From NCBI RefSeq assembly GCF_000802965.1, contig NZ_JSAK01000018.1:62001-126000 (forward strand): a stretch of 64,000 nucleotides of DNA, in the 5' to 3' direction. The DNA is from Pseudomonas fluorescens (lineage in GTDB: Bacteria; Pseudomonadota; Gammaproteobacteria; Pseudomonadales; Pseudomonadaceae). The notes under the pieces were generated by a model that did no database searches, was not told where the DNA came from, and saw only the letters and a list, made by a program, of their open reading frames with translations. Shown here piece after piece: positions 1 to 64,000 of this stretch. A program made the translations under genes and the position numbers. Each line of letters opens with the position of its first letter. The stretch's first letter is position 1.

Positions 1-1306
1 ACCAGGCCGGAATCCGGTGGCCCCACCACAGCTGACGGCTGATGCACCAATCCTGGATGTCGCGCATCCACGAGAAGTACATGTTTTCGTACTGTTTCGG
101 CACGAACTGGATGCGTCCGTCTTCAACGGCAGCAATCGCAGGCTCGGCCAATGGCTTGGTGGACACGTACCACTGGTCAGTCAGCCACGGCTCGATGATG
201 GTGCCGGAGCGATCGCCTTTCGGTACTTTCAGGGCGTGATCGTCGACGCTGACCAGCAGGCCGGCAGCGTCGAACGCAGCGACGATCTGCTTGCGCGCTT
301 CGAAGCGGTCGAGGCCGGCGTATTCGGCCGGGATCTTGCCGTCGATCGTTTCGTTCAGGCTGCCATCGAGGTTGAACGCCTGCACGGCCGGCAGGACATT
401 AGCGTTCTTGTCGAAAATGTTCAGCAGCGGCAGGTTATGACGCTTGCCGACTTCGTAGTCGTTGAAATCGTGGGCCGGGGTGATTTTCACGCAGCCGGTG
501 CCGAATTCTGGATCGCAGTAATCGTCGGCGATAATCGGGATGCGGCGGCCGACCAGCGGCAGCTCGACAAATTTGCCGATCAGGGCTTTGTAGCGTTCAT
601 CGTTCGGGTTAACCGCCACGGCGGAGTCGCCGAGCATGGTTTCCGGACGAGTCGTCGCGACGATCAGGAAACCGTTGCCTTCAGCGGTCTTGGCGCCGTC
701 AGCCAGTGGGTACTTGAGGTTCCACAGGAAACCTTTCTCGTCGTGGTTTTCCACTTCAAGGTCGGAAATCGCCGTGTGCAACTTGGTGTCCCAGTTAACC
801 AGGCGCTTGCCGCGGTAGATCAGTCCGTCTTCGTGCAAGCGAACGAATGCTTCTTTCACGGCTTCCGAGAGGCCGTCGTCCATGGTGAAGCGCTCGCGGC
901 TCCAGTCCACGGACGAACCGAGGCGACGGATCTGACGGCTGATGTTGCCGCCGGACTGATCCTTCCACTCCCAGACTTTCTCGAGGAATTTGTCGCGGCC
1001 CAGGTCGTGGCGGTTCTGGCCTTGGGCCTCGAGTTGACGCTCCACCAGCATTTGCGTGGCGATACCCGCGTGGTCGGTGCCCGGCTGCCACAGGGTGTTG
1101 CGGCCCTGCATGCGACGGAAACGGATCAGGGCGTCCATGATCGCGTTGTTGAAGCCATGACCCATGTGCAAGCTGCCGGTGACGTTCGGCGGCGGGATCA
1201 TGATGGTGTAGGACTCGCCCGCGCCTTGCGGGGCGAAGTAATTCTCTGACTCCCAGGTGTTGTACCAGGAAGTTTCAATGGCGTGCGGCTGGTAGGTCTT
1301 ATCCAT
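1..1306 (-). CDS. valS: Valyl-tRNA synthetase, N-terminal part (runs off the window edge)
   Basis: Class I aminoacyl-tRNA synthetase that charges tRNA-Val in the cytoplasm. The reverse strand reads in one open frame from the ATG at 1306 to the window edge, about 435 codons; the rest of the gene lies outside. The HIGH-type ATP-binding signature [13 protein letters not shown] is at residues 38-50, and near the edge is [15 protein letters not shown], typical of ValRS after the editing domain. The large insert between them is the CP1 editing domain that hydrolyses Thr-tRNA-Val. The KMSKS loop and anticodon domain are not in view. Family assignment is secure. Confidence 0.96.
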
Positions 1307-1446
1307 GCGCGGCGGGACCCTATTGGCATTTATTCAGGAAAAGCCGGGAAGTATAGCGGGGATGAGCCGATGCGCGTAGAGCGAGGTGACAATGGGCGGG
1401 GGAAAATTGTGGTTTTCCGGGGAGAGTCTTTGTCAGTGAAGACGCC

Positions 1447-1535
1447 ATCGCGGGCAAGCCCGCTCCCACAGGTTATGTGTCGTACAGCTATTTTGTGATC
1501 GACACTAACTCTGTGGGAGCGGGCTCGCCCGCGAT
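1447..1535. repeat. REP-type inverted pair downstream of the MHS transporter gene
   Basis: Two arms of about 25 bp (1447-1471 and 1511-1535), reading ATCGCGGGCAAGCCCGCTC... and its near-complement, face each other around a 39-bp spacer. This is the usual layout of a Pseudomonas REP doublet. It lies between valS (starting at 1306) and the stop of the MHS gene (1545). The arm differs from the three other repeat families in this window. Confidence 0.85.
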
Positions 1536-1544
1536 AGCGATCTA

Positions 1545-2861
1545 TCAGGCGATGCGATTCAAATCGTTATGCCGCGTTTCCTTCAGGCACAGCACCGCAA
1601 TCAAACTCAGCACCGCCGCCCCGGACACATACCCGCCGACATAACTCAGTCCGCCCATGGCCACCAGTTTCTGTGCGAAGAACGGCGCCGCCGAAGCCCC
1701 TACAATCCCGCCCAGGTTGTAGGCAGCCGAGGCGCCGGTATAACGCACGTGGGTTGGAAACAACTCCGGTAGCAACGCGCCCATCGGCGCAAAGGTCACG
1801 CCCATCAGGAACAGTTCAATGCACAGGAACAACGCCACGCCCCAGGTCGAACCCTGGGTCAGCAGCGGTTCCATCAGGAAGCCGGACAGAATCGCCAGCA
1901 CGCCACCGATGATCAGCACCGGTTTGCGCCCGTAACGGTCGCTGGCCCATGCCGACAGTGGCGTGGCCGCCGCCATGAACAGCACGGCGAAGCACAACAG
2001 GCCGAGGAAGGTTTCGCGGCTGTAGCCGAGCGTCGCGACGCCATAACTCAGCGAGAACACGGTCGAGATGTAGAACAGCGCATAGCACACCACCATGGAG
2101 CCTGCCCCCAACAGCACCGGCATCCAGTATTGGCTGAATAGCTCGACCAGCGGGATTTTCACCCGTTCCTGGCGAGCGACGGCATTCGCGAAGACCGGTG
2201 TTTCATGAAGCTTGAGTCGAACGTACAAACCAACCATCACCAGCGCAGCGCTGAGCAGGAACGGGATGCGCCAGCCCCAGGAACGGAACTGTTCGTCGTC
2301 CAGGGTCATGGCCAAGGTCAGGAACAGTCCGTTCGCCGCCAGAAAACCGATGGATGGGCCGAGCTGCGGGAACATGCCGAACCACGCGCGTTTACCCTTT
2401 GGCGCATTTTCGGTGGCAAGCAAGGCTGCGCCGCCCCATTCACCGCCCAGCCCCAGGCCCTGGCCGAAGCGCAAGACGCAAAGCAGGATCGGCGCCCAGG
2501 CCCCGATGCTGTCATAACCCGGCAGTACGCCGATCAGCGTGGTGCACACACCCATCAACAGCAGGGAGGCTACCAAGGTGGATTTTCGGCCGATGCGGTC
2601 GCCGAAGTGGCCGAACAGCGCCGAGCCCAGCGGTCGGGCAAGGAAGGCGATGCCGAACGTGAGGAAGGCCGACAGCATCTGCGCCGTGCCGGAGGTTTGC
2701 GGAAAGAATACCGGCCCGATCACCAGCGCGGCAGCAGTGGCATAGACGTAAAAGTCGTAGAACTCGATGGCGGTACCGATGAAGCTCGCGGTGGCCACGC
2801 GGGTGGCGGAGTTCGTCGGTTGCGCGGGTGTGGAATCGCTGTAAGTCGTGCTGGTCGTCAT
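1545..2861 (-). CDS. MHS-family MFS transporter (metabolite:H+ symporter)
   Basis: A 438-residue inner-membrane transporter of the metabolite:H+ symport (ShiA/ProP/KgtP-like) branch of the major facilitator superfamily. About 12 hydrophobic helices are visible. The MFS motif GDRIGRKS sits in the loop after helix 2, and RFGQGLGLGGEWGGAALL is the MHS hallmark in helix 4. The ATG at 2861 is chosen because AGGGA lies seven bases upstream; an in-frame ATG seven codons earlier lacks a good site. It has no operon partner, so the substrate (dicarboxylate, osmolyte or aromatic acid) cannot be inferred. Confidence 0.9.
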   Translation of the reverse strand: MTTSTTYSDSTPAQPTNSATRVATASFIGTAIEFYDFYVYATAAALVIGPVFFPQTSGTAQMLSAFLTFGIAFLARPLGSALFGHFGDRIGRKSTLVASLLLMGVCTTLIGVLPGYDSIGAWAPILLCVLRFGQGLGLGGEWGGAALLATENAPKGKRAWFGMFPQLGPSIGFLAANGLFLTLAMTLDDEQFRSWGWRIPFLLSAALVMVGLYVRLKLHETPVFANAVARQERVKIPLVELFSQYWMPVLLGAGSMVVCYALFYISTVFSLSYGVATLGYSRETFLGLLCFAVLFMAAATPLSAWASDRYGRKPVLIIGGVLAILSGFLMEPLLTQGSTWGVALFLCIELFLMGVTFAPMGALLPELFPTHVRYTGASAAYNLGGIVGASAAPFFAQKLVAMGGLSYVGGYVSGAAVLSLIAVLCLKETRHNDLNRIA

Positions 2862-3223
2862 GCGGTTATCCCTGACAGTCATGTGCCCCAGTGGAGCGAA
2901 TTATTATGGTCGAATACCCAGGGATGTGGGTGGAGGCGCGGTCGCTGTTCCAGGTAGGAACAGTCGTCGGTTTGATGCGGACGTATCTAATGGTCTGGCC
3001 GGAACCTGCGGAGTGCGGGGTAAGCACGGGGGCGGCGAGGCTTGGGTAAGCCGCTCGATTATAGGAAGGTGGCTAATGATTCAACAAGAGGCGGATGAAT
3101 GAGGTTTCCTGTGGCGAGGGAGCTTGCTCCCGCTCGGGCGCGCAGCGGCCGCAAAAAGCCAGGGACTGCTTCGCAGTCCAGCGGGAGCAAGCTCCCTCGC
3201 CACAGTTGATAGTGTCGGCTCTC
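2862..3223. other. Non-coding gap between corB and the MHS gene
   Basis: I see no supported gene in these 362 bases. The right half holds the REP pair at 3110-3204. The left half should contain the leftward promoter of the MHS gene, but no convincing -35/-10 pair was recognised. Confidence 0.6.
3110..3204. repeat. REP inverted pair, family A
   Basis: Arm TGTGGCGAGGGAGCTTGCTC at 3110 and its reverse complement ending at 3204 flank a roughly 45-base spacer. The same arm pair recurs at 10087-10218, 20747-20870 and 48944-49076. Here it lies just past the stop of corB (3224). Confidence 0.9.
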
Positions 3224-4456
3224 TCAGATAACTACAGGTTTCGAACTGGTCTGCCAGATCAACACCCGTGTCACCCGGTTTTCCTCGGTCTCGAGAATTT
3301 CCAGTCGATACCGACCAATCTTCAGACAAACCGCACTCTCGGGGATGGTTTCCAATGCTTCGGTCACCAAGCCGTTCAAGGTTTTCGGGCCGTCGCTCGG
3401 CAGGTGCCAACCGAGGCTTTTATTCAGTTCGCGAATTGAGGCCGCGCCATCGATCACCAAACGGCCATCGGCCTGCGGATGGATGTGCGGGTTGTTCAGA
3501 CTCTGCTGGCTTTCGAATTCGCCGACGATTTCTTCGAGAATGTCTTCCAGGGTGACGATGCCGAGCACTTCACCATACTCGTCGACCACCATGCCCAGGC
3601 GCCGCTGCTGTTTATGGAAGTTCAGCAGTTGCAGTTGTAGCGGGGTGCTTTCCGGCACGAAGTACGGTTCGCGGCTGGCCTCCAGCAGTGCTTCCAGCGT
3701 CAGGCTGCCATCAGCTAGCAAATGGCCTATTTGTCGAGTGTTGAGTACCGCTTCGACCTGGTTGATATCGCTATGGAACACCGGAAGGCGCGTGCGTTTG
3801 TTGTGGCGCAGTTGTTCGATGATTTCCTCGATCGGGTCGTCGAGGTTGATTCCGTCGACTTCACTGCGCGGTACCAGAATGTCGTTGACCGTGATGTTAT
3901 CCAGCGCATGGATGCCCGGTAGCGAATGTGGACGGCAAACGGTTTCGTGATCGTCACGGCGCTCCACTGGTATCTCGTCGTCGCTCTGTTGCACCACCTT
4001 GGCCTTGCGCGCGAGCGGGCGCAGCAGTAACTGGCTGATGGCATTCAGAAGCCAGGCAGCCGGGTAAAGGATCTTCAGGGGAATGCGCAGCAGGTTGTTA
4101 CCCAGCGCCAGGATTGCGTCCGGATGGCGCACGGCGAGGGCGCGCGGCAGGTAGTCGGCAAATACCAGTACCGCGGCGCCGGCACCCATGCACGCCAGCC
4201 ACGGACCGTTTTCGGCCCAGGTGAAAATCGCCAGCAAGGTGCAGATGACCACCAGCAGTGTGCGGCACAGGGTATTGCAGAAGATCAGGCTATTGAGCGG
4301 GAAGCCAAGTCTGGCCAGCGGCTGGTCGCTTGAGCGTGAGGCGTTGCGCTGGGCCAGCACATGCTGGTGAGCGGCTTCAATGGCGGTGAACAGCCCCGAC
4401 CAGAGAAGCAACACGATTACTACTGCAAGCATCGGCCCTAAGGGCAAGTCGTCCAT
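3224..4456 (-). CDS. corB: CorB/HlyC-CorC family membrane protein (DUF21-CBS-CorC_HlyC)
   Basis: A 410-residue inner-membrane protein of the CNNM/CorB type, associated with Mg2+ (Co2+) efflux or homeostasis. The N-terminal third (about 1-150) is hydrophobic and matches the DUF21 membrane domain. Two CBS domains follow at about 185-305; the second ends in MVVDEYGEVLGIVTLEDILEE, typical of the family. The C-terminal CorC_HlyC domain occupies the last 85 residues. The gene starts 12 bases after the ypjD stop, so the two are probably co-transcribed; E. coli ypjD and yfjD sit next to ffh in the same way. Direct transport by this subfamily is inferred from homologues. Confidence 0.92.
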   Translation of the reverse strand: MDDLPLGPMLAVVIVLLLWSGLFTAIEAAHQHVLAQRNASRSSDQPLARLGFPLNSLIFCNTLCRTLLVVICTLLAIFTWAENGPWLACMGAGAAVLVFADYLPRALAVRHPDAILALGNNLLRIPLKILYPAAWLLNAISQLLLRPLARKAKVVQQSDDEIPVERRDDHETVCRPHSLPGIHALDNITVNDILVPRSEVDGINLDDPIEEIIEQLRHNKRTRLPVFHSDINQVEAVLNTRQIGHLLADGSLTLEALLEASREPYFVPESTPLQLQLLNFHKQQRRLGMVVDEYGEVLGIVTLEDILEEIVGEFESQQSLNNPHIHPQADGRLVIDGAASIRELNKSLGWHLPSDGPKTLNGLVTEALETIPESAVCLKIGRYRLEILETEENRVTRVLIWQTSSKPVVI

Positions 4457-4468
4457 TAATGCCGCCCG

Positions 4469-5281
4469 TCAGATGTGCAGGATGTATTCACGAACCAGCT
4501 TGCTGCCGAAATACGCCAGCATCAACAGGCAAAAACCGGCAAGGGTCCAGCGAATGGCCTTGTGTCCGCGCCAGCCGAGGCGGTTACGGCCCCAGAGCAG
4601 CACGCTGAAGACAATCCAGGCCAGGCAGGCCAGCAAGGTTTTGTGCACCAGATGTTGCGCGAACAGGTTTTCGACGAACAGCCAGCCCGAGATCAACGAC
4701 AGCGACAACAGCGTCCAGCCGGCCCAGAGGAAGCCAAACAACAGGCTTTCCATGGTTTGCAGCGGCGGGAAGTTCTTGATCAGTCCGGACGGGTGCTTGT
4801 GCTTGAGCTGATGGTCCTGAACCAGCAGCAACAGCGACTGGAACACCGCGATGGTAAACATGCCATAGGCGAGGATCGACAGGAGGATGTGGGCAAGGAT
4901 GCCCGGCGCCTCGTCGATGATCTGCACGGTGCCGGCGGGGGCGAACTGCGCGAGAAGGGCGGTCAGCGCTCCGAGGGGAAACAGCAATACCAGCAGGTTC
5001 TCCACTGGAATGCGCGAACAGGCCAAGAGCGTCAGGGCGATGACCGCAGCGGCAATCAGGCTGGCGGCGCTGAAGAAGTCCAGGCCCAGGCCAATCGGCG
5101 TCAGCAGGTGGGTGAACAGGCTGGCGCTGTGGGCCAGTACCGCAAGCACGCCGAGCGTGACCAGCAGGCGTTTGTTCGCCTTGGCGCCGGTGGCCAGACG
5201 AGTGCCCTGATAGAGAGTCGCAGCGGCATATAAACAGGCGGCGGCGAGAGTAGTAAGCAAACTGGGTGACAAGGGGAGCAT
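4469..5281 (-). CDS. ypjD: YpjD/CcsA-type cytochrome c assembly family membrane protein
   Basis: A 270-residue polytopic inner-membrane protein, close to the size of E. coli YpjD. About eight hydrophobic stretches run from the N-terminus (LSPSLLTTLAAACLYAAAT) to the C-terminus, in the pattern of the CcmF/CcsA cytochrome c assembly family. The open frame extends upstream to 5455, but that extension is Arg/Cys-rich and lies in the ffh promoter region, so I place the start at the ATG at 5281, behind the purine-rich AACAGGACTT stretch. It is divergent from ffh and followed by corB. The actual function of YpjD is not established; a haem-handling role is inference. Confidence 0.85.
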   Translation of the reverse strand: MLPLSPSLLTTLAAACLYAAATLYQGTRLATGAKANKRLLVTLGVLAVLAHSASLFTHLLTPIGLGLDFFSAASLIAAAVIALTLLACSRIPVENLLVLLFPLGALTALLAQFAPAGTVQIIDEAPGILAHILLSILAYGMFTIAVFQSLLLLVQDHQLKHKHPSGLIKNFPPLQTMESLLFGFLWAGWTLLSLSLISGWLFVENLFAQHLVHKTLLACLAWIVFSVLLWGRNRLGWRGHKAIRWTLAGFCLLMLAYFGSKLVREYILHI

Positions 5282-5389
5282 AAGTCCTGTTAGGCAAGCC
5301 CGAAAGGCGCTGAGTTTGGCATAGAACCCACGCCGCACGAAAGACCAGACAAGCTGACGGCGAGGTGTCCGCCGGCCGCACTCTTCGCT

Positions 5390-5395
5390 ATAATC
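5390..5395 (+). promoter_or_regulatory. Possible -10 element (TATAAT) of the ffh promoter
   Basis: A perfect TATAAT lies about 100 bases before the ffh start, in the divergent ypjD-ffh gap. No good -35 hexamer is found at the correct spacing, so this is a suggestion only. Confidence 0.35.
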
Positions 5396-5491
5396 CGCGA
5401 CCTGCCCACGCCGCAGGCTCGCCGAGCACACGTTTAGTCCGGTCCGGGCCGCCATTATCCCGGTCTACACAGGGCCTGAAAGGATCGCGCA

Positions 5492-6868
5492 ATGTTTGAA
5501 AACTTAACCGACCGTCTCTCGCAGACGCTGCGCCATGTCACCGGCAAGGCCAAGCTGACCGAGGACAACATCAAAGACACCCTGCGCGAAGTGCGCATGG
5601 CGTTGCTCGAAGCCGACGTCGCCCTGCCAGTGGTGAAGGACTTCGTCAATTCGGTCAAGGAGCGCGCTGTCGGCACCGAAGTGTCGCGCAGCCTGACGCC
5701 GGGCCAGGCCTTTGTGAAGATCGTTCAGGCCGAACTCGAAAGCCTGATGGGCGCGGCCAACGAAGACCTGAACCTGAGTGCCGTTCCTCCTGCCGTTATC
5801 CTGATGGCCGGTTTGCAGGGCGCTGGTAAAACCACCACCGCCGGCAAGCTCGCGCGCTTCCTTAAAGAGCGCAAGAAGAAGTCGGTCATGGTCGTGTCCG
5901 CGGACGTTTATCGTCCGGCGGCGATCAAGCAGCTGGAAATGCTTGCCGGTGAAGTTGGCGTAACCTTCTTCCCGTCCGACCTGAGCCAAAAACCGGTCGA
6001 TATCGCGCAAGCGGCTATTAAGGAAGCAAAACTCAAATTCATCGACGTGGTCATCGTTGATACCGCCGGTCGCCTGCACATCGATGAAGAGATGATGGGC
6101 GAGATCAAGGCGCTGCATGCCGCGATCAACCCGGTAGAAACCCTGTTCGTGGTTGATGCCATGACCGGCCAGGACGCGGCCAACACGGCCAAGGCTTTCG
6201 GCGATGCACTGCCGCTGACCGGTGTGATCCTGACCAAGGTCGACGGCGACGCCCGTGGCGGTGCCGCGCTGTCGGTGCGTGCCATCACTGGCAAGCCGAT
6301 CAAGTTCATCGGTATGGGCGAAAAGAGCGAAGCGCTCGATCCGTTCCACCCTGAGCGTATTGCTTCGCGCATCCTCGGCATGGGCGACGTGCTCAGCCTG
6401 ATCGAGCAGGCGGAAGCGACGCTCGACAAGGACAAAGCCGACAAACTGGCCAAGAAGCTGAAAAAGGGCAAGGGCTTCGACCTCGAAGACTTCCGTGATC
6501 AGCTGCAACAGATGAAGAACATGGGCGGCCTCGGCGGGCTCATGGACAAGCTGCCGAACATGGGTGGCGTGAACCTGGCGCAAATGGGCAACGCCCAGGG
6601 TGCGGCAGAGAAGCAATTCAAGCAGATGGAAGCCATCATCAACTCCATGACCCCGGCCGAGCGCCGCGACCCTGAGATGATCAGCGGTTCGCGCAAACGT
6701 CGTATCGCCATGGGCTCCGGCACTCAGGTGCAGGACATCGGCCGCTTGATCAAGCAGCACAAGCAGATGCAGAAGATGATGAAGAAATTCTCCGCGAAAG
6801 GCGGAATGGCCAAAATGATGCGCGGCATGGGCGGTATGTTGCCCGGCGGCGGCATGCCGAAAATGTAA
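5492..6868 (+). CDS. ffh: Signal recognition particle protein Ffh (SRP54 GTPase)
   Basis: The 458-residue protein subunit of the SRP. It binds signal sequences and 4.5S RNA and, with FtsY, directs membrane proteins to the translocon. The N domain covers about 1-90. The GTPase G domain has its P-loop GLQGAGKTTTAGKL near 105-118, DTAGR and TKVDGDARGG. The C-terminal M domain (about 300-458) is methionine- and glycine-rich and carries SGSRKRRIAMGSGTQVQDI, the RNA-binding helix. Length is typical. A separate promoter is expected, since the upstream gene diverges and the rpsP operon has its own promoter 150 bases downstream. Confidence 0.98.
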   Translation: MFENLTDRLSQTLRHVTGKAKLTEDNIKDTLREVRMALLEADVALPVVKDFVNSVKERAVGTEVSRSLTPGQAFVKIVQAELESLMGAANEDLNLSAVPPAVILMAGLQGAGKTTTAGKLARFLKERKKKSVMVVSADVYRPAAIKQLEMLAGEVGVTFFPSDLSQKPVDIAQAAIKEAKLKFIDVVIVDTAGRLHIDEEMMGEIKALHAAINPVETLFVVDAMTGQDAANTAKAFGDALPLTGVILTKVDGDARGGAALSVRAITGKPIKFIGMGEKSEALDPFHPERIASRILGMGDVLSLIEQAEATLDKDKADKLAKKLKKGKGFDLEDFRDQLQQMKNMGGLGGLMDKLPNMGGVNLAQMGNAQGAAEKQFKQMEAIINSMTPAERRDPEMISGSRKRRIAMGSGTQVQDIGRLIKQHKQMQKMMKKFSAKGGMAKMMRGMGGMLPGGGMPKM

Positions 6869-7018
6869 AGAATCCGCGCCGGTCATCGCACCGGCGCAGA
6901 CCCGCAAGGAAGCGGGATCTACAGCAAACCCGCACTTGGCGGGAGCTGACCGGCCGTTTTCAACGACGGCTCTATAGCAAATCTGCATGGCGTCCGATAG
7001 GCCGCCGGAAAAAGTCAT

Positions 7019-7046
7019 TTGCAAAAGTCCGGATATTCCTTAGAAT
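7019..7046 (+). promoter_or_regulatory. Sigma-70-type promoter for rpsP-rimM-trmD-rplS
   Basis: TTGCAA at 7019-7024 and TAGAAT at 7041-7046 are separated by 16 bases, close to the consensus. They lie 70-100 bases before the rpsP start with no competing gene, so they probably drive the ribosomal operon. Confidence 0.6.
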
Positions 7047-7118
7047 ATGCGGCCTTTCGGGCACCTATGCCCGCTGTGCCTTTAGATTTGCAGCACCGAC
7101 TACAGGAACGATGTTCAC

Positions 7119-7370
7119 ATGCTAACAATCCGTCTTGCCCTTGGCGGCTCCAAAAAGCGCCCGTTTTACCACTTGACCGTAACCGACAGCCGCAACCCGC
7201 GCGACGGTTCGCACAAGGAACAGGTTGGTTTCTTCAACCCTGTTGCTCGTGGTCAAGAAGTTCGTCTGTCCGTGAACCAAGAGCGCGTAGCCTACTGGCT
7301 GAGCGTTGGTGCACAACCTTCTGAGCGCGTTGCTCAGTTGTTGAAGGAATCTGCTAAGGCTGCGGCCTGA
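7119..7370 (+). CDS. rpsP: 30S ribosomal protein S16
   Basis: An 83-residue small-subunit ribosomal protein that binds 16S rRNA early in 30S assembly. The N-terminus [19 protein letters not shown] and the following [10 protein letters not shown] are diagnostic of bS16. It is the first gene of the operon rpsP-rimM-trmD-rplS, with rimM starting five bases after its stop. Confidence 0.98.
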
Positions 7371-7375
7371 GCAAT

Positions 7376-7912
7376 ATGAACGCGACGCCAGCTGTTGCTG
7401 ATGATTTGATCGTTATCGGCAAGATTTATTCTGTTCACGGCGTTCGCGGCGAAGTGAAGGTGTACTCCTTTACTGATCCGATTAAAAACCTGCTGGACTA
7501 CAAAACCTGGACGCTCAAGCGTGACGGCAATGTAAAGCAGGTAGAGCTGGTCAGCGGACGCGGGAATGACAAGTTCCTGGTCGCAAAGCTCAAGGGTCTC
7601 GATGATCGTGAAGAAGCTCGTCTTCTGGCCGGTTATGAGATCTGCGTGCCGCGCAACCTGTTCCCTGAACTGACCGACGGCGAGTACTACTGGTACCAGC
7701 TGGAAGGTCTCAAGGTCATCGACACCCTCGGACAACTGTTCGGGAAGATCGATCACCTGCTGGAGACCGGCTCGAATGATGTAATGGTGGTCAAGCCTTG
7801 CGCTGGCAGCCTGGATGATCGCGAACGCCTGTTGCCCTATACCGAGCAATGCGTGTTGGCCATCGACCTGGCAGCAGGCGAGATGAAGGTGGATTGGGAC
7901 GCGGACTTCTAA
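7376..7912 (+). CDS. rimM: 16S rRNA processing / ribosome maturation factor RimM
   Basis: A 178-residue factor that assists late assembly of the 30S head by binding S19. The N-terminal barrel begins with [20 protein letters not shown], the family signature, and the C-terminal PRC-barrel includes the YYWYQLEGL segment. It starts five bases after rpsP and stops two bases before trmD, so translation is probably coupled. Confidence 0.97.
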
Positions 7913-7914
7913 GC

Positions 7915-8667
7915 GTGGCTAATTTGCGCGTAGAAGTGATCAGTTTGTTTCCCGAGATGTTCTCCGCCATCAGCGAGTACGGCATCACCAGTCGTGCGGT
8001 GAAACAGGGGCTCTTGCAGCTCACCTGTTGGAATCCGCGAGACTACACGACGGATCGACATCACACTGTGGACGATCGCCCGTTTGGCGGTGGTCCGGGC
8101 ATGGTGATGAAGATCAAGCCCCTGGAAGACGCTCTGGTTCACGCCAAGGCAGCCGCCGGGGAGGGCGCGAAGGTGATTTACCTGTCGCCCCAAGGCCGTC
8201 AACTGACTCAGTCGGCGGTACGCGAGTTGGCGAATCTGGATGCATTGATCCTGATTGCCGGCCGCTATGAAGGCATTGACGAGCGTTTTATTGATGCTCA
8301 TGTCGATGAAGAGTGGTCGATTGGCGACTATGTACTGTCTGGCGGCGAGCTGCCGGCGATGGTCCTGATCGATGCGGTTACACGACTGCTGCCTGGAGCT
8401 TTAGGGCATGCGGACTCCGCCGAGGAAGATTCCTTTACGGATGGTTTGCTGGATTGCCCGCACTACACCCGACCGGAGGTGTATGCGGATCAGCGTGTTC
8501 CCGACGTATTGCTAAGTGGCAATCACGCGCACATCCGGCGTTGGCGTTTACAGCAGTCCCTTGGTCGGACCTATGAACGACGCGCCGATCTTCTGGAAAG
8601 CCGCTCGCTTTCTGGAGAAGAGAAGAAGCTGCTCGAGGAATACATCCGCGAGCGGGACGATAGTTAA
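7915..8667 (+). CDS. trmD: tRNA (guanine-N1)-methyltransferase TrmD
   Basis: A 250-residue SPOUT-class methyltransferase that makes m1G37 in tRNAs, preventing +1 frameshifts. The reading starts at GTG 7915 ([16 protein letters not shown]), two bases after the rimM stop; the open frame continues upstream inside rimM, but only this start gives the family N-terminus. The SAM-binding trefoil knot is visible as [13 protein letters not shown] and [14 protein letters not shown]. The C-terminal helical domain includes [13 protein letters not shown]. Third gene of the rpsP operon. Confidence 0.97.
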
Positions 8668-8712
8668 CAACGTATCGATGGTAGATCCGACGATTTACCT
8701 TAGGAGCACAGC

Positions 8713-9063
8713 ATGACTAACAAAATCATCCTTGCACTCGAAGCAGAGCAGATGACCAAAGAGATCCCTACCTTTGCCCCGGGCGACACCATTGTCGTTC
8801 AGGTGAAAGTGAAGGAAGGCGACCGTTCGCGTCTGCAAGCGTTCGAAGGTGTTGTTATCGCCAAGCGTAACCGCGGCGTAAACAGTGCTTTCACCGTTCG
8901 TAAAATCTCCAACGGTGTTGGCGTTGAGCGTACTTTCCAGACCTACAGCCCGCAAATCGACAGCATGGCCGTTAAACGTCGCGGTGACGTACGTAAAGCC
9001 AAGCTGTACTACTTGCGTGACCTGTCCGGTAAAGCAGCTCGCATCAAGGAAAAACTGGCTTAA
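8713..9063 (+). CDS. rplS: 50S ribosomal protein L19
   Basis: A 116-residue large-subunit protein located at the 30S-50S interface. The N-terminus [14 protein letters not shown] and the segment [20 protein letters not shown] are diagnostic. A clear Shine-Dalgarno (TTAGGAGCAC) precedes the ATG. It is the last gene of the operon and is followed by a strong terminator at 9082. Confidence 0.98.
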
Positions 9064-9081
9064 GTCCAGCTTCCGATGCAG

Positions 9082-9109
9082 AAAAAAGCAGCCTACGGGC
9101 TGCTTTTTT
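9082..9109 (+). terminator. Rho-independent terminator of the rpsP-rplS operon
   Basis: AAAAAAGCAGCC, a three-base loop, then GGGCTGCTTTTTT: a long stem ending in a T tract 18 bases after the rplS stop. Confidence 0.92.
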
Positions 9110-9162
9110 GTTGCCTGCGATTTATCTTCGTTGACCGTTTTTCCGGTCTTGCCTGAGCCTTT

Positions 9163-10059
9163 ATGCCTGCCATTGATCATCCATTGATAGACCAATTCCT
9201 CGACGCCCTGTGGTTGGAAAAAGGTCTTTCCGACAACACCCGAGATGCCTATCGCAGCGACCTGGCCTTGTTCAACGGCTGGTTGCAGGAAAAGGGGCTG
9301 GAGCTGATCAACGCCGGGCGCGAACTGATCCTCGATCACCTCGCCTGGCGCCTGGAGCAAAATTACAAACCTCGCTCAACCGCGCGATTTCTTTCCGGTG
9401 TGCGTGGGTTCTATCGCTATTTGCTGCGGGAAAAGCTGATCGCTGTCGATCCGACCCTTCGCATCGACATGCCACAGCTCGGTAGGCCGCTTCCGAAATC
9501 CTTGTCGGAAGCCGACGTGGAAGCGTTGTTGAAAGCGCCGGACCTGAGCGAAGCCATTGGTCAGCGCGATCGGGCCATGCTGGAAGTCCTGTACGCCTGT
9601 GGCCTGCGGGTGACGGAGCTGATCAGCCTGACGCTTGAGCAGGTCAATCTGCGTCAGGGCGTGCTGCGTGTGATGGGCAAGGGCAGCAAGGAGCGTCTGG
9701 TGCCGATGGGCGAAGAGGCGATTGTCTGGGTCGAGCGCTACATGCGCGATGGCCGTGGCGAACTGCTCGGCGGGCGTCCCAGTGATGTGTTGTTTCCCAG
9801 TCAGCGCGGCGAGCAGATGACGCGCCAGACGTTCTGGCACCGAATCAAGCATCAGGCGAAAGTCGCGGGGATCGGCAAATCGCTATCGCCGCACACCTTG
9901 CGCCATGCGTTCGCCACGCATCTGCTCAACCATGGCGCGGATTTGCGCGTGGTGCAGATGCTGCTCGGCCATAGCGATTTGTCGACTACGCAGATTTATA
10001 CCCACGTCGCCCGGGCGCGCTTGCAAGAGCTGCATGCCAAACACCACCCGCGCGGATAG
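9163..10059 (+). CDS. xerD: Site-specific tyrosine recombinase XerD
   Basis: A 298-residue recombinase that, with XerC and FtsK, resolves chromosome dimers at dif. The N-terminal SAM-like core-binding domain spans about 5-90 and the catalytic domain 108-290. All catalytic residues are present: R149 (CGLRVTE), K173 (GKGSKER), H244 and R247 (HTLRHAF), H270 (LLGHSD) and nucleophile Y279 (QIYTHV). It starts about 50 bases after the rplS terminator and is followed by a family A REP pair. It is the housekeeping enzyme, not an island integrase. Confidence 0.96.
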   Translation: MPAIDHPLIDQFLDALWLEKGLSDNTRDAYRSDLALFNGWLQEKGLELINAGRELILDHLAWRLEQNYKPRSTARFLSGVRGFYRYLLREKLIAVDPTLRIDMPQLGRPLPKSLSEADVEALLKAPDLSEAIGQRDRAMLEVLYACGLRVTELISLTLEQVNLRQGVLRVMGKGSKERLVPMGEEAIVWVERYMRDGRGELLGGRPSDVLFPSQRGEQMTRQTFWHRIKHQAKVAGIGKSLSPHTLRHAFATHLLNHGADLRVVQMLLGHSDLSTTQIYTHVARARLQELHAKHHPRG

Positions 10060-10086
10060 TCGATAACTATTGGGGGCTGTGGCTTT

Positions 10087-10218
10087 TGTGGCGAGGGAGC
10101 TTGCTCCCGCTGGGTCGCGCAGCGGCCCCAAAACCATTCGACGCGGTCAATCAGGAACATTGGCTTGGTGAGTTTGCGGCTGCTTCGCAGCCGAGCGGGA
10201 GCAAGCTCCCTCGCCACA
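10087..10218. repeat. REP inverted pair, family A
   Basis: The family A arm (TGTGGCGAGGGAGCTTGCTC) starts at 10087 and its reverse complement ends at 10218, with an inner hairpin-prone spacer. It fills most of the 322-base gap between xerD and dsbC; the remainder (10219-10381) should hold the dsbC promoter and ends in a CAGGAG ribosome site. Confidence 0.9.
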
Positions 10219-10381
10219 GCAGAATTTCCAGATCTGCATCGTGCGATGTCTTGCGACAGGCGCATTCGGTCACACAGCCCTTATGTGGTAGGCTTTGCCG
10301 GTTTGCACGATGGGCGGTTATGACCCGGTGTTTCGGCACGGGCGTTCTGATCGTTCCATTTGTCCGCCTTCAGGAGTTCTC

Positions 10382-11113
10382 ATGCGTCTGACCCAGATTT
10401 TCGCCGCCGCCGCCATTGCGTTGGTCAGCACCTTTGCCGTCGCCGATGACGCGGCCGACAAAGCCATTCGTAAAAGCCTGGAAAACCTCCAGCTCGAAGT
10501 GCCAGTAGAAAGCATTTCCGCTAGTCCTCTGCCAGGTCTCTACGAGGTCAAGCTGCAAGGCAGCCGCGTGCTCTATGCCAGCGCCGATGGCCAGTACGTG
10601 GTGCAGGGCTACATGTTCCAGCTCAAGGACGGCAAACCGGTCAACCTGACCGAAAAGACCGAGCGCCTGGGCGTTTCCAAACTGGTCAACGCAATCCCTG
10701 TCGCAGAAACCGTCGTCTACCCGGCTATCGGCGAAACCAAGTCGCACATCACCGTGTTCACCGACACCACATGCCCGTACTGCCACAAACTGCACGCCGA
10801 AGTCCCCGAGCTGAACAAGCGCGGCATCGAAGTGCGTTACGTCGCATTCCCGCGCCAGGGTCTGGGCTCGCCGGGTGACGAGCAGCTGCAAGCGGTCTGG
10901 TGCTCGAAAGACAAGAAAGCGGCCATGGACAAAATGGTCGACGGCAAGGAAATCAAGGCCGCCAAGTGCGATAACCCGGTTTCCAAGCAGTTCGCCCTCG
11001 GCCAGTCGATTGGCGTGAACGGTACACCGGCCATCGTTTTGGCTGATGGTCAGGTCATTCCGGGCTACCAGCCTGCGCCACAAGTCGCCAAACTGGCGCT
11101 GGGCGCGAAGTAA
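10382..11113 (+). CDS. dsbC: Periplasmic thiol:disulfide isomerase DsbC
   Basis: A 243-residue periplasmic disulfide isomerase that reshuffles wrong disulfides. A signal peptide (about 1-21, ending FAVA) is followed by the N-terminal dimerisation domain and a thioredoxin-fold domain with active site TTCPYC (C131, C134) and the cis-proline segment NGTPAIV. Two more cysteines (VWCSKDK and AKCDNP) match the structural disulfide of DsbC. The start at 10382 follows CAGGAG by six bases; an upstream in-frame extension is not signal-peptide-like. It lies directly before hom, a common Pseudomonas order. Confidence 0.96.
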   Translation: MRLTQIFAAAAIALVSTFAVADDAADKAIRKSLENLQLEVPVESISASPLPGLYEVKLQGSRVLYASADGQYVVQGYMFQLKDGKPVNLTEKTERLGVSKLVNAIPVAETVVYPAIGETKSHITVFTDTTCPYCHKLHAEVPELNKRGIEVRYVAFPRQGLGSPGDEQLQAVWCSKDKKAAMDKMVDGKEIKAAKCDNPVSKQFALGQSIGVNGTPAIVLADGQVIPGYQPAPQVAKLALGAK

Positions 11114-11183
11114 ATTCGCATCGTCACGGCCAGCCTTTGACGATCATGGTCCGGCAGCAACATTTGCCGGGCCATTAATAGAG

Positions 11184-11207
11184 AACCGCGAGCACGCGGT
11201 TGTTTTT
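11184..11207 (+). terminator. Terminator-like hairpin after dsbC
   Basis: AACCGCG, loop AGCA, CGCGGTT followed by GTTTTTA. It has a perfect 7-bp stem and a T tract. It sits 41 bases upstream of the second hairpin before hom. Confidence 0.75.
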
Positions 11208-11234
11208 ACGGCCGGCCTCGAGTCGGCCGTTTTA
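11208..11234 (+). promoter_or_regulatory. Second hairpin with T tract just before hom (attenuator candidate)
   Basis: ACGGCCG (11208-11214) pairs with CGGCCGT (11224-11230) and is followed by TTTA; the hom Shine-Dalgarno GGGGAG begins at 11237. Any transcript entering hom from upstream must pass this hairpin and the one at 11184. Whether it terminates, attenuates or is a second dsbC terminator is not known. Confidence 0.45.
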
Positions 11235-11247
11235 TGGGGAGTTCACA

Positions 11248-12552
11248 GTGAAACCGGTCAAAGTAGGCATCTGTGGGTTAGGAACCGTCGGTGGCGGTAC
11301 CTTCAACGTACTTCAGCGCAACGCCGAGGAAATTGCTCGTCGTGCCGGGCGTGGAATCGAAGTGGCACAAATTGCCATGCGCACGCCAAAGCCTCAGTTC
11401 CAAACGACCGGTATTGCGATTACCAACGATGTCTTCGAAGTGGCCACGAACCCTGAGATCGACATCGTTATAGAGCTGATGGGCGGCTACACCGTTGCCC
11501 GTGAGCTGGTACTCAAGGCCATCGAGAATGGCAAGCATGTGGTCACCGCGAACAAGGCGCTTATCGCCGTTCACGGTAACGAAATTTTCGCCAAGGCCCG
11601 CGAGAAGGGCGTGATCGTTGCGTTCGAAGCGGCCGTGGCCGGTGGCATCCCGGTGATCAAGGCGATCCGCGAAGGCCTGTCCGCCAACCGCATCAACTGG
11701 GTGGCGGGCATCATCAACGGCACCGGTAACTTCATCCTTACCGAGATGCGCGAGAAGGGTCGCACCTTCGAAGACGTGCTGGCCGAGGCCCAAGCCTTGG
11801 GTTACGCCGAAGCGGATCCGACCTTTGACGTTGAAGGCATCGACGCAGCCCACAAGCTGACGATCCTGGCGTCCATCGCGTTCGGCATTCCGCTGCAATT
11901 CGACAAGGCGTACACCGAAGGCATCACCAAGCTGACCACCGCTGACGTGAACTACGCCGAAGCGCTGGGCTACCGCATCAAGCACCTGGGCGTGGCGCGC
12001 AGCACCGCGGCCGGTATTGAGCTGCGTGTGCATCCGACGCTGATTCCGGCCGATCGCCTGATCGCCAACGTCAACGGCGTAATGAACGCGGTGATGGTCA
12101 ACGGCGACGCTGCCGGTTCGACCCTGTTCTACGGCGCTGGCGCCGGCATGGAGCCGACCGCTTCGTCGGTGATCGCCGACCTGGTGGACGTGGTTCGCGC
12201 CATGACTTCCGATCCGGAAAACCGTGTACCGCACCTGGCCTTCCAGCCGGATTCGCTGTCGGCGCACCCGATCCTGCCGATCGAAGCCTGCGAAAGCGCC
12301 TATTACCTGCGTATTCAGGCCAAGGACCATCCGGGCGTGTTGGCGCAAGTGGCGAGCATCCTGTCGGAGCGCGGCATCAACATCGAGTCGATCATGCAGA
12401 AGGAAGTCGAAGAACACGACGGCCTGGTGCCGATGATCCTGCTGACCCACCGCGTGCTGGAACAGCATATCAATGATGCGATCGCTGCCCTGGAAGCCTT
12501 GGCTGGCGTGGTCGGTCCGGTTGTACGGATCCGCGTCGAGCATCTGAACTAA
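11248..12552 (+). CDS. hom: Homoserine dehydrogenase
   Basis: A 434-residue monofunctional enzyme that reduces aspartate semialdehyde to homoserine, the branch point to threonine and methionine. The NAD(P)-binding motif GICGLGTVGGGTF is at the N-terminus. The catalytic domain includes VTANKALIAVHGNE and the Asp/Lys region of the family. A C-terminal ACT domain (DHPGVLAQVASILSERGINI, from about 355) suggests feedback control by an amino acid such as threonine. The start is GTG 11248 behind GGGGAG; upstream codons fall in the hairpin region. thrC follows 110 bases downstream. Confidence 0.97.
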   Translation: MKPVKVGICGLGTVGGGTFNVLQRNAEEIARRAGRGIEVAQIAMRTPKPQFQTTGIAITNDVFEVATNPEIDIVIELMGGYTVARELVLKAIENGKHVVTANKALIAVHGNEIFAKAREKGVIVAFEAAVAGGIPVIKAIREGLSANRINWVAGIINGTGNFILTEMREKGRTFEDVLAEAQALGYAEADPTFDVEGIDAAHKLTILASIAFGIPLQFDKAYTEGITKLTTADVNYAEALGYRIKHLGVARSTAAGIELRVHPTLIPADRLIANVNGVMNAVMVNGDAAGSTLFYGAGAGMEPTASSVIADLVDVVRAMTSDPENRVPHLAFQPDSLSAHPILPIEACESAYYLRIQAKDHPGVLAQVASILSERGINIESIMQKEVEEHDGLVPMILLTHRVLEQHINDAIAALEALAGVVGPVVRIRVEHLN

Positions 12553-12558
12553 TTTAGA

Positions 12559-12641
12559 AGCAGCTGCAAGCCGTCAGCTTCAAGCTGCAAGCAAAAGCCT
12601 CAGTGCTTTGAACTTGCAGCTTGAAGCTTGAAGCTTGAAGC
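12559..12641. repeat. Inverted repeat with short tandem units between hom and thrC
   Basis: AGCTTCAAGCTGCAAG (12576-12591) is complementary to CTTGCAGCTTGAAGCT (12613-12628), and the right arm continues as tandem CTTGAAG units. This type of GCTTGAAG-rich palindrome is common between Pseudomonas genes. It lies within an apparent hom-thrC transcript and could form a long RNA hairpin. Confidence 0.7.
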
Positions 12642-12662
12642 CCGAACCGAAGGTTTGCCCCT

Positions 12663-14072
12663 ATGCGCTACATCAGTACCCGCGGCCAGGCACCGGCCCT
12701 GAATTTCGAAGACGTCCTGCTGGCAGGTCTTGCCACCGACGGCGGTTTGTACGTCCCGGAAAACCTGCCACGTTTTACCCAGGAAGAAATCGCTTCCTGG
12801 GCCGGCCTGCCGTATCACGAACTGGCCTTCCGCGTGATGCGCCCGTTTGTCACCGGCAGTATTCCGGATGCCGATTTCAAAAAGATTCTTGAAGAAACCT
12901 ACGGCGTGTTCGCCCACAGCGCCGTCGCGCCGCTGCGTCAGCTGAACGGCAACGAATGGGTGCTCGAGCTGTTCCACGGCCCGACCCTGGCGTTCAAGGA
13001 CTTCGCCCTGCAACTGCTCGGTCGCTTGCTCGACTACGTGCTGGAAAAACGCGGCGAGCGCGTGGTGATTGTCGGCGCCACCTCCGGTGATACCGGTTCG
13101 GCCGCCATCGAAGGCTGCAAGCACTGCGAAAACGTCGACATCTTCATCCTGCACCCGCACAACCGTGTGTCCGAAGTGCAGCGCCGGCAGATGACCACCA
13201 TTTTCGGTGAGAACATCCACAACATCGCCATCGAAGGCAACTTCGATGACTGCCAGGAAATGGTCAAGGCGAGCTTCGCCGACCAGGGCTTCCTCAAGGG
13301 CACTCGCCTGGTGGCCGTAAACTCGATCAACTGGGCGCGGATCATGGCCCAGATCGTTTACTACTTCCACGCGGCCCTGCAATTGGGTGGCCCGGCGCGT
13401 TCGGTGTCGTTCTCGGTGCCGACGGGCAACTTCGGCGACATCTTCGCCGGTTACCTGGCGCGCAACATGGGCCTGCCGATCAACCAGTTGATCGTCGCCA
13501 CCAACCGCAACGACATCCTGCACCGCTTCATGAGCGGCAACCAGTACGTCAAGGAAATCCTGCACGCCACGCTGTCGCCGTCGATGGACATCATGGTCTC
13601 GTCGAACTTCGAGCGCCTGCTGTTCGACCTGCACGGTCGCAACGGCGCGGCGATTGCCGGTCTGATGGACAGCTTCAAGCAGGGCGGTGGCTTCAGCGTT
13701 GAGCAGGAGCGCTGGACCGAAGCGCGCAAACTGTTCGACTCGCTGGCCGTGGATGATGCGCAAACCTGCGAAACCATCGCCGAGGTCTACGAGCAGACCG
13801 GCGAAGTGCTGGACCCGCATACCGCGATCGGCGTCAAGGCCGCGCGCGAATGCCGTCGCAGCCTGGATATCCCGATGGTGATCCTCGGCACGGCCCATCC
13901 GGTCAAATTCCCGGACGCGGTGGAGAAAGCTGGTGTAGGAAAAGAGCTGGAACTCCCTGTACATCTTTCTGATTTGTTTGAGCGAGATGAGCGTTGCACC
14001 GTGTTACCGAACGATCTGAAAGCCGTACAGGCCTTTGTCAGTCAGCATGGCAACCGCGGTAAGCCTTTGTAA
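12663..14072 (+). CDS. thrC: Threonine synthase
   Basis: A 469-residue PLP enzyme converting O-phosphohomoserine to threonine. The PLP lysine is K112 in GPTLAFKDFALQ. The glycine-rich phosphate loop GATSGDTGSAA and the YISTRG N-terminus are family signatures. The length matches the long type II enzymes of proteobacteria. It follows hom, so the two give homoserine-to-threonine flux from one locus. The homoserine kinase needed between them is not in this window. Confidence 0.97.
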   Translation: MRYISTRGQAPALNFEDVLLAGLATDGGLYVPENLPRFTQEEIASWAGLPYHELAFRVMRPFVTGSIPDADFKKILEETYGVFAHSAVAPLRQLNGNEWVLELFHGPTLAFKDFALQLLGRLLDYVLEKRGERVVIVGATSGDTGSAAIEGCKHCENVDIFILHPHNRVSEVQRRQMTTIFGENIHNIAIEGNFDDCQEMVKASFADQGFLKGTRLVAVNSINWARIMAQIVYYFHAALQLGGPARSVSFSVPTGNFGDIFAGYLARNMGLPINQLIVATNRNDILHRFMSGNQYVKEILHATLSPSMDIMVSSNFERLLFDLHGRNGAAIAGLMDSFKQGGGFSVEQERWTEARKLFDSLAVDDAQTCETIAEVYEQTGEVLDPHTAIGVKAARECRRSLDIPMVILGTAHPVKFPDAVEKAGVGKELELPVHLSDLFERDERCTVLPNDLKAVQAFVSQHGNRGKPL

Positions 14073-14095
14073 CCGGCAAAACCTGTCACAAATTG

Positions 14096-14128
14096 AAGCC
14101 CGTCTCCTGACGGGCTTTCTTGTTTTTG
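14096..14128 (+). terminator. Rho-independent terminator of thrC
   Basis: AAGCCCGTC, loop TCCT, GACGGGCTT followed by TCTTGTTTTT, 24 bases after the thrC stop. Confidence 0.88.
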
Positions 14129-14192
14129 CATGCCACACTGATCGTGAAGTTGCCCAGGAGGGACGGGCGAGCGGATCATCAAGGACGTGGCA

Positions 14193-15541
14193 ATGCTGTT
14201 TTTCAAAAGGTTAAGGTCAGCGGCTTGCTGGCTCGTTTTGCTCAGTACCCTGGGTTTTTCCCAGTGGCTGGTGGCGGCGCATTCGGCGGTACGAGAACTC
14301 GGTAAAGCGATTGAACTGGATGCCGGGGAGTTGCGATGGATTGCCGAGCATCCGAGCATCCGCGCGTCATCGTCGCGTCACTGCCGTACCCGTTGTACCT
14401 GTTCAAGGACGAGCAGGGCCATTGGAGTGGGTTGAACAAGGATATGCTGGACCGCATCAGCGCCATGACCGGTTTGCAGTTTGTTCATGTCGAATCGTTT
14501 TCTATCGATCAGATGCTCGCCACCCTGGAGAACGGCGAGGCGGACTTGAGCACGACGCTGGCGATGAATGACGAGCGCAAGGCTTATCTGGATTTCAGCC
14601 ATTCATTTGGTGGCGCTGGTTGGGTATTTGTCGGGCGAGCCGAGGCACCGAAGGTGCAGTCTCTGCAACAGTTGGCGAAACGGGTGCTGGTGTTACCGGC
14701 TCGTCATGCCCTGGAGACCACTATTCGCCGAGAGTATCCAGCTATCGAGTTGCGATTGGTCAAGACTTACGCAGAGGCCCGTGCGTTGGTCGAAAGCGGT
14801 GAGGCCTATGCCACCATTGAAAACGAAATTGGCGCTCAGCTTTATCCATCGGGCCAGCTCGAGGTGGGGCATATCGTGGAGGGCCGGTGGGATCCCGACT
14901 ACCTGGTTACACGCAAAGGTCAGCCGCAGCTGTTGAGCATCCTCAACAAGGCGCTTGAGGCGTTTCCCCCCGAAGAACTGCGCGCCATTCGCCAGAAATG
15001 GCTCAGCGGTATAGCTCCTGCGCCATCGCGTACGGTCTGGCACCGGCTGACCGAGTGGGGCTGCTGGGGTGTCGGTATTACCGGTATGTTCGGTCTGTTG
15101 TCCTTGCTCTGGAATCGTCGATTGACCGCATTGGTCAAACAACGGACAGAGGCTGAAAAAAGCCTCAGTGATCAGCTCGCATTCCAGCATGCGTTGATGG
15201 ACGCGATGCCTGATCCGATGTTCGTTCGTGATCTGCAAGGGCGCTTGATCATGTGCAACAAAAGCTATGAGGAGAGACTGTCGACCCGTTTTGATCAGGT
15301 TCAGGGACGGCAGCTGATTGAGTTGGACATCTTTCCCAAAGAGACCGCGGAACTGCTGCACGCCGAGTTCATGGCTCAGCTGGCTAATCGCAAGGGGCAT
15401 TTCAAGGAGCGGCAATTGATGTTCAACAACGGCCTCAGGGATGTCTACCAATGGACCGTGCCGTTCTACAGCGCCGACGGCCAATTGCGAGGATTGTTGG
15501 GGGGGTGGAGCGATATTGGCCGGCGCACCCGACAGACGTGA
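14193..15541 (+). pseudogene. BvgS-type periplasmic-binding/PAS sensor, frameshifted by an 8-bp tandem duplication and lacking a kinase
   Basis: The ATG at 14193 (behind AAGGA, seven bases away) opens a frame with a signal peptide, MLFFKRLRSAACWLVLLSTL and onward, running into ELRWIAEHPS. The frame then fails, while the remaining protein continues in another frame from about 14336. The break coincides with two adjacent copies of GAGCATCC (14346-14353, 14354-14361). Dropping one copy gives WIAEHPRVIVASLPYPLYLF and a single 446-residue protein. It would have a signal peptide, a family-3 solute-binding domain (about 60-275), one membrane helix (GVGITGMFGLLSLLW) and a PAS domain (about 330-440). 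BvgS/EvgS relatives then continue into a histidine kinase, but here a stop follows GGWSDIGRR. The second part might be made without export from ATG 14336. Confidence 0.8.
14346..14361. repeat. Perfect tandem duplication (GAGCATCC)x2 inside the sensor gene
   Basis: Two back-to-back copies of GAGCATCC shift the frame by eight bases (two modulo three). Removal of one copy exactly rejoins the export-signal half and the sensor half of the gene. Confidence 0.95.
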
Positions 15542-15690
15542 CGTGACTGTTTTTTCTCTGTCATCTTTTCCATGCATGCTCAATCGACCAGAGACGAAGG
15601 TGCATCTGCACCGGAATTCAGAACTTTCATCTCGGGCCAGCGGTCATTTACTGTAGACACGCCCCAGGCACTTTGTTTTCGGACTATTGA

Positions 15691-15990
15691 GTGGTGATCG
15701 ATTTGGAAAGTATCAGTCTCTTGCTCGGTGAGGCTCTGAGCCCGTACCAGGTGACATTGACCCCGTCAGGCATTCATGGCGAATGCCGGGTGACATTGAA
15801 GAACTCGACCGGTGCCGTGATGGTCGAGCGCGAATTCAGCCAGGCCCAGTTAACCGATAAGCGTCTTCTCACGGATGTGGTCGACGGGTTGCATCGCGAT
15901 GTGCTGATCGCGGAAGGACGCCTGGAGCCCTGCGTTATCGCAGCATTGCGCAACGCTGCCCAGGACAAATTGCTGGCCAGCCGTAACTGA
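15691..15990 (+). CDS. DUF3509 domain-containing protein
   Basis: A 99-residue small protein of the DUF3509 family, which I know mainly from Pseudomonas. The pattern ISLLLGEALSPYQVTLTPSG at the N-terminus and DVLIAEGRLEPCVIAALRN near the C-terminus identify it. No signal peptide or membrane segment is seen and the function is unknown. The start is uncertain: GTG 15691 opens the frame, with a second GTG at 15694 and TTG 15703 as alternatives; no strong ribosome site separates them. Confidence 0.8.
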   Translation: MVIDLESISLLLGEALSPYQVTLTPSGIHGECRVTLKNSTGAVMVEREFSQAQLTDKRLLTDVVDGLHRDVLIAEGRLEPCVIAALRNAAQDKLLASRN

Positions 15991-16162
15991 ATGGATTTTT
16001 TGTGGGAACCTTCCTGCACCCAAGTCAGTCAGACCCTTTAACAGCAGGATCAAGCATTGTGCTCCGGTGCTTGTAGCTTGCTGCTACGGGTCTATTTTTC
16101 AGACCACGTTTAACCTCGAGTCGTCTCCCCACTTCTCGGGGTTTCTTTTTGCCCGGGATTTG
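15991..16162 (+). other. Hairpin-rich gap ending in a terminator, between DUF3509 and TIGR02285 genes
   Basis: Downstream of DUF3509 the plus strand contains GTAGC-loop-GCTAC (around 16065-16080), GGTCT-ATTTTTC-AGACC (around 16089-16105) and CCCC-ACTTCT-CGGGG followed by TTTCTTTTT (16127-16151). The last looks like a Rho-independent terminator. The series could be the 3' end of the DUF3509 mRNA or a short RNA; I cannot tell which. Confidence 0.5.
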
Positions 16163-17131
16163 TCATTGCCCGGCCTGATCCTCAAAAAACGCCTTGGCGG
16201 CCTTCAGATATTCGCTTCGACTTTCCGGATCAAGATAAGCGGCATAGGCTTCGCTCAATGGGGCGCGGGATAGCGTTCGCAGCAGCTCGTTAATCTCGAT
16301 GATCGCCTGTCGGCCTTTGGGTGTGTCGGTGCAACCGATGTAACCGGACAAGTATTTTCCGGTGCCGCGAATCGGGTAGAACTGCAATTCATCTTCCCCG
16401 ATGCCCTGCTGCTGGGCCTGGTAGCGGATTTCCGGACGATAGCCCAACAGCAGCCGCAAGCGCCCAAGGCGTTGCATCTGCAACAGGCTGCCCAAGGCGT
16501 CGTTACCGTAATGCAAGGTCAGCGCCTTGGGCGGTGCTTGTTTGATCAATACGTCGAGAAACTCCCCGTAGTTGCGCTCGGCAACAATGCCCATGGTCAC
16601 GTTGCCAGTGGCCAGCAGTGCCGCCAGGTCGACCTCGCCATTCGTGATGAAAGGCGTCAGCACCTCCCGATCAATGCGCCGCACTGCCAGGCCATTGCTC
16701 ATGGCGCGGAACACCGGAACGGAAAACGCGATCCAGCCTTCGCGTTCCTTGCTCCAGTTAAGTGCTGCATCGCACGTCAGGGCGGGCTCGTGGAGCATCT
16801 GCAATCCGCGTGCGCGATTGACCTTCATCACGCTGTGTTGGTACTGCGGCATGCCGGCGATCAATTGCCGCAAGAGTTGATCGATCACCCCCTGGCTTTT
16901 TTGCGGGCCGTCGAAAATGAACAGCGGCGGTAGATCCCGCTTCAGCCAAAGCAGGTTTTCCTTGGGTTGCGCGATTGCCGGCGGAGCCACAAGGGTGGTC
17001 AAAATCACGCCCGCCAACGCACACATCGCCCGCCCGTTACGCAGCAGGCTGTGCGTGAAGAACCGCGCAGGCAGGCGCTTCAGCTCAGATGGCCCCGTCT
17101 TTGCGCAGCTGTGTAATCTGCGACGCGTCAT
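16163..17131 (-). CDS. TIGR02285-type periplasmic substrate-binding protein
   Basis: A 322-residue exported protein resembling family-3 solute-binding proteins of the TIGR02285 group. The N-terminus is long and basic, followed by the hydrophobic signal segment MCALAGVILTTLVAPPAIAQ. The body includes DLPPLFIFDGPQKSQGVIDQ and IEINELLRTLSRAPLSEAYA, typical of such proteins. I choose ATG 17131 because AGGAG lies seven bases upstream. This makes the gene overlap the end of the CoA-transferase gene (stop at 17085) by 47 bases, so translation is probably coupled. A start at the internal Met just before the signal core (MCALAG) is also possible. The ligand is unknown. Confidence 0.75.
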   Translation of the reverse strand: MTRRRLHSCAKTGPSELKRLPARFFTHSLLRNGRAMCALAGVILTTLVAPPAIAQPKENLLWLKRDLPPLFIFDGPQKSQGVIDQLLRQLIAGMPQYQHSVMKVNRARGLQMLHEPALTCDAALNWSKEREGWIAFSVPVFRAMSNGLAVRRIDREVLTPFITNGEVDLAALLATGNVTMGIVAERNYGEFLDVLIKQAPPKALTLHYGNDALGSLLQMQRLGRLRLLLGYRPEIRYQAQQQGIGEDELQFYPIRGTGKYLSGYIGCTDTPKGRQAIIEINELLRTLSRAPLSEAYAAYLDPESRSEYLKAAKAFFEDQAGQ

Positions 17132-18284
17132 AGCCAAGCTCCTGGAGTACCTGTGCGTTGTGCTCGCCCAGTTGCGGCCCGACCCATTCACAATCACCGG
17201 GTGTCTCAGAGAGTTTCGGCACGATCCCCGGCATCTTGAAGTCTTTGCCGTCCGGAAGCTTGGCTTGAAGGAACATTTCCCGGGCCAGGTATTGCGGATC
17301 GCTGAACATATCTTCGGCACTGAATATTCGGCTGGCGGGTACGTCGGCCTGATTCAAGCGCTCAATAACAGTGTCCAGGGGCAACGAATTGACCCAGCGA
17401 TCAATCACTCCGTAAAGCTCGTCGCGACGGCTGTCACGCCCGTCGTTACTGGCCAGCGTTGGATCATTGGCCAAGTCTTCGCGGCCGATGATCAACATGA
17501 AGCGCTTGAAGATCGCGTCGCCATTGGCGCCGATCTGCACGTGTTTGCCGTCGGCGCTGGTATGAATGGAGGAGGGCGTAATGCCCGGCATGATGTTGCC
17601 GGTACGCTCGCGGATAAAACCGAACACGTCGAACTCCGGGACCATGCTTTCCATCATGGCGAAGATCGCTTCATACAGCGCTACATCCACCACCTGCCCT
17701 TGGCCACCATTCACCTCGCGGTGACGCAGGGCCATCAGCGCGCCGATCACGCCCCAGAGCGCAGCAATCGAATCGCCGATGGAAATCCCGGTGCGCACCG
17801 GTGGCCGGTCTTCGAATCCAGTGATATAGCGCAGGCCGCCCATGGATTCACCGACTGCGCCAAAGCCTGGCTGATCTTTCATCGGTCCGGTCTGGCCGAA
17901 GCCCGACAGCCGCACCATTACCAGCTTCGGGTTCAGTGCGTGCAGGACGTCCCAGCCCAGGCCAAGTTTTTCCAGCACGCCCGGGCGGAAGTTTTCGATC
18001 AGGATGTCCGCTTCACTTAGCAGCTTTTTCAGGATCGCCAGACCGTTCGGATGTTTCAGGTTCAGGGTCAGGGACTTTTTGTTGCGTGCCTGCACGAACC
18101 ACCACAGCGAAGTGCCTTCGTACAACTTGCGCCACTTGCGCAACGGATCGCCACCGTCCGGGGATTCGACCTTGACCACATCGGCACCGAATTCCGCGCA
18201 AATGCGCGAAGCAAACGGACCGGCAATCAACGTACCCAATTCAATGACTTTCAGACCTGAGAGCGGTTTGGCGGTGAACGGCAT
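17085..18284 (-). CDS. CaiB/BaiF family CoA-transferase (class III)
   Basis: A 399-residue class III CoA-transferase, the family that includes formyl-CoA:oxalate and carnitine CoA-transferases, which move CoA between acids through an aspartyl-anhydride intermediate. The N-terminus PLSGLKVIELGTLIAGPFAS and GADVVKVESPDGGDP are family signatures, as is ENFRPGVLEKLGLGW. The region GFGQTGPMKDQPGFGAVGESMGG precedes the expected catalytic Asp. The ATG at 18284 follows AGGA by seven bases; the frame opens earlier but that extension is not family-like. The acyl substrate cannot be told from sequence. It overlaps the downstream binding-protein gene. Confidence 0.88.
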   Translation of the reverse strand: MPFTAKPLSGLKVIELGTLIAGPFASRICAEFGADVVKVESPDGGDPLRKWRKLYEGTSLWWFVQARNKKSLTLNLKHPNGLAILKKLLSEADILIENFRPGVLEKLGLGWDVLHALNPKLVMVRLSGFGQTGPMKDQPGFGAVGESMGGLRYITGFEDRPPVRTGISIGDSIAALWGVIGALMALRHREVNGGQGQVVDVALYEAIFAMMESMVPEFDVFGFIRERTGNIMPGITPSSIHTSADGKHVQIGANGDAIFKRFMLIIGREDLANDPTLASNDGRDSRRDELYGVIDRWVNSLPLDTVIERLNQADVPASRIFSAEDMFSDPQYLAREMFLQAKLPDGKDFKMPGIVPKLSETPGDCEWVGPQLGEHNAQVLQELGYDASQITQLRKDGAI

Positions 18285-18432
18285 ACTGGATCCTGTAGGA
18301 CAAAAGACTGAGCGAATACAGAGTTTTAACATAGCCGACTGTCAGGCGCTCAAGGTAGATCGCCTTCAATTCGATGATTGCCTGTCGCATCGGTTAGACT
18401 TGCCGACTTTCCTCGTATCAAGAAGCCCGTTC

Positions 18433-18975
18433 ATGGCCCAGCCGTCCACGACCTACAAGTTTGAACTGAACCTCACCGACCTCGACCGCAGTGTCTACGA
18501 GACCGTCAAGCAGACGATTGCCCGTCACCCTTCGGAAACCGAAGAGCGTATGACGGTGCGCCTGCTGGCCTACGCCCTCTGGTACAACGAGCAACTGTCG
18601 TTTGGCCGTGGTCTGTCGGACGTGGATGAACCTGCCTTGTGGGAAAAGAGCCTGGATGACCGTGTCCTGCACTGGATCGAAGTCGGCCAACCGGACGCTG
18701 ATCGCCTGACCTGGTGCTCGCGCCGCACTGAGCGCACCAGCCTGTTGGCCTACGGCAGCCTGCGCGTCTGGGAAGGCAAGGTGATCCCGGCGATCAAAAA
18801 CCTGAAAAACGTCAACATCGCGGCGGTGCCTCAGGAAGTCCTGGAAACCCTGGCCAAAGACATGCCTCGAGTGATCAAGTGGGACGTGATGATCAGCGAA
18901 GGGACCATCTTCGTTACCGACGACCGTGGCCAGCATGAAGTCCAGTTGCAGTGGCTGCAGGGCGAACGCGGCTGA
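18433..18975 (+). CDS. yaeQ: YaeQ family protein
   Basis: A 180-residue cytoplasmic protein of the YaeQ family (E. coli YaeQ is about 181 residues), whose fold resembles PD-(D/E)xK nucleases but whose role is unsettled. The N-terminus TYKFELNLTDLDRSVYETV, the segment RLLAYALWYNEQLSFGRGLS and the C-terminal VTDDRGQHEVQLQWLQGER are typical. The open frame extends about 140 codons upstream, across the divergent CoA-transferase start, so the family start ATG 18433 is chosen. recJ follows 57 bases downstream. Confidence 0.92.
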   Translation: MAQPSTTYKFELNLTDLDRSVYETVKQTIARHPSETEERMTVRLLAYALWYNEQLSFGRGLSDVDEPALWEKSLDDRVLHWIEVGQPDADRLTWCSRRTERTSLLAYGSLRVWEGKVIPAIKNLKNVNIAAVPQEVLETLAKDMPRVIKWDVMISEGTIFVTDDRGQHEVQLQWLQGERG

Positions 18976-19032
18976 TCAGTCGCCGCCTCATCAGTTTTAT
19001 CCTACGTATTGAAGAGAAGCATCTGTCACCCC

Positions 19033-20742
19033 ATGCGCATCGAACCTCGCCTGCTGCCCGACACCCTGCCATTCCTCGGTGATATTCCGCCTCTGCTGAC
19101 CCGTCTGTACGCGGCGCGTGGCGTGCAGTCCGAGGCCGAACTGGACAAGAGTCTGGCGCGGTTGATTCCGTTCCAGCAACTCAAGGGCATCGAGGCGGCC
19201 GTGGATTTGCTGGTGACCGCGCTCGAGCAGCGGCAGCGGATCCTGATCGTCGGTGACTTTGATGCTGACGGCGCGACGGCCAGTACCGTGGGCACCCTGG
19301 GTCTGCGCTTGTTGGGCGCGGCTCACGTCGACTATCTGGTGCCCAACCGTTTTGATTACGGCTACGGTCTCACGCCGGAAATCGTCGCGGTGGCGCTGGA
19401 GCGTCAGCCGCAGTTGCTGATCACGGTGGACAATGGCATTTCCAGTGTCGAAGGCGTGGCGGCGGCGAAAAAGGCCGGTCTGAGCGTGCTGGTTACCGAT
19501 CACCACTTGCCCGGCGACGAACTGCCGCTGGCCGATGCCATCGTCAATCCGAACCAGCCGGGTTGCGAATTTCCGAGCAAGGCTTTGGCCGGCGTCGGGG
19601 TGATTTTCTATGTGTTGATGGCGCTGCGTGCGCGCTTGCGCAGCTTGGGCTGGTACGAAAACAAGCCGCAGCCGAACATCGGCGAATTGCTCGACCTGGT
19701 GGCGCTGGGCAGCGTCGCTGACGTGGTGCCGTTGGATGCCAATAACCGGATTCTGGTGCACCAAGGCCTGGAGCGGATTCGCGCCGGACGTGCCCGGCCG
19801 GGGATCAAGGCGATCCTCGAAGTGGCCAAGCGTGACCATGCGCGCATTACTTCCACCGACCTGGGCTTCATTGTCGGTCCGCGGCTGAACGCGGCGGGGC
19901 GCCTGGATGACATGAGCCTGGGCATCGAATGCCTGCTCACCGAAGACGCAGGCCTGGCCCGTGAAATGGCCGCGCAACTGGACGGCATGAACCAGGACCG
20001 CAAATCCATCGAGCAGGGCATGCAGCGTGAAGCGCTGGCGCAGCTCAAGGATTTGCCGGTGGAATCGATGCCGTTTGGCTTGTGCCTGTTCGATGCCGAA
20101 TGGCACCAGGGCGTCATCGGTATCCTCGCGTCGCGTATGAAAGAGCGCTATTTCCGTCCGACCATCGCCTTTGCCGATGCAGGAGACGGCCTGCTCAAGG
20201 GCTCGGGGCGTTCGGTCCAGGGCTTTCATATTCGTGATGCCCTGAGCGTGGTGGCGGCACAGCATCCAAGCCTGATCACCAAATACGGCGGCCATGCCAT
20301 GGCCGCCGGCCTGACGCTGCCGGAAGCGAATTTTCCACTGTTTGCCGAAGCTTTTGACGCTGAAGTGCGTAGGCAAATGCGCGAAGAAGACCTTACCGGG
20401 CGTTTGCTGTCGGACGGAACCCTGGCGGTTGAGGAATTTCACCTGGAACTGGCCCGCGCGCTGCGCCATGCCGGGCCCTGGGGGCAGCACTTCCCGGAGC
20501 CGTTGTTTCATGGGGTATTTCAACTGGTCGAACAGCGTGTCGTCGGCGAACGGCACCTGAAAGTGGTCCTCAGAAGTGAATGCGGTTCGGTCAAGCTCGA
20601 CGGGATCGCCTTTGGTATCGACCGCGACGTCTGGCCGAATCCGACGATCAAGTGGGTGGAATTGGCCTACAAACTCGACGTTAACGAGTTTCGTGGTAAC
20701 GAGACCGTTCAGTTGATGATTGCCCATATCGAACCGCGTTAA
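19033..20742 (+). CDS. recJ: Single-stranded-DNA-specific exonuclease RecJ
   Basis: A 569-residue 5'-3' single-strand DNA exonuclease acting in RecF-pathway recombination, base-excision and mismatch repair. The DHH phosphoesterase motifs are clear: VGDFDADGATA, ITVDNGISS and VTDHHLPGDE. The C-terminal DHHA1 domain includes the GGHAMAAGLTL motif, and an OB-fold follows. The length is close to other RecJ proteins. The ATG at 19033 gives the MRIEPRLLP start; the longer frame begins inside the yaeQ-recJ gap. Confidence 0.97.
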   Translation: MRIEPRLLPDTLPFLGDIPPLLTRLYAARGVQSEAELDKSLARLIPFQQLKGIEAAVDLLVTALEQRQRILIVGDFDADGATASTVGTLGLRLLGAAHVDYLVPNRFDYGYGLTPEIVAVALERQPQLLITVDNGISSVEGVAAAKKAGLSVLVTDHHLPGDELPLADAIVNPNQPGCEFPSKALAGVGVIFYVLMALRARLRSLGWYENKPQPNIGELLDLVALGSVADVVPLDANNRILVHQGLERIRAGRARPGIKAILEVAKRDHARITSTDLGFIVGPRLNAAGRLDDMSLGIECLLTEDAGLAREMAAQLDGMNQDRKSIEQGMQREALAQLKDLPVESMPFGLCLFDAEWHQGVIGILASRMKERYFRPTIAFADAGDGLLKGSGRSVQGFHIRDALSVVAAQHPSLITKYGGHAMAAGLTLPEANFPLFAEAFDAEVRRQMREEDLTGRLLSDGTLAVEEFHLELARALRHAGPWGQHFPEPLFHGVFQLVEQRVVGERHLKVVLRSECGSVKLDGIAFGIDRDVWPNPTIKWVELAYKLDVNEFRGNETVQLMIAHIEPR

Positions 20743-20746
20743 CCTT

Positions 20747-20870
20747 TGTGGCGAGGGAGCTTGCTCCCGCTGGGTGGCGTAGCCGCCCCAAAACCAGCGC
20801 CGAGGTCGATCCGCATCAGCCGGCATTGGGAGTGCTGCGCCCTCCAGCGGGAGCAAGCTCCCTCGCCACA
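20747..20870. repeat. REP inverted pair, family A
   Basis: The arm begins five bases after the recJ stop (20742) and its complement ends at 20870. The rest of the 341-base gap up to 21083 shows no supported gene; it should contain the promoter of the oxidoreductase gene. Confidence 0.9.
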
Positions 20871-21083
20871 AAGGGCGGTGTTGTTTGCGGGTTGCCTGCG
20901 TTTTCAATTCTTGAACCCTCCCTCATCCCCGGTTGTCGACTAGGCTCTAAGCACTGCTTGATTGGCCTTGTGACGTCTTGTCGAATTTTTTGCCCGCGGG
21001 GGCGGGTGCTGCACCTTTTTCCTGTCACTCGTCGACTATTCAATCAGAACCCTGGAGCCTGACCACTGATCGAGAGGTGCCCC

Positions 21084-22190
21084 ATGAGTCTGCTGCTTGA
21101 ACCCTATACCCTTCGCCAACTGACCCTGCTCAACCGAATTGCCGTATCGCCGATGTGCCAGTATTCCAGTGTCGATGGCCTGGCCAATGACTGGCACCTG
21201 GTCCACCTCGGCAGCCGCGCCATCGGCGGCGCGGGGCTGATATTTACCGAAGCCACGGCGGTCACGGCCGACGGGCGCATCACCGCTCAAGACCTTGGCC
21301 TGTGGAACGACGAACAGATCGAACCCTTGCAACGCATCACCCGCTTCATCGCCGCTCAGGGCGCCGTGGCCGGCATCCAGTTGGCTCATGCCGGGCGCAA
21401 GGCCAGTACCTATCGACCCTGGCTGGGCAAGCACGGCAGCGTCAAAACCGAAGAGGGCGGCTGGCTGCCGGTCGGCCCGTCAGCGATTGCTTTCGATCCA
21501 CAACACACGCAACCCAAACAGCTCGATGAAGGCGAAATCGCCGATGTCATTCAGGCCTTTGTCGACGCGGCCAAACGAGCGCTGACGGCCGGTTTCAAAG
21601 TGGTGGAAGTGCACGCCGCCCATGGTTATCTGCTGCACCAATTTCTTTCGCCTCTGAGTAATCAGCGGCGGGATCAATATGGAGGTTCATTCGAAAACCG
21701 CATCCGGTTGGTGTTGCAGGTCACCGAAGCGGTGCGTGCGGTATGGCCGGAAGAATTGCCATTGTTCGTCCGGGTTTCGGCCACCGACTGGGTGGAAGAC
21801 GGTTGGAACCCTGATGAAACCGTTGAACTGGCACGGCGCCTCAAAGTCCTCGGCGTGGACCTGATCGATGTTTCCTCGGGCGGTACGGCGGTCAACGCGG
21901 AAATCCCTACAGGGCCTGGTTACCAGACTCGTTTTGCCGAGCGCGTACGCAAAGAATCAGAAATCGCCACCGGCACCGTGGGAATGATTACCGAGCCTGC
22001 GCAAGCCGAGCACATTCTGCGCACCTGTCAGGCGGACATTATTTTCCTCGCCCGTGAGTTGTTGCGCGATCCGTACTGGCCGCTGCATGCGGACGATGAC
22101 CTGGGCGGGCGCAAGGCTATCTGGCCGGCGCAATACCAGCGGGCGACCCATCGTGATCAGCCCATCCATGAATCGGATTTGCGTGAATGA
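21084..22190 (+). CDS. Old yellow enzyme family NADH:flavin oxidoreductase (XenA/YqjM-like)
   Basis: A 368-residue FMN enzyme of the old yellow enzyme family, which reduces activated C=C bonds or nitro groups with NAD(P)H. The N-terminus LEPYTLRQLTLLNRIAVSPM, the cysteine of PMCQYSS (the redox-modulating Cys of XenA/YqjM), GIQLAHAGRKAS and the paired histidines of VEVHAAHGYLLHQF are the classic signatures. The C-terminal LARELLRDPYWPLHA closes the barrel. Length and motifs place it near XenA or YqjM, but I do not assign an exact orthologue. It is monocistronic, with a family B REP pair after it. Confidence 0.9.
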   Translation: MSLLLEPYTLRQLTLLNRIAVSPMCQYSSVDGLANDWHLVHLGSRAIGGAGLIFTEATAVTADGRITAQDLGLWNDEQIEPLQRITRFIAAQGAVAGIQLAHAGRKASTYRPWLGKHGSVKTEEGGWLPVGPSAIAFDPQHTQPKQLDEGEIADVIQAFVDAAKRALTAGFKVVEVHAAHGYLLHQFLSPLSNQRRDQYGGSFENRIRLVLQVTEAVRAVWPEELPLFVRVSATDWVEDGWNPDETVELARRLKVLGVDLIDVSSGGTAVNAEIPTGPGYQTRFAERVRKESEIATGTVGMITEPAQAEHILRTCQADIIFLARELLRDPYWPLHADDDLGGRKAIWPAQYQRATHRDQPIHESDLRE

Positions 22191-22220
22191 GGCTCTGGAT
22201 CAACTGATCGCAGCCTGTTT

Positions 22221-22310
22221 TGTAGGAGCCGGCTTGCTGGCGACGGCGATATATCTGACGCTTCAATGTTGATTGATACACCGGAATCGCCAGCAAGCCG
22301 GCTCCTATAG
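22221..22310. repeat. REP inverted pair, family B
   Basis: TGTAGGAGCCGGCTTGCTGG at 22221 and its complement ending at 22310. The same family occurs at 33538-33628, 35581-35646 and 59748-59834. It lies between two converging genes. Confidence 0.9.
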
Positions 22311-22331
22311 GTCGCTTATCGGTAAACCAAT

Positions 22332-22366
22332 AAAAAGCCCCGCTCTCTTTCAAGAGGCGGGGCTTT
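22332..22366. terminator. Bidirectional terminator between the oxidoreductase gene and glpD
   Basis: AAAAGCCCCGC ... GGCGGGGCTTTT, a GC-rich stem with A/T tracts on both sides, lies 15 bases past the leftward glpD stop. Confidence 0.85.
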
Positions 22367-22380
22367 TCAGCTATTTCCGA

Positions 22381-23919
22381 TTAGGCCGCTTCAATCTTGC
22401 TGCGGTTCTGCTCGACCTTGTTCAGGTAATCCTTGAGTTTGTCCTGTTCGGCAGCCGTGGTGAACAAGCCGAGCTTGCTGCGGCGCCACAGGATGTCGTG
22501 TGCGGTGGTCGCCCATTCTTCGCTGCACAGGTAATCCACTTCACGGGTGTAGAGACCACCGCCAATGTGTTCGCCCATATCGCCCAGGTTTTCTACGCCT
22601 TCGAGCATGCGCCAGGTACGGCTGCCGTAGGTTGTGGCCCAGCGCCGCGAAATCTCGGTCGGGACCCAATCGTACTTGTCGCGGATCAGCGAGCTCAGCG
22701 CCTGCGGGGTGGTCATGTCTTCGCCGCCCGGCAGGGTCGCGTTAGCGGTCCAGCTCGGCTGGATGTGTTGGAAGTACGGCGCCAGTTGTGCCAATGCCGA
22801 TTCCGCCAGTTTGCGATAGGTAGTCAACTTGCCGCCGAACACCGACAGCAGCGGCGCTTCGTCGCCACTGCCCGACAACGCCAGGGTGTAATCGCGGGTG
22901 ACGGCCGACGGGTTGTCGGATTCGTCATTGCACAGCGGACGAACACCGGAATAACTGTGCAGGATGTCGTCGCGGCTGATCTGCTTTTTGAAGTGAGCAT
23001 TGACCACGTTCAACAGGTAGTCGGTCTCGCCATCAGTGATCGCCACTTTTGCCGGGTCGCCGGTGTACTCGCGGTCGGTGGTGCCGATCAGGGTGAAGTG
23101 GTTCAGGTACGGGATGGTGAAGACGATGCGCTGATCTTCGTTTTGGAGAATGTGTGCGTGTTCACCTTCGTACAGTTTCGGCACGATCAGGTGGCTGCCC
23201 TGGATCAGGCGAATGCCGTAAGGCGACTCCATCTTCAGGTCGTCACGAATGAACTTGGCGACCCATGGGCCAGCCGCGTTCACCAATGCTTTGGCGCGGA
23301 TCGAAAACAGACTGCCATCGGCGCGTTCCAAATGAAGGTGCCACAGACCTTTGGTGCGGCGAGCGCTGACGCAACGGGTCTGAGTGTGGACGTGGGCACT
23401 TTTTTCCCGGGCGGCCATGGCGTTCAGTACAACCAGACGCGCATCGTCGACCCAGCAATCGGAGTATTCGAAGCCTTTGGTGATTTCGCTTTTCAACGCG
23501 CTGTCCGGGCCGAACTTCAGGCTTTTCGAACCGGCGAGCTGTTCCCGTTTGCCGAGGTTGTCATACAGGAACAGGCCGGCGCGGATCATCCAGGCCGGGC
23601 GCAGGTGCGGGCGGTGCGGCAGCACGAAGCGCATTTGCTTGACGATGTGCGGAGCCTTGGTCAGCAGCACTTCGCGTTCGGCCAGTGCTTCGCGCACCAG
23701 GCGGAATTCGTAATGTTCGAGATAGCGCAGGCCGCCGTGGATCAGCTTGCTGCTGGCTGACGAAGTATGGCTGGCCAAGTCATCCTTTTCACAAAGGAAC
23801 ACCGAGAGACCGCGCCCGGCAGCATCCGCTGCGATCCCCACGCCATTGATGCCGCCACCGATGACGGCGATATCGTAGACCTCGGCGAGAGGGGGCGTAG
23901 ACAAAATGGAAGTGGGCAT
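22381..23919 (-). CDS. glpD: Aerobic glycerol-3-phosphate dehydrogenase
   Basis: A 512-residue FAD enzyme on the inner membrane that oxidises glycerol-3-phosphate to dihydroxyacetone phosphate and feeds electrons to quinone. The FAD-binding motif DIAVIGGGINGVGIAADAAGRG is near the N-terminus, followed by SSASSKLIHGGLRYLE, a GlpD signature. The C-terminal domain includes the KLTTYRKLAE region. The start is ATG 23919 (MPTSILSTP); the frame opens 16 codons earlier. The 248-base gap to glpR holds a palindromic GlpR-like operator, so glpD is probably its own unit inside the glp regulon. Confidence 0.97.
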   Translation of the reverse strand: MPTSILSTPPLAEVYDIAVIGGGINGVGIAADAAGRGLSVFLCEKDDLASHTSSASSKLIHGGLRYLEHYEFRLVREALAEREVLLTKAPHIVKQMRFVLPHRPHLRPAWMIRAGLFLYDNLGKREQLAGSKSLKFGPDSALKSEITKGFEYSDCWVDDARLVVLNAMAAREKSAHVHTQTRCVSARRTKGLWHLHLERADGSLFSIRAKALVNAAGPWVAKFIRDDLKMESPYGIRLIQGSHLIVPKLYEGEHAHILQNEDQRIVFTIPYLNHFTLIGTTDREYTGDPAKVAITDGETDYLLNVVNAHFKKQISRDDILHSYSGVRPLCNDESDNPSAVTRDYTLALSGSGDEAPLLSVFGGKLTTYRKLAESALAQLAPYFQHIQPSWTANATLPGGEDMTTPQALSSLIRDKYDWVPTEISRRWATTYGSRTWRMLEGVENLGDMGEHIGGGLYTREVDYLCSEEWATTAHDILWRRSKLGLFTTAAEQDKLKDYLNKVEQNRSKIEAA

Positions 23920-23958
23920 CGGCAAGGCCTCGGGGCTTTTTGATTTTCTATATTTGAA

Positions 23959-23984
23959 TTCGAACATAAATGTTCATTTGCGAA
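23959..23984. promoter_or_regulatory. Probable GlpR operator upstream of glpD
   Basis: GAACATAAATGTTC (23962-23975) is a perfect palindrome extended as TTCGAACATAAATGTTCATT. It resembles the GlpR half-site TATGTTCG of E. coli and lies 40-65 bases before the glpD start, so it fits a repressor site released by glycerol-3-phosphate. Confidence 0.7.
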
Positions 23985-24062
23985 AATACTAGCCCATTAA
24001 GACGCGCGCAGCCAGTCAGCTTCGATTGAAAATACTCATCGAAGGGCGGAGAAAGGAAAATA

Positions 24063-24075
24063 TTCGAACATAAAA
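24063..24075. promoter_or_regulatory. Second GlpR-like half-site
   Basis: TTCGAACATAAAA repeats the half-site of the glpD operator about 90 bases further upstream, on the glpR side of the gap. A weaker relative (ATTCGAAAAAATA) is near 27586 before glpF. Confidence 0.45.
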
Positions 24076-24077
24076 GC

Positions 24078-24155
24078 AAAAAGATCGCAGCCTTCGGCAG
24101 CTCCTACATGGATATGCAATACCCTGTAGGAGCTGCCGAAGGCTGCGATCTTTTG
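24078..24155. repeat. REP inverted pair, family C
   Basis: Arm AAAGATCGCAGCCTTCGGCA ... CTCCTACA and its complement with a short spacer. The same family is at 46636-46715, 50247-50324 and 54855-54960. The right arm ends 13 bases past the glpR stop. Confidence 0.9.
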
Positions 24156-24167
24156 ATGTTGAAAGGG

Positions 24168-24923
24168 TTAAACGACTTCAAGACGAACCTTGTGCTGATT
24201 CAACAACTGCATCAGCGCAGGCGAAGGTTGCTGGTCGGTCACCAGGCAATCAACCAGGCTGATCGGCCCCAGGCGAATCATGGCATTGCGCCCGAACTTG
24301 CTGGAGTCAGCGGCGAGGATCACCTGACGGGCATTGGCTATAATCGCTTGGGACACTCGCACTTCCTGATAATCGAAATCCAGCAGGCTGCCGTCTTCAT
24401 CGATGCCGCTGATGCCGACAAGGGCGAAGTCGACCTTGAACTGGTTGATGAAATCGACGCTGGCCTGACCGACTACACCGCCATCGCGCCGCACATTGCC
24501 GCCGGTCAGCAGGACGTCGAAATCGTCCTTGGCGCTGAGCATCGAGGCGACATGCAGGTTGTTGGTGATGATCTTCAGGTGACTGTGATTGAGCAGCGCC
24601 CGGGCGATGGATTCGGTGGTCGTACCGATATTGATGAACAGCGAGGCATGATCGGGGATCTGCGCTGCGATCGCTTCACCGATTCTCTGCTTCTCATCGC
24701 GCATTTGATCGGCGCGCATGGCGTAGGCAGTGTTTTCGACGCTGGAGTCGTAAGCCGCGCCGCCATGATAGCGACGCAGCAAATTGGCTTCCGCCAGCTG
24801 ATTGATATCGCGGCGGATGGTCTGCGGGGTAACGACGAACAGCGTGGCCATTTCCTCGATGCTGACGTAGCCGCGTTCGCGGACCAGTTCGAGGATTTGC
24901 TGCTGGCGGGGAGGCAGATTCAT
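24168..24923 (-). CDS. glpR: DeoR-family repressor of glycerol metabolism GlpR
   Basis: A 251-residue DeoR-type repressor that senses glycerol-3-phosphate. The N-terminal winged helix-turn-helix is at about 5-57 ([20 protein letters not shown] and [14 protein letters not shown]), followed by the DeoR sensor domain with the sugar-phosphate isomerase-like fold. The neighbours glpF, glpK and glpD fix the assignment. It is read in the same direction as glpK, 95 bases after its stop, and is probably on the glpFKR transcript. Confidence 0.96.
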
Positions 24924-25018
24924 GGGGCGTCCTTGGGGCTGCCGTGCAAAATTTGCCCATGATGCCGCAGGAATCCGCTCCCTGCCAGTTACAACCGGAA
25001 ACGCGTCCGGCCCTTGGC

Positions 25019-26569
<1,551 letters not shown>

Positions 26570-26599
26570 TTAAGTGGGCAGTATCACGCGTCAACGGTA

Positions 26600-27451
26600 T
26601 CAAGAAATTCTTGGTTTGCCGTCAATGGCCGGTGTTGTGTCCTTTGTAGCAGCTGCGGTGCCTGGCAGATGGCGGGCGATGAGCCCGCGATAGGCCGCGG
26701 CACCGAGGCAAGCACCGACAATCGGTGCAAAAACAGGTACCAGGAAGTACGGGATGTCGCGCCCGCCGGTGAAGGAAATATCACCCCAGCCGGCGAAGAA
26801 GGTCATCAGTTTCGGGCCGAAGTCACGGGCAGGGTTCATCGCGAAACCCGTCAGCGGCCCCATCGAGCTGCCTATTACCGCAATCAGCAAGCCGATCAGG
26901 ATGGGCGCGAGCGGGCCGTTCGGCAGACCATTGTTATCGTCAGTCAGGGACATGATCACGCCCATGAGGATGGCGGTGATGATCACTTCAACCAGGAACG
27001 CCTGCGCGGTGGACAGGCTCGGGTTAGGGAAAGTGGAGAACACCGAGGCCAATTCAAGACTGGCTTCGGTACCGCGAACCATGTGGTGAGTTTGTTCGAA
27101 ATCGAAGAACAGGTTGCTGTACAGCGTGTACACCAACAAGGCGCCGCAAAAGGCCCCGGCGACCTGAGACAAAATGTAGAACGGCAGTTTGCGTTTTTCG
27201 AAGTCGGCGAAAATGCTCAGTGCAATGCTGACAGCGGGGTTGAGATGAGCCCCGGAAACCCCGGCAGTCAGGTAGATCGCCATGCTGACGCCGACGCCCC
27301 AGATGATGCTGATTTCCCACAGGCCGAAGCTGGCGCCTGCGACCTTGAGCGCAGCAACGCAACCCGTACCAAAAAAGATCAGCAGAGCAGTGCCGAGAAA
27401 TTCGGCCATGCATTGGCTCGAGAGCGATGGTTGTTGTAAAGCGGTTGTCAT
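26600..27451 (-). CDS. glpF: Glycerol uptake facilitator (aquaglyceroporin)
   Basis: A 283-residue MIP-family channel in the inner membrane that lets glycerol diffuse in. Six membrane helices are apparent and both NPA boxes are present: HLNPAVS and AMNPARDF, the second with the Asp-containing context of aquaglyceroporins. The N-terminus LSSQCMAEFLGTALLIFFG is typical. It is the first gene of glpF-glpK-glpR. Confidence 0.96.
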   Translation of the reverse strand: MTTALQQPSLSSQCMAEFLGTALLIFFGTGCVAALKVAGASFGLWEISIIWGVGVSMAIYLTAGVSGAHLNPAVSIALSIFADFEKRKLPFYILSQVAGAFCGALLVYTLYSNLFFDFEQTHHMVRGTEASLELASVFSTFPNPSLSTAQAFLVEVIITAILMGVIMSLTDDNNGLPNGPLAPILIGLLIAVIGSSMGPLTGFAMNPARDFGPKLMTFFAGWGDISFTGGRDIPYFLVPVFAPIVGACLGAAAYRGLIARHLPGTAAATKDTTPAIDGKPRIS

Positions 27452-27818
27452 TGAAACCTCATTTTTTATTTTCTGGCGCTTTTTTCAAATCATGGTCGAA
27501 GCGCGTTTTTCACTGAGGCAGGATCCCCATCCTGTTCTCGGCTGACTGTCGGGTGTTGCAATGAAACGATGGTGCATTATTCAGATTCGAAAAAATATAG
27601 ACAAGAAACGCTACTGTCAAAGGTCGAAAGTGAACCGTCAGTCACAAATTAACTATTAGTTGTATGAATGATCCTGGCTGTGAGTAGGAAAATGGGAGCG
27701 AGGGAGACGTAAAATTGCGCCAGGGTTTTCGAAACAGTCCTGTCATAGAGCCATTTGTGAATCAATGTCCTAGAATCGGGCGCAGTATTTTTCTACTGCC
27801 GCCCAGTCTGGAGCTGAC
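27452..27818. other. Divergent intergenic region glpF / ybaK
   Basis: No gene is seen in these 367 bases. It must hold the leftward glp promoter and the rightward ybaK promoter. A GlpR half-site-like ATTCGAAAAAATA lies near 27586, within an AT-rich stretch (27580-27665). Confidence 0.55.
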
Positions 27819-28289
27819 ATGACCCCCGCATTGGATTTGTTGAAAAAGGTTCGAGCCGAACATCGCGTGCACAGTTATGAACATGACCCGAAGGCCGCGT
27901 CCTATGGATTGGAGGCCGCGGAGAAACTCGGACTGGACCCGGCGCAAGTGTTCAAGACCTTGCTGGCAGCCAGTGAAAAAGGCGAGTTGCTGGTGGCGGT
28001 GGTGCCGGTGGGCGGGAGCCTGGATTTGAAGGGGCTGGCCCATGCGGCCGGGGTGAAAAAAGTCGAAATGGCAGACCCGGCAGCTGCGCAACGCTCAACG
28101 GGGTATCTGTTGGGCGGGATCAGTCCACTGGGGCAGAAGAAGCGCCTGCGTACTTTTATCGACAGCTCGGCCCAGCCCTTGGCGAGTATTTTTGTCAGTG
28201 CCGGTCGACGCGGTCTGGAAGTCGAATTGGCCCCCGACGTGCTCGCCGAACACACCCAGGCGAAGTTCGCCGATATCGGCCGCGCTTGA
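27819..28289 (+). CDS. ybaK: Cys-tRNA(Pro)/Cys-tRNA(Cys) deacylase YbaK
   Basis: A 156-residue YbaK/EbsC-family editing enzyme that hydrolyses Cys-tRNA-Pro formed by prolyl-tRNA synthetase. The invariant lysine region is QVFKTLLA, and [21 protein letters not shown] is the family signature loop. Length matches E. coli YbaK (159). It stands alone, with a tiny possible reading frame downstream. Confidence 0.94.
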
Positions 28290-28309
28290 GCTTATAAAGG
28301 AGAAGTCTC

Positions 28310-28448
28310 ATGCAGCTTGAGTTTCCTGACGGCGTATCAGTGTCCGGCGCGGGGGGCGGGAGTTGCTTTTTCGGCTGAAAGGGATCGGGTGAAGATTGGC
28401 GGGAATGCGACGCTGGTGGCGACGAGCGGAAAGCTAATGTTGGGTTGA
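28310..28448 (+). pseudogene. Tiny reading frame after ybaK, split at a G6 run
   Basis: ATG 28310 follows AAAGGAGAAG at good spacing and encodes a 22-residue peptide ending SCFFG (stop 28376-28378). A run of six G (28351-28356) lies in the middle. If one G is dropped, the frame continues through SAERDRVKIGGNATLVATSG to a stop at 28446-28448, giving a 45-residue, beta-strand-like protein. I do not recognise a family. It could be a decayed small gene, a slippage-prone gene, a sequencing error, or chance behind a good ribosome site. Confidence 0.35.
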
Positions 28449-28454
28449 AAGCGA

Positions 28455-28484
28455 AAAGATCGTCCGAACGCGGACGATCTTTTG
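28455..28484. terminator. Strong bidirectional hairpin terminator
   Basis: AAAAGATCGTCCG, loop AACG, CGGACGATCTTTT: a perfect 13-bp stem with A and T tracts, serving ybaK rightward and the ABC gene leftward (stop at 28492). Confidence 0.88.
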
Positions 28485-28491
28485 ATCTTTA

Positions 28492-29601
28492 TCAGTGCGC
28501 GGTGCTGTAGCGCCGAACACCTGACTCTACGGCCGGAATCTGCGCCGCCGTACTGCCTGAGGCCTGGAACAACACCAGATGCTCCGCCGCGACACGAATA
28601 CCCACCTGCGCACCCACCAGATGATCAACATGGCTCGGAAATATCGATTCCAGTTGCGCACCAGTCGGTAGCTGCAAGCGATACAGGGTCGAAGCACCGA
28701 GGAAGGTCTTGCCCACGATCCGCGCCTTCAGCGCACTGTCCGGCGCATAAACGATGTCGTCCGGGCGCAGCAACACATCCACCGCACCACCGACCGGCCA
28801 GGTGTAGGCACGGTTGCCGCGCAGTTCACCCAGCTCGGTCTGCACCGATTCCGGGCTGCTCAGTTGGCCGCGAATGAAATAACCCTGACCGATGAAGCTG
28901 GCGACATAAGGCGTCAGCGGTTCGTGATACAGGTTGTAGGGCGTGTCCCACTGTTCCAGCCGACCTTCCTTGAATACACCGACGTGATCGCTGACGGCGA
29001 AGGCCTCTTCCTGGTCATGGGTGACCAGAATCGCGCTGGTACCACGGGCCTTGAGGATGTCGCGCACTTCGTGGCTGAGCTTGCGGCGCAATTCCCCATC
29101 GAGGTTGGAGAACGGTTCGTCGAGCAGCAACAGTTGCGGTTCCGGCGCCAGCGCGCGGGCGAGGGCGACGCGTTGCTGCTGGCCACCGGAGAGTTCGTGG
29201 GGGAAGCGCTTGCCGAGGTTCTTCAGGTTGACCAGTTCCAGCAACTCTTCGGTGACGCGATCCTTTTGCGGATGCTTGCGAATGCCGAAGGCGATGTTGT
29301 CGGCCACGCTCAAGTGCGGAAACAGCGCATAGTCCTGGAACACCATGCCGATACGACGTTTCTCCGGCGCGAGGGTGAAACCGGCGCTGGAGATGGTCTC
29401 CCCAGCCAGCTGGATATCACCTTCGTGCACCGGTTCGAAACCGGCAATCGCCCGCAGGGTCGTGGTTTTGCCGCAGCCCGAAGAGCCCAGCAGGCAACCG
29501 ATGTCACCGGCGTTCAAATGCAGGTTGAGGTTCTGCACCACGCGCTGGTCTTGATAGCCGCAGGCGAGGTTGCGCAGGTTGAGCAGTAATGGCTGGCTCA
29601 T
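28492..29601 (-). CDS. ABC transporter ATP-binding protein, orphan (FbpC/PotA-like)
   Basis: A 369-residue ABC ATPase of the iron/polyamine/thiosulfate importer class. It has Walker [15 protein letters not shown]-loop [10 protein letters not shown], signature [15 protein letters not shown], Walker [13 protein letters not shown] and H-loop VTHDQEE. A C-terminal regulatory TOBE-like domain follows from about 240 ([12 protein letters not shown]). No permease or binding-protein gene is nearby. Instead its start overlaps the stop of argF by four bases, so the two are translationally coupled on one leftward transcript. The substrate is not predictable; iron or polyamine are family-based guesses. 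Confidence 0.88.
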
Positions 29602-30518
29602 GCGTGGTGGTACGCCGGCTCGACGAGAAACTCGAGCAGGGCCTTTTGTGCGTGAAGACGGTTTTCAGCTTGATCCCAGGCGACCGAGCGCGAGTCGTCG
29701 AGCAGGTCGACGCTGATCTCTTCGCCACGGTGGGCCGGCAGGCAATGCATGAACAGCACGTCCGGGGCGGCCAGATCGAGCAGGGCGCGGTTGACCTGAT
29801 ACGGGGCGAACAGCTGCAGGCGCTTGGCGGTTTCTTCTTCCTGTCCCATGGAGGTCCAGACGTCGGTGCTCACCAGATGGGCGCCGCGCACTGCATCTTT
29901 CGGATCGCGGACGATGGTCACGCGGTCGCCGGCCTTGGCCACGAATTCGGGGTTGGGCTCGTAACCTTCCGGGCAGGCAATGCGCAACTGGAAGTCGAAC
30001 TGGATCGCCGCTTCTATATAGCTGTTGCACATGTTGTTGCCGTCGCCGATCCAGGCCACTGTCTTGCCCTGGATCGAGCCACGGTGTTCAAGGAAAGTCT
30101 GCATGTCGGCCAGCAACTGGCACGGGTGCAGGTCATCGGACAGGCCGTTGATCAGCGGGACGCGGGAATTGGCAGCGAATTCGGTCAGGGTGCTGTGGGA
30201 AAACGTACGGATCATCACCGCATCGAGCATGCTCGACATGACAATGGCGGCGTCGCCGATCGGCTCGCCACGACCCAGTTGCGTGTCGCGCGGCGACAGG
30301 AAGATCGCCTGGCCGCCAAGCTGGATCATGCCGGCTTCGAACGAAATACGGGTGCGGGTCGAGGACTTTTCGAAAATCATCCCGAGCACGCGGTTTTTCA
30401 GGGGCTCGAACAGTACGCCGCGGTTACGCAGGTCCTTGAGCTCAACGCCTCGACGGATCACGCTGACCAGCTCTTCGGGCGTGCAATCCATCAGGGAGAG
30501 AAAGTGCCTTGCGCTCAT
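29598..30518 (-). CDS. argF: Ornithine carbamoyltransferase (anabolic)
   Basis: A 306-residue enzyme making citrulline from ornithine and carbamoyl phosphate for arginine synthesis. The carbamoyl-phosphate loop [13 protein letters not shown], the [10 protein letters not shown] motif and the ornithine-binding [12 protein letters not shown] are intact. Two consecutive ATGs (30521 and 30518) are possible; the second gives the [11 protein letters not shown] start known in Pseudomonas and better ribosome-site spacing. Its stop overlaps the start of the ABC gene. A promoter with an ArgR-like site lies 115-142 bases upstream. Confidence 0.96.
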
Positions 30519-30980
30519 CATTGACTACCTTTTTGCTACAAACCGCAGATGCTCAAAGCCTTGTTTAACGGAACAACGGGCGAGACCTGCGGCGTAAGCC
30601 GCACGGGGCGACGAAATAGGGGAAGGCGCGATCTTATAATTAAATGTCGCGTCTTACCAATAGGGCTACGGTTTTTAGGGGATTTCAGAGGGGCTACGGG
30701 ATAACCGCAGTAGCGCTTTTGAAGCCTGTTTCCTGACAGCAGCCGAGCATTTGTACACCGGCCCTGTGGAGCTTGGCAATTAACCGGGGCGGGGACGGTG
30801 CGCTGGCGGTCGGTTTCTGACCTGTTATTCGCAACACCACCCGCGGTGCTCGCAGGTCATCGGCTGGCCTGATGGACACCAATTCACAAGACGAACGTCG
30901 CTGGCGCGGTGGCGGGGCAGGCGCCATAGTTTTGTTCCCGCGGCCGATATTGCCCGCCCAGAACAAGACAGAGACTGGCC
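30519..30980. other. Divergent intergenic region argF / molybdopterin oxidoreductase
   Basis: 462 bases without a supported gene. The left part holds the argF promoter and ArgR-like site. The right part (about 30670-30980) precedes the oxidoreductase; a leftward open frame there (30694-30966) looks like chance. No Moco riboswitch signature was recognised. Confidence 0.55.
30633..30660 (-). promoter_or_regulatory. argF promoter overlapped by an ArgR-like half-site
   Basis: Reading leftward, TTGGTA (30660-30655) and TATAAG (30638-30633) are 16 bases apart. On the plus strand TGTCGC (30645-30650) is followed by eight bases and AA (30659-30660), matching the Pseudomonas ArgR pattern TGTCGC-N8-AA. 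The site covers the -35 and spacer, consistent with arginine repression. Confidence 0.55.
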
Positions 30981-33089
30981 ATGACCAAGACTCTCCATCA
31001 CCGTGCCTGCCACTTGTGTGAAGCCATCTGCGGCCTGACCATCGAAACCACCGAGGCCGAAGCCGGCAACGTGCAGATCACCTCGATCAAGGGCGATCCG
31101 CTCGATACGTTCAGCCGCGGGCATATCTGCCCCAAGGCCGTCGCCCTGCAAGATATTCAGAACGATCCGGATCGCCTGCATCAACCGATGCTGCGGGTAG
31201 GAAGCGAGTGGCAGCCGATCGAGTGGGAAGACGCCTTCAACCTGGTGGCCGATCGCCTGGCGGAGATTCAGGCGCGTCATGGGCAGAATTCGGTGGCGGT
31301 CTATCAGGGCAACCCCAGCGTGCATAACTATGGGCTGATGACCCACAGCAACTATTTTTTAGGCTTGCTGAAAACCCGCAACCGGTTTTCTGCGACCTCA
31401 GTCGATCAGTTGCCCCATCACCTGACCAGTCATTTGATGTACGGCCACGGTTTGCTGCTGCCGATTCCGGACATCGATCACACCGACTTCATGCTGATCC
31501 TCGGCGGCAATCCGCTGGCGTCCAACGGCAGCATCATGACCGTGCCGGATGTGGAAAAGCGCTTGAAGGCGATTCAGGCCCGGGGCGGCAAAGTGGTGGT
31601 GGTTGACCCGCGCCGTAGCGAAACGGCGGCAATTGCCGATCAGCATTTGTTTGTGCGTCCCGGCGGCGATGCCGCGTTACTGTTCGGCCTGCTCAATACC
31701 TTGTTCGCTGAAGGGCTGACCCGCGCCAGTCATTTGCCGATTGACGGACTGGAGGAGGTCCGCGCGGCCGTCGCGAATTTTACCGCCGAGGCCATGAGCC
31801 CGTTGTGTGCGGTGCCAGCCGAGCAGATCCGCCAGTTGGCGCGGGATTTCGCCGCTGCCCCGACCGCCGTTTGCTACGGCCGCATGGGCGTTTCGACCCA
31901 GGCGTTCGGCACGCTGTGCCATTGGGTTGTGCAGTTGATCAATCTGGTCACTGGCAACCTCGACCGTGTCGGCGGTGCGTTGTGCACCGAACCGGCGGTG
32001 GACCTGGTGGCTTCCACGTCGGGCGGGCATTTCAATTTGTGGCAGAGCCGTGTGTCCGGGCGCCCGGAGTACGCGGGCGAACTACCGGTGTCGGCACTGG
32101 CCGAAGAGATGCTCACTGAAGGCGAAGGGCAGGTCCGCGCACTGATCACCGTGGCGGGCAACCCGGTGCTGTCGACGCCCAATGGCCGACAACTGGAGCA
32201 GGCATTGGACGGCTTGGAATTCATGGTCAGTGTCGATCTGTACATCAATGAAACCACGCGTTACGCCGACCTGATCCTGCCGTCCACCTCGGCACTGGAA
32301 AACGATCATTACGACACGACGTTCAACATGTTTGCGGTGCGCAACGTCAGTCGTTTCAACCGTGCGATCCTCGCCAAACCCGAAGGAGCGCTGCATGACT
32401 GGGAGATTTTCATCGGGTTGGCCAAGGCGTTTGCGGCGAAGACCGGCAAGGAATTGAAACCGACCATTGCTCCGGCGCAGATGATCGACCGTGGCTTGCG
32501 TATGGGGATGTATGGCGATAACTCGGAACACAAACTGTCTTTGGCAACCCTGTTCGATCATCCTCACGGGGTCGATCTGGGGGCGCTTAAATCCAACCTG
32601 GCACCACGTCTGAAAACCGCCAACCAGCGAATCCAGGCCGCCCCGGCCGCGATCCTCGCCGACCTCGCGCGTTTTGCGGCGTTGCAGGCACCGGCTGCCG
32701 ATGAGTTGTTGATGATTGGCCGCCGGCATGTGCGCAGTAACAACTCGTGGATGCACAACTATCACCGCCTGGTGAAAGGCAAGCCGCGTCATCAGTTGCT
32801 GATGAACCCGGATGACCTCGCCAGTCGCGGTCTGAGTGACGGGCAGAAGGTGCGGGTCAGCTCGCGGGTTGGCGTGATCGAAGTTGAAGTGCTCGGTAGC
32901 CTGGATATGATGAAAGGCGTGGTCAGCCTCCCTCACGGTTGGGGTCATGCCCGGCCTGGTGTGCAAATGACGATCGCCAGTGGCCAACCGGGTTCCAGTG
33001 CCAATGACCTGACTGACGAGTGTCAACTTGATGAGTTGTCAGGGAATGCGGCGCTCAATGGTGTTCCGGTGACCGTGGCGGCGGCCTGA
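30981..33089 (+). CDS. Molybdopterin-dependent oxidoreductase (formate dehydrogenase-like, single subunit)
   Basis: A 702-residue member of the DMSO reductase/formate dehydrogenase family binding bis-MGD and one iron-sulfur cluster. The N-terminal CHLCEAICG plus the cysteine of GHICPKAV supply four cluster ligands. Further signatures are DFMLILGGNPLASNGS, VVVVDPRRSETAAIADQHL, ETTRYADLILPSTSALE and a C-terminal molydopterin-binding domain (LLMNPDDLASRGLSDGQKV). No Tat signal is visible, so it is probably cytoplasmic. No electron-transfer subunit gene is adjacent. Substrate unknown; annotated relatives are called formate dehydrogenase or assimilatory nitrate reductase-like. Confidence 0.87.
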   Translation: MTKTLHHRACHLCEAICGLTIETTEAEAGNVQITSIKGDPLDTFSRGHICPKAVALQDIQNDPDRLHQPMLRVGSEWQPIEWEDAFNLVADRLAEIQARHGQNSVAVYQGNPSVHNYGLMTHSNYFLGLLKTRNRFSATSVDQLPHHLTSHLMYGHGLLLPIPDIDHTDFMLILGGNPLASNGSIMTVPDVEKRLKAIQARGGKVVVVDPRRSETAAIADQHLFVRPGGDAALLFGLLNTLFAEGLTRASHLPIDGLEEVRAAVANFTAEAMSPLCAVPAEQIRQLARDFAAAPTAVCYGRMGVSTQAFGTLCHWVVQLINLVTGNLDRVGGALCTEPAVDLVASTSGGHFNLWQSRVSGRPEYAGELPVSALAEEMLTEGEGQVRALITVAGNPVLSTPNGRQLEQALDGLEFMVSVDLYINETTRYADLILPSTSALENDHYDTTFNMFAVRNVSRFNRAILAKPEGALHDWEIFIGLAKAFAAKTGKELKPTIAPAQMIDRGLRMGMYGDNSEHKLSLATLFDHPHGVDLGALKSNLAPRLKTANQRIQAAPAAILADLARFAALQAPAADELLMIGRRHVRSNNSWMHNYHRLVKGKPRHQLLMNPDDLASRGLSDGQKVRVSSRVGVIEVEVLGSLDMMKGVVSLPHGWGHARPGVQMTIASGQPGSSANDLTDECQLDELSGNAALNGVPVTVAAA

Positions 33090-33186
33090 TCGTATCTGAC
33101 GGAGAGACCGAGCAGGGCGCTCGGCTTTCCGTTACAATGCGCCACCGTGCCGACCCATGAGTCGGAAAGTTCAGCCGAGGTGCTCC

Positions 33187-33528
33187 ATGGATATCATCGA
33201 AACGATTAAAGAGCAGATTGCCAACAACACCATTCTGCTTTACATGAAAGGCTCGCCAAATGCCCCGCAGTGCGGCTTTTCCGCGAAAGCCGCGCAGGCC
33301 GTGATGGCGTGTGGTGAAAAGTTTGCGTACGTGGACATCCTGCAGAACCCGGAAATCCGCGCCAACCTGCCAAAATACGCCAACTGGCCAACTTTCCCGC
33401 AACTGTGGGTCGGTGGTGAGCTGGTTGGCGGTAGCGACATCATGACCGAGATGGCTGCAGACGGTTCGCTGCAAACCACCATCAAGGCTGCTGTTGAAGC
33501 TGCTGCTGCCAACAAGAGCGAAGCCTGA
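33187..33528 (+). CDS. grxD: Monothiol glutaredoxin Grx4 family
   Basis: A 113-residue monothiol glutaredoxin with the CGFS active site at 29-32, able to bind and transfer [2Fe-2S] clusters with glutathione and BolA-type partners. WPTFPQLWVGGELVGGSDI holds the cis-Pro and glutathione-binding residues. The ATG at 33187 gives the standard N-terminus; the frame opens ten codons earlier. It lies beside bfr and bfd, grouping iron-handling functions. Confidence 0.96.
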   Translation: MDIIETIKEQIANNTILLYMKGSPNAPQCGFSAKAAQAVMACGEKFAYVDILQNPEIRANLPKYANWPTFPQLWVGGELVGGSDIMTEMAADGSLQTTIKAAVEAAAANKSEA

Positions 33529-33537
33529 TTCAGTACC

Positions 33538-33628
33538 TGTAGGAGTCTGGCTTGCCGGCGATGAACGATGACGCGGTTCATCAAGAGCACCGCGTTATCG
33601 TTCATCGCGAGCAAGTTTGCTCCTGCAG
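33538..33628. repeat. Degenerate REP inverted pair, family B
   Basis: CTGTAGGAGTCTGGCTTGCC faces GCAAGTTTGCTCCTGCAG across an inner inverted segment (ATGAACGATGACGCGGT with its partner). The arms are more diverged than in the other family B copies. Confidence 0.8.
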
Positions 33629-33659
33629 AGGTTTCAGGCAAGCCTGAAATCCACGCATA

Positions 33660-33698
33660 AAAAAGCCCCGCCTCTGTAAAAGAGTGCGGGGCTTTTTA
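33660..33698. terminator. Bidirectional terminator between grxD and bfr
   Basis: AAAAAGCCCCGC ... GCGGGGCTTTTTATT with an internal CTCT/AGAG extension, placed between the converging grxD and bfr genes. Confidence 0.88.
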
Positions 33699-33724
33699 TT
33701 GCATCGAGATGAGTGGCGCTACGT

Positions 33725-34201
33725 TTATTCGTCGTCGCCCATCTGCGATTGCAAGTAGTTCTCGATACCGATTTTATCGATCAGGCCAAGTTGGGTTTCC
33801 AGCCAGTCGATATGTTCTTCTTCGGACTCAAGGATATCTTCAAGCAGTTCACGGCTACCGAAGTCGCCGACTGTTTCGCAATGTGCGATCGCCACTTTCA
33901 GATCGGCGTGGCCGGTCTTTTCGATACGCAGGTCACACTCGATCATTTCCTTGGTGTGCTCGCCGATCTGCAGCTTGCCCAGGTCCTGGACGTTCGGCAG
34001 GCCTTCGAGGAACAGGATGCGCTTGATCAGCTTGTCCGCGTGCTTCATCTCGTCGATGGATTCGTGGTACTCGTGCTTGCCGAGCTTGTTCAGGCCCCAA
34101 TCTTCGTACATGCGCGCATGCAGGAAGTATTGATTGATCGCGACCAGTTCATTGGCAAGGATCTTGTTGAGATGCTGGATGACTGTAACGTCGCCTTTCA
34201 T
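33725..34201 (-). CDS. bfr: Bacterioferritin (haem-binding, ferroxidase-type)
   Basis: A 157-residue subunit of the 24-mer iron store. Ferroxidase ligands E18 ([10 protein letters not shown]), E51 and H54 ([10 protein letters not shown]) and the haem-ligand M52 are present, so this is a BfrB-like subunit. I use ATG 34201 ([13 protein letters not shown]); ten codons upstream in frame are not family-like. The neighbouring bfd gene encodes the ferredoxin that releases its iron. Confidence 0.95.
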
Positions 34202-34358
34202 GATGGGGTCCTGCCCTTTATTAGCCGTCAATAGGGAAGAGTTTGAGCCCCGTATTTAATAGTGTCAAACCTAAGTTATTGAAACTTAAATGAAAATTAA
34301 TCGGAATAAGAATGTTTGTGTTCCGCGTCTAGAGCCTAAGCAATTGATTTTCAGGCAT

Positions 34359-34387
34359 AAAAAAACCGGACTTCAGTCCGGTTCTTT
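34359..34387 (-). terminator. Terminator of bfd
   Basis: AACCGGACT, loop TC, AGTCCGGTT with an A tract on the left that becomes a T tract on the leftward transcript; it begins 13 bases past the bfd stop. Confidence 0.85.
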
Positions 34388-34399
34388 GAAATAGCGTAT

Positions 34400-34618
34400 T
34401 TATGCGGCTGTAAATTCGACAGGAAAAGGAATCGCAGCCTGGGCGGTTTGCAGTTTGGTCAAGGTTTCGCGGACCACTTCCTTGGCCAGGCAGGCACATT
34501 TGCCGCATTGACTGGCAACGCCGGTGGCCTGGCGGACTTCCTTGTAGCTGCAGCATCCTTCATAGATCGCATCGCGGATTTGGCCGTCGGTGACGCCAGT
34601 GCAGAGGCAAACATACAT
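34400..34618 (-). CDS. bfd: Bacterioferritin-associated ferredoxin
   Basis: A 72-residue [2Fe-2S] ferredoxin that docks on BfrB and donates electrons to reduce and mobilise stored iron. The cluster cysteines C4, C6, C38 and C41 (YVCLCTGVTD; SQCGKCAC) match the Bfd pattern. It is transcribed separately from bfr, with its own terminator and an upstream Fur-box-like site, as expected for a gene switched on in iron starvation. Confidence 0.95.
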   Translation of the reverse strand: MYVCLCTGVTDGQIRDAIYEGCCSYKEVRQATGVASQCGKCACLAKEVVRETLTKLQTAQAAIPFPVEFTAA

Positions 34619-34665
34619 AAGTGAAAACCGTCGCTTGTTTATGCTCGAATGCGATGGATCTTAAT

Positions 34666-34684
34666 GTTAACGAGAATGATTGTC
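34666..34684. promoter_or_regulatory. Fur-box-like sequence upstream of bfd
   Basis: GTTAACGAGAATGATTGTC matches the 19-bp Fur consensus GATAATGATAATCATTATC at 14 positions. It lies about 50 bases before the bfd start. Confidence 0.65.
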
Positions 34685-34909
34685 AAAGTGCTTTCGGGGC
34701 CCTTTTTTCAGCGCTGACGAACGGTAGCCAACAACGAAATCTTCTCCGGCGTTTTTTACCTGAGCGGGAAAAACCGTTAAGGACAGGTCAAAAACGCAGT
34801 GTATGATGACCGGTCTTTTCGAAACGGGTTCGTGTCACAGGGCTGTCGCCTGACGGTGGCAGGCTGATACGAATCTTGTTTTATACGTTTCTACACCAGG
34901 AGATATCCA

Positions 34910-35512
34910 ATGAGCGTACTCGTAGGCAAGCAAGCCCCTGACTTCACCGTACCGGCTGTACTCGGCAATGGCGAAATCGTAGACAGCTTCACCCTGTCGT
35001 CGGCCATCAAAGGCAAATACGGCCTGGTGTTCTTCTACCCACTGGACTTCACCTTCGTTTGCCCGTCGGAGCTGATCGCTCTGGACAACCGCATGTCTGA
35101 GTTCAAGGCACGCAACGTTGAAGTGGTCGCGGTCTCGATCGACTCGCACTTCACCCACAACGCCTGGCGCAACACCCCGGTCAACAATGGCGGTATCGGC
35201 GAAGTCCGTTACACCATGGCTGCCGACATCAAGCAGGAAATCATGAAGGCCTACGACGTTCAGTCCGCTGACGGTGTTGCTTTCCGTGGCGCATTCCTGA
35301 TCGACGACAAAGGCGTGGTCCGTTCGCAGATCATCAACGACCTGCCGTTGGGCCGTAACATGGAAGAGTTGCTGCGTCTGGTCGACGCTCTGCAATTCCA
35401 CGAAGAGCACGGCGAAGTTTGCCCTGCCAACTGGAAAAAAGGCGACAAAGGCATGAACGCTTCGCCAGAAGGCGTTGCTGCTTACCTGACCGAGCACGCT
35501 GCTGCTCTGTAA
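34910..35512 (+). CDS. Typical 2-Cys peroxiredoxin (AhpC/TSA family)
   Basis: A 200-residue thiol peroxidase that reduces H2O2 and alkyl hydroperoxides. The peroxidatic C51 is in DFTFVCPSE and the resolving C171 in GEVCPANW, the typical 2-Cys arrangement. A GGIG loop is present, but the C-terminal YF motif of over-oxidation-sensitive enzymes is not evident. The start has a good site (AGGAGATAT). It lies next to bfr-bfd, matching oxidative and iron stress. I do not give a symbol because Pseudomonas has several such genes. Confidence 0.93.
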   Translation: MSVLVGKQAPDFTVPAVLGNGEIVDSFTLSSAIKGKYGLVFFYPLDFTFVCPSELIALDNRMSEFKARNVEVVAVSIDSHFTHNAWRNTPVNNGGIGEVRYTMAADIKQEIMKAYDVQSADGVAFRGAFLIDDKGVVRSQIINDLPLGRNMEELLRLVDALQFHEEHGEVCPANWKKGDKGMNASPEGVAAYLTEHAAAL

Positions 35513-35527
35513 GGCCGTTCCAGGTAC

Positions 35528-35557
35528 AAAAAAACCGGCCTCAGGGCCGGTTTTTTA
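35528..35557 (+). terminator. Terminator of the peroxiredoxin gene
   Basis: AAAAAACCGGCC, loop TCA, GGGCCGGTTTTTTA, 15 bases past the stop. Confidence 0.9.
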
Positions 35558-35580
35558 TGCGCGGAATATGTCCAGAACCC

Positions 35581-35646
35581 TGTAGGAGCCAGCTTGCTGG
35601 CGATGGTGGCCGTTATGCCGCCATCGCCAGCAAGCCGGCTCCTACA
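35581..35646. repeat. REP inverted pair, family B (compact)
   Basis: TGTAGGAGCCAGCTTGCTGG and complement, with a short spacer that itself contains ATGGTGGC/GCCGCCAT, giving a nearly continuous hairpin. Confidence 0.9.
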
Positions 35647-35682
35647 GAGGCGTGCATCCTGTAGGCGCAGGTTGCACCTGGA

Positions 35683-36360
35683 TCAATCGTCGAAATCTTC
35701 CCAGCCACCCATCTGCTTCCAGCGATTGACGATGCCGCAGAACAGCTCGGCCGTCTTCTCGGTGTCATAGCGAGCCGAGTGGGCCTCGCGGCCGTCGAAG
35801 TCGATATCGGCGGCCTGACAGGCCTTGGCCAGCACGGTTTGACCATAGGCCAGACCGGCGAGGGTGGCCGTGTCGAAGCTGGAGAACGGGTGGAACGGGT
35901 TGCGCTTCATGTCCAGTCGCGCGACGGCGGCGTTCAGGAAGCCCAAATCGAAGCTGCTGTTGTGCCCGACCAGAATTGCCCGCTTGCAGCCGTTGGCCTT
36001 GAGCGCCTTGCGCACGCCGCGGAAGATGTCGTTCAGGGCCGCTTCTTCACTCACTGCCATGCGCAGTGGGTGATCGAGCTTGATCCCGGTGAACTCCAGC
36101 GCTGCCGCCTCGACGTTCGCGCCTTCGAAAGGCTCGACCCGGAAGAAGTAGGTGTGATCCGGGTAAACAAAACCCTTTTCATCCATGGCGATGGTGGTCG
36201 CGGCGATTTCCAGCAGAGCGTCGGTGGCCGAATTGAAGCCACCGGTTTCTACGTCGACGACAACCGGCAGGTAGCCACGAAACCGTGCGGCCATTGGGTG
36301 ACGGGAACCGCCGCCACCGCCATTACCTTCCTGTTCGTCGTCGTAATGGTCTTCACTCAC
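35683..36360 (-). CDS. rnt: Ribonuclease T
   Basis: A 225-residue DEDDh 3'-5' exoribonuclease that trims the 3' ends of tRNA and other stable RNAs. Exo motifs are visible: [12 protein letters not shown] (ExoI), [12 protein letters not shown] (ExoII) and [13 protein letters not shown] (ExoIII). The C-terminal [12 protein letters not shown] is typical of Pseudomonas RNase T. Its start overlaps the pyrC stop by four bases, so the two are coupled. Confidence 0.96.
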
Positions 36361-37403
36361 GCGTGTTCCTCCAGCAGGCGCCAGCGCAGTTTTTCACCGG
36401 CGCGCAGCGGGATAACGGTCAGCTCGCCAAATGGCAGGCTGGTTGGGGCGGTCCATTCTTCGCGAACCAGGGTGATGCGATCGGTATTTGCCGGCAGGCC
36501 GTAGAAACGCGGGCCGTTGAGGCTGGCGAAGGCTTCGAGCTTGTCCAGCGCGTTGCGCTGTTCGAAGGCTTCGGCGTACATCTCGATCGCGGCATAAGCG
36601 GTGTAGCAGCCGGCGCAACCGCAAGCGGCTTCTTTGGCGTGCTGGGCGTGGGGCGCCGAGTCAGTGCCGAGGAAGAACTTTTCGCTGCCGCTGGTGGCGG
36701 CGTCAAGCAGGGCTTCCTGGTGCGTATTGCGCTTGAGAATCGGCAGGCAATAGAAGTGCGGCCGAATCCCGCCCACCAACATGTGGTTGCGGTTGTACAG
36801 CAGGTGATGCGCGGTGATGGTCGCGCCAACGTTGGCCGAAGCCGAGTTGACGAACTGCACGGCGTCCGCGGTGGTGATGTGTTCGAACACCACTTTGAGC
36901 GTCGGGAAACGCTCGACCACACGGCGCATGTGCTCATCAATGAAGATTTTTTCGCGGTCGAACACGTCGACATCGCCACGGGTGACTTCACCGTGAATCA
37001 ACAAAGGCATTCCCACTTCGGCCATGGCCTCCAGTGCAGGGAAGATCTTGTCGATGCTGGTGACGCCAGAGTCCGAATTGGTGGTCGCGCCAGCCGGGTA
37101 CAACTTGGCGGCGTGCACGAAACCGCTGGCCTTGGCCTCGCGAATTTCTTCAGGCTGGGTGCGGTCGGTCAGGTACAGGACCATTAGCGGTTCGAACGGG
37201 CTGCCGGCCGGGCGGGCAGCGAGAATCCGCTGGCGATAGCCGTCGGCTTCGGCCGCATTGCGGACCGGAGGAACCAGGTTGGGCATGATGATGGCGCGAC
37301 CAAAGGTGCGCGCGACATCCGCGACGGTATTGGTCAACACAGCACCATCGCGAAGATGAATATGCCAGTCGTCGGGACGCAGCAGGGTCAGGCGGTCGGA
37401 CAT
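36357..37403 (-). CDS. pyrC: Dihydroorotase
   Basis: A 348-residue class II (E. coli-type) zinc dihydroorotase of pyrimidine synthesis. Metal ligands and substrate residues are visible: [10 protein letters not shown], the carboxylated lysine of [36 protein letters not shown] and [13 protein letters not shown]. Length matches the class. It is the upstream gene of pyrC-rnt and diverges from motY. Confidence 0.97.
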
Positions 37404-37562
37404 GAGGGGATTCCAGGCGGGTCAAACTGAGGGGAATGCTACCGGAAAAGACTCTTGCAGGCACTCGCTATCAAGTTTTGCGGGAAGCTTCCGATATCCA
37501 ACAGGTATGCCGTAAACAAGTGTGTGTCGGTCTTTGTGTTGTAGAAACCAGTGGAGCCTCCC

Positions 37563-38468
37563 GTGCGCCAGCGTTATTTAGCCTTGCTCAGTGTGTTTGC
37601 CAGCCTTCCCGCGATGGCGCTCACTTTCCAGACCCGTCTGGAGAGCATTGAGTGGACGGTCGAAGGTGACAAGTTCGAATGCCGCCTGACTCAGCCGATC
37701 ACCGATTTCGGCTCGGGGCAGTTTGTGCGCCGTGCTGGCGAGCAGGCGACATTTCGTCTGAATGCTTACAACGCCATGATGGGCGGCGGTTCTGCGACAT
37801 TGTTGGCGGCCGCTGCCCCTTGGCAACCGGGACGTGGCGATATCAACCTGGGCACGGTGAGAATTGGCAGCGGCAATGTGCTATTCAACAGCTCACAGAT
37901 TCAGGCCGGGCGTTTGATCAGTGGCCTCATGGATGGGCGCAGTCCGGTGGTTCGGCATTCCTCGGGCGACGGCCGGGTGTCGGAAGTGCGGTTGCTGCCG
38001 GTCAAATTCAGCAAGGCTTTCGCTGATTATCAGGGCTGCGTGGCCAAGTTGTTGCCGCAAAACTTCGAGCAAGTGAAACAGTCCGAGGTTGGCTTCCCTG
38101 GTGGAGGTATCGATCTGGATGCCGCCGCCAAAGCCAAGCTGCAGGTCATGCTGGAGTACATGAAGGCTGATCCGACGGTCAATCACATCGAACTCGATGG
38201 CCACTCCGACAATAGCGGCAACCGATTGACCAATCGTGATCTGTCACGCCGCCGGGCCTTGGCCGTCATGGAGTTTTTCAAGGCCAACGGGATTCAGGAA
38301 TCGCAAATCACTATCCGTTTTCACGGCGAGCGTTATCCGTTGGCGCCCAACACCAACAACGCCAACCGCTCGAAGAATCGCCGGGTAGCCGTACGCCTGG
38401 AGCGAGGGGCTCCGGCGGAGCAGGTTGCCCCTCAGGCTACGAAACCGGCAGCGTCGGCGACTTCCTGA
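37563..38468 (+). CDS. motY: Flagellar motor accessory protein MotY (OmpA family)
   Basis: A 301-residue exported protein with a short signal peptide (MRQRYLALLSVFASLPAMA) and a C-terminal OmpA-like peptidoglycan-binding domain (from about 190; LDGHSDNSGNRLTNRDLSRRRA and FHGERYPLAPNTN). In Pseudomonas MotY helps hold the MotAB/MotCD stators at the flagellar base. The GTG at 37563 follows GGAG by seven bases and gives the signal peptide at the N-terminus. Its place between pyrC and argG matches the MotY locus of Pseudomonas; other OmpA proteins remain a weaker alternative. Confidence 0.88.
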   Translation: MRQRYLALLSVFASLPAMALTFQTRLESIEWTVEGDKFECRLTQPITDFGSGQFVRRAGEQATFRLNAYNAMMGGGSATLLAAAAPWQPGRGDINLGTVRIGSGNVLFNSSQIQAGRLISGLMDGRSPVVRHSSGDGRVSEVRLLPVKFSKAFADYQGCVAKLLPQNFEQVKQSEVGFPGGGIDLDAAAKAKLQVMLEYMKADPTVNHIELDGHSDNSGNRLTNRDLSRRRALAVMEFFKANGIQESQITIRFHGERYPLAPNTNNANRSKNRRVAVRLERGAPAEQVAPQATKPAASATS

Positions 38469-38597
38469 CCTGACGGTCATCGTCGCGCTCTCGACAGATT
38501 CTGTCGCTTCGTCGTCATAAGCTGTCGCGCCTCTGTAAATTATTCTGTATGAGCGGTAGACTTCACGGCTTTCCGTAGAACCCCGTGGAGTGATGGC

Positions 38598-39815
38598 ATG
38601 GCGGACGTAAACAAGGTCGTTCTGGCGTATTCCGGCGGCCTGGACACTTCGGTGATCCTCAAGTGGCTGCAGGATACTTATAACTGTGAAGTCGTGACCT
38701 TCACCGCTGACCTGGGTCAGGGCGAAGAGGTCGAACCTGCACGCGCCAAGGCTCAGGCCATGGGCGTCAAAGAAATCTACATCGACGACCTGCGCGAAGA
38801 ATTCGTGCGCGATTTCGTGTTCCCGATGTTCCGCGCCAACACCGTTTATGAAGGCGAGTACCTGCTGGGTACTTCCATCGCTCGTCCGTTGATCGCCAAA
38901 CGCCTGATCGAAATTGCCAACGAAACCGGCGCTGACGCCATTTCCCACGGCGCCACCGGTAAAGGTAACGACCAGGTTCGTTTCGAACTGGGAGCGTACG
39001 CCTTGAAGCCAGGCGTGAAAGTGATCGCTCCGTGGCGCGAATGGGACTTGCTGTCCCGTGAAAAGCTGATGGATTACGCTGAAAAGCACGCGATCCCGAT
39101 CGAGCGTCACGGCAAGAAAAAATCCCCGTACTCGATGGATGCCAACCTGCTGCACATCTCCTATGAAGGCGGCGTGCTGGAAGACACCTGGACCGAGCAC
39201 GAAGAAGACATGTGGAAATGGACCGTCTCCCCGGAGAAGGCTCCCGACAAGCCGCAATACCTGGAACTGACCTACCGCAACGGCGACATCGTCGCACTGG
39301 ACGGCGTCGAAATGACCCCGGCTACCGTGCTGGCGACCCTGAACCGTATCGGTGGCGAACACGGTATCGGTCGTCTGGACATCGTCGAGAACCGTTACGT
39401 GGGCATGAAGTCCCGCGGCTGCTACGAGACACCTGGCGGCACCATCATGCTGCGCGCCCACCGTGCGATCGAATCGATCACCCTGGACCGTGAAGTGGCT
39501 CACCTCAAAGACGAGCTGATGCCGAAGTACGCCAGTCTGATCTACACCGGTTACTGGTGGAGCCCTGAGCGTCTGATGCTGCAACAGATGATCGACGCGT
39601 CCCAGGCTCACGTGAACGGCGTTGTGCGCCTGAAGCTGTACAAGGGCAATGTGATCGTTACTGGCCGTAAGTCCGACGAGTCGTTGTTCGATGCCAACAT
39701 TGCGACCTTCGAGGAAGATGGCGGCGCTTACAACCAGGCGGACGCGGCAGGCTTCATCAAGCTGAACGCCTTGCGTATGCGTATTGCAGCGAATAAAGGC
39801 CGGAAGCTTTTCTGA
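38598..39815 (+). CDS. argG: Argininosuccinate synthase
   Basis: A 405-residue enzyme joining citrulline and aspartate with ATP, the step after ArgF. The pyrophosphate-binding loop [33 protein letters not shown] and [21 protein letters not shown] are signatures. Length is normal. It has no arg neighbours; a hairpin follows at 39837. Its GC content contrasts sharply with the AT-rich DNA immediately downstream. Confidence 0.98.
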
Positions 39816-39836
39816 AGCTTTTGAGCTTGTGATGGG

Positions 39837-39870
39837 TTTGTGGCCTCGTCATTGACGAGGCCACAAATTT
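39837..39870. terminator. Hairpin after argG
   Basis: TTTGTGGCCTCGTC, loop ATT, GACGAGGCCACAAA followed by TTTGC. It is a strong inverted repeat 22 bases past the stop; the T tract is short, so termination efficiency is uncertain. Confidence 0.65.
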
Positions 39871-39934
39871 GCAAAATATCGTTTCTGTATGACACTGCGC
39901 TTCATTCATTTTTATCGTCTGGTGCTCCCTTGCG

Positions 39935-40639
39935 TCACGATTGATTGCTGTGCGCCATCATGCTGCTTTGATCAATGATCGTCATCTCGTGTGAATTCAA
40001 GTTATAAGCCACATAAAAAGCGGCGCTGCCTTGTTTTCTTGTCTGCTTTGAGCGTGCGCTTTCTTTCACCAACCTCTCCGATTCTGCACCGGTAAGAAAC
40101 AAAATTACGCGGCCCTTCCTCGCCTGTGGTTTTTTGATTTTCTCCAGTAAAGTGCCGAACTCGATTTTTTCGCTCACCCAACGGGCATCAATGATGTAGA
40201 GGTCTTCCAAAAGCTCCGGCATCCGGCCGTGATGCTGAACCGAGAGGGTAGCCGATAGGTCGGTTTCGATCGGCGGGGCCTGTGCAGTTCGCGAGGGCGG
40301 AACTGATCGCCAATCATCAATCGACGAATCCCGGCCACTGTTGTCGAGCGACATCATTGAGTTGTCATTTTCCGGGCGCTCGACATTGTCCAGCGCCTTC
40401 ATGAAGTGTTCTTCCTTTTCAAAGTCCGAAGGCGCGTAAAGCGACCGATAGTTAAAGTTGAGCGTGGCGAAAAAAAGAAGCAGCAAGTAAAAAGGAAAGC
40501 TGATCAAGAACCAGATGTAAATTTCACGATCCTCATTGTCCAGAAAAGGCAATGAGATGGCCGCCGATGTTTCTGATAGCGTTGCGAATATCGCGATAAT
40601 GGTCATGGGGTTGGTCATTCTTTTTTTGAGTTTTGTCAT
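39935..40639 (-). CDS. Unknown two-helix membrane protein in an AT-rich patch
   Basis: A 234-residue protein I cannot assign to a family. Two membrane helices are clear: about 11-31 (NPMTIIAIFATLSETSAAIS) and 40-61 (YIWFLISFPFYLLLLFFATL), followed by NFNYRSLYAPSDF, a low-complexity linker (about 85-130) and a soluble alpha/beta domain (about 140-225, with ARKGRVILFLTGAESERLV). The two-helix head resembles heads I associate with assorted bacterial proteins of unknown role; this is memory, not a search. The gene is lower in GC than argG and converges on it, and it may have arrived by transfer. A shorter start at Met8 or Met12 is possible. Confidence 0.65.
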   Translation of the reverse strand: MTKLKKRMTNPMTIIAIFATLSETSAAISLPFLDNEDREIYIWFLISFPFYLLLLFFATLNFNYRSLYAPSDFEKEEHFMKALDNVERPENDNSMMSLDNSGRDSSIDDWRSVPPSRTAQAPPIETDLSATLSVQHHGRMPELLEDLYIIDARWVSEKIEFGTLLEKIKKPQARKGRVILFLTGAESERLVKESARSKQTRKQGSAAFYVAYNLNSHEMTIIDQSSMMAHSNQS

Positions 40640-41196
40640 ATCTTTTTCTCATGTGATTTAATCTTTTCTTAGTTCGCTTGTGGTTGTTGTGGTTATTGGT
40701 TGTCATAGTATCTGTGGTGTTTGTAGTTTGGTTATTTTATTTTAACTGTGTAATGTTTTTTTGAATTTGTAATTGCTTCTCTGTTTTTGGTTTTTAAATT
40801 GCTCTTCTGTAATAATTGATCATGAGTGTTTTTTTGCTGTAAGAGCAAGTGGATGCATTGTGTATGATATTTCTGGTATGAATGTGGATTCAGAAAATAT
40901 CAGTTACTTCCGACCTTTGTTTAATGGTTGGTGCTTGTCGGAATGCCGCTGTTTCGCATTTCTAACTGATTTTTCGTTCGTGAGTCGTTACAAAAAACTA
41001 TTGAGAATTGAATTGTCTTCACGCTTGTTCCGTTTTCGAGGCATCGTGTCATTGGTTTTTTTGTAAGACTAATCCGCAATATTTGTAGGGAATGTCTCTC
41101 GCTGTGGGTGGCCGGGGGGCACGGCATGCCATGGATGAAACGACTAGGCTATTGTGCGGGCTCTAAAAATTCGAACAGCGAAAATTGGACTTGCCC
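40640..41196. other. AT-rich intergenic region before the orphan response regulator
   Basis: About 557 bases, conspicuously rich in T on the plus strand (40680-41070). A 97-codon rightward frame (40773-41066) has odd composition and no ribosome site, so I do not call it. The regulator promoter is probably within 41070-41190. Confidence 0.55.
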
Positions 41197-41823
41197 ATGA
41201 ATAAAGTGCTGATCGTGGATGATCACCCCGTCATTCGTCTTGCGGTGCGTATGCTGATGGAACGTCATGGCTACGAAGTCATTGCAGAGACAGATAATGG
41301 CGTGGATGCATTGCAACTTGCCCGTGACTGTATGCCGGACATTGTCATTCTGGATATTGGAATACCGAAACTGGATGGGCTGGAAGTTATTGCGCGGTTG
41401 GCATCGACAGCAATGCCGGTGAAGGTATTGATACTGACGTCGCAGGCGCCCGGGCATTTTTCCATGCGTTGCATGCAATCGGGGGCGGCTGGATATGTCT
41501 GCAAGCAACATGACTTGACTGAGTTGCTCAGTGCAATCAAGGCGGTATTGTCCGGTTATAGTTACTTTCCCAATCAGGCGTTGCATACAGTGCGTGCAAG
41601 CCTTGGGAATGCCAGCGAAGCGGATATGGTAGATCGGCTTTCAGGGCGCGAAATGATGGTCTTGCAACAGTTGGCCAAGGGCAAGACTAATAAAGAGATT
41701 GCTGACGGGATGTTCCTTAGTAACAAGACCGTCAGTACTTACAAGACGCGTCTTTTATTAAAGCTTAATGCGCGCTCTTTGGTTGACCTGATTGAATTGG
41801 CTCAACGCAATGGGCTTGTGTAA
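41197..41823 (+). CDS. Orphan NarL/BvgA-type response regulator
   Basis: A 208-residue two-component regulator with a receiver domain (phosphoacceptor D53 in IVILDIGIPKLDG; acidic pair in VLIVDDHPVIR) and a C-terminal LuxR-type helix-turn-helix (about 147-195, LSGREMMVLQQLAKGKTNKE). The closest type I recall is BvgA/EvgA, whose partners are BvgS-type hybrid kinases. No kinase gene is next to it. The start ATG 41197 gives the standard MNKVLIVDDH; the frame opens four codons earlier at a TTG. It is followed by a terminator. Confidence 0.9.
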   Translation: MNKVLIVDDHPVIRLAVRMLMERHGYEVIAETDNGVDALQLARDCMPDIVILDIGIPKLDGLEVIARLASTAMPVKVLILTSQAPGHFSMRCMQSGAAGYVCKQHDLTELLSAIKAVLSGYSYFPNQALHTVRASLGNASEADMVDRLSGREMMVLQQLAKGKTNKEIADGMFLSNKTVSTYKTRLLLKLNARSLVDLIELAQRNGLV

Positions 41824-41881
41824 TCCGTTAGCGTAGAGCGATATGCGATGAACGGGCATTTATCGCAAGTCGGAACATAAT

Positions 41882-41910
41882 AAAAAAAGCCTCCGTTTCG
41901 GGAGGCTTTC
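41882..41910. terminator. Terminator between the response regulator and PA3496-family gene
   Basis: AAAAAAAGCCTCC, loop GTTTC, GGGAGGCTTTC. The A tract favours the leftward gene; it lies between converging genes. Confidence 0.8.
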
Positions 41911-41915
41911 AGGTG

Positions 41916-42095
41916 TCATAAGTCAAAATCGTAATCGGCCAATTGCTTTTGCAGTCGGCGCTCCTCCAAAAGGTTATCGATGGTACGGCGCTTGCTAAGG
42001 TTGGTTTTCGCTACTTCAACCACCGGTTCAGCGTCATCAGCCTCCACGGGGGTGAAATCGTCCTCTACGTCCAATTGCTCTTTGCCAGTGCTCAT
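41916..42095 (-). CDS. PA3496-family small protein
   Basis: A 59-residue acidic protein too short for most gene callers' cut-offs, beginning MSTGKEQLDVEDDFTPVEAD and ending in a charged helix with RRTIDNLLEERRLQKQLADY. I recognise it as the Pseudomonas PA3496 family, annotated as a putative envelope integrity protein, which lies next to nth in P. aeruginosa as here. No signal peptide or membrane helix is seen. Function is not established. Confidence 0.85.
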   Translation of the reverse strand: MSTGKEQLDVEDDFTPVEADDAEPVVEVAKTNLSKRRTIDNLLEERRLQKQLADYDFDL

Positions 42096-42201
42096 TTAGT
42101 TACTCCAGGCTAAGACGGCCTTTGGGGCTCCTTATATCGATATTCTTCCAGTCGGTAAAAAAGATTTTTTCAATCGATAAATCAATAAACTTAATAGTGT
42201 C

Positions 42202-42840
42202 TCAATCGTCCGAGGTCTTGTGCTTGTATTCGCACAGGTCTTCGATCCGGCAACTGCCGCAGCGAGGCTTGCGAGCGAGGCAGACGTAGCGCCCGTGGAG
42301 GATCAACCAGTGATGGGAGTCGAGGAGGTATTCCTTGGGCACGAATTTCATCAGTTTTTTCTCCACCTCAACCACATTCTTGCCAGGCGCAATGCCGGTG
42401 CGGTTGCTGACCCGGAAAATATGGGTGTCTACGGCCATGGTCAGCTGACGGAACGCGGTATTGAGTACAACGTTGGCGGTTTTACGGCCTACGCCGGGCA
42501 GCGCCTCGAGCTCTTCGCGGGTCTGCGGTACTTCGCCTGCGTGGCGTTCCACCAGCAAGCGACAGGTCTCGATCACGTTTTTTGCTTTGCTGTTGAACAG
42601 GCCGATGGTCTTGATGTATTCCGACAAACCCTCGACGCCCAGTGCGTGAATCGCCGCCGGGGTATTGGCTACCGGGAACAGTTTTGCAGTGGCCTTGTTG
42701 ACGCCGACATCGGTCGATTGCGCCGAAAGAATTACAGCAATCAGCAACTCGAACGGTGAGGAATAGGCCAGTTCGGTCTTCGGTTCCGGGTTGTCTTCAT
42801 GCAGCCGGCGAAAAATTTCCAGACGTTTTGCGGCATTCAT
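42202..42840 (-). CDS. nth: Endonuclease III (DNA glycosylase/AP lyase)
   Basis: A 212-residue base-excision repair enzyme removing oxidised pyrimidines. The helix-hairpin-helix with its catalytic lysine is LEALPGVGRKTANVVL, the catalytic Asp is in MAVDTHIFRVSNR, and the C-terminal [4Fe-4S] cluster is formed by CLARKPRCGSCRIEDLC. It lies directly downstream of rnfE (25-base gap) and is probably co-transcribed with rnf, as in E. coli rsx-nth. Confidence 0.97.
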   Translation of the reverse strand: MNAAKRLEIFRRLHEDNPEPKTELAYSSPFELLIAVILSAQSTDVGVNKATAKLFPVANTPAAIHALGVEGLSEYIKTIGLFNSKAKNVIETCRLLVERHAGEVPQTREELEALPGVGRKTANVVLNTAFRQLTMAVDTHIFRVSNRTGIAPGKNVVEVEKKLMKFVPKEYLLDSHHWLILHGRYVCLARKPRCGSCRIEDLCEYKHKTSDD

Positions 42841-42865
42841 CGGCAGTGCTTTTCCTTGAGGACGG

Positions 42866-43456
42866 TCAGTGTGAAAGAGGTGTCGGGCGGTGCCACGCTT
42901 GCCATGCGGCGATCAGCAACCCCAACAGAATGAAACCGCCAGGGGTAAGCGTGGCCAGGCGTAAACCACCGTCAGCGGTCAAAACCCAGCCCTGCCAGCC
43001 GGCCTGTGTCATACCGGCCAGCCACGGTAGATGAGTGGCGATCGTCCCGCTGCCGACGAGTTCGCGCAGCAGCCCCATGCTGACCAACACCAAGCCGAAG
43101 AGGCCACTCAACCGCAGACGATCTCGCCACGGTCTCTGGAAATAACCAGTGTGTTCCAGGACGACGCACTGCAAGGCGATCAAGCCTGCATAAATCCCCA
43201 CGTGCTGATGCCATTGCAGCGACCAGACTTGCGCACCCAACTCCGCGCAAGTGGTCAATGTGGCAGCCAGCAGCACGCTGGTCAGCAAGTGCGTCGTCGG
43301 ATGCATTTGCGGCCTCAATGCGCCCATGCTAAGGCCAAAACAACTGATCACGAGCATGAACATCAGCCACAGACCGAGAGCAGGCGTCAGCGAACTGGTG
43401 GCGCCAATCAGGGGTGCAAGCATCAGCGTGTTCTGCAGAGTCGATGATTTATTCAT
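42866..43456 (-). CDS. rnfE: Rnf electron transport complex subunit E
   Basis: A 196-residue inner-membrane protein with about six helices, homologous to RnfA and NqrD. The N-terminus MNKSSTLQNTLMLAPLIGAT fits the family, though the protein is shorter than the usual 220-230 residues. It overlaps the end of rnfG by eight bases. In Rnf complexes RnfA and RnfE form the membrane core coordinating a [2Fe-2S] cluster; the Cys positions CAELGAQ and CVVLEHTG are compatible. Start ATG 43456 is chosen over an upstream extension inside rnfG. Confidence 0.85.
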   Translation of the reverse strand: MNKSSTLQNTLMLAPLIGATSSLTPALGLWLMFMLVISCFGLSMGALRPQMHPTTHLLTSVLLAATLTTCAELGAQVWSLQWHQHVGIYAGLIALQCVVLEHTGYFQRPWRDRLRLSGLFGLVLVSMGLLRELVGSGTIATHLPWLAGMTQAGWQGWVLTADGGLRLATLTPGGFILLGLLIAAWQAWHRPTPLSH

Positions 43457-44060
43457 GGGAAGAACTTCCGAGCAGATGTTGCCGGTGTTCATCGAAGTAG
43501 CGCAACGCTTCATGGAGGGCGTTAATGACCGCCCTGGAAGTAATCGTCGCGCCGGCGATCTGGTCGAATTGCCCCTGATCTTTTCTCAGCGCCCAGCCAC
43601 TGTCGCCGGGTTCCGACCGTGATTTGCCGGAAAACACCTGAAGCCACGCATTGGGCCAGTCGGCGATCCGCGCGCCCAGGCCCGGAGTCTCCGATTGCTT
43701 GAGGGTTTTGACGCCGACCAGCCTGCCGTTGACATCAATGGCGATCAGCAAGTCAATCGTGCCGGCATAGCCCAGGGTCTGGCTGCGCAGCAACACCGCG
43801 CAAGGCTGGCTGGCTTTGGTCGCGCGGTAGCCTGTTATCAAGGTGCTGTTGGTCAACTCGGTGTTTTCGAGGGTGAGAGGCTGTTCCAGCGGTTGATTGT
43901 CATAGCTGTCGGGTGGCAACAAGTCGAGCAGGTTACGGCTGTCAATCAACCGTTGTTCAGCTGCAATACGGGGGGCGCTGCTGTACTGGACGTAATAGCT
44001 CAGACCAATGCCAACGGTGGTCAGAACTATCAGGATCGCAACGCTCGATGCGCGATTCAT
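43449..44060 (-). CDS. rnfG: Rnf electron transport complex subunit G (FMN-binding)
   Basis: A 203-residue protein with one N-terminal membrane helix (SSVAILIVLTTVGIGLSYYV) and a periplasmic FMN-binding domain. The flavinylation motif IAGATITSRAVINA carries the threonine that is covalently attached to FMN. The start ATG 44060 overlaps the rnfD stop by four bases (ATGA), so the genes are tightly coupled. Confidence 0.92.
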   Translation of the reverse strand: MNRASSVAILIVLTTVGIGLSYYVQYSSAPRIAAEQRLIDSRNLLDLLPPDSYDNQPLEQPLTLENTELTNSTLITGYRATKASQPCAVLLRSQTLGYAGTIDLLIAIDVNGRLVGVKTLKQSETPGLGARIADWPNAWLQVFSGKSRSEPGDSGWALRKDQGQFDQIAGATITSRAVINALHEALRYFDEHRQHLLGSSSHE

Positions 44061-45043
44061 GGCGCAGTTCGCTCCTGTCTTGATGCGGCAAACCGCTCCA
44101 GCGCCGGTACGCAAAGGTTCATGAGGAGTACGGCAAACGCCACGCCATCCGGGTAGCCGCCCCATGTGCGAATCACATACGTGAGCAGGCCGACGCCAAC
44201 GCCGAACAACAGTCGTGCCCCGGGGCTTTTCGCGCCGGACACCGGTTCCGTCACGATGAAAAACGCCCCCAGCATGCTCGCGCCAGTGAGCAGGTGAAAC
44301 AGCGGTGAGCCATGTGAATCGGAGCCCGAGCCGTTCCAGCACAACAAACTGCTGATGAACAGGCTGGCGAGCATGCCGACCGGTGCATGCCAGCTGAACA
44401 CTCGCTGTCGCAGAAGAAATGCACCACCGGCGAGAAAGGCCAGGTTCACCCATTCCATGCCTCGGCCACCGAAGTGACCAAACGCTAAATTTGTGGAGAA
44501 TAATTCATCCATGGTCAGGCTTTTGTTGATCCGCAGGCTGTCCAGTGCCGTCGCCTGGACCCAGGCATCCGGGGGCTGTTCCAGGCCGAATACCTGCTGC
44601 AAGCCGCCCAGCAGATTCATGCCATGGGGCGCCGGCCAGTGCGTCATCTGCTGGGGAAAGGTCACCATTACCAAGGCGAAGCCAAGCATCGCCGGGTTGA
44701 ACGGGTTGCCGCCGACGCCGCCATACAGATGCTTGCCGAACAGCATTGCGCAAGCGGCAGCACAGACCGTCAGCCACCATGGGCAGTAGGGCGGCAAGGC
44801 CAGGGCCAGCAGCGTCGCACTGACCAAGGCACTGCCGTCGCTCAAAGTGGTTTTGAGCGGGCGTCTGCGCAACTGCAATACAGCCGCTTCAACCGCCAAC
44901 GCACTAAAACTTGCCAACAGCAGATTGAATAAAACCCCCCAGCCATACAGCCAGAACAGCACAAGCAACCCCGGCAGCGTGGCTAGCAACACCCGCTTCA
45001 TGGCCTGCTGGAGGCGCTCGTCAACCGCTTCAAGGGGAGGCAT
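44057..45043 (-). CDS. rnfD: Rnf electron transport complex subunit D
   Basis: A 328-residue polytopic membrane protein of the RnfD/NqrB family. About eight to ten helices are seen with [19 protein letters not shown] and [15 protein letters not shown] signatures. The putative flavinylation site reads [11 protein letters not shown], in the place of the family's SGAT-like motif. It follows rnfB directly, with rnfC missing from between them. The start is ambiguous: ATG 45043 has the best site spacing (AGGTGG); ATG 45049 is two codons earlier. Either way it overlaps the rnfB end. Confidence 0.88.
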
Positions 45044-46040
45044 AGGCATCCACCTGACGTTCAGCATCGCTGAGTGCACGCTCCAGGATTTCGATCTGTT
45101 CGGCGGGCGCTTCGTTGGCTTGAGCTTTCTTCAGTTCGGCGCGGCGCATGGCCAACTGGATCTTCGCCCGATTCAAATCGGCATTCTTTGCCGGAGCCGC
45201 AACGGGTGCCGAGACGGGTGGAGCGGTGCTTTCGAGCTGCGCCAGGGCTTTTTCGGCGGCCTCGAACTGTTGTTGCAGGACAATCAGTTGCGACTGCTGT
45301 TCGAAGGTCGGCGGATGGCCGAAGGCTTTGAGCGATTTGTTCAATTGCGCCCGGCTCATCGCCAAATCGATCTTGGCTTTTTTCAACGCCGCGTCGGCAT
45401 TGGCGGCTTTCTGCGCGTGGACCCGCTCGAGGGCGGCCTGCACCGGGTCGACCGACACTTCACGTGGCTGGGCTGCGCGTTGCGCCCGGGCCTGGCGATC
45501 GGCGGCTTTCTGTTGTTCTTCCCGTTGCAGGCGGGCGTTGCGCTGTTCGAAACGGCGGCGAGCGTGATTGCGTTTGGCGGCACGGGCTCGTTGCTCCTCA
45601 ACACTGAACGCCAGACCGCCGACAATCGGCAGCACCGTAGCCATCGGCAGCGGCCGCATTTCGATGCAGTCCACGGGGCAGGGCGCCACGCAGAGGTCGC
45701 AACCGGTGCATTCGTCGATGATGACCGTATGCATCAATTTGGCCGCACCGATGATGGCGTCAACCGGGCAGGCCTGAATGCATTTGGTGCAGCCGATGCA
45801 CTCGGCTTCTCGGATGTAGGCGATCTGCGCCGGAGCCGAACCTCTACTCGCATCCAGTTCCAGCACCGGTACTTTAAGCAGCTCGGCCAAGGCTTTGATG
45901 GTTTCGCTACCGCCCGGCGGACACTTGTTGATGGGCTCACCGTTGACGATGCCTTCGGCGTAGGGCTTGCATCCGGGATGGCCGCACTTGCCGCATTGAG
46001 TCTGCGGAAGGAGGGCGTCGATGCGTTGAATCAGACTCAT
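45030..46040 (-). CDS. rnfB: RnfB-type ferredoxin with missing anchor and long repeated tail
   Basis: A 336-residue iron-sulfur protein. The first cluster is at C16, C19, C24, C40 ([13 protein letters not shown]), and two ferredoxin [4Fe-4S] sites follow at C81-C91 and C111-C121. Unlike ordinary RnfB it has no N-terminal membrane helix: it starts directly with [17 protein letters not shown]. After residue 145 it continues in a charged helical tail of about 190 residues, with two repeats, [17 protein letters not shown] (220-236) and [17 protein letters not shown] (290-306), resembling the C-terminal repeats of RnfC. It overlaps rnfA by four bases. No rnfC follows. Confidence 0.88.
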
Positions 46041-46606
46041 GTTTTGATCAGTCCACTGAATCCGAGAAAAGCCACTGCAATCAGGCCGGCACCGATCAAG
46101 TCGATCGGCAGGCCGCGAAAGGGCAGGGGGACATCATTATCGAGTGTGCGTTGGCGCAGGTCGTTAAACAGACTCAGCACCAGCCAGAAGCCCAGCCCGA
46201 CACCCAGGCTCAGGGCTGTGGCGTGGAAGAGGCCGTTGTCGTCCTGAGCGTTGAACAATGTCACGCCCAGGATGCCGGCATTGGCCGCCATCAGCAGCCA
46301 CAGGCCGTCGAATGAAAGCTTGGGCAGCAACCGCGCAAGCAGCTTGAGCAGAGGGGCGATCAACAGCACGCTCAGCGGTAGAAACACGAACAGGCGCAGG
46401 GCCGTCATATCCAGCGGCACAAGCAGCCAGTGATAAAACGCGTAGCCGAGCAAACCGACAATCAACATCAGGCACGTCGTTGCAATGCCCAGCGCATGGA
46501 CTTGCCGGCGTTCGCTGCCCAACAAAGGATCGACGCCCAGCGGCCAATGCAACACGAGGTTGTTGATCAGGGCAGTGCTGATGAGTGTCAGAAGCAGTTC
46601 GGTCAT
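46037..46606 (-). CDS. rnfA: Rnf electron transport complex subunit A
   Basis: A 189-residue inner-membrane protein with six helices, related to Nqr[21 protein letters not shown] is the family N-terminus. It is slightly shorter than typical RnfA (193). The cysteine normally found near the N-terminus for the [2Fe-2S] site (NNFVLxxFLGLCPF) is absent: here the sequence reads [14 protein letters not shown]. It heads the operon rnfA-B-D-G-E-nth. The longer open frame into the upstream REP is not real. Confidence 0.85.
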
Positions 46607-46635
46607 GATCGTCCATATCCGATGCTGGATATCCT

Positions 46636-46715
46636 CTGTAGGAGCTGCCGCAGGCTGCGATCTTTTGATCTTGAAAGCGGAATCAAAAGATCGCAGCCTT
46701 CGGCAGCTTCTACAG
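46636..46715. repeat. REP inverted pair, family C
   Basis: TGTAGGAGCTGCCGCAGGCT ... and the AAAGATCGCAGCCTTCGGCA complement, 30 bases upstream of rnfA, in its promoter region. Confidence 0.9.
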
Positions 46716-46738
46716 AGATAGTATGGGCCAGACATGAA

Positions 46739-46773
46739 AATCCCACAGTCGCGCGAGGCACGACTGTGGGATC
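46739..46773 (-). terminator. Terminator of metG
   Basis: ATCCCACAGTCG, loop CGCGAGGCA, CGACTGTGGGAT. The A tract on the left side becomes the T tract of the leftward transcript, 17 bases past the metG stop. Confidence 0.75.
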
Positions 46774-46789
46774 TGTTTGCCGCAATCCC

Positions 46790-48841
46790 TTACTTGATCC
46801 GCTGACCAGGCTTGGCGCCGCTGTCCGGGCTGAGCAGGTAGATTTCTTCACCGCCAGGGCCGGCCGCCATCACCATGCCCTCGGAAATGCCGAACTTCAT
46901 TTTCCGTGGCTTGAGGTTGGCGATCATCATGGTCAGGCGACCATCGAGCTTGGACGGATCCGGGTAAGCGCTCTTGATGCCGGAGAACACGTTGCGTTGC
47001 TCGTCACCGATATCCAGGGTCAGGCGCAGCAGCTTGTCGGCACCTTCCACGTGTTCGGCCTTGACGATCAGGGCCACGCGCAAGTCGACCGCAGCAAAGG
47101 TATCGAACTCGATTTCCGGCGACAGCGGATCCTTGGCCAGCTCGCCGTTGCCGGCAGGTGCTGCGTCGCCGGTGTCGGTCTGGCTGGCGGTCAGGTCTTC
47201 TTTCGAAGCGTCGGTCATGGCTTGCACTTTTACTGGATCGATACGGGTCATCAGCGGCTTGAACTCGTTCAACTGATGGTTGGCGAGCAAGGTCGCGTGG
47301 TCGTTCCAGGTCAGCGGCGCGACGTTGAGGAACGCCTCGGCATCGGCGGCCAGCAGCGGCAGCACCGGTTTGAGGAAGATCACCAGTTGGCGGAACAGAT
47401 TGACGCCGGTGGCGCAGATCGCCTGGACTTCATCCTGCTTGCCTTCCTGTTTGTTCAACGACCACGGAGCCTTGTCAGCGATCCAGGCGTTGGCGCGGTC
47501 GGCCAGGCCCATGATCTCGCGCATGGCACGGGCGAAGTCGCGGGCTTCATAGGCGTCGGCAATGCCAGGCGCGGCGGCCAGGAAGGCTTCGGTCAGTTCC
47601 GGCGCGGCGTTGGTGTCGACCATCACACCGGCATTGCCTTTGTTGATGAAACCGGCACAACGGCTGGCGATGTTGACGACTTTGCCGACCAGGTCGGAGT
47701 TGACCTTCTGCACGAAGTCTTCGAGGTTCAGGTCGAGGTCATCGACGCCACGGCTCAGTTTGGCCGCGTAGTAGTAGCGCAGGTATTCCGGCGACAGGTG
47801 ATCCAGGTAGGTCCGCGCCTTGATGAAGGTGCCACGGGACTTGGACATTTTCTGGCCATTGACGGTCAGGTAGCCGTGTACGTTGATGCCGGTCGGCTTG
47901 CGATAACCCGCACCTTCGAGCATCGCAGGCCAGAACAGGGCGTGGAAGTTGACGATGTCCTTGCCGATGAAATGGTACAGCTCGGCGGTGGAGTCCTTGC
48001 CCCAGAACGCGTCGAAGTCCAACTCCGGCGTACGGTCGCAGAGGTTCTTGAAGCTGGCCATGTAGCCGATCGGCGCGTCCAGCCACACGTAGAAATATTT
48101 GCCCGGCTCGTCGGGAATCTCGAAACCGAAGTACGGTGCATCGCGGGAGATGTCCCACTGTTGCAGGCCTGCGTCCAGCCATTCGGCAATCTTGTTCGCC
48201 ACGGCGTCTTGCAGAGTGCCGCTGCGGGTCCAGGTTTGCAGCATTTCCTGGAAGTCCGGCAACTTGAAGAAGAAGTGCTGGGAATCCTTGAGCACCGGAG
48301 TGGCGCCGGAAATCGCAGACTTTGGATCTTTCAGGTCGGTCGGGGCGTAGGTCGCGCCGCATTTTTCGCAGTTGTCGCCGTACTGGTCTTCAGTGCCGCA
48401 TTTCGGGCAAGTGCCCTTGATGAAGCGGTCGGCCAGGAACATTTTCTTTTCCGGGTCGAAGTACTGAGTGATCGAGCGCTGGGCGATGTGCCCGGCGTCG
48501 CGCAGCTTCAGGTAGATCTGGCTCGACAGCTCACGGTTTTCTTCGGCGTGAGTGGAGTGGAAGTTGTCGAAGTCCACCAGGAACTCGGCAAAGTCGGCGC
48601 TGTGTTCAGCCTGGACGTTGGCGATCAGTTGTTCCGGGGTGATGCCTTCTTTTTCCGCGCGCAGCATGATCGCCGAACCGTGGGCGTCGTCGGCGCAGAC
48701 ATAAATGCATTGGTTGCCGCGGTGCTTCTGGAAGCGCACCCACATATCGGTCTGGATGTATTCCAGCATGTGGCCAAGATGGATCGAACCATTGGCATAG
48801 GGCAGGGCGCTGGTGACGAGGATCTTGCGTGGCTCGGACAT
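46790..48841 (-). CDS. metG: Methionyl-tRNA synthetase
   Basis: A 683-residue class I synthetase charging initiator and elongator tRNA-Met. The HIGH-type motif is [19 protein letters not shown], the zinc knuckle [17 protein letters not shown], and the KMSKS loop [13 protein letters not shown]. The last 110 residues ([20 protein letters not shown]) form the C-terminal dimerisation/tRNA-binding EMAP-like domain. Length is standard. It diverges from apbC. Confidence 0.98.
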
Positions 48842-48943
48842 GGGGCTCGGCTACTTGATGAAACGGAGGTCGGCCACTATAAAGCGCTGGCGCGGATTTT
48901 TCATCCTGTGCACCTGTTTCCTGTTGCTGCAATCGCAAAAAAC

Positions 48944-49076
48944 CGTGGCGAGGGAGCTTGCTCCCGCTGGGTGGCGAAGCCGCCCCCTAACCTGTCGATG
49001 CCAATCTGTCAGACAAACGGAGTCATTCGAATGACGGCTGCTGCGCAGCCGGGCGGGAGCAAGCTCCCTCGCCACA
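48944..49076. repeat. REP inverted pair, family A
   Basis: The family A arm and its complement lie between the divergent metG and apbC genes, only 60 bases before apbC. Any apbC promoter must lie inside or right beside it. Confidence 0.9.
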
Positions 49077-49136
49077 ATTGGATGGCCGGCGTAGGATACC
49101 CGCCATCTATTCCCAGTCTTGTTTTCGGAGTTGCCC

Positions 49137-50231
49137 ATGAGCGCCGTCAATCGCGCAGCGGTGGAAGCCGTCCTTCGCCAATACACCGACCCTTACCTGA
49201 ACCAGGACCCGGTCAGCGCCGGATGCGTGAGCAACATCGAAATCCAGGGCGATCGCGTCAGCGTGCAGCTCGAACTGGGTTATGCCGCCGGTCTGTTCAA
49301 AAGTGGCTGGGCGCAGATGCTGGAAATGGCTATTCAAGGATTGGATGGCGTAGCAAGTGCCCGCGTCGACATCACCAGCGTGATCGCCGCGCACAAGGCT
49401 CAAGCGCAGATTCCGGGCCTGGCCAACGTCAAGAACGTGGTAGCCGTGGCGTCCGGCAAGGGCGGTGTGGGCAAGTCCACCACCGCGGCCAACCTGGCAC
49501 TGGCGCTGGCCCGTGAAGGCGCCAAGGTTGGGATTCTCGATGCGGACATCTACGGGCCGAGCCAGGGCATCATGTTCGGCATCGCGGAAGGTACCCGGCC
49601 TCAGATCAAGGATCAGAAGTGGTTCGTGCCGATCCAGTCCCATGGCGTCGAAGTGATGTCCATGGCATTCCTGACCGATGACAACACGCCGATGGTCTGG
49701 CGCGGGCCGATGGTCTCCGGCGCCTTGTTGCAACTGGTGACCCAAACTGCGTGGGGCGACCTGGATTACCTGGTCATCGACATGCCGCCAGGCACCGGCG
49801 ACATCCAGCTGACCCTGGCGCAGAAAGTCCCGGTGGCCGGTGCCGTCATCGTGACCACACCACAGGACCTGGCTTTGCTGGACGCGCGCAAGGGCGTGGA
49901 AATGTTCCGCAAGGTCAACATTCCGGTGTTGGGCGTGGTGGAAAACATGGCTGTGCACATTTGCTCGAACTGCGGACATGCCGAGCATCTGTTCGGTGAA
50001 GGCGGCGGTGTAAAACTGGCCAATCAGTACGGCGTGGAGCTGCTGGCTTCGTTGCCGCTGGCGATGGCCATCCGTGAACAGGCCGATGGCGGTAAGCCAA
50101 CGGTGATCGCCGAGCCGGACAGTCCGATCGCCCTGGTTTACCAGGAACTGGCACGTCACGTTGGCGCGCGGATCGTGTTGCAGGAAGCTGCGACGCCGGC
50201 GATGCCGAACATCAGCATCAGCGACGATTGA
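49137..50231 (+). CDS. apbC: Iron-sulfur cluster carrier protein ApbC/Mrp (P-loop ATPase)
   Basis: A 364-residue Mrp/ApbC ATPase that binds and transfers [4Fe-4S] clusters. An N-terminal MIP18/DUF59 domain (about 1-85) precedes the deviant Walker A VASGKGGVGKSTTAANLALA. LDADIYGPSQGIMFG and DMPPGTGDIQLT follow, and the cluster-binding CSNCGHAEHLF is near residue 280. The start ATG 49137 is the family start; six upstream codons are dropped. It lies next to metG, as in many gamma-proteobacteria. Confidence 0.95.
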   Translation: MSAVNRAAVEAVLRQYTDPYLNQDPVSAGCVSNIEIQGDRVSVQLELGYAAGLFKSGWAQMLEMAIQGLDGVASARVDITSVIAAHKAQAQIPGLANVKNVVAVASGKGGVGKSTTAANLALALAREGAKVGILDADIYGPSQGIMFGIAEGTRPQIKDQKWFVPIQSHGVEVMSMAFLTDDNTPMVWRGPMVSGALLQLVTQTAWGDLDYLVIDMPPGTGDIQLTLAQKVPVAGAVIVTTPQDLALLDARKGVEMFRKVNIPVLGVVENMAVHICSNCGHAEHLFGEGGGVKLANQYGVELLASLPLAMAIREQADGGKPTVIAEPDSPIALVYQELARHVGARIVLQEAATPAMPNISISDD

Positions 50232-50246
50232 TTCCGGTCACCTCTT

Positions 50247-50324
50247 AAAAGATCGCAGCCTGCGGCAGCTCCTACATGGGATTGATGTTCACCCTGTAGG
50301 AGCTGCCGCAGGCTGCGATCTTTT
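50247..50324. repeat. REP inverted pair, family C
   Basis: AAAAGATCGCAGCCTGCGGC ... and complement, between the converging apbC and SDR genes; with its T-rich right end it could also act as a terminator. Confidence 0.88.
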
Positions 50325-50333
50325 GATCTTGTT

Positions 50334-51092
50334 TTAGATTCGCAACCCGCCATCCATCTCCAGAATCCGACCGGTGTAGTAGTCGTTCTCAAAGATGTAA
50401 GCCGCCGAATGGGCGATTTCTTCAGGCTTGCCCATGCGCTTGAGCGGAATCCCCGACGTCATCTTCTCCAACGCTTCCGGTTTCATGCCCAAGGTCATTT
50501 CGGTTTCGATGAAGCCCGGTGCAATGCCGGCCACGCGAATGCCGTAGCGCGCCAGTTCCTTGGCCCAGGTCACGGTCGCCGCAGCGACACCGGCCTTGGC
50601 GGCGGAGTAGTTGGTCTGACCGACGTTGCCGGCGCGGGAAATCGACGAGATATTGATAATCGCGCCGCTGTTGTTCAGCTCGACCATCTTCGCCGCGACT
50701 TCACGGGTGCACAGGAACACGCCGGTCAGGTTGACGTCGATCACCGCCTGCCACTGTGCCAGGCTCATCTTGGTCATTTCGCCGTCCTTGACCTTGAGCA
50801 ACAGACCGTCACGCAAAATACCGGCGTTGTTGATCAGGCCATGGATCGCACCGAAGTCTTCGGCGACCTGCGCGACCATGTGGGTCACCTGTTCTTCATT
50901 GGCGACGTTGCACAGATAGGCGCGGGCCTCGACACCTTTGGCCTTGCAAGCGGCAACGGCGTCGTCGAGTTTTTCCTGGTTCAAGTCGACCAGCGCGAGC
51001 TTCGCGCCCTTGTCGGCGAAATACTCGGCCATGGAGCGGCCTAAACCCTGGCAACCGCCAGTGATAATGATTACTTTGTCAGTGAGTTGCAT
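50334..51092 (-). CDS. Short-chain dehydrogenase/reductase (FabG-like)
   Basis: A 252-residue SDR oxidoreductase using NAD(P). The cofactor loop is [20 protein letters not shown] is the NNAG motif, and the catalytic Ser-Tyr-Lys is in [23 protein letters not shown]. The C-terminal [12 protein letters not shown] is typical of FabG-like enzymes. It could be a 3-oxoacyl reductase, but the substrate is not clear. Start ATG 51092 has the better ribosome-site spacing than ATG 51098. It diverges from the HugZ-like gene. Confidence 0.88.
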
Positions 51093-51259
51093 TCGCATGC
51101 CCCGGTAGCAGGTCTAGAGTGGTTTCCTTGTTGAGAGCCTCTCGATCTGCGCCCGACGTGGCCCGGCTGCACATGAGAATTGCCCCCGATGGCGTGCTGG
51201 GAACTTATCCCCAGGTGCCCGCCCGTTTTTTCGACGGATTCTATATAAGGAGTCATAAA

Positions 51260-51991
51260 TTGAGCGTAGAAGCGGCCAAGAATGCCCGAGAATTGCTTCT
51301 CAAGGAATACCGTGGAGTGCTGTCGACCCACTCCAAGGCGATTCCCGGCTTCCCGTTTGGATCTGTCGTTCCGTACTGCCTGGACGAGCACGGTCGGCCG
51401 CTGATCCTTATAAGCCGCATCGCTCAGCACACCCACAACTTGCAGAAGGATCCAAAATGCTCGCTTTTTGTCGGCGAGCGTGGGGCTGAAGATGTGCAAG
51501 CCGTTGGTCGGCTGACCTATCTGGCCGAGGCGCAGATGCTCGAGGACGAGTCGGCCATCGATGCGGCGGCCGAGCGTTATTACCGCTACTTCCCCGAATC
51601 GCAGAACTACCACAAGGCCCATGATTTCGATTTCTGGGTGCTGCAACCGGTGCGTCACCGTTATATCGGCGGTTTTGGCGCCATTCATTGGGTCAACGAC
51701 CTGATCCTGGCGAACCCTTTTGCCGGCAAGGCTGAAGTGAGCATGGTCGAGCACATGAACGCCGATCACGGCAAGGCGATTGCCCATTACGTCGATCTGG
51801 CGGGTTTGCCGAAAACCGCGCCGGCGCAGATGGTCGGAATCGACAGCGAAGGTATGCACCTGCGCATCGGGCAAGTGCTCTACTGGTTGCCGTTCCAGGC
51901 TCCGTGTAATACGCCGACACAAGTTCGCCAGGCCTTGGTTTTCCTGGCTCACGCCGAGCATTGGCCAAAAAATGAAGTAGCCGACGCTTGA
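51260..51991 (+). CDS. HugZ-like pyridoxamine-5'-phosphate-oxidase-fold protein
   Basis: A 243-residue protein with an N-terminal split-barrel flavin/haem-binding domain (about 1-150, with HSKAIPGFPFGSVVPYCLDE) and a C-terminal DUF2470 domain (about 160-240, VSMVEHMNADHGKAIAHYV). This pair is the HugZ/HutZ layout known for haem utilisation proteins, but many members are uncharacterised, so haem degradation is only a possibility. The start is an unusual TTG at 51260, set by AGGAG seven bases upstream; the frame is open further upstream, but without a ribosome site. Confidence 0.83.
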   Translation: MSVEAAKNARELLLKEYRGVLSTHSKAIPGFPFGSVVPYCLDEHGRPLILISRIAQHTHNLQKDPKCSLFVGERGAEDVQAVGRLTYLAEAQMLEDESAIDAAAERYYRYFPESQNYHKAHDFDFWVLQPVRHRYIGGFGAIHWVNDLILANPFAGKAEVSMVEHMNADHGKAIAHYVDLAGLPKTAPAQMVGIDSEGMHLRIGQVLYWLPFQAPCNTPTQVRQALVFLAHAEHWPKNEVADA

Positions 51992-52057
51992 ATTCACGAA
52001 ACGGCGACGTCATCTAAGGATTACTGGCAAGGCATTCTTGCGTTGAGGAACCATTTG

Positions 52058-52534
52058 ATGCGCCCTTTTTTGTTGCTCTTTCTGCTGTTCCCGGTGTTGG
52101 AGCTGTTCGTATTCGTCAAGGTGTCAGGGGCTATCGGGTTTTTCCCGGCCCTGCTGCTGATCATTCTCGGCTCGATGTTCGGTGTATTCGTGTTGCGAGT
52201 CGCCGGACTGGCAACGGCCTTGCGAGCGCGTGAAAGCCTGAACCGTGGCGAGTTGCCCGCGCAGACCATGCTCGAAGGCCTGATGCTGGCATTGGCCGGT
52301 GGTCTGTTGATCCTGCCGGGTTTCATCAGCGACGTGGTCGGCCTGATCATGCTGCTGCCGATCTCTCGTCGTCTGCTGGCCAATAAAATGCGCCAGCGTG
52401 CCGAGGAGCAAGCGATCCGCCAGCGTGCGTTCGCCGATGACCTTCAGTCCCGTGGCGGCCCTGCGCCGCGTGAGCCGCTGGGCCGCGAGCCGAACGTGAT
52501 CGAAGGCGAGTTCGAACACCGCGATAGCAAGTAA
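52058..52534 (+). CDS. fxsA: FxsA family membrane protein
   Basis: A 158-residue inner-membrane protein of the FxsA family. Two N-terminal hydrophobic segments (LLLFLLFPVLELFVFVKVSG and FFPALLLIILGSMFGVFVL), a third near residues 75-105, then a charged cytosolic tail rich in Arg/Glu. E. coli FxsA is linked to exclusion of phage T7 by F plasmids when over-produced. The start ATG 52058 follows GAGGAA. It lies before groES, its common position in gamma-proteobacteria. Confidence 0.92.
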   Translation: MRPFLLLFLLFPVLELFVFVKVSGAIGFFPALLLIILGSMFGVFVLRVAGLATALRARESLNRGELPAQTMLEGLMLALAGGLLILPGFISDVVGLIMLLPISRRLLANKMRQRAEEQAIRQRAFADDLQSRGGPAPREPLGREPNVIEGEFEHRDSK

Positions 52535-52545
52535 CACCTCATATC

Positions 52546-52573
52546 GACACGGCACCTTCGGGTGCCGTGTTCG
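52546..52573 (+). terminator. Terminator of fxsA with UUCG loop
   Basis: ACACGGCACC, tetraloop TTCG, GGTGCCGTGT followed by TCGTTTG. The stable UUCG loop is typical; the T tract is weak. Confidence 0.75.
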
Positions 52574-52609
52574 TTTGCGGGCAAAGAGAAGAAAATTTTT
52601 CGATCCCCG

Positions 52610-52640
52610 CCCTTGTAATAAGCTTATGCGCCCTTATGTA
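52610..52640 (+). promoter_or_regulatory. Sigma-32-type heat-shock promoter of groESL
   Basis: CCCTTGTAA (52610-52618) and CCTTATGTA (52632-52640), 13 bases apart, resemble the RpoH consensus CCCTTGAA / CCCCATNTA. It lies about 140 bases before groES. Confidence 0.65.
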
Positions 52641-52782
52641 ACGGTCACCGCAAGGTTTCTGGTGATCACGCCAGACAGACTTCCGCGGTTCGCTCGACGA
52701 ACCGCACCCGGCACCGCCGGACTTTGTTAAACCCGCCGGGACTACACCGGCCGATGAAAACCACAATTAGGAGAGATCGACA
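52641..52782 (+). ncRNA. Structured groES leader (Pseudomon-groES-like)
   Basis: The long 5' leader contains the stem GCGGTTCG-loop-CGAACCGC (around 52685-52708) and further GC-rich pairings (CCGGCACCGCCGG, CCCGCCGGG). A structured element called the Pseudomon-groES motif has been described in this position in pseudomonads; I match it by location and hairpins only, without a covariance search. Confidence 0.5.
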
Positions 52783-53076
52783 ATGAAGCTTCGTCCTCTG
52801 CATGACCGCGTCGTCATCCGTCGCAGCGAAGAAGAAAAGAAAACCGCTGGCGGTATCGTCCTGCCAGGTTCGGCTGCTGAAAAAGCCAACAGCGGCGAAA
52901 TCCTCGCTGTCGGCACCGGCCGCGTACTGGATAACGGTGAAGTGCGTGCACTGTCCGTGAAAGTGGGCGACAAGGTTGTGTTCGGTCCTTACTCCGGCAG
53001 CAACACTGTGAAAGTCGACGGCGAAGACCTGCTGGTAATGAGCGAGAACGAAATTCTCGCTGTTGTCGAAGGCTGA
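52783..53076 (+). CDS. groES: Co-chaperonin GroES
   Basis: A 97-residue Hsp10 subunit whose heptamer caps Gro[22 protein letters not shown], the mobile loop [18 protein letters not shown] and [17 protein letters not shown] are classic. A strong ribosome site (AGGAGAG) precedes it. It forms an operon with groL, 49 bases downstream, read from the heat-shock-like promoter at 52610. Confidence 0.98.
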
Positions 53077-53113
53077 TTACCCGCTCATTTTCCCGTTACT
53101 ACAAAGTATTTAA

Positions 53114-54772
<1,659 letters not shown>

Positions 54773-54792
54773 GCCAGCCTTACCCCTGTATT

Positions 54793-54831
54793 AAAAAACC
54801 CCGCCTGCGACGAGCAGGCGGGGTTTTTTAT
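54793..54831 (+). terminator. Terminator of groESL
   Basis: AAAAAACCCCGCCTGC, loop GACGA, GCAGGCGGGGTTTTTTA, 20 bases past the groL stop. Confidence 0.93.
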
Positions 54832-54854
54832 TGGGCTTATAAAAGATCAACGTT

Positions 54855-54960
54855 AAAAGATCGCAGCCTTCGGCAGTTCCTACAGGGAAATGCGACAGTT
54901 GTGGGAATCGCGGCATGAAGATGCGATCCCTGTAGGAGCTGCCGAAGGCTGCGATCTTTT
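54855..54960. repeat. REP inverted pair, family C
   Basis: AAAAGATCGCAGCCTTCGGC and its complement with a 50-base spacer, between groL and the leftward PAP2 gene (stop 54970). Confidence 0.9.
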
Positions 54961-54969
54961 GATCTTCTA

Positions 54970-55713
54970 TCAGGCCCTGACCGGTTCAGTCTTGCTCACC
55001 GGTTCAGCCGTTGATGTCGGCCGATACAGAATCCAGTAATACGACCCCAAACAAATCAACCAGCAGAACACCGCGGTCCACACGTTGTGCGAGAAAAAGT
55101 GCGCACCCTGCATCATCCGGCCGATAGAGAACACCGAGCCCAAAGCGATGGCGAAAACAAACGCCGCACGTGCCATGCGCGGACGACGGTCGCGCAACAC
55201 GAAAAACAACGCAAACAGCGTAAATCCGGTGGCGGCATGACCGCCGGGCCAGCAACGGCCAGGCTTGTCGGTAGGCGGGCGAGGGCTCAGCAATTCACTG
55301 TAGGTTTCGTGCCCACCGAACTGCTCAAGGCTCCAAGGACATTGCACTGCCGTCACCGCTTTCATGGGGGTGACAAAAGATGTCGCCAAACCCAGGGACA
55401 AGACCAGGCAGCCAAGCTCTCGTTTGAACGGTTTGAGCCTGACCATGAAAAACGAACCGATGAAGCCGAGAATGGCAAACACCGAGAACGCGATGACTAC
55501 TTGCTTTGCCCGGTCATGCAGGATGTCTTCGAGGAAGTAACTGTGCCGCCCGATGAACTCTCCCGCGACCGGATCGTAGAAGAGCCTGGCCAGGTCCATG
55601 TCCAGGGACGTCAGCTCAAGCAATACCAAAATTATCGCCGCGACGGCGGGAACGCCCAGGCATACCCACCAGTTGAGCGGGCGGGACGCAGGGCGGACGA
55701 GGGTCGAAACCAT
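54970..55713 (-). CDS. PAP2-family membrane phosphatase with variant motif
   Basis: A 247-residue inner-membrane protein with about five to six helices. The PAP2 motifs are present in modified form: KPGRCWPGGHAATG in place of the PSGH motif, and GRMMQGAHFFSH in place of SRxxxxxHxxxD, with His where the last Asp is usual. Such enzymes remove phosphate from membrane lipids or lipid A. It diverges from colRS, which controls envelope genes in Pseudomonas, so an envelope role is plausible. ATG 55713 starts at MVSTLVRPAS; a longer frame to 55797 is unlikely. Confidence 0.85.
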   Translation of the reverse strand: MVSTLVRPASRPLNWWVCLGVPAVAAIILVLLELTSLDMDLARLFYDPVAGEFIGRHSYFLEDILHDRAKQVVIAFSVFAILGFIGSFFMVRLKPFKRELGCLVLSLGLATSFVTPMKAVTAVQCPWSLEQFGGHETYSELLSPRPPTDKPGRCWPGGHAATGFTLFALFFVLRDRRPRMARAAFVFAIALGSVFSIGRMMQGAHFFSHNVWTAVFCWLICLGSYYWILYRPTSTAEPVSKTEPVRA

Positions 55714-55932
55714 GGCAATTCCTTGGTCGGTGAAGAGATCTGAAGTACGCAGCCGCGCGGAGTTTGAGCCTGATCCTGTCGTCAGTCTGTGAACCAATAG
55801 TGAAAAAGTTGTTGAGCCGTTAACCCGTTCGTTCGCTGGATCAATGACTGCACGCAGTCCTAGCCGTGAGCCACACTTGGCCTTAAGCTGCGCGGGCCAA
55901 GACGGCCGTTTCCGCGTACGAAGAAGGTGCCC

Positions 55933-56616
55933 ATGCGAATTCTATTGGTTGAAGACAACCGCGATATCCTGGCTAATCTCGCCGATTACCTGGGTCTCAA
56001 AGGCTATACCGTGGATTGCGCGCAGGACGGTTTGTCAGGCCTGCATCTGGCGGCCACCGAGCATTACGACTTGATCGTGCTCGACATCATGTTGCCCGGG
56101 ATCGACGGCTACACCCTGTGCAAGCGCCTGCGCGAAGATGCACGCCGCGATACGCCGGTGATCATGCTGACGGCTCGCGATCAATTGGATGACCGGCTAC
56201 AGGGCTTCAAGTCCGGTGCCGATGATTACCTGATCAAGCCCTTTGCCCTGTCGGAACTGGCGGCGCGCATTGAGGCCGTCATGCGTCGTACCCAGGGTGG
56301 CGGTCGCCGCACCCTGCAAGTCGGCGATCTGAGCTACGACCTCGATACCCTGGAAGTTACCCGCGAAGGTCGTCTGCTCAAGCTCAACCCGGTGGGCCTG
56401 AAGTTGCTGGCCGTACTGATGCAGAAAAGCCCGCACGTGCTGCGCCGGGAAATTCTCGAGGAAGCGCTGTGGGGCGACGACTGCCCGGACAGCGACAGCC
56501 TGCGCAGCCATGTCCACCAGTTGCGCCAGGTGATCGACAAGCCATTCGCCAAGCCCTTGCTGCAAACCGTGCACGGTGTGGGTTATCGCTTGGCCGAGGG
56601 CCGTGATGGAGTTTAA
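55933..56616 (+). CDS. colR: Response regulator ColR
   Basis: A 227-residue OmpR-family regulator. The receiver domain carries D51 (LIVLDIMLPGIDG) and the conserved TARDQLDDR and IKPFALSEL segments. The C-terminal winged helix (about 130-225) contains REILEEALWGDD and HSxxHQLR-type elements ending VHGVGYRLAEG. In P. putida ColR activates envelope and lipid A-modifying genes in response to excess Fe, Zn or Mn. The start is ATG 55933; the frame opens at GTG two codons earlier. It overlaps colS by 11 bases. Confidence 0.94.
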   Translation: MRILLVEDNRDILANLADYLGLKGYTVDCAQDGLSGLHLAATEHYDLIVLDIMLPGIDGYTLCKRLREDARRDTPVIMLTARDQLDDRLQGFKSGADDYLIKPFALSELAARIEAVMRRTQGGGRRTLQVGDLSYDLDTLEVTREGRLLKLNPVGLKLLAVLMQKSPHVLRREILEEALWGDDCPDSDSLRSHVHQLRQVIDKPFAKPLLQTVHGVGYRLAEGRDGV

Positions 56617-57889
56617 GCAAAGCCTTTCCCAGCGGATCATTATTGCCTTTGCGCTGATGAGCGCGTTGGTGGCGGGTGCGTTCGCGATGGGCATTGTCTT
56701 CACCGTGCACCTGGTGGAAGAAAAACTGATTTCGGCCGGTCTGGGCGGCGATTTACAACGTCTGTTGCTGATGGACAATGTCTCCGACTGGAGCCATCGC
56801 CCTGAGCCCGACCAGTTGTTCTATTTCAGCGGTGGACGCGGCGACTTCGAGCTGCCCAAGGATTTGCGCCACCTCGATACGGGGTTTCACGAAGTATTCC
56901 GCGAGAATTTGTCCTACCACGCGATGGTCGAAATCATTGATGGCCGGCGGTATGTGCTGTTGCAGGATCAGAGCGATTTTGAAGAGCGCGAGCGAGTGTT
57001 GTTCGCCGTGGTGCTGGTGGGTTTCGTGCTCAGCCTGGCGTTGGCGGTTTTCCTCGGATGGGTCCTCGCGCGCAAGGTGATGGCGCCGGTGGTGCGCCTG
57101 GCACGTCAGGTGCGTCATCGTGATCAGCTGTTAGGTTTGGCGCCACCTCTGGCGCCCGATTATGCGGCCGATGAAGTGGGTGAACTGGCGGTCGCCTTTG
57201 ACGCTACGCTCGGCCGATTGCGCCAGGCATTGACCCGGGAGCGCTTGTTCACCAGCGACGTCAGCCACGAACTGCGCACGCCCTTGATGGTGTTGGCCAG
57301 TTCCTGTGAATTGTTGCTGGAAAACTCGGGCCTTGATCAGCGCGGCCGAGCCCAGGTCGAACGAATCGCACGGGCCTGTGAAGAAATGCGTGAGCTGGTG
57401 CAAACCTTCCTGATGCTGGCCCGTGCGCAACGTGAAGACGCCAACATGTCACCGCAGCAGTCCGTGAGCCAAGTGGCCGATGGGCTGCTCAGTCTGTGGC
57501 GCGGGCCGATTGAGGAAAAAGGGTTGAGGCTGATCTTCGAGCCGGGTAATCCACAGACCACTCGCTATAACGCGACGCTCTTGCAAGCGGTCATGGGCAA
57601 CCTGCTGCGTAATGCGCTGCACTACACCGAACGGGGCTTCATTCGCTTGACGCTGACGACCGGTGGTTTCCTGGTCGAGGACAGTGGCGTGGGTATTCCC
57701 GAGGAAAAACGCGAAGCCATGTTCGAGCCCTTTGTGCGGGGCACGGAGAAACGCGGTGACGGGCTGGGGTTAGGTCTGTCATTGGTGCAACGAATCTGTG
57801 AAAACCAGGGCTGGAGCGTCAGCCTCACTACCATGGAGCCCAACGGTTGTCGTTTCCACGTGCAGTTGCATACATCTCAAGTGAATTGA
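56606..57889 (+). CDS. colS: Metal-sensing histidine kinase ColS
   Basis: A 427-residue membrane sensor kinase with two helices (about 11-33 and 131-155) around a roughly 100-residue periplasmic domain. That domain holds H35, E38, H95, E96, H105 and the pair E126-x-x-E129 (DFEERER), the set I recall as metal-binding in P. putida ColS, where Fe(III) and Zn activate the kinase. HAMP, then the phospho-site H221 (TSDVSHELRTPL), and the ATPase boxes NLLRNALHY and GDGLGLGLSLV follow. Translation starts at ATG 56606 inside the colR end. Confidence 0.95.
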   Translation: MEFKQSLSQRIIIAFALMSALVAGAFAMGIVFTVHLVEEKLISAGLGGDLQRLLLMDNVSDWSHRPEPDQLFYFSGGRGDFELPKDLRHLDTGFHEVFRENLSYHAMVEIIDGRRYVLLQDQSDFEERERVLFAVVLVGFVLSLALAVFLGWVLARKVMAPVVRLARQVRHRDQLLGLAPPLAPDYAADEVGELAVAFDATLGRLRQALTRERLFTSDVSHELRTPLMVLASSCELLLENSGLDQRGRAQVERIARACEEMRELVQTFLMLARAQREDANMSPQQSVSQVADGLLSLWRGPIEEKGLRLIFEPGNPQTTRYNATLLQAVMGNLLRNALHYTERGFIRLTLTTGGFLVEDSGVGIPEEKREAMFEPFVRGTEKRGDGLGLGLSLVQRICENQGWSVSLTTMEPNGCRFHVQLHTSQVN

Positions 57890-58049
57890 GCGATCTGTCA
57901 AAAGGCGATTAGGGCCATAGCCAAGCCTTGTAATACCTCGAAATATTTTCGACTTTTACATAACATTTTTTTCACAAAGGGATAACCTGAATCTGACAAC
58001 CCGCTCCATATGGTGGTCGTTGGTATCAGAAGCTAAGGAGACCTTTGTG

Positions 58050-58718
58050 ATGGCCGGCCCTATCAAATTAGATTTTTCCGAAAAGTACGACGATCAACAC
58101 GCCCAGCGTTACCTGCGCAAGCACAAGGATGGTCTTGGCCGTCGACTGTCCCATTTGCGGGACGAGCAACTGGCACGAAAGGCATTGGCGCTGGTTGGCG
58201 AGCCGGGCCTGGTCCTCGATTTGCCCTGCGGTGCGGGGCGTTTCTGGCCGTTGCTGGCAGAAAAGCCCAATCGTGTGATCATCGGTGCCGACAATTCCGA
58301 GTCCATGCTGAAGATCGCTACACAGGCGCAACCTGCCGATGTGGTGAAACGGGTACAACCCTTGCACACTTCTGCATTCGACATCGCCCTGCCTGATAAC
58401 GCCGTCGACAGCATTTTTTGCATGCGTTTGCTCCATCACATCGGTGAAGCCGAGCATCGACTGGCGATTTTGCGTGAGTTCGAGCGCGTCACCCGAGACA
58501 GTGTGATTCTTTCGCTGTGGGTGGATGGCAATTTCAAAGCCTGGAAACGCAAGCGCGCAGAGAAAACCCGTGGGCAGGTTGGTTATCAGAATCGATTTGT
58601 GTTACCGGCTGCTACGGTAGAAAAGGAATTTGAACAGGCAGGTTTCCGAATTCAGGAACAACTGGACTTTATACCGCTCTATGCCATGTGGCGGGTCTAC
58701 GTATTACGGAAGAGGTAA
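58050..58718 (+). CDS. Class I SAM-dependent methyltransferase (colRS-orf222)
   Basis: A 222-residue protein, the same length and place as orf222 in the P. putida colRS locus. The SAM-binding glycine loop is LVLDLPCGAGRFWPLL, with GADNSESMLKIA as motif II and DSIFCMRLLHHIGEAEHRLA downstream. The substrate is unknown; the neighbours suggest lipopolysaccharide or lipid. ATG 58050 is chosen; GTG 58047, one codon earlier, is nearer the AAGGAG ribosome site. It ends four bases before the inaA-type gene. Confidence 0.88.
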   Translation: MAGPIKLDFSEKYDDQHAQRYLRKHKDGLGRRLSHLRDEQLARKALALVGEPGLVLDLPCGAGRFWPLLAEKPNRVIIGADNSESMLKIATQAQPADVVKRVQPLHTSAFDIALPDNAVDSIFCMRLLHHIGEAEHRLAILREFERVTRDSVILSLWVDGNFKAWKRKRAEKTRGQVGYQNRFVLPAATVEKEFEQAGFRIQEQLDFIPLYAMWRVYVLRKR

Positions 58719-58722
58719 GAGA

Positions 58723-59436
58723 ATGGCAGTGCAATGTGCAGCGGAAACGGAAGTCGCTTCCCCGGACCGCTTCGACTATTTCTGGAACCAGCGCGGTGAA
58801 TGGGTAGAAGAACCCAATGTCCGTCGCGGTGGAGAAAGTGGCGTGCAGCGCATCATGGGTAGCGATGGTCAGCTGCTCTACGTTAAACGGCAGACCGGGC
58901 ATATCCATCGCAGCTGGTTGCACCCGTTTGGTCGGCCGACGGTTTTGCGTGAGCGTGATGCGCTGACTGGCGTGCGGGCACTGGGTGTCCGCGTTCCGGA
59001 AATCGTTTACTGCGGCGCACAACGCGATCCGGTGCACAAATGGCGCGCACTGCTGGTTACCAAGTCACTGGACGGCTTTGAAGAAATCGAACATTGGTAC
59101 GCTGGCGGCGGCCGCGAGCGTGTCGGTGAAGTCGCGCATGATCGCGTGTTGAAGGATCTGGCCGAGAACCTTGCGCGTATGCACAAGGGTCGTTGGCAGC
59201 ATAGCTGCATCTATATCAAACACGTATTTGTGCGCGTTACCGGTGTCGGCGAAACCGCCAAAGTCGAGGTCGCCCTGATCGATCTGGAGAAGTGCCGACA
59301 GCGTCTGACCGCTTATCGCGCAGCGGCTCATGACATGAAGCAACTGCGTCGCCACTCGTCGTTCAGCACGACGGACTGGGACAAACTCGTCTATTTTTAT
59401 AAGACGGCGTTTGGCAGCGCTATCAAAGGTTTATAG
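58723..59436 (+). CDS. inaA: InaA/WapQ-type lipopolysaccharide kinase family protein
   Basis: A 237-residue protein of the LPS-core kinase (Kdo/WaaP) superfamily. Kinase-like features are GGESGVQRIMG and LLYVKRQTGHIHRSWLHPFG near the N-terminus, then LAENLARMHKGRWQHSCIYIKHVFV and VALIDLEKCRQRL at the catalytic/metal-binding region. It is the fourth gene of the colRS cluster, as in P. putida where it is called inaA. Direct phosphorylation of LPS heptose is inferred from family. ATG 58723 is used; upstream codons overlap the methyltransferase. Confidence 0.88.
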   Translation: MAVQCAAETEVASPDRFDYFWNQRGEWVEEPNVRRGGESGVQRIMGSDGQLLYVKRQTGHIHRSWLHPFGRPTVLRERDALTGVRALGVRVPEIVYCGAQRDPVHKWRALLVTKSLDGFEEIEHWYAGGGRERVGEVAHDRVLKDLAENLARMHKGRWQHSCIYIKHVFVRVTGVGETAKVEVALIDLEKCRQRLTAYRAAAHDMKQLRRHSSFSTTDWDKLVYFYKTAFGSAIKGL

Positions 59437-59438
59437 CA

Positions 59439-59666
59439 ATGAAACTCGAAGTTGCGCGAGGTTTGTTTCTGATAGGAGCCTTGGCAGTTGCTTCACTCGC
59501 GGTGGCTGCCTGGGAGCAGCCCCGCACGCAAGTCCTCAGTTCAATGCAAGGGGACGCGCATTGTCCGTTGCCACGGGTTGCCAAGGCATCCGTAGCAACA
59601 CAGCCCGACCATGATCTATTGCTGTTCATGTTCGGACTTTCTCAAGGATTGAGGCCGCAAAGTTGA
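59439..59666 (+). CDS. Small exported protein, unknown
   Basis: A 75-residue protein starting two bases after the inaA-type gene, so it is probably co-translated. An N-terminal signal or anchor segment is visible: VARGLFLIGALAVASLAVAA, followed by a short proline- and histidine-containing tail (CPLPRVAKASVATQPDHD) with one cysteine. I do not recognise a family. A terminator lies 19 bases after it, marking the end of the colRS-cluster transcript. Confidence 0.62.
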   Translation: MKLEVARGLFLIGALAVASLAVAAWEQPRTQVLSSMQGDAHCPLPRVAKASVATQPDHDLLLFMFGLSQGLRPQS

Positions 59667-59684
59667 ACAGATTGAAGCCAAAAT

Positions 59685-59714
59685 AAAAGGCCTCGCTGAT
59701 GCGAGGCCTTTTTT
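59685..59714 (+). terminator. Terminator after the colRS cluster
   Basis: AAAAGGCCTCGC, loop TGAT, GCGAGGCCTTTTTTA. Confidence 0.9.
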
Positions 59715-59747
59715 ATGCCCGTCAACAACTGACTTGCACACAATCTC

Positions 59748-59834
59748 GTAGGAGCCGGCTTGCTGGCGATCCAGGCACCGAGGTGCTCCAGACATACCGC
59801 GTCGTCGTTCATCGCCAGCAAGCCGGCTCCTACA
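59748..59834. repeat. REP inverted pair, family B, reaching into mexW
   Basis: CGTAGGAGCCGGCTTGCTGG (59748) faces its complement ending at 59834. The right arm covers the stop codon of mexW (59830-59832) on the opposite strand. Confidence 0.9.
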
Positions 59835-62800
59835 GGGCGTTGGTGTGTACAGTTTTCTCGGATTTGGCCAGCAGTGTGTACACGCATGGCAACACGAACA
59901 ATGTGAACAACGTACCAATCGACATCCCCGTCGCAATCACCGTACCGATATCAAAGCGGCTGACCGCTCCCGCCCCGGTGGCGATGATCAAGGGCACCAT
60001 ACCGAACACCATGGCGGCGGTCGTCATCAGCACCGGGCGCAAACGGATGGCCGCAGCTTCTTCCACCGCCTCGCGAGCGCTCAGCCCCTTGTCTTTGCGC
60101 AGCTGATTGGCGAACTCGACGATCAAAATCCCGTGCTTGCTGATCAGTCCAATCAACGTCACCAATCCGACCTGTGTGTAGATATTCATGCTCGACCAGC
60201 CGAGGAACAAAGGAATCAGCGCCCCGCAGATCGACAGCGGGACGGTCACCAGAATCACCAGCGGGTCGCGGAAGCTTTCAAACTGGGCTGCCAATACCAG
60301 GAAAATGATTGCCAGTGCCAAGGCAAAGGTCACCCACAACGCACTGCCTTCCTGCACGTATTGCCGCGAAGCACCCGCATAGTCGAAGGCAAAGCCTGCT
60401 GGTGCTTCTTCCCGAGCGATCTGGAGAACGGCGTCGATCGCTTCGCCCATGCTGACCAGCGGCACCCCGGACAGGATGGCCGAGTTGAGTTGCTGGAACT
60501 GGTTCAGTTGCCGTGGACGCGCCCGGTCGGTCACGCTAATCAGGGTCGAGAGGGCCAGCAGTTCGCCTTTACTGTTCTTCACGTAATAATTGTTCAGCCA
60601 TTGCGGGTTATCCCGGAAAGGCCGCTCGACCTGTGCAATGACTTTGTAGCTGCGACCCTCGATGGTAAAGCGGTTGATCTCTGCTTCGCCGAGCAAAGTG
60701 GCCAGCGTTCCGCCGAGATCCTGCATCGAAACACCCATCTGCGCAGCCTTCGCGCGATCGATATCCACCACCACTTCCGGCTTGTCGAACGCCAGGTCGA
60801 CGTCGGCGAAGGCGAACTTGCCGGACTCCATCACCCGTTTTTTCACCCGGTCGACCACTTGCAGCAGCAACTCATAGTCGTTGGCGGTGTTGATGACGAA
60901 CTGGAAAGGCAGCCCTTCGCCAGTGCCGGGCAGGGATGGCAGGTTGAAGCCGAAAATCTGCAGCCCCGGAATGCTCGCCAGTTTCGATTGCACCTCGGGC
61001 AGGAGCTGCATTTGAGTGCGGCTGCGCTCGTTCCACGGTTTCAGCAGGAAGCCGCCGACGCCCGATTGCACGCCGTTGAAACCATTGATCTGGAACGAGG
61101 AGTAGTACTCGGGAAACGCCTTGAAGATCGTGATGAACTCGTCGGTGTAGGTGCTCAGATAGTCGAGGTTGGTCGGTTGCGGAGCGCTGGCTATCATGAA
61201 AATGATGCCCTGGTCCTCATCCGGCGCCAGTTCCGACTTGGTGAAGTTGAGCAGCACCGGGATCAGGCACAGCACAATCGCCGCGAACACCAATACCACC
61301 GGCCGAGTGTTGAGGGTGCCGTGCAGCATGCTTTGATAGCGACGCTTGAGACTTTCGAAAATCAGGTCGAGGCGATGGGCCAGTCCACTGGGGTTTTCGT
61401 CGTGTCGCAGTAGAAAGGCGCACATCATCGGCGAGAGGGTGAGGGCGACGATGCCGGAAATCACCACCGCCCCGGCCAGGGTCAGGGCGAACTCCTTGAA
61501 CAGCGCCCCGGTAAGCCCCGTCAGGAAACCGATCGGCGCGTACACCGCCGCCAGGGTGATGGTCATCGAAACCACCGGCATGGCGATTTCCCGGGCACCT
61601 TCGATGGCGGCGTCCAGCGGCGTCTTGCCTTCCTCGATATGGCGATGGATGTTTTCCACCACCACGATGGCATCGTCCACCACCAGGCCAATGGCCAACA
61701 CCATCGCCAGCAAGGTCAGCAGGTTCAGGGAATAACCCATCATCTGCATGAAGAACATCACGCCGATCATCGACAGCGGAATGGTAACCACCGGGATCAC
61801 CACCGAACGCAGGGAGCCCAGGAACAGGAATACAACCACGATCACGATCAGCACGGCTTCGAACAGGGTTTTCACCACTTCGTCGATCGAAGCCTGGATG
61901 AACAGGGTGGCGTCGTAGGCAATTTCAGCCTTGAGGTTCGGCGGCAGCTGGGCTTCAAGGTCCGGCATGATCTTGCGCACTTCCTTGATCACGTCCAGCG
62001 GGTTGGCGCCGGGTGTGGCCTTGATGCCGATGTAGACCGAGGGTGTGCCACCGAAAGAGCTGATGGTGTCGTAGTTCTCCGCGCCCATCTCCACCCGCGC
62101 CACATCGTTCAGCAGCACCCGACTGTCACCCTCGACCTTGAGCGGAATCGCGGCGAAGGCTTCGGCAGATTTGAGTTCGGTGTTGGCGTTGATGCTGGTG
62201 ACCACGTACTCGCCTTTCACTTCGCCGGCAGCGGAGAGGAAGTTGTACTTGCGCACAGCATCGGTCACGTCGCTGGCGCTGAGACCGAAACCCGCCAGTT
62301 TCACCGGGTCGAGCCACAGGCGCATGGCAAACACCTGGTTGCCAAGAATCTCGGCTTCAGCCATGCCCGGCAACGTCGCCAGTTTCGGCTGGATGACCCG
62401 TGACAGGTAGTCGGTAATTTGTGGGTTGTTCAGTTCCTTGCTGAAGAAGCTGATGTACATCAAAGCCGAAGCATCGGCGGCTTCCTTGCTCAGGACCGGG
62501 TCTTCGGCGTCCTGGGGCAACTGGTTCTTGACCTCGTTGGCCTTGGCCAGCAGTTCGGTGAACAAGCGGTCGCTATTGGCGCCGATGCGCGCGTAGATCG
62601 AGATCACCGAGAAGTTCTGGCGACTGACCGAGGTCATGTAGTCGATACCCTCGGCGCTGGCCAGGCTCTGCTGCATCGGTTGGGTGATGTAACCCTGAAT
62701 GGTTTCGGCGTTGGCTCCGGGGTACGCGGTGGTCACCGTGATCAGGGCGTTTTCCATTTGCGGGTACTGGCGCAGCGGCAGCTTGCTCCAGGCCTGGAAG

Positions 62801-62874
62801 CCCAGCAGGACGATCAGCAGGCTGACCACGGTGGCGAGCACCGGGCGGCGGATGAACGGATCAGTAAAAGCCAT
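59830..62874 (-). CDS. mexW: RND multidrug efflux inner-membrane transporter MexW
   Basis: A 1014-residue hydrophobe/amphiphile efflux RND pump with two repeated halves, each having a membrane helix block and a large periplasmic porter domain. Proton-relay residues are visible in AIGLVVDDAIVVVENIHRHIEEGK (helix 4) and in LVTLIGLISKHGILIVEFANQL (helix 10, with K). From memory the sequence (MAFTDPFIRRPVLATVVSLL) is close to MexW of P. aeruginosa, whose partner is MexV and which borders inaA there also. Other close RND pumps (MexI, MdtB-type) are weaker alternatives. It is 13 bases after mexV. Confidence 0.9.
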   Translation of the reverse strand: MAFTDPFIRRPVLATVVSLLIVLLGFQAWSKLPLRQYPQMENALITVTTAYPGANAETIQGYITQPMQQSLASAEGIDYMTSVSRQNFSVISIYARIGANSDRLFTELLAKANEVKNQLPQDAEDPVLSKEAADASALMYISFFSKELNNPQITDYLSRVIQPKLATLPGMAEAEILGNQVFAMRLWLDPVKLAGFGLSASDVTDAVRKYNFLSAAGEVKGEYVVTSINANTELKSAEAFAAIPLKVEGDSRVLLNDVARVEMGAENYDTISSFGGTPSVYIGIKATPGANPLDVIKEVRKIMPDLEAQLPPNLKAEIAYDATLFIQASIDEVVKTLFEAVLIVIVVVFLFLGSLRSVVIPVVTIPLSMIGVMFFMQMMGYSLNLLTLLAMVLAIGLVVDDAIVVVENIHRHIEEGKTPLDAAIEGAREIAMPVVSMTITLAAVYAPIGFLTGLTGALFKEFALTLAGAVVISGIVALTLSPMMCAFLLRHDENPSGLAHRLDLIFESLKRRYQSMLHGTLNTRPVVLVFAAIVLCLIPVLLNFTKSELAPDEDQGIIFMIASAPQPTNLDYLSTYTDEFITIFKAFPEYYSSFQINGFNGVQSGVGGFLLKPWNERSRTQMQLLPEVQSKLASIPGLQIFGFNLPSLPGTGEGLPFQFVINTANDYELLLQVVDRVKKRVMESGKFAFADVDLAFDKPEVVVDIDRAKAAQMGVSMQDLGGTLATLLGEAEINRFTIEGRSYKVIAQVERPFRDNPQWLNNYYVKNSKGELLALSTLISVTDRARPRQLNQFQQLNSAILSGVPLVSMGEAIDAVLQIAREEAPAGFAFDYAGASRQYVQEGSALWVTFALALAIIFLVLAAQFESFRDPLVILVTVPLSICGALIPLFLGWSSMNIYTQVGLVTLIGLISKHGILIVEFANQLRKDKGLSAREAVEEAAAIRLRPVLMTTAAMVFGMVPLIIATGAGAVSRFDIGTVIATGMSIGTLFTLFVLPCVYTLLAKSEKTVHTNAL

Positions 62875-62887
62875 GGGGGTTCCTTGA

Positions 62888-64000
62888 TCAGTCAGCGCGA
62901 GGCTGACTGTTCTTCTCGGCTAGGGTCTTGTCGTCGCTGATGGCGATGTGCGCACCGTTATCCAGTTTGATCTGGCCGGCCGTGACCACTTTTTCGCCGC
63001 TCTTCACGCCTTTGGTAATCATCACCAGCCCGTCGCGGCGTTCGCCGGTTTCGATGAAGCGCCGTTCGGCAATCAGGATCGGTTGGTCTTTGTCGTCTTT
63101 TTCGATACTGCCGTCTTCGGCTTTTTTCTCTGCGACGACATACAGCGAGTTGCCGTACAGCGTGTAGGTGATCGCGCTTTCCGGCACGACGATGCGCGGT
63201 TGCGGGTCGGGCAACATGACCTGGAGGCTGGCGAACATGCCTGGCAGCAGCTTTCCATCGGGATTGGCCAGGGTGGCGCGGACCTGCATGTTGCGCGTGC
63301 TGTTCTCGAGTTTGGGGTTGATCGCGCTGATGGTGCCGGGGAAGGTCAGCGTCGGATAAGCCGCGACGACGATTTCAACCGGCTGGCCGATGGCGATCTT
63401 TGGCACCGACTGCTCGGGTACGAAGAAATCGACGTAGAGACTACTGAGGTCTTGCAGGGTGGCAATCATGGTGCCGCTGGCCAGATAGTCGCCAACGTCC
63501 ACCTGACGAATGCCGATGGTGCCGCTGAAGGGGGCGACGATGCTTTTCTTGCCGAGTGCAGCCTTGAGTTGATTGACCGATGCCTTGCTCTTTTTCAGTA
63601 CCGCCGAAAGTCGATCGAATTCACCTTTGGAAATGGCCTGGCTGCCAACCAGTTGGCTGCCGCGGCCGTAATCGAGCTGGGCCAGCCCCAGGTCGGCCTG
63701 CGCCGTTTCCAGCAGGGCAGTTTCCACCGCGCTGTCGAGTCGCAACAGGGGTTGACCGGCCTTGACCTTCTGTCCTGACTCGAACTGCAAATCGATGACG
63801 GTGCCGTCGGTCTCCAGGCTCAAGTCCACGCCTTGCAGGGCCGTGAGTGTGCCGACGGTAGGAAGGCGCGCCTGCCAGGGCCGTTCGATGGCTGTGGCCA
63901 CGGCGACGCTGATCGGGGGTTTGGGCGCAGAGAAGCCTTGAATCATCGTGTAGATGGAGAAGGCTTTGTAACCGGCCAGGACCAGCACGATCAACAGAAC
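62888..64000 (-). CDS. mexV: RND efflux periplasmic adaptor MexV (N-terminus cut by window edge)
   Basis: At least 370 residues of a membrane-fusion adaptor linking MexW to an outer-membrane channel (none encoded in view). The visible start LLIVLVLAGYKAFSIYTMIQ is the membrane anchor. A lipoyl half (LPTVGTLTALQGVDLSLETD), a helical hairpin (about 95-140), the second lipoyl half KKSIVAPFSGTIGIRQVDVG and a beta-barrel (QPVEIVVAAYPTLTFPG) follow. The gene continues beyond base 64000. Confidence 0.9.
   Translation of the reverse strand, partial: VLLIVLVLAGYKAFSIYTMIQGFSAPKPPISVAVATAIERPWQARLPTVGTLTALQGVDLSLETDGTVIDLQFESGQKVKAGQPLLRLDSAVETALLETAQADLGLAQLDYGRGSQLVGSQAISKGEFDRLSAVLKKSKASVNQLKAALGKKSIVAPFSGTIGIRQVDVGDYLASGTMIATLQDLSSLYVDFFVPEQSVPKIAIGQPVEIVVAAYPTLTFPGTISAINPKLENSTRNMQVRATLANPDGKLLPGMFASLQVMLPDPQPRIVVPESAITYTLYGNSLYVVAEKKAEDGSIEKDDKDQPILIAERRFIETGERRDGLVMITKGVKSGEKVVTAGQIKLDNGAHIAISDDKTLAEKNSQPRAD

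Follow-up and report, generated by a model that had tools for sequence, protein, structure and literature searches.

The rnf operon described here lacks rnfC, and the most probable account (about 60%) is that an Rnf complex was dismantled and that two independent parts of it remain: RnfADGE, a membrane module that works with flavins alone, and soluble RnfB, which carries the tail of RnfC. The operon lies in a stretch of 64,000 nucleotides from Pseudomonas fluorescens, which we call the window. The genes and their neighbors are as follows, with bit scores against the NCBIfam model for each subunit:

46037-46606, minus strand: rnfA, 189 amino acids, RnfA/NqrE-type (TIGR01943, 110 bits, below the cut-off of 229)
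45030-46040, minus strand: rnfB, 336 amino acids, soluble, with 12 cluster cysteines (TIGR01944, 217 bits, above the cut-off)
45033-45602, minus strand: 3' part of rnfB, encoding the RnfC-derived tail (residues ~147-336), by homology to RnfC tails
44057-45079, minus strand: rnfD, 340 amino acids (TIGR01946, 367 bits, above the cut-off)
43449-44060, minus strand: rnfG, 203 amino acids, periplasmic FMN-binding subunit (TIGR01947, 152 bits, above the cut-off)
42866-43456, minus strand, with a longer open reading frame to 43513: rnfE, 196 amino acids (TIGR01948, 70 bits, below the cut-off of 213)
42202-42840, minus strand: nth, endonuclease III, the conserved neighbor downstream
46790-48841, minus strand: metG, the conserved neighbor upstream, which served as the species marker

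Thus RnfB, RnfD, and RnfG pass their subunit cut-offs, and RnfA and RnfE do not.

An operon without rnfC

The coordinates agree with an earlier, sequence-only reading of the window, which gave the order as rnfA-B-D-G-E-nth with tight overlaps and described rnfC as missing between rnfB and rnfD. As that reading had proposed, we searched the whole genome (6.4 Mb in 64 contigs, 100% complete) with the rnfC profile, and no rnfC was found. There were three matches; the highest, at 57 bits where 246 are required, is NuoF; the protein matching the RnfC_N domain is a pyruvate carboxylase B/oxaloacetate decarboxylase alpha protein. Because no profile match was above the cut-off, we rejected an rnfC at a second site. 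A promoter scan found no sigma-70-like site 5' of rnfA, and a search for a near-identical plasmid copy of the operon gave no match.

We also made the suggested comparison of rnfC presence, across 149 genomes of the genus. The state of each genome was set from matches (RnfC above 500 bits, RnfD, and a strong RnfB), and adjacency was checked in the loci that we fetched. By these matches, 89 of the 149 sampled genomes have the RnfC-less core, which is therefore widespread and not one strain's oddity. A strain-specific deletion or an assembly gap was rejected because the same arrangement is present in many Pseudomonas genomes and loci. RnfC was above the cut-off in 25 of the 149 genomes (20 of the complete type and 7 with the RnfC of a mini-locus, two having both). 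One genome (G022) has both an RnfC-less locus with all five genes (AB-DGE) and, separately, a complete Rnf; it was scored as AB-DGE. Another (G034), in which rnfD is in two frames and ApbE is split, was scored as having RnfD and ApbE. Besides these numbered genomes and loci, we used the window with the best 80 of 329 named loci (81 loci); the named loci come partly from the same genomes as the numbered ones (e.g., L114 and L016), and the two sets are not additive.

The membrane core has lost cluster ligands and kept its flavin sites

In Rnf, four cysteines of RnfA and RnfE hold an intramembrane [2Fe-2S] cluster (PMC12174285), and a cluster of this type carries electrons across the membrane in both Rnf and NQR. 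We aligned the window's RnfA to solved RnfA chains. Both RnfA cysteines are gone (FLGLCPF and TTNCAVLG in E. coli are PLGVDPL and AANAGILG here), and RnfE has lost its first ligand cysteine and kept the second, which leaves one of the four ligands. The sequence-only reading had noticed just the missing cysteine near the N-terminus of RnfA, and so understated the loss. Both RnfA cysteines are present in all 14 RnfC-bearing loci, and neither is present in any of the 40 RnfC-less loci. Every further locus with rnfA shows the same split (in L203 and L099, the contig stops short of where rnfC would be), as do 81/81 loci in the set of the window plus the best 80 of 329 named. RnfE still has its second cysteine in 38 of 40 RnfC-less rows and may thus retain a role that involves a metal or a thiol. 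The loss of three of the four ligands cuts the path by which RnfB is known to pass electrons to RnfG. Such genes are easily taken for a ferredoxin:NAD pump, and by the known mechanism RnfADGE, judged from its sequence, cannot act as one.

The flavin sites are retained. In the window, RnfD has the flavin-attachment threonine (VQATALD) and the attachment motif of RnfG (AGATIT) is intact. Among 41 RnfC-less rows, the flavin residue of RnfG is threonine in 38 and serine in 3, and that of RnfD is threonine in every RnfC-less row save one serine; both are threonine in 81/81 loci (window plus best 80 of 329 named). RnfD matches PF03116 only, with no PF00175 NAD-binding domain, and it lacks the N-terminal and C-terminal arms that grip RnfC. 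The arm motifs are found in 23 of 26 RnfD proteins from loci with RnfC, versus 0 of 48 without, and for each motif the 3 RnfC-bearing proteins that do not match have a recognizable near-variant of it.

All 108 genomes that have RnfD also encode the flavin transferase ApbE. Once the genomes that carry NQR or a complete Rnf are excluded, ApbE is in 86 of 86 genomes with RnfD versus 7 of 39 without. Over 5 independent pairs, ApbE and RnfD changed in the same direction 3.4 times on average and never in opposite directions (median sign test p 0.25), so once relatedness is removed the link is not significant.

RnfB is soluble and ends in a tail related to that of RnfC

RnfB had been read as lacking its membrane helix, and both residue counts and hydropathy bear this out. 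In RnfC-less RnfB, the QCGxCG motif comes after a median of 14 residues; in 14 RnfC-bearing loci it comes after 45-47, which include a hydrophobic helix. The 19-residue hydropathy maximum of the window's RnfB is 1.5 and lies within the ferredoxin domain; the maximum is slightly above 1.6 in 6 of 51 RnfC-less RnfB proteins, in or beside the cluster-binding part.

The same reading had described a helical tail of about 190 residues with two AKI-LAM-RA repeats like those of RnfC; we place the repeats at residues 222-231 and 292-301. Aligned to RnfC tails, as had been suggested, this region of about 190-200 residues proved homologous to the C-terminus of Pseudomonas RnfC: it matches the RnfC tails of 12 out of 12 Pseudomonas loci (at best 55% over 92 amino acids, 75 bits). 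Among 200 shuffles the top score was 26 bits, by which we rejected a chance likeness between Ala/Lys-rich tails. The RnfC tail of E. coli gave no match in one comparison and was within the shuffle range in another, so it is the RnfC of Pseudomonas to which the tail is homologous. AlphaFold predicts that the tail is one long helix and two helical hairpins (147-189, 199-239/246-272, and 284-308/313-334), with an AKI-LAM-RA repeat in the first helix of each hairpin; pLDDT in ten-residue blocks of the tail is mostly 72-95, with joints at 52-66. The alignment of 12 sequences was too shallow for the ferredoxin part (mean pLDDT 64.2, pTM 0.28 for the whole model), and Foldseek with this low-confidence model returned nothing at E 0.001 or better.

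By E-value, the top NCBIfam match of the window's RnfB is NF005415/PRK06991 ("electron transport complex subunit RsxB"), which spans residues 2-269. The two share a long C-terminal extension, although the window's RnfB falls below the curated cut-off (244 of 281 bits).

RnfB and RnfADGE appear to be kept or lost independently

Both RnfB and RnfADGE are present in 78 genomes (AB-DGE); 11 have RnfADGE only, 33 have RnfB only, and 8 have neither. If the two were independent, 76.0 genomes would be expected to have both (p 0.30, by a count test that ignores relatedness). RnfADGE without RnfB was seen in 9 fetched loci, one of which (L050) has no recognised RnfE. All 12 cluster cysteines of RnfB are kept in 31/31 AB-DGE loci and 20/20 B-only loci (the partial L042 is uncounted), and also in 81/81 loci (window plus best 80 of 329 named). 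In the 20 fetched B-only loci, 138-265 residues follow the ferredoxin domain; in RnfC-bearing loci, the extension is 24-41 residues. These patterns suggest that each part can persist across Pseudomonas without the other, and they raise the question of why RnfB survives alone beside nth. AB-DGE is nonetheless the commonest state and its genes overlap, so RnfB and RnfADGE may cooperate where both exist.

One form of cooperation would be for the tail-bearing RnfB to sit on RnfD in RnfC's place, with electrons passing straight from soluble ferredoxin to the riboflavin of RnfD, then to its FMN, and then to RnfG; the RnfA-RnfE cluster would be unnecessary because the return path would be the only path used. 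The RnfB tail is that of RnfC, in both proteins it comes after a domain with two [4Fe-4S] clusters, the two parts share one overlapping operon where both occur, and PMC12174285 describes the clusters of canonical RnfC as bridging to RnfD riboflavin and the C-terminal helix of Azotobacter vinelandii RnfC as touching RnfB. However, both RnfC-holding arms of RnfD have been lost, RnfADGE survives without RnfB, and the long extension of RnfB persists where the membrane genes are gone, so we consider this arrangement unlikely. Of the sequence-only reading's proposal, what stands is an Rnf that is reduced and altered and whose RnfB is soluble and bears an RnfC-like tail; a single complex in which another donor feeds RnfB is not supported as stated, given the cut route to RnfG and the independent losses.

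It is very improbable that the operon still encodes a complex that reduces SoxR (Rsx) and simply does so without RnfC and the cluster. That role has been assigned to the E. coli homologue together with RseC (PMC12174285), and SoxR is present in 67 of 78 AB-DGE and 11 of 11 A-DGE genomes versus 18 of 33 B-only genomes. But SoxR is also in 6 of 8 genomes without RnfB and RnfADGE and in only 4 of 19 with a complete Rnf, and over 5 independent pairs, RnfD and SoxR changed the same way 2.2 times and in opposite ways 0.3 times (median p 0.5, with few pairs).

Origin and selection

In trees of RnfD, RnfA, and the RnfB ferredoxin domain, the RnfC-less proteins each fall on one side of a branch (SH-aLRT 97.9-100), although long branches were flagged in the RnfA tree and the RnfB tree is built on few columns. 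Duplicate loci were removed before building trees; the RnfD tree is without L086-L088 and the partial L042, and the metG tree is without L045. These trees point to a single origin of the RnfC-less core, and we rejected repeated origins on the same grounds. Within one clade of the metG tree, RnfC-bearing and RnfC-less species are mixed, which may mean that the locus has also moved from one species to another. In a search across the class, the five best non-own RnfA proteins among the matches listed were read for the cysteines; a strongly diverged cluster-less RnfA may fall under the threshold of this search, as that of G438 did.

The five genes are single open frames in 81/81 loci (window plus best 80 of 329 named), and in this set the median dN/dS is 0.17 for rnfA, 0.10 for rnfB, 0.11 for rnfD, 0.17 for rnfG, and 0.23 for rnfE. 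These ratios are far below 1, which indicates purifying selection. All five genes are relaxed relative to metG and nth from the same genomes, and RnfA and RnfE are markedly relaxed compared to RnfC-bearing relatives, so slow decay would also fit. Under plain decay, the operon would be non-functional and its variants would be stages of gene loss, as the two-frame rnfD of G034 might be; on the metG tree, the RnfADGE state changed 10 times, and well supported branches require that the B-only label changed at least 5 times. Set against this are the open frames and low dN/dS, the flavin sites and ApbE, and the retention of the RnfC-less operon in three genera, which together make decay a quite unlikely explanation.

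Proposed mechanism and related systems

The dismantling that we favor would have occurred once, in the Pseudomonadaceae as far as sampled. Most of rnfC would have been lost, with its C-terminal tail now fused to an RnfB that has no membrane helix, and the membrane core would have lost the RnfA-RnfE [2Fe-2S] cluster and the RnfC-holding arms of RnfD. RnfADGE would then be a cluster-free flavin module in which ApbE loads covalent FMN onto RnfD (which would also bind riboflavin) and onto periplasmic RnfG, and RnfA and RnfE would serve as a scaffold. By analogy to related systems, the module most likely takes electrons from a donor on the side of RnfD (perhaps quinol or a soluble carrier) and passes them, in one direction only, through RnfG to a periplasmic acceptor. 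RnfB may be a soluble polyferredoxin whose helical tail docks onto a putative cytoplasmic partner. More tentatively, a six-subunit pump may have evolved into a flavin conduit that has no iron-sulfur clusters and carries electrons in one direction only, to the periplasm from the membrane or the cytosol, and the chimeric RnfB may be a stand-alone electron carrier that survives in many species after the complex is gone.

This lineage is a natural dissection of Rnf/NQR that bears on whether electron transfer between RnfD and RnfG requires RnfC and the RnfA-RnfE cluster. It also bears on the role of the long C-terminal helix of RnfC, whose function in A. vinelandii is described as not yet understood in a 2025 review (PMC12174285). 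In the openly licensed literature, we found no Pseudomonas Rnf described as lacking both RnfC and the cluster (subscription papers were outside the search).

The window's genes share with RnfABCDGE/RsxABCDGE (from E. coli, A. vinelandii, and RnfC-bearing Pseudomonas) the gene order save rnfC, the flavin sites of RnfD and RnfG, and the cluster cysteines of RnfB; nth is also downstream in E. coli and in RnfC-bearing Pseudomonas. They differ in having no RnfC, RnfB anchor, full set of [2Fe-2S] ligands, or RnfD arms, and in the RnfC tail on RnfB. NQR (NqrABCDEF) has a homologous membrane core but retains the NqrD-E cluster, according to PMC12174285, and has NqrA and NqrF. The NQR/RNF-like systems described by Meheust et al. 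in 2021 (PMC8238504) are also partial sets around an RnfD-like and a flavinylated subunit, with a proposed one-way flow. As described there, they are mainly from Actinobacteria and candidate phyla, and their RnfD-like subunit is fused to an NAD-binding domain, whereas the window's set keeps RnfA and RnfE and its RnfD has no such domain.

An rnf operon without rnfC

On the minus strand of the window, metG is followed by rnfA-rnfB-rnfD-rnfG-rnfE-nth, and the rnf genes overlap one another. Scored with the NCBIfam subunit models, RnfB, RnfD, and RnfG exceed the cut-offs, but RnfA reaches 110 of the 229 bits required and RnfE 70 of 213. The locus between metG and nth has no rnfC, and when the whole genome (64 contigs, 100% complete) was searched with the rnfC profile, the top match scored 57 bits, versus a cut-off of 246. 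That match is NuoF and not RnfC, and the RnfC_N domain matched a pyruvate carboxylase B/oxaloacetate decarboxylase alpha protein. In the metG-rnfA spacer (window 46607-46789), metG is followed by a terminator-like hairpin, beyond which lies a long inverted repeat (which we labeled "REP-like") that stops about 25 bases before rnfA; we found no sigma-70-like promoter in this spacer.

The same gene content was present at all 81 loci that we compared (the window plus named loci, of which we took the best 80 of 329 matches): each has nth and the five genes rnfA, rnfB, rnfD, rnfG, and rnfE, but not rnfC. The titles of these best 80 are Pseudomonas throughout, and include P. fluorescens, P. mandelii, P. 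frederiksbergensis, P. brassicacearum, and P. jessenii, with two labeled P. putida and one P. syringae.

RnfB carries the tail of RnfC

In the window's RnfB, the first cluster motif lies near the protein's start, the N-terminal membrane helix is absent, and all 12 cluster cysteines are retained. Its most hydrophobic stretch (19-residue mean of 1.5) is within the ferredoxin domain; across 51 RnfC-less RnfB proteins, the median peak was 1.48, and six were slightly above 1.6. As the sequence-only reading had proposed for its repeats, the C-terminal tail is similar to RnfC tails: this held for all 12 Pseudomonas RnfC proteins tested. The top match reached 75 bits, at 55% over 92 residues, versus at most 26 bits among 200 shuffles, and E. 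coli RnfC gave no match. Furthermore, the segment directly after the ferredoxin domain aligned to the corresponding segment, behind the ferredoxin domain, of Pseudomonas RnfC with a score of 114, versus a maximum of 82 among 500 shuffles; the score for E. coli RnfC, 68, was inside the shuffle range. Because the alignment extends to this segment, RnfB carries the RnfC tail from its start, and not merely a repeat. AlphaFold predicts that the tail forms one long helix and two hairpins.

One genome from another family of the order (locus L225) likewise has a tail-bearing RnfB but no RnfA, and five more distant genomes (loci L227, L228, L231, L233, and L234) encode RnfB with shorter, similar-looking tails, although the start, and hence the anchor, of L227 is ambiguous. 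A search for RnfA at 1e-20 found no match in these six genomes; the RnfD profile matched weakly in those of L225 and L231 and not in the other four. Such a pattern could mean that the fusion is older or that it arose repeatedly.

Loss of the intramembrane cluster

The review PMC12174285 describes a [2Fe-2S] cluster, held by four cysteines (one per inner half-helix of RnfA and RnfE), that carries electrons from RnfB through the membrane to RnfG. In our alignment of the first locus set, all 40 RnfC-less loci lack both ligand cysteines of RnfA and the first of RnfE, and 38 of 40 retain the second of RnfE; all four are present in 14 of 14 RnfC-bearing loci, including E. coli. The N-terminal and C-terminal arm motifs of RnfD are missing from 48 of 48 RnfC-less proteins, and each was seen in 23 of 26 from RnfC-bearing loci (the rest are near-variants). 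In the complex from C. tetanomorphum, these arms are described as binding RnfC (PMC9588780). RnfD and RnfG both retain their flavin-attachment residues.

The canonical flow, as outlined in these sources (PMC12174285; C. tetanomorphum, PMC9588780), runs from RnfB to the RnfA-RnfE cluster, the RnfG FMN, the RnfD FMN, the RnfD riboflavin, RnfC, and NAD. The RnfC-less core has lost both its entry (the cluster) and its exit (RnfC), leaving only the flavins of RnfD and RnfG. By the known mechanism, a ferredoxin:NAD pump is excluded. The best remaining use would be a one-way flavin relay between the cytoplasmic side of RnfD and the periplasm, an idea put forward in PMC8238504 for other partial Rnf/NQR sets. 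Such partial sets, curated families of extended RnfB, and the role of ApbE (the flavin transferase) are already known. In our searches of openly licensed papers, we found no description of an RnfADGE core without the intramembrane cluster and RnfC, or of an RnfB that has captured the RnfC tail.

Selection on the remaining subunits

Median pairwise dN/dS among the 81 RnfC-less loci was 0.17 (A), 0.10 (B), 0.11 (D), 0.17 (G), and 0.23 (E); for 12 RnfC-bearing loci, the values were 0.05, 0.07, 0.14, 0.21, and 0.11. In absolute terms, constraint on RnfD and RnfG is unchanged; RnfA and RnfE are relaxed, yet still under purifying selection. The contrast is less favorable against the background, because metG (0.05 versus 0.09) and nth (0.02 versus 0.07) are more constrained in the RnfC-less set.

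Among 149 genomes of the genus, all 108 that have RnfD also have ApbE, compared with 9 of the 41 that lack RnfD (86 of 86 versus 7 of 39 once genomes with NQR or complete Rnf were left out). With relatedness removed, there were five independent pairs and the link was not significant.

Distribution and history

From search matches, we assigned each of the 149 genomes a state: complete Rnf (19), RnfABDGE without RnfC (78), RnfADGE without RnfB or RnfC (11), RnfB alone (33), or none (8; neither RnfB nor RnfADGE was found in G003, G024, G065, G091, G117, G142, G144, and G146). SoxR occurred in 4, 67, 11, 18, and 6 of these genomes, respectively, and does not decide between readings of the operon. 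In the fetched loci, one site between metG and nth houses any of the first four states. In the family, of which 79 genomes were covered, RnfA of the cluster-less type occurs in 3 of 19 genera (g1, g223, and g233), with the case in genome G438 detected through its RnfB alone. Among the matches listed from 274 genomes of the class, the top score, 287 bits, belonged to the window's own RnfA, and the runner-up had 150; both cysteines are present in all of the five best other RnfA proteins, the ones that we read.

In quick trees, the RnfC-less proteins fall on one side of a branch for RnfD (47 of 73 rows, SH-aLRT 99.8), RnfA (47 of 77, SH-aLRT 100, with long-branch warnings), and the ferredoxin domain of RnfB (64 of 91, including B-only loci; SH-aLRT 97.9, from few columns). 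In the RnfD tree, the group joins Rnf of other Pseudomonadaceae (68 rows, support 99), with E. coli apart. On the metG tree (70 rows), there were 10 state changes for ADGE, 3 for RnfB, and 4 for RnfC. With the 19 complete genomes excluded, RnfB and ADGE co-occurred in 78 genomes versus 76.0 expected by chance (p = 0.30); they behave as separate units, in counts that treat related genomes as independent observations.

There were also some irregular loci. No RnfE was recognized in L050, a locus without RnfB or RnfC (genome G134). In genome G034 (G034:C1:5643397-5645338), rnfD is broken across two frames, RnfB matched as two overlapping pieces in different frames, and ApbE is likewise split, which reflects either ongoing decay or sequencing error. 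Finally, three loci (L086, L087, and L088), whose neighbors we read, are a distinct mini-locus in which an RnfC-like gene adjoins an RnfD-like gene, with an ApbE gene close by in L087; by alignment, this RnfD is without the usual flavin threonine. RnfC matches of about 370–390 bits also occur in genomes G021, G057, G072, G103, G432, G478, and G494.
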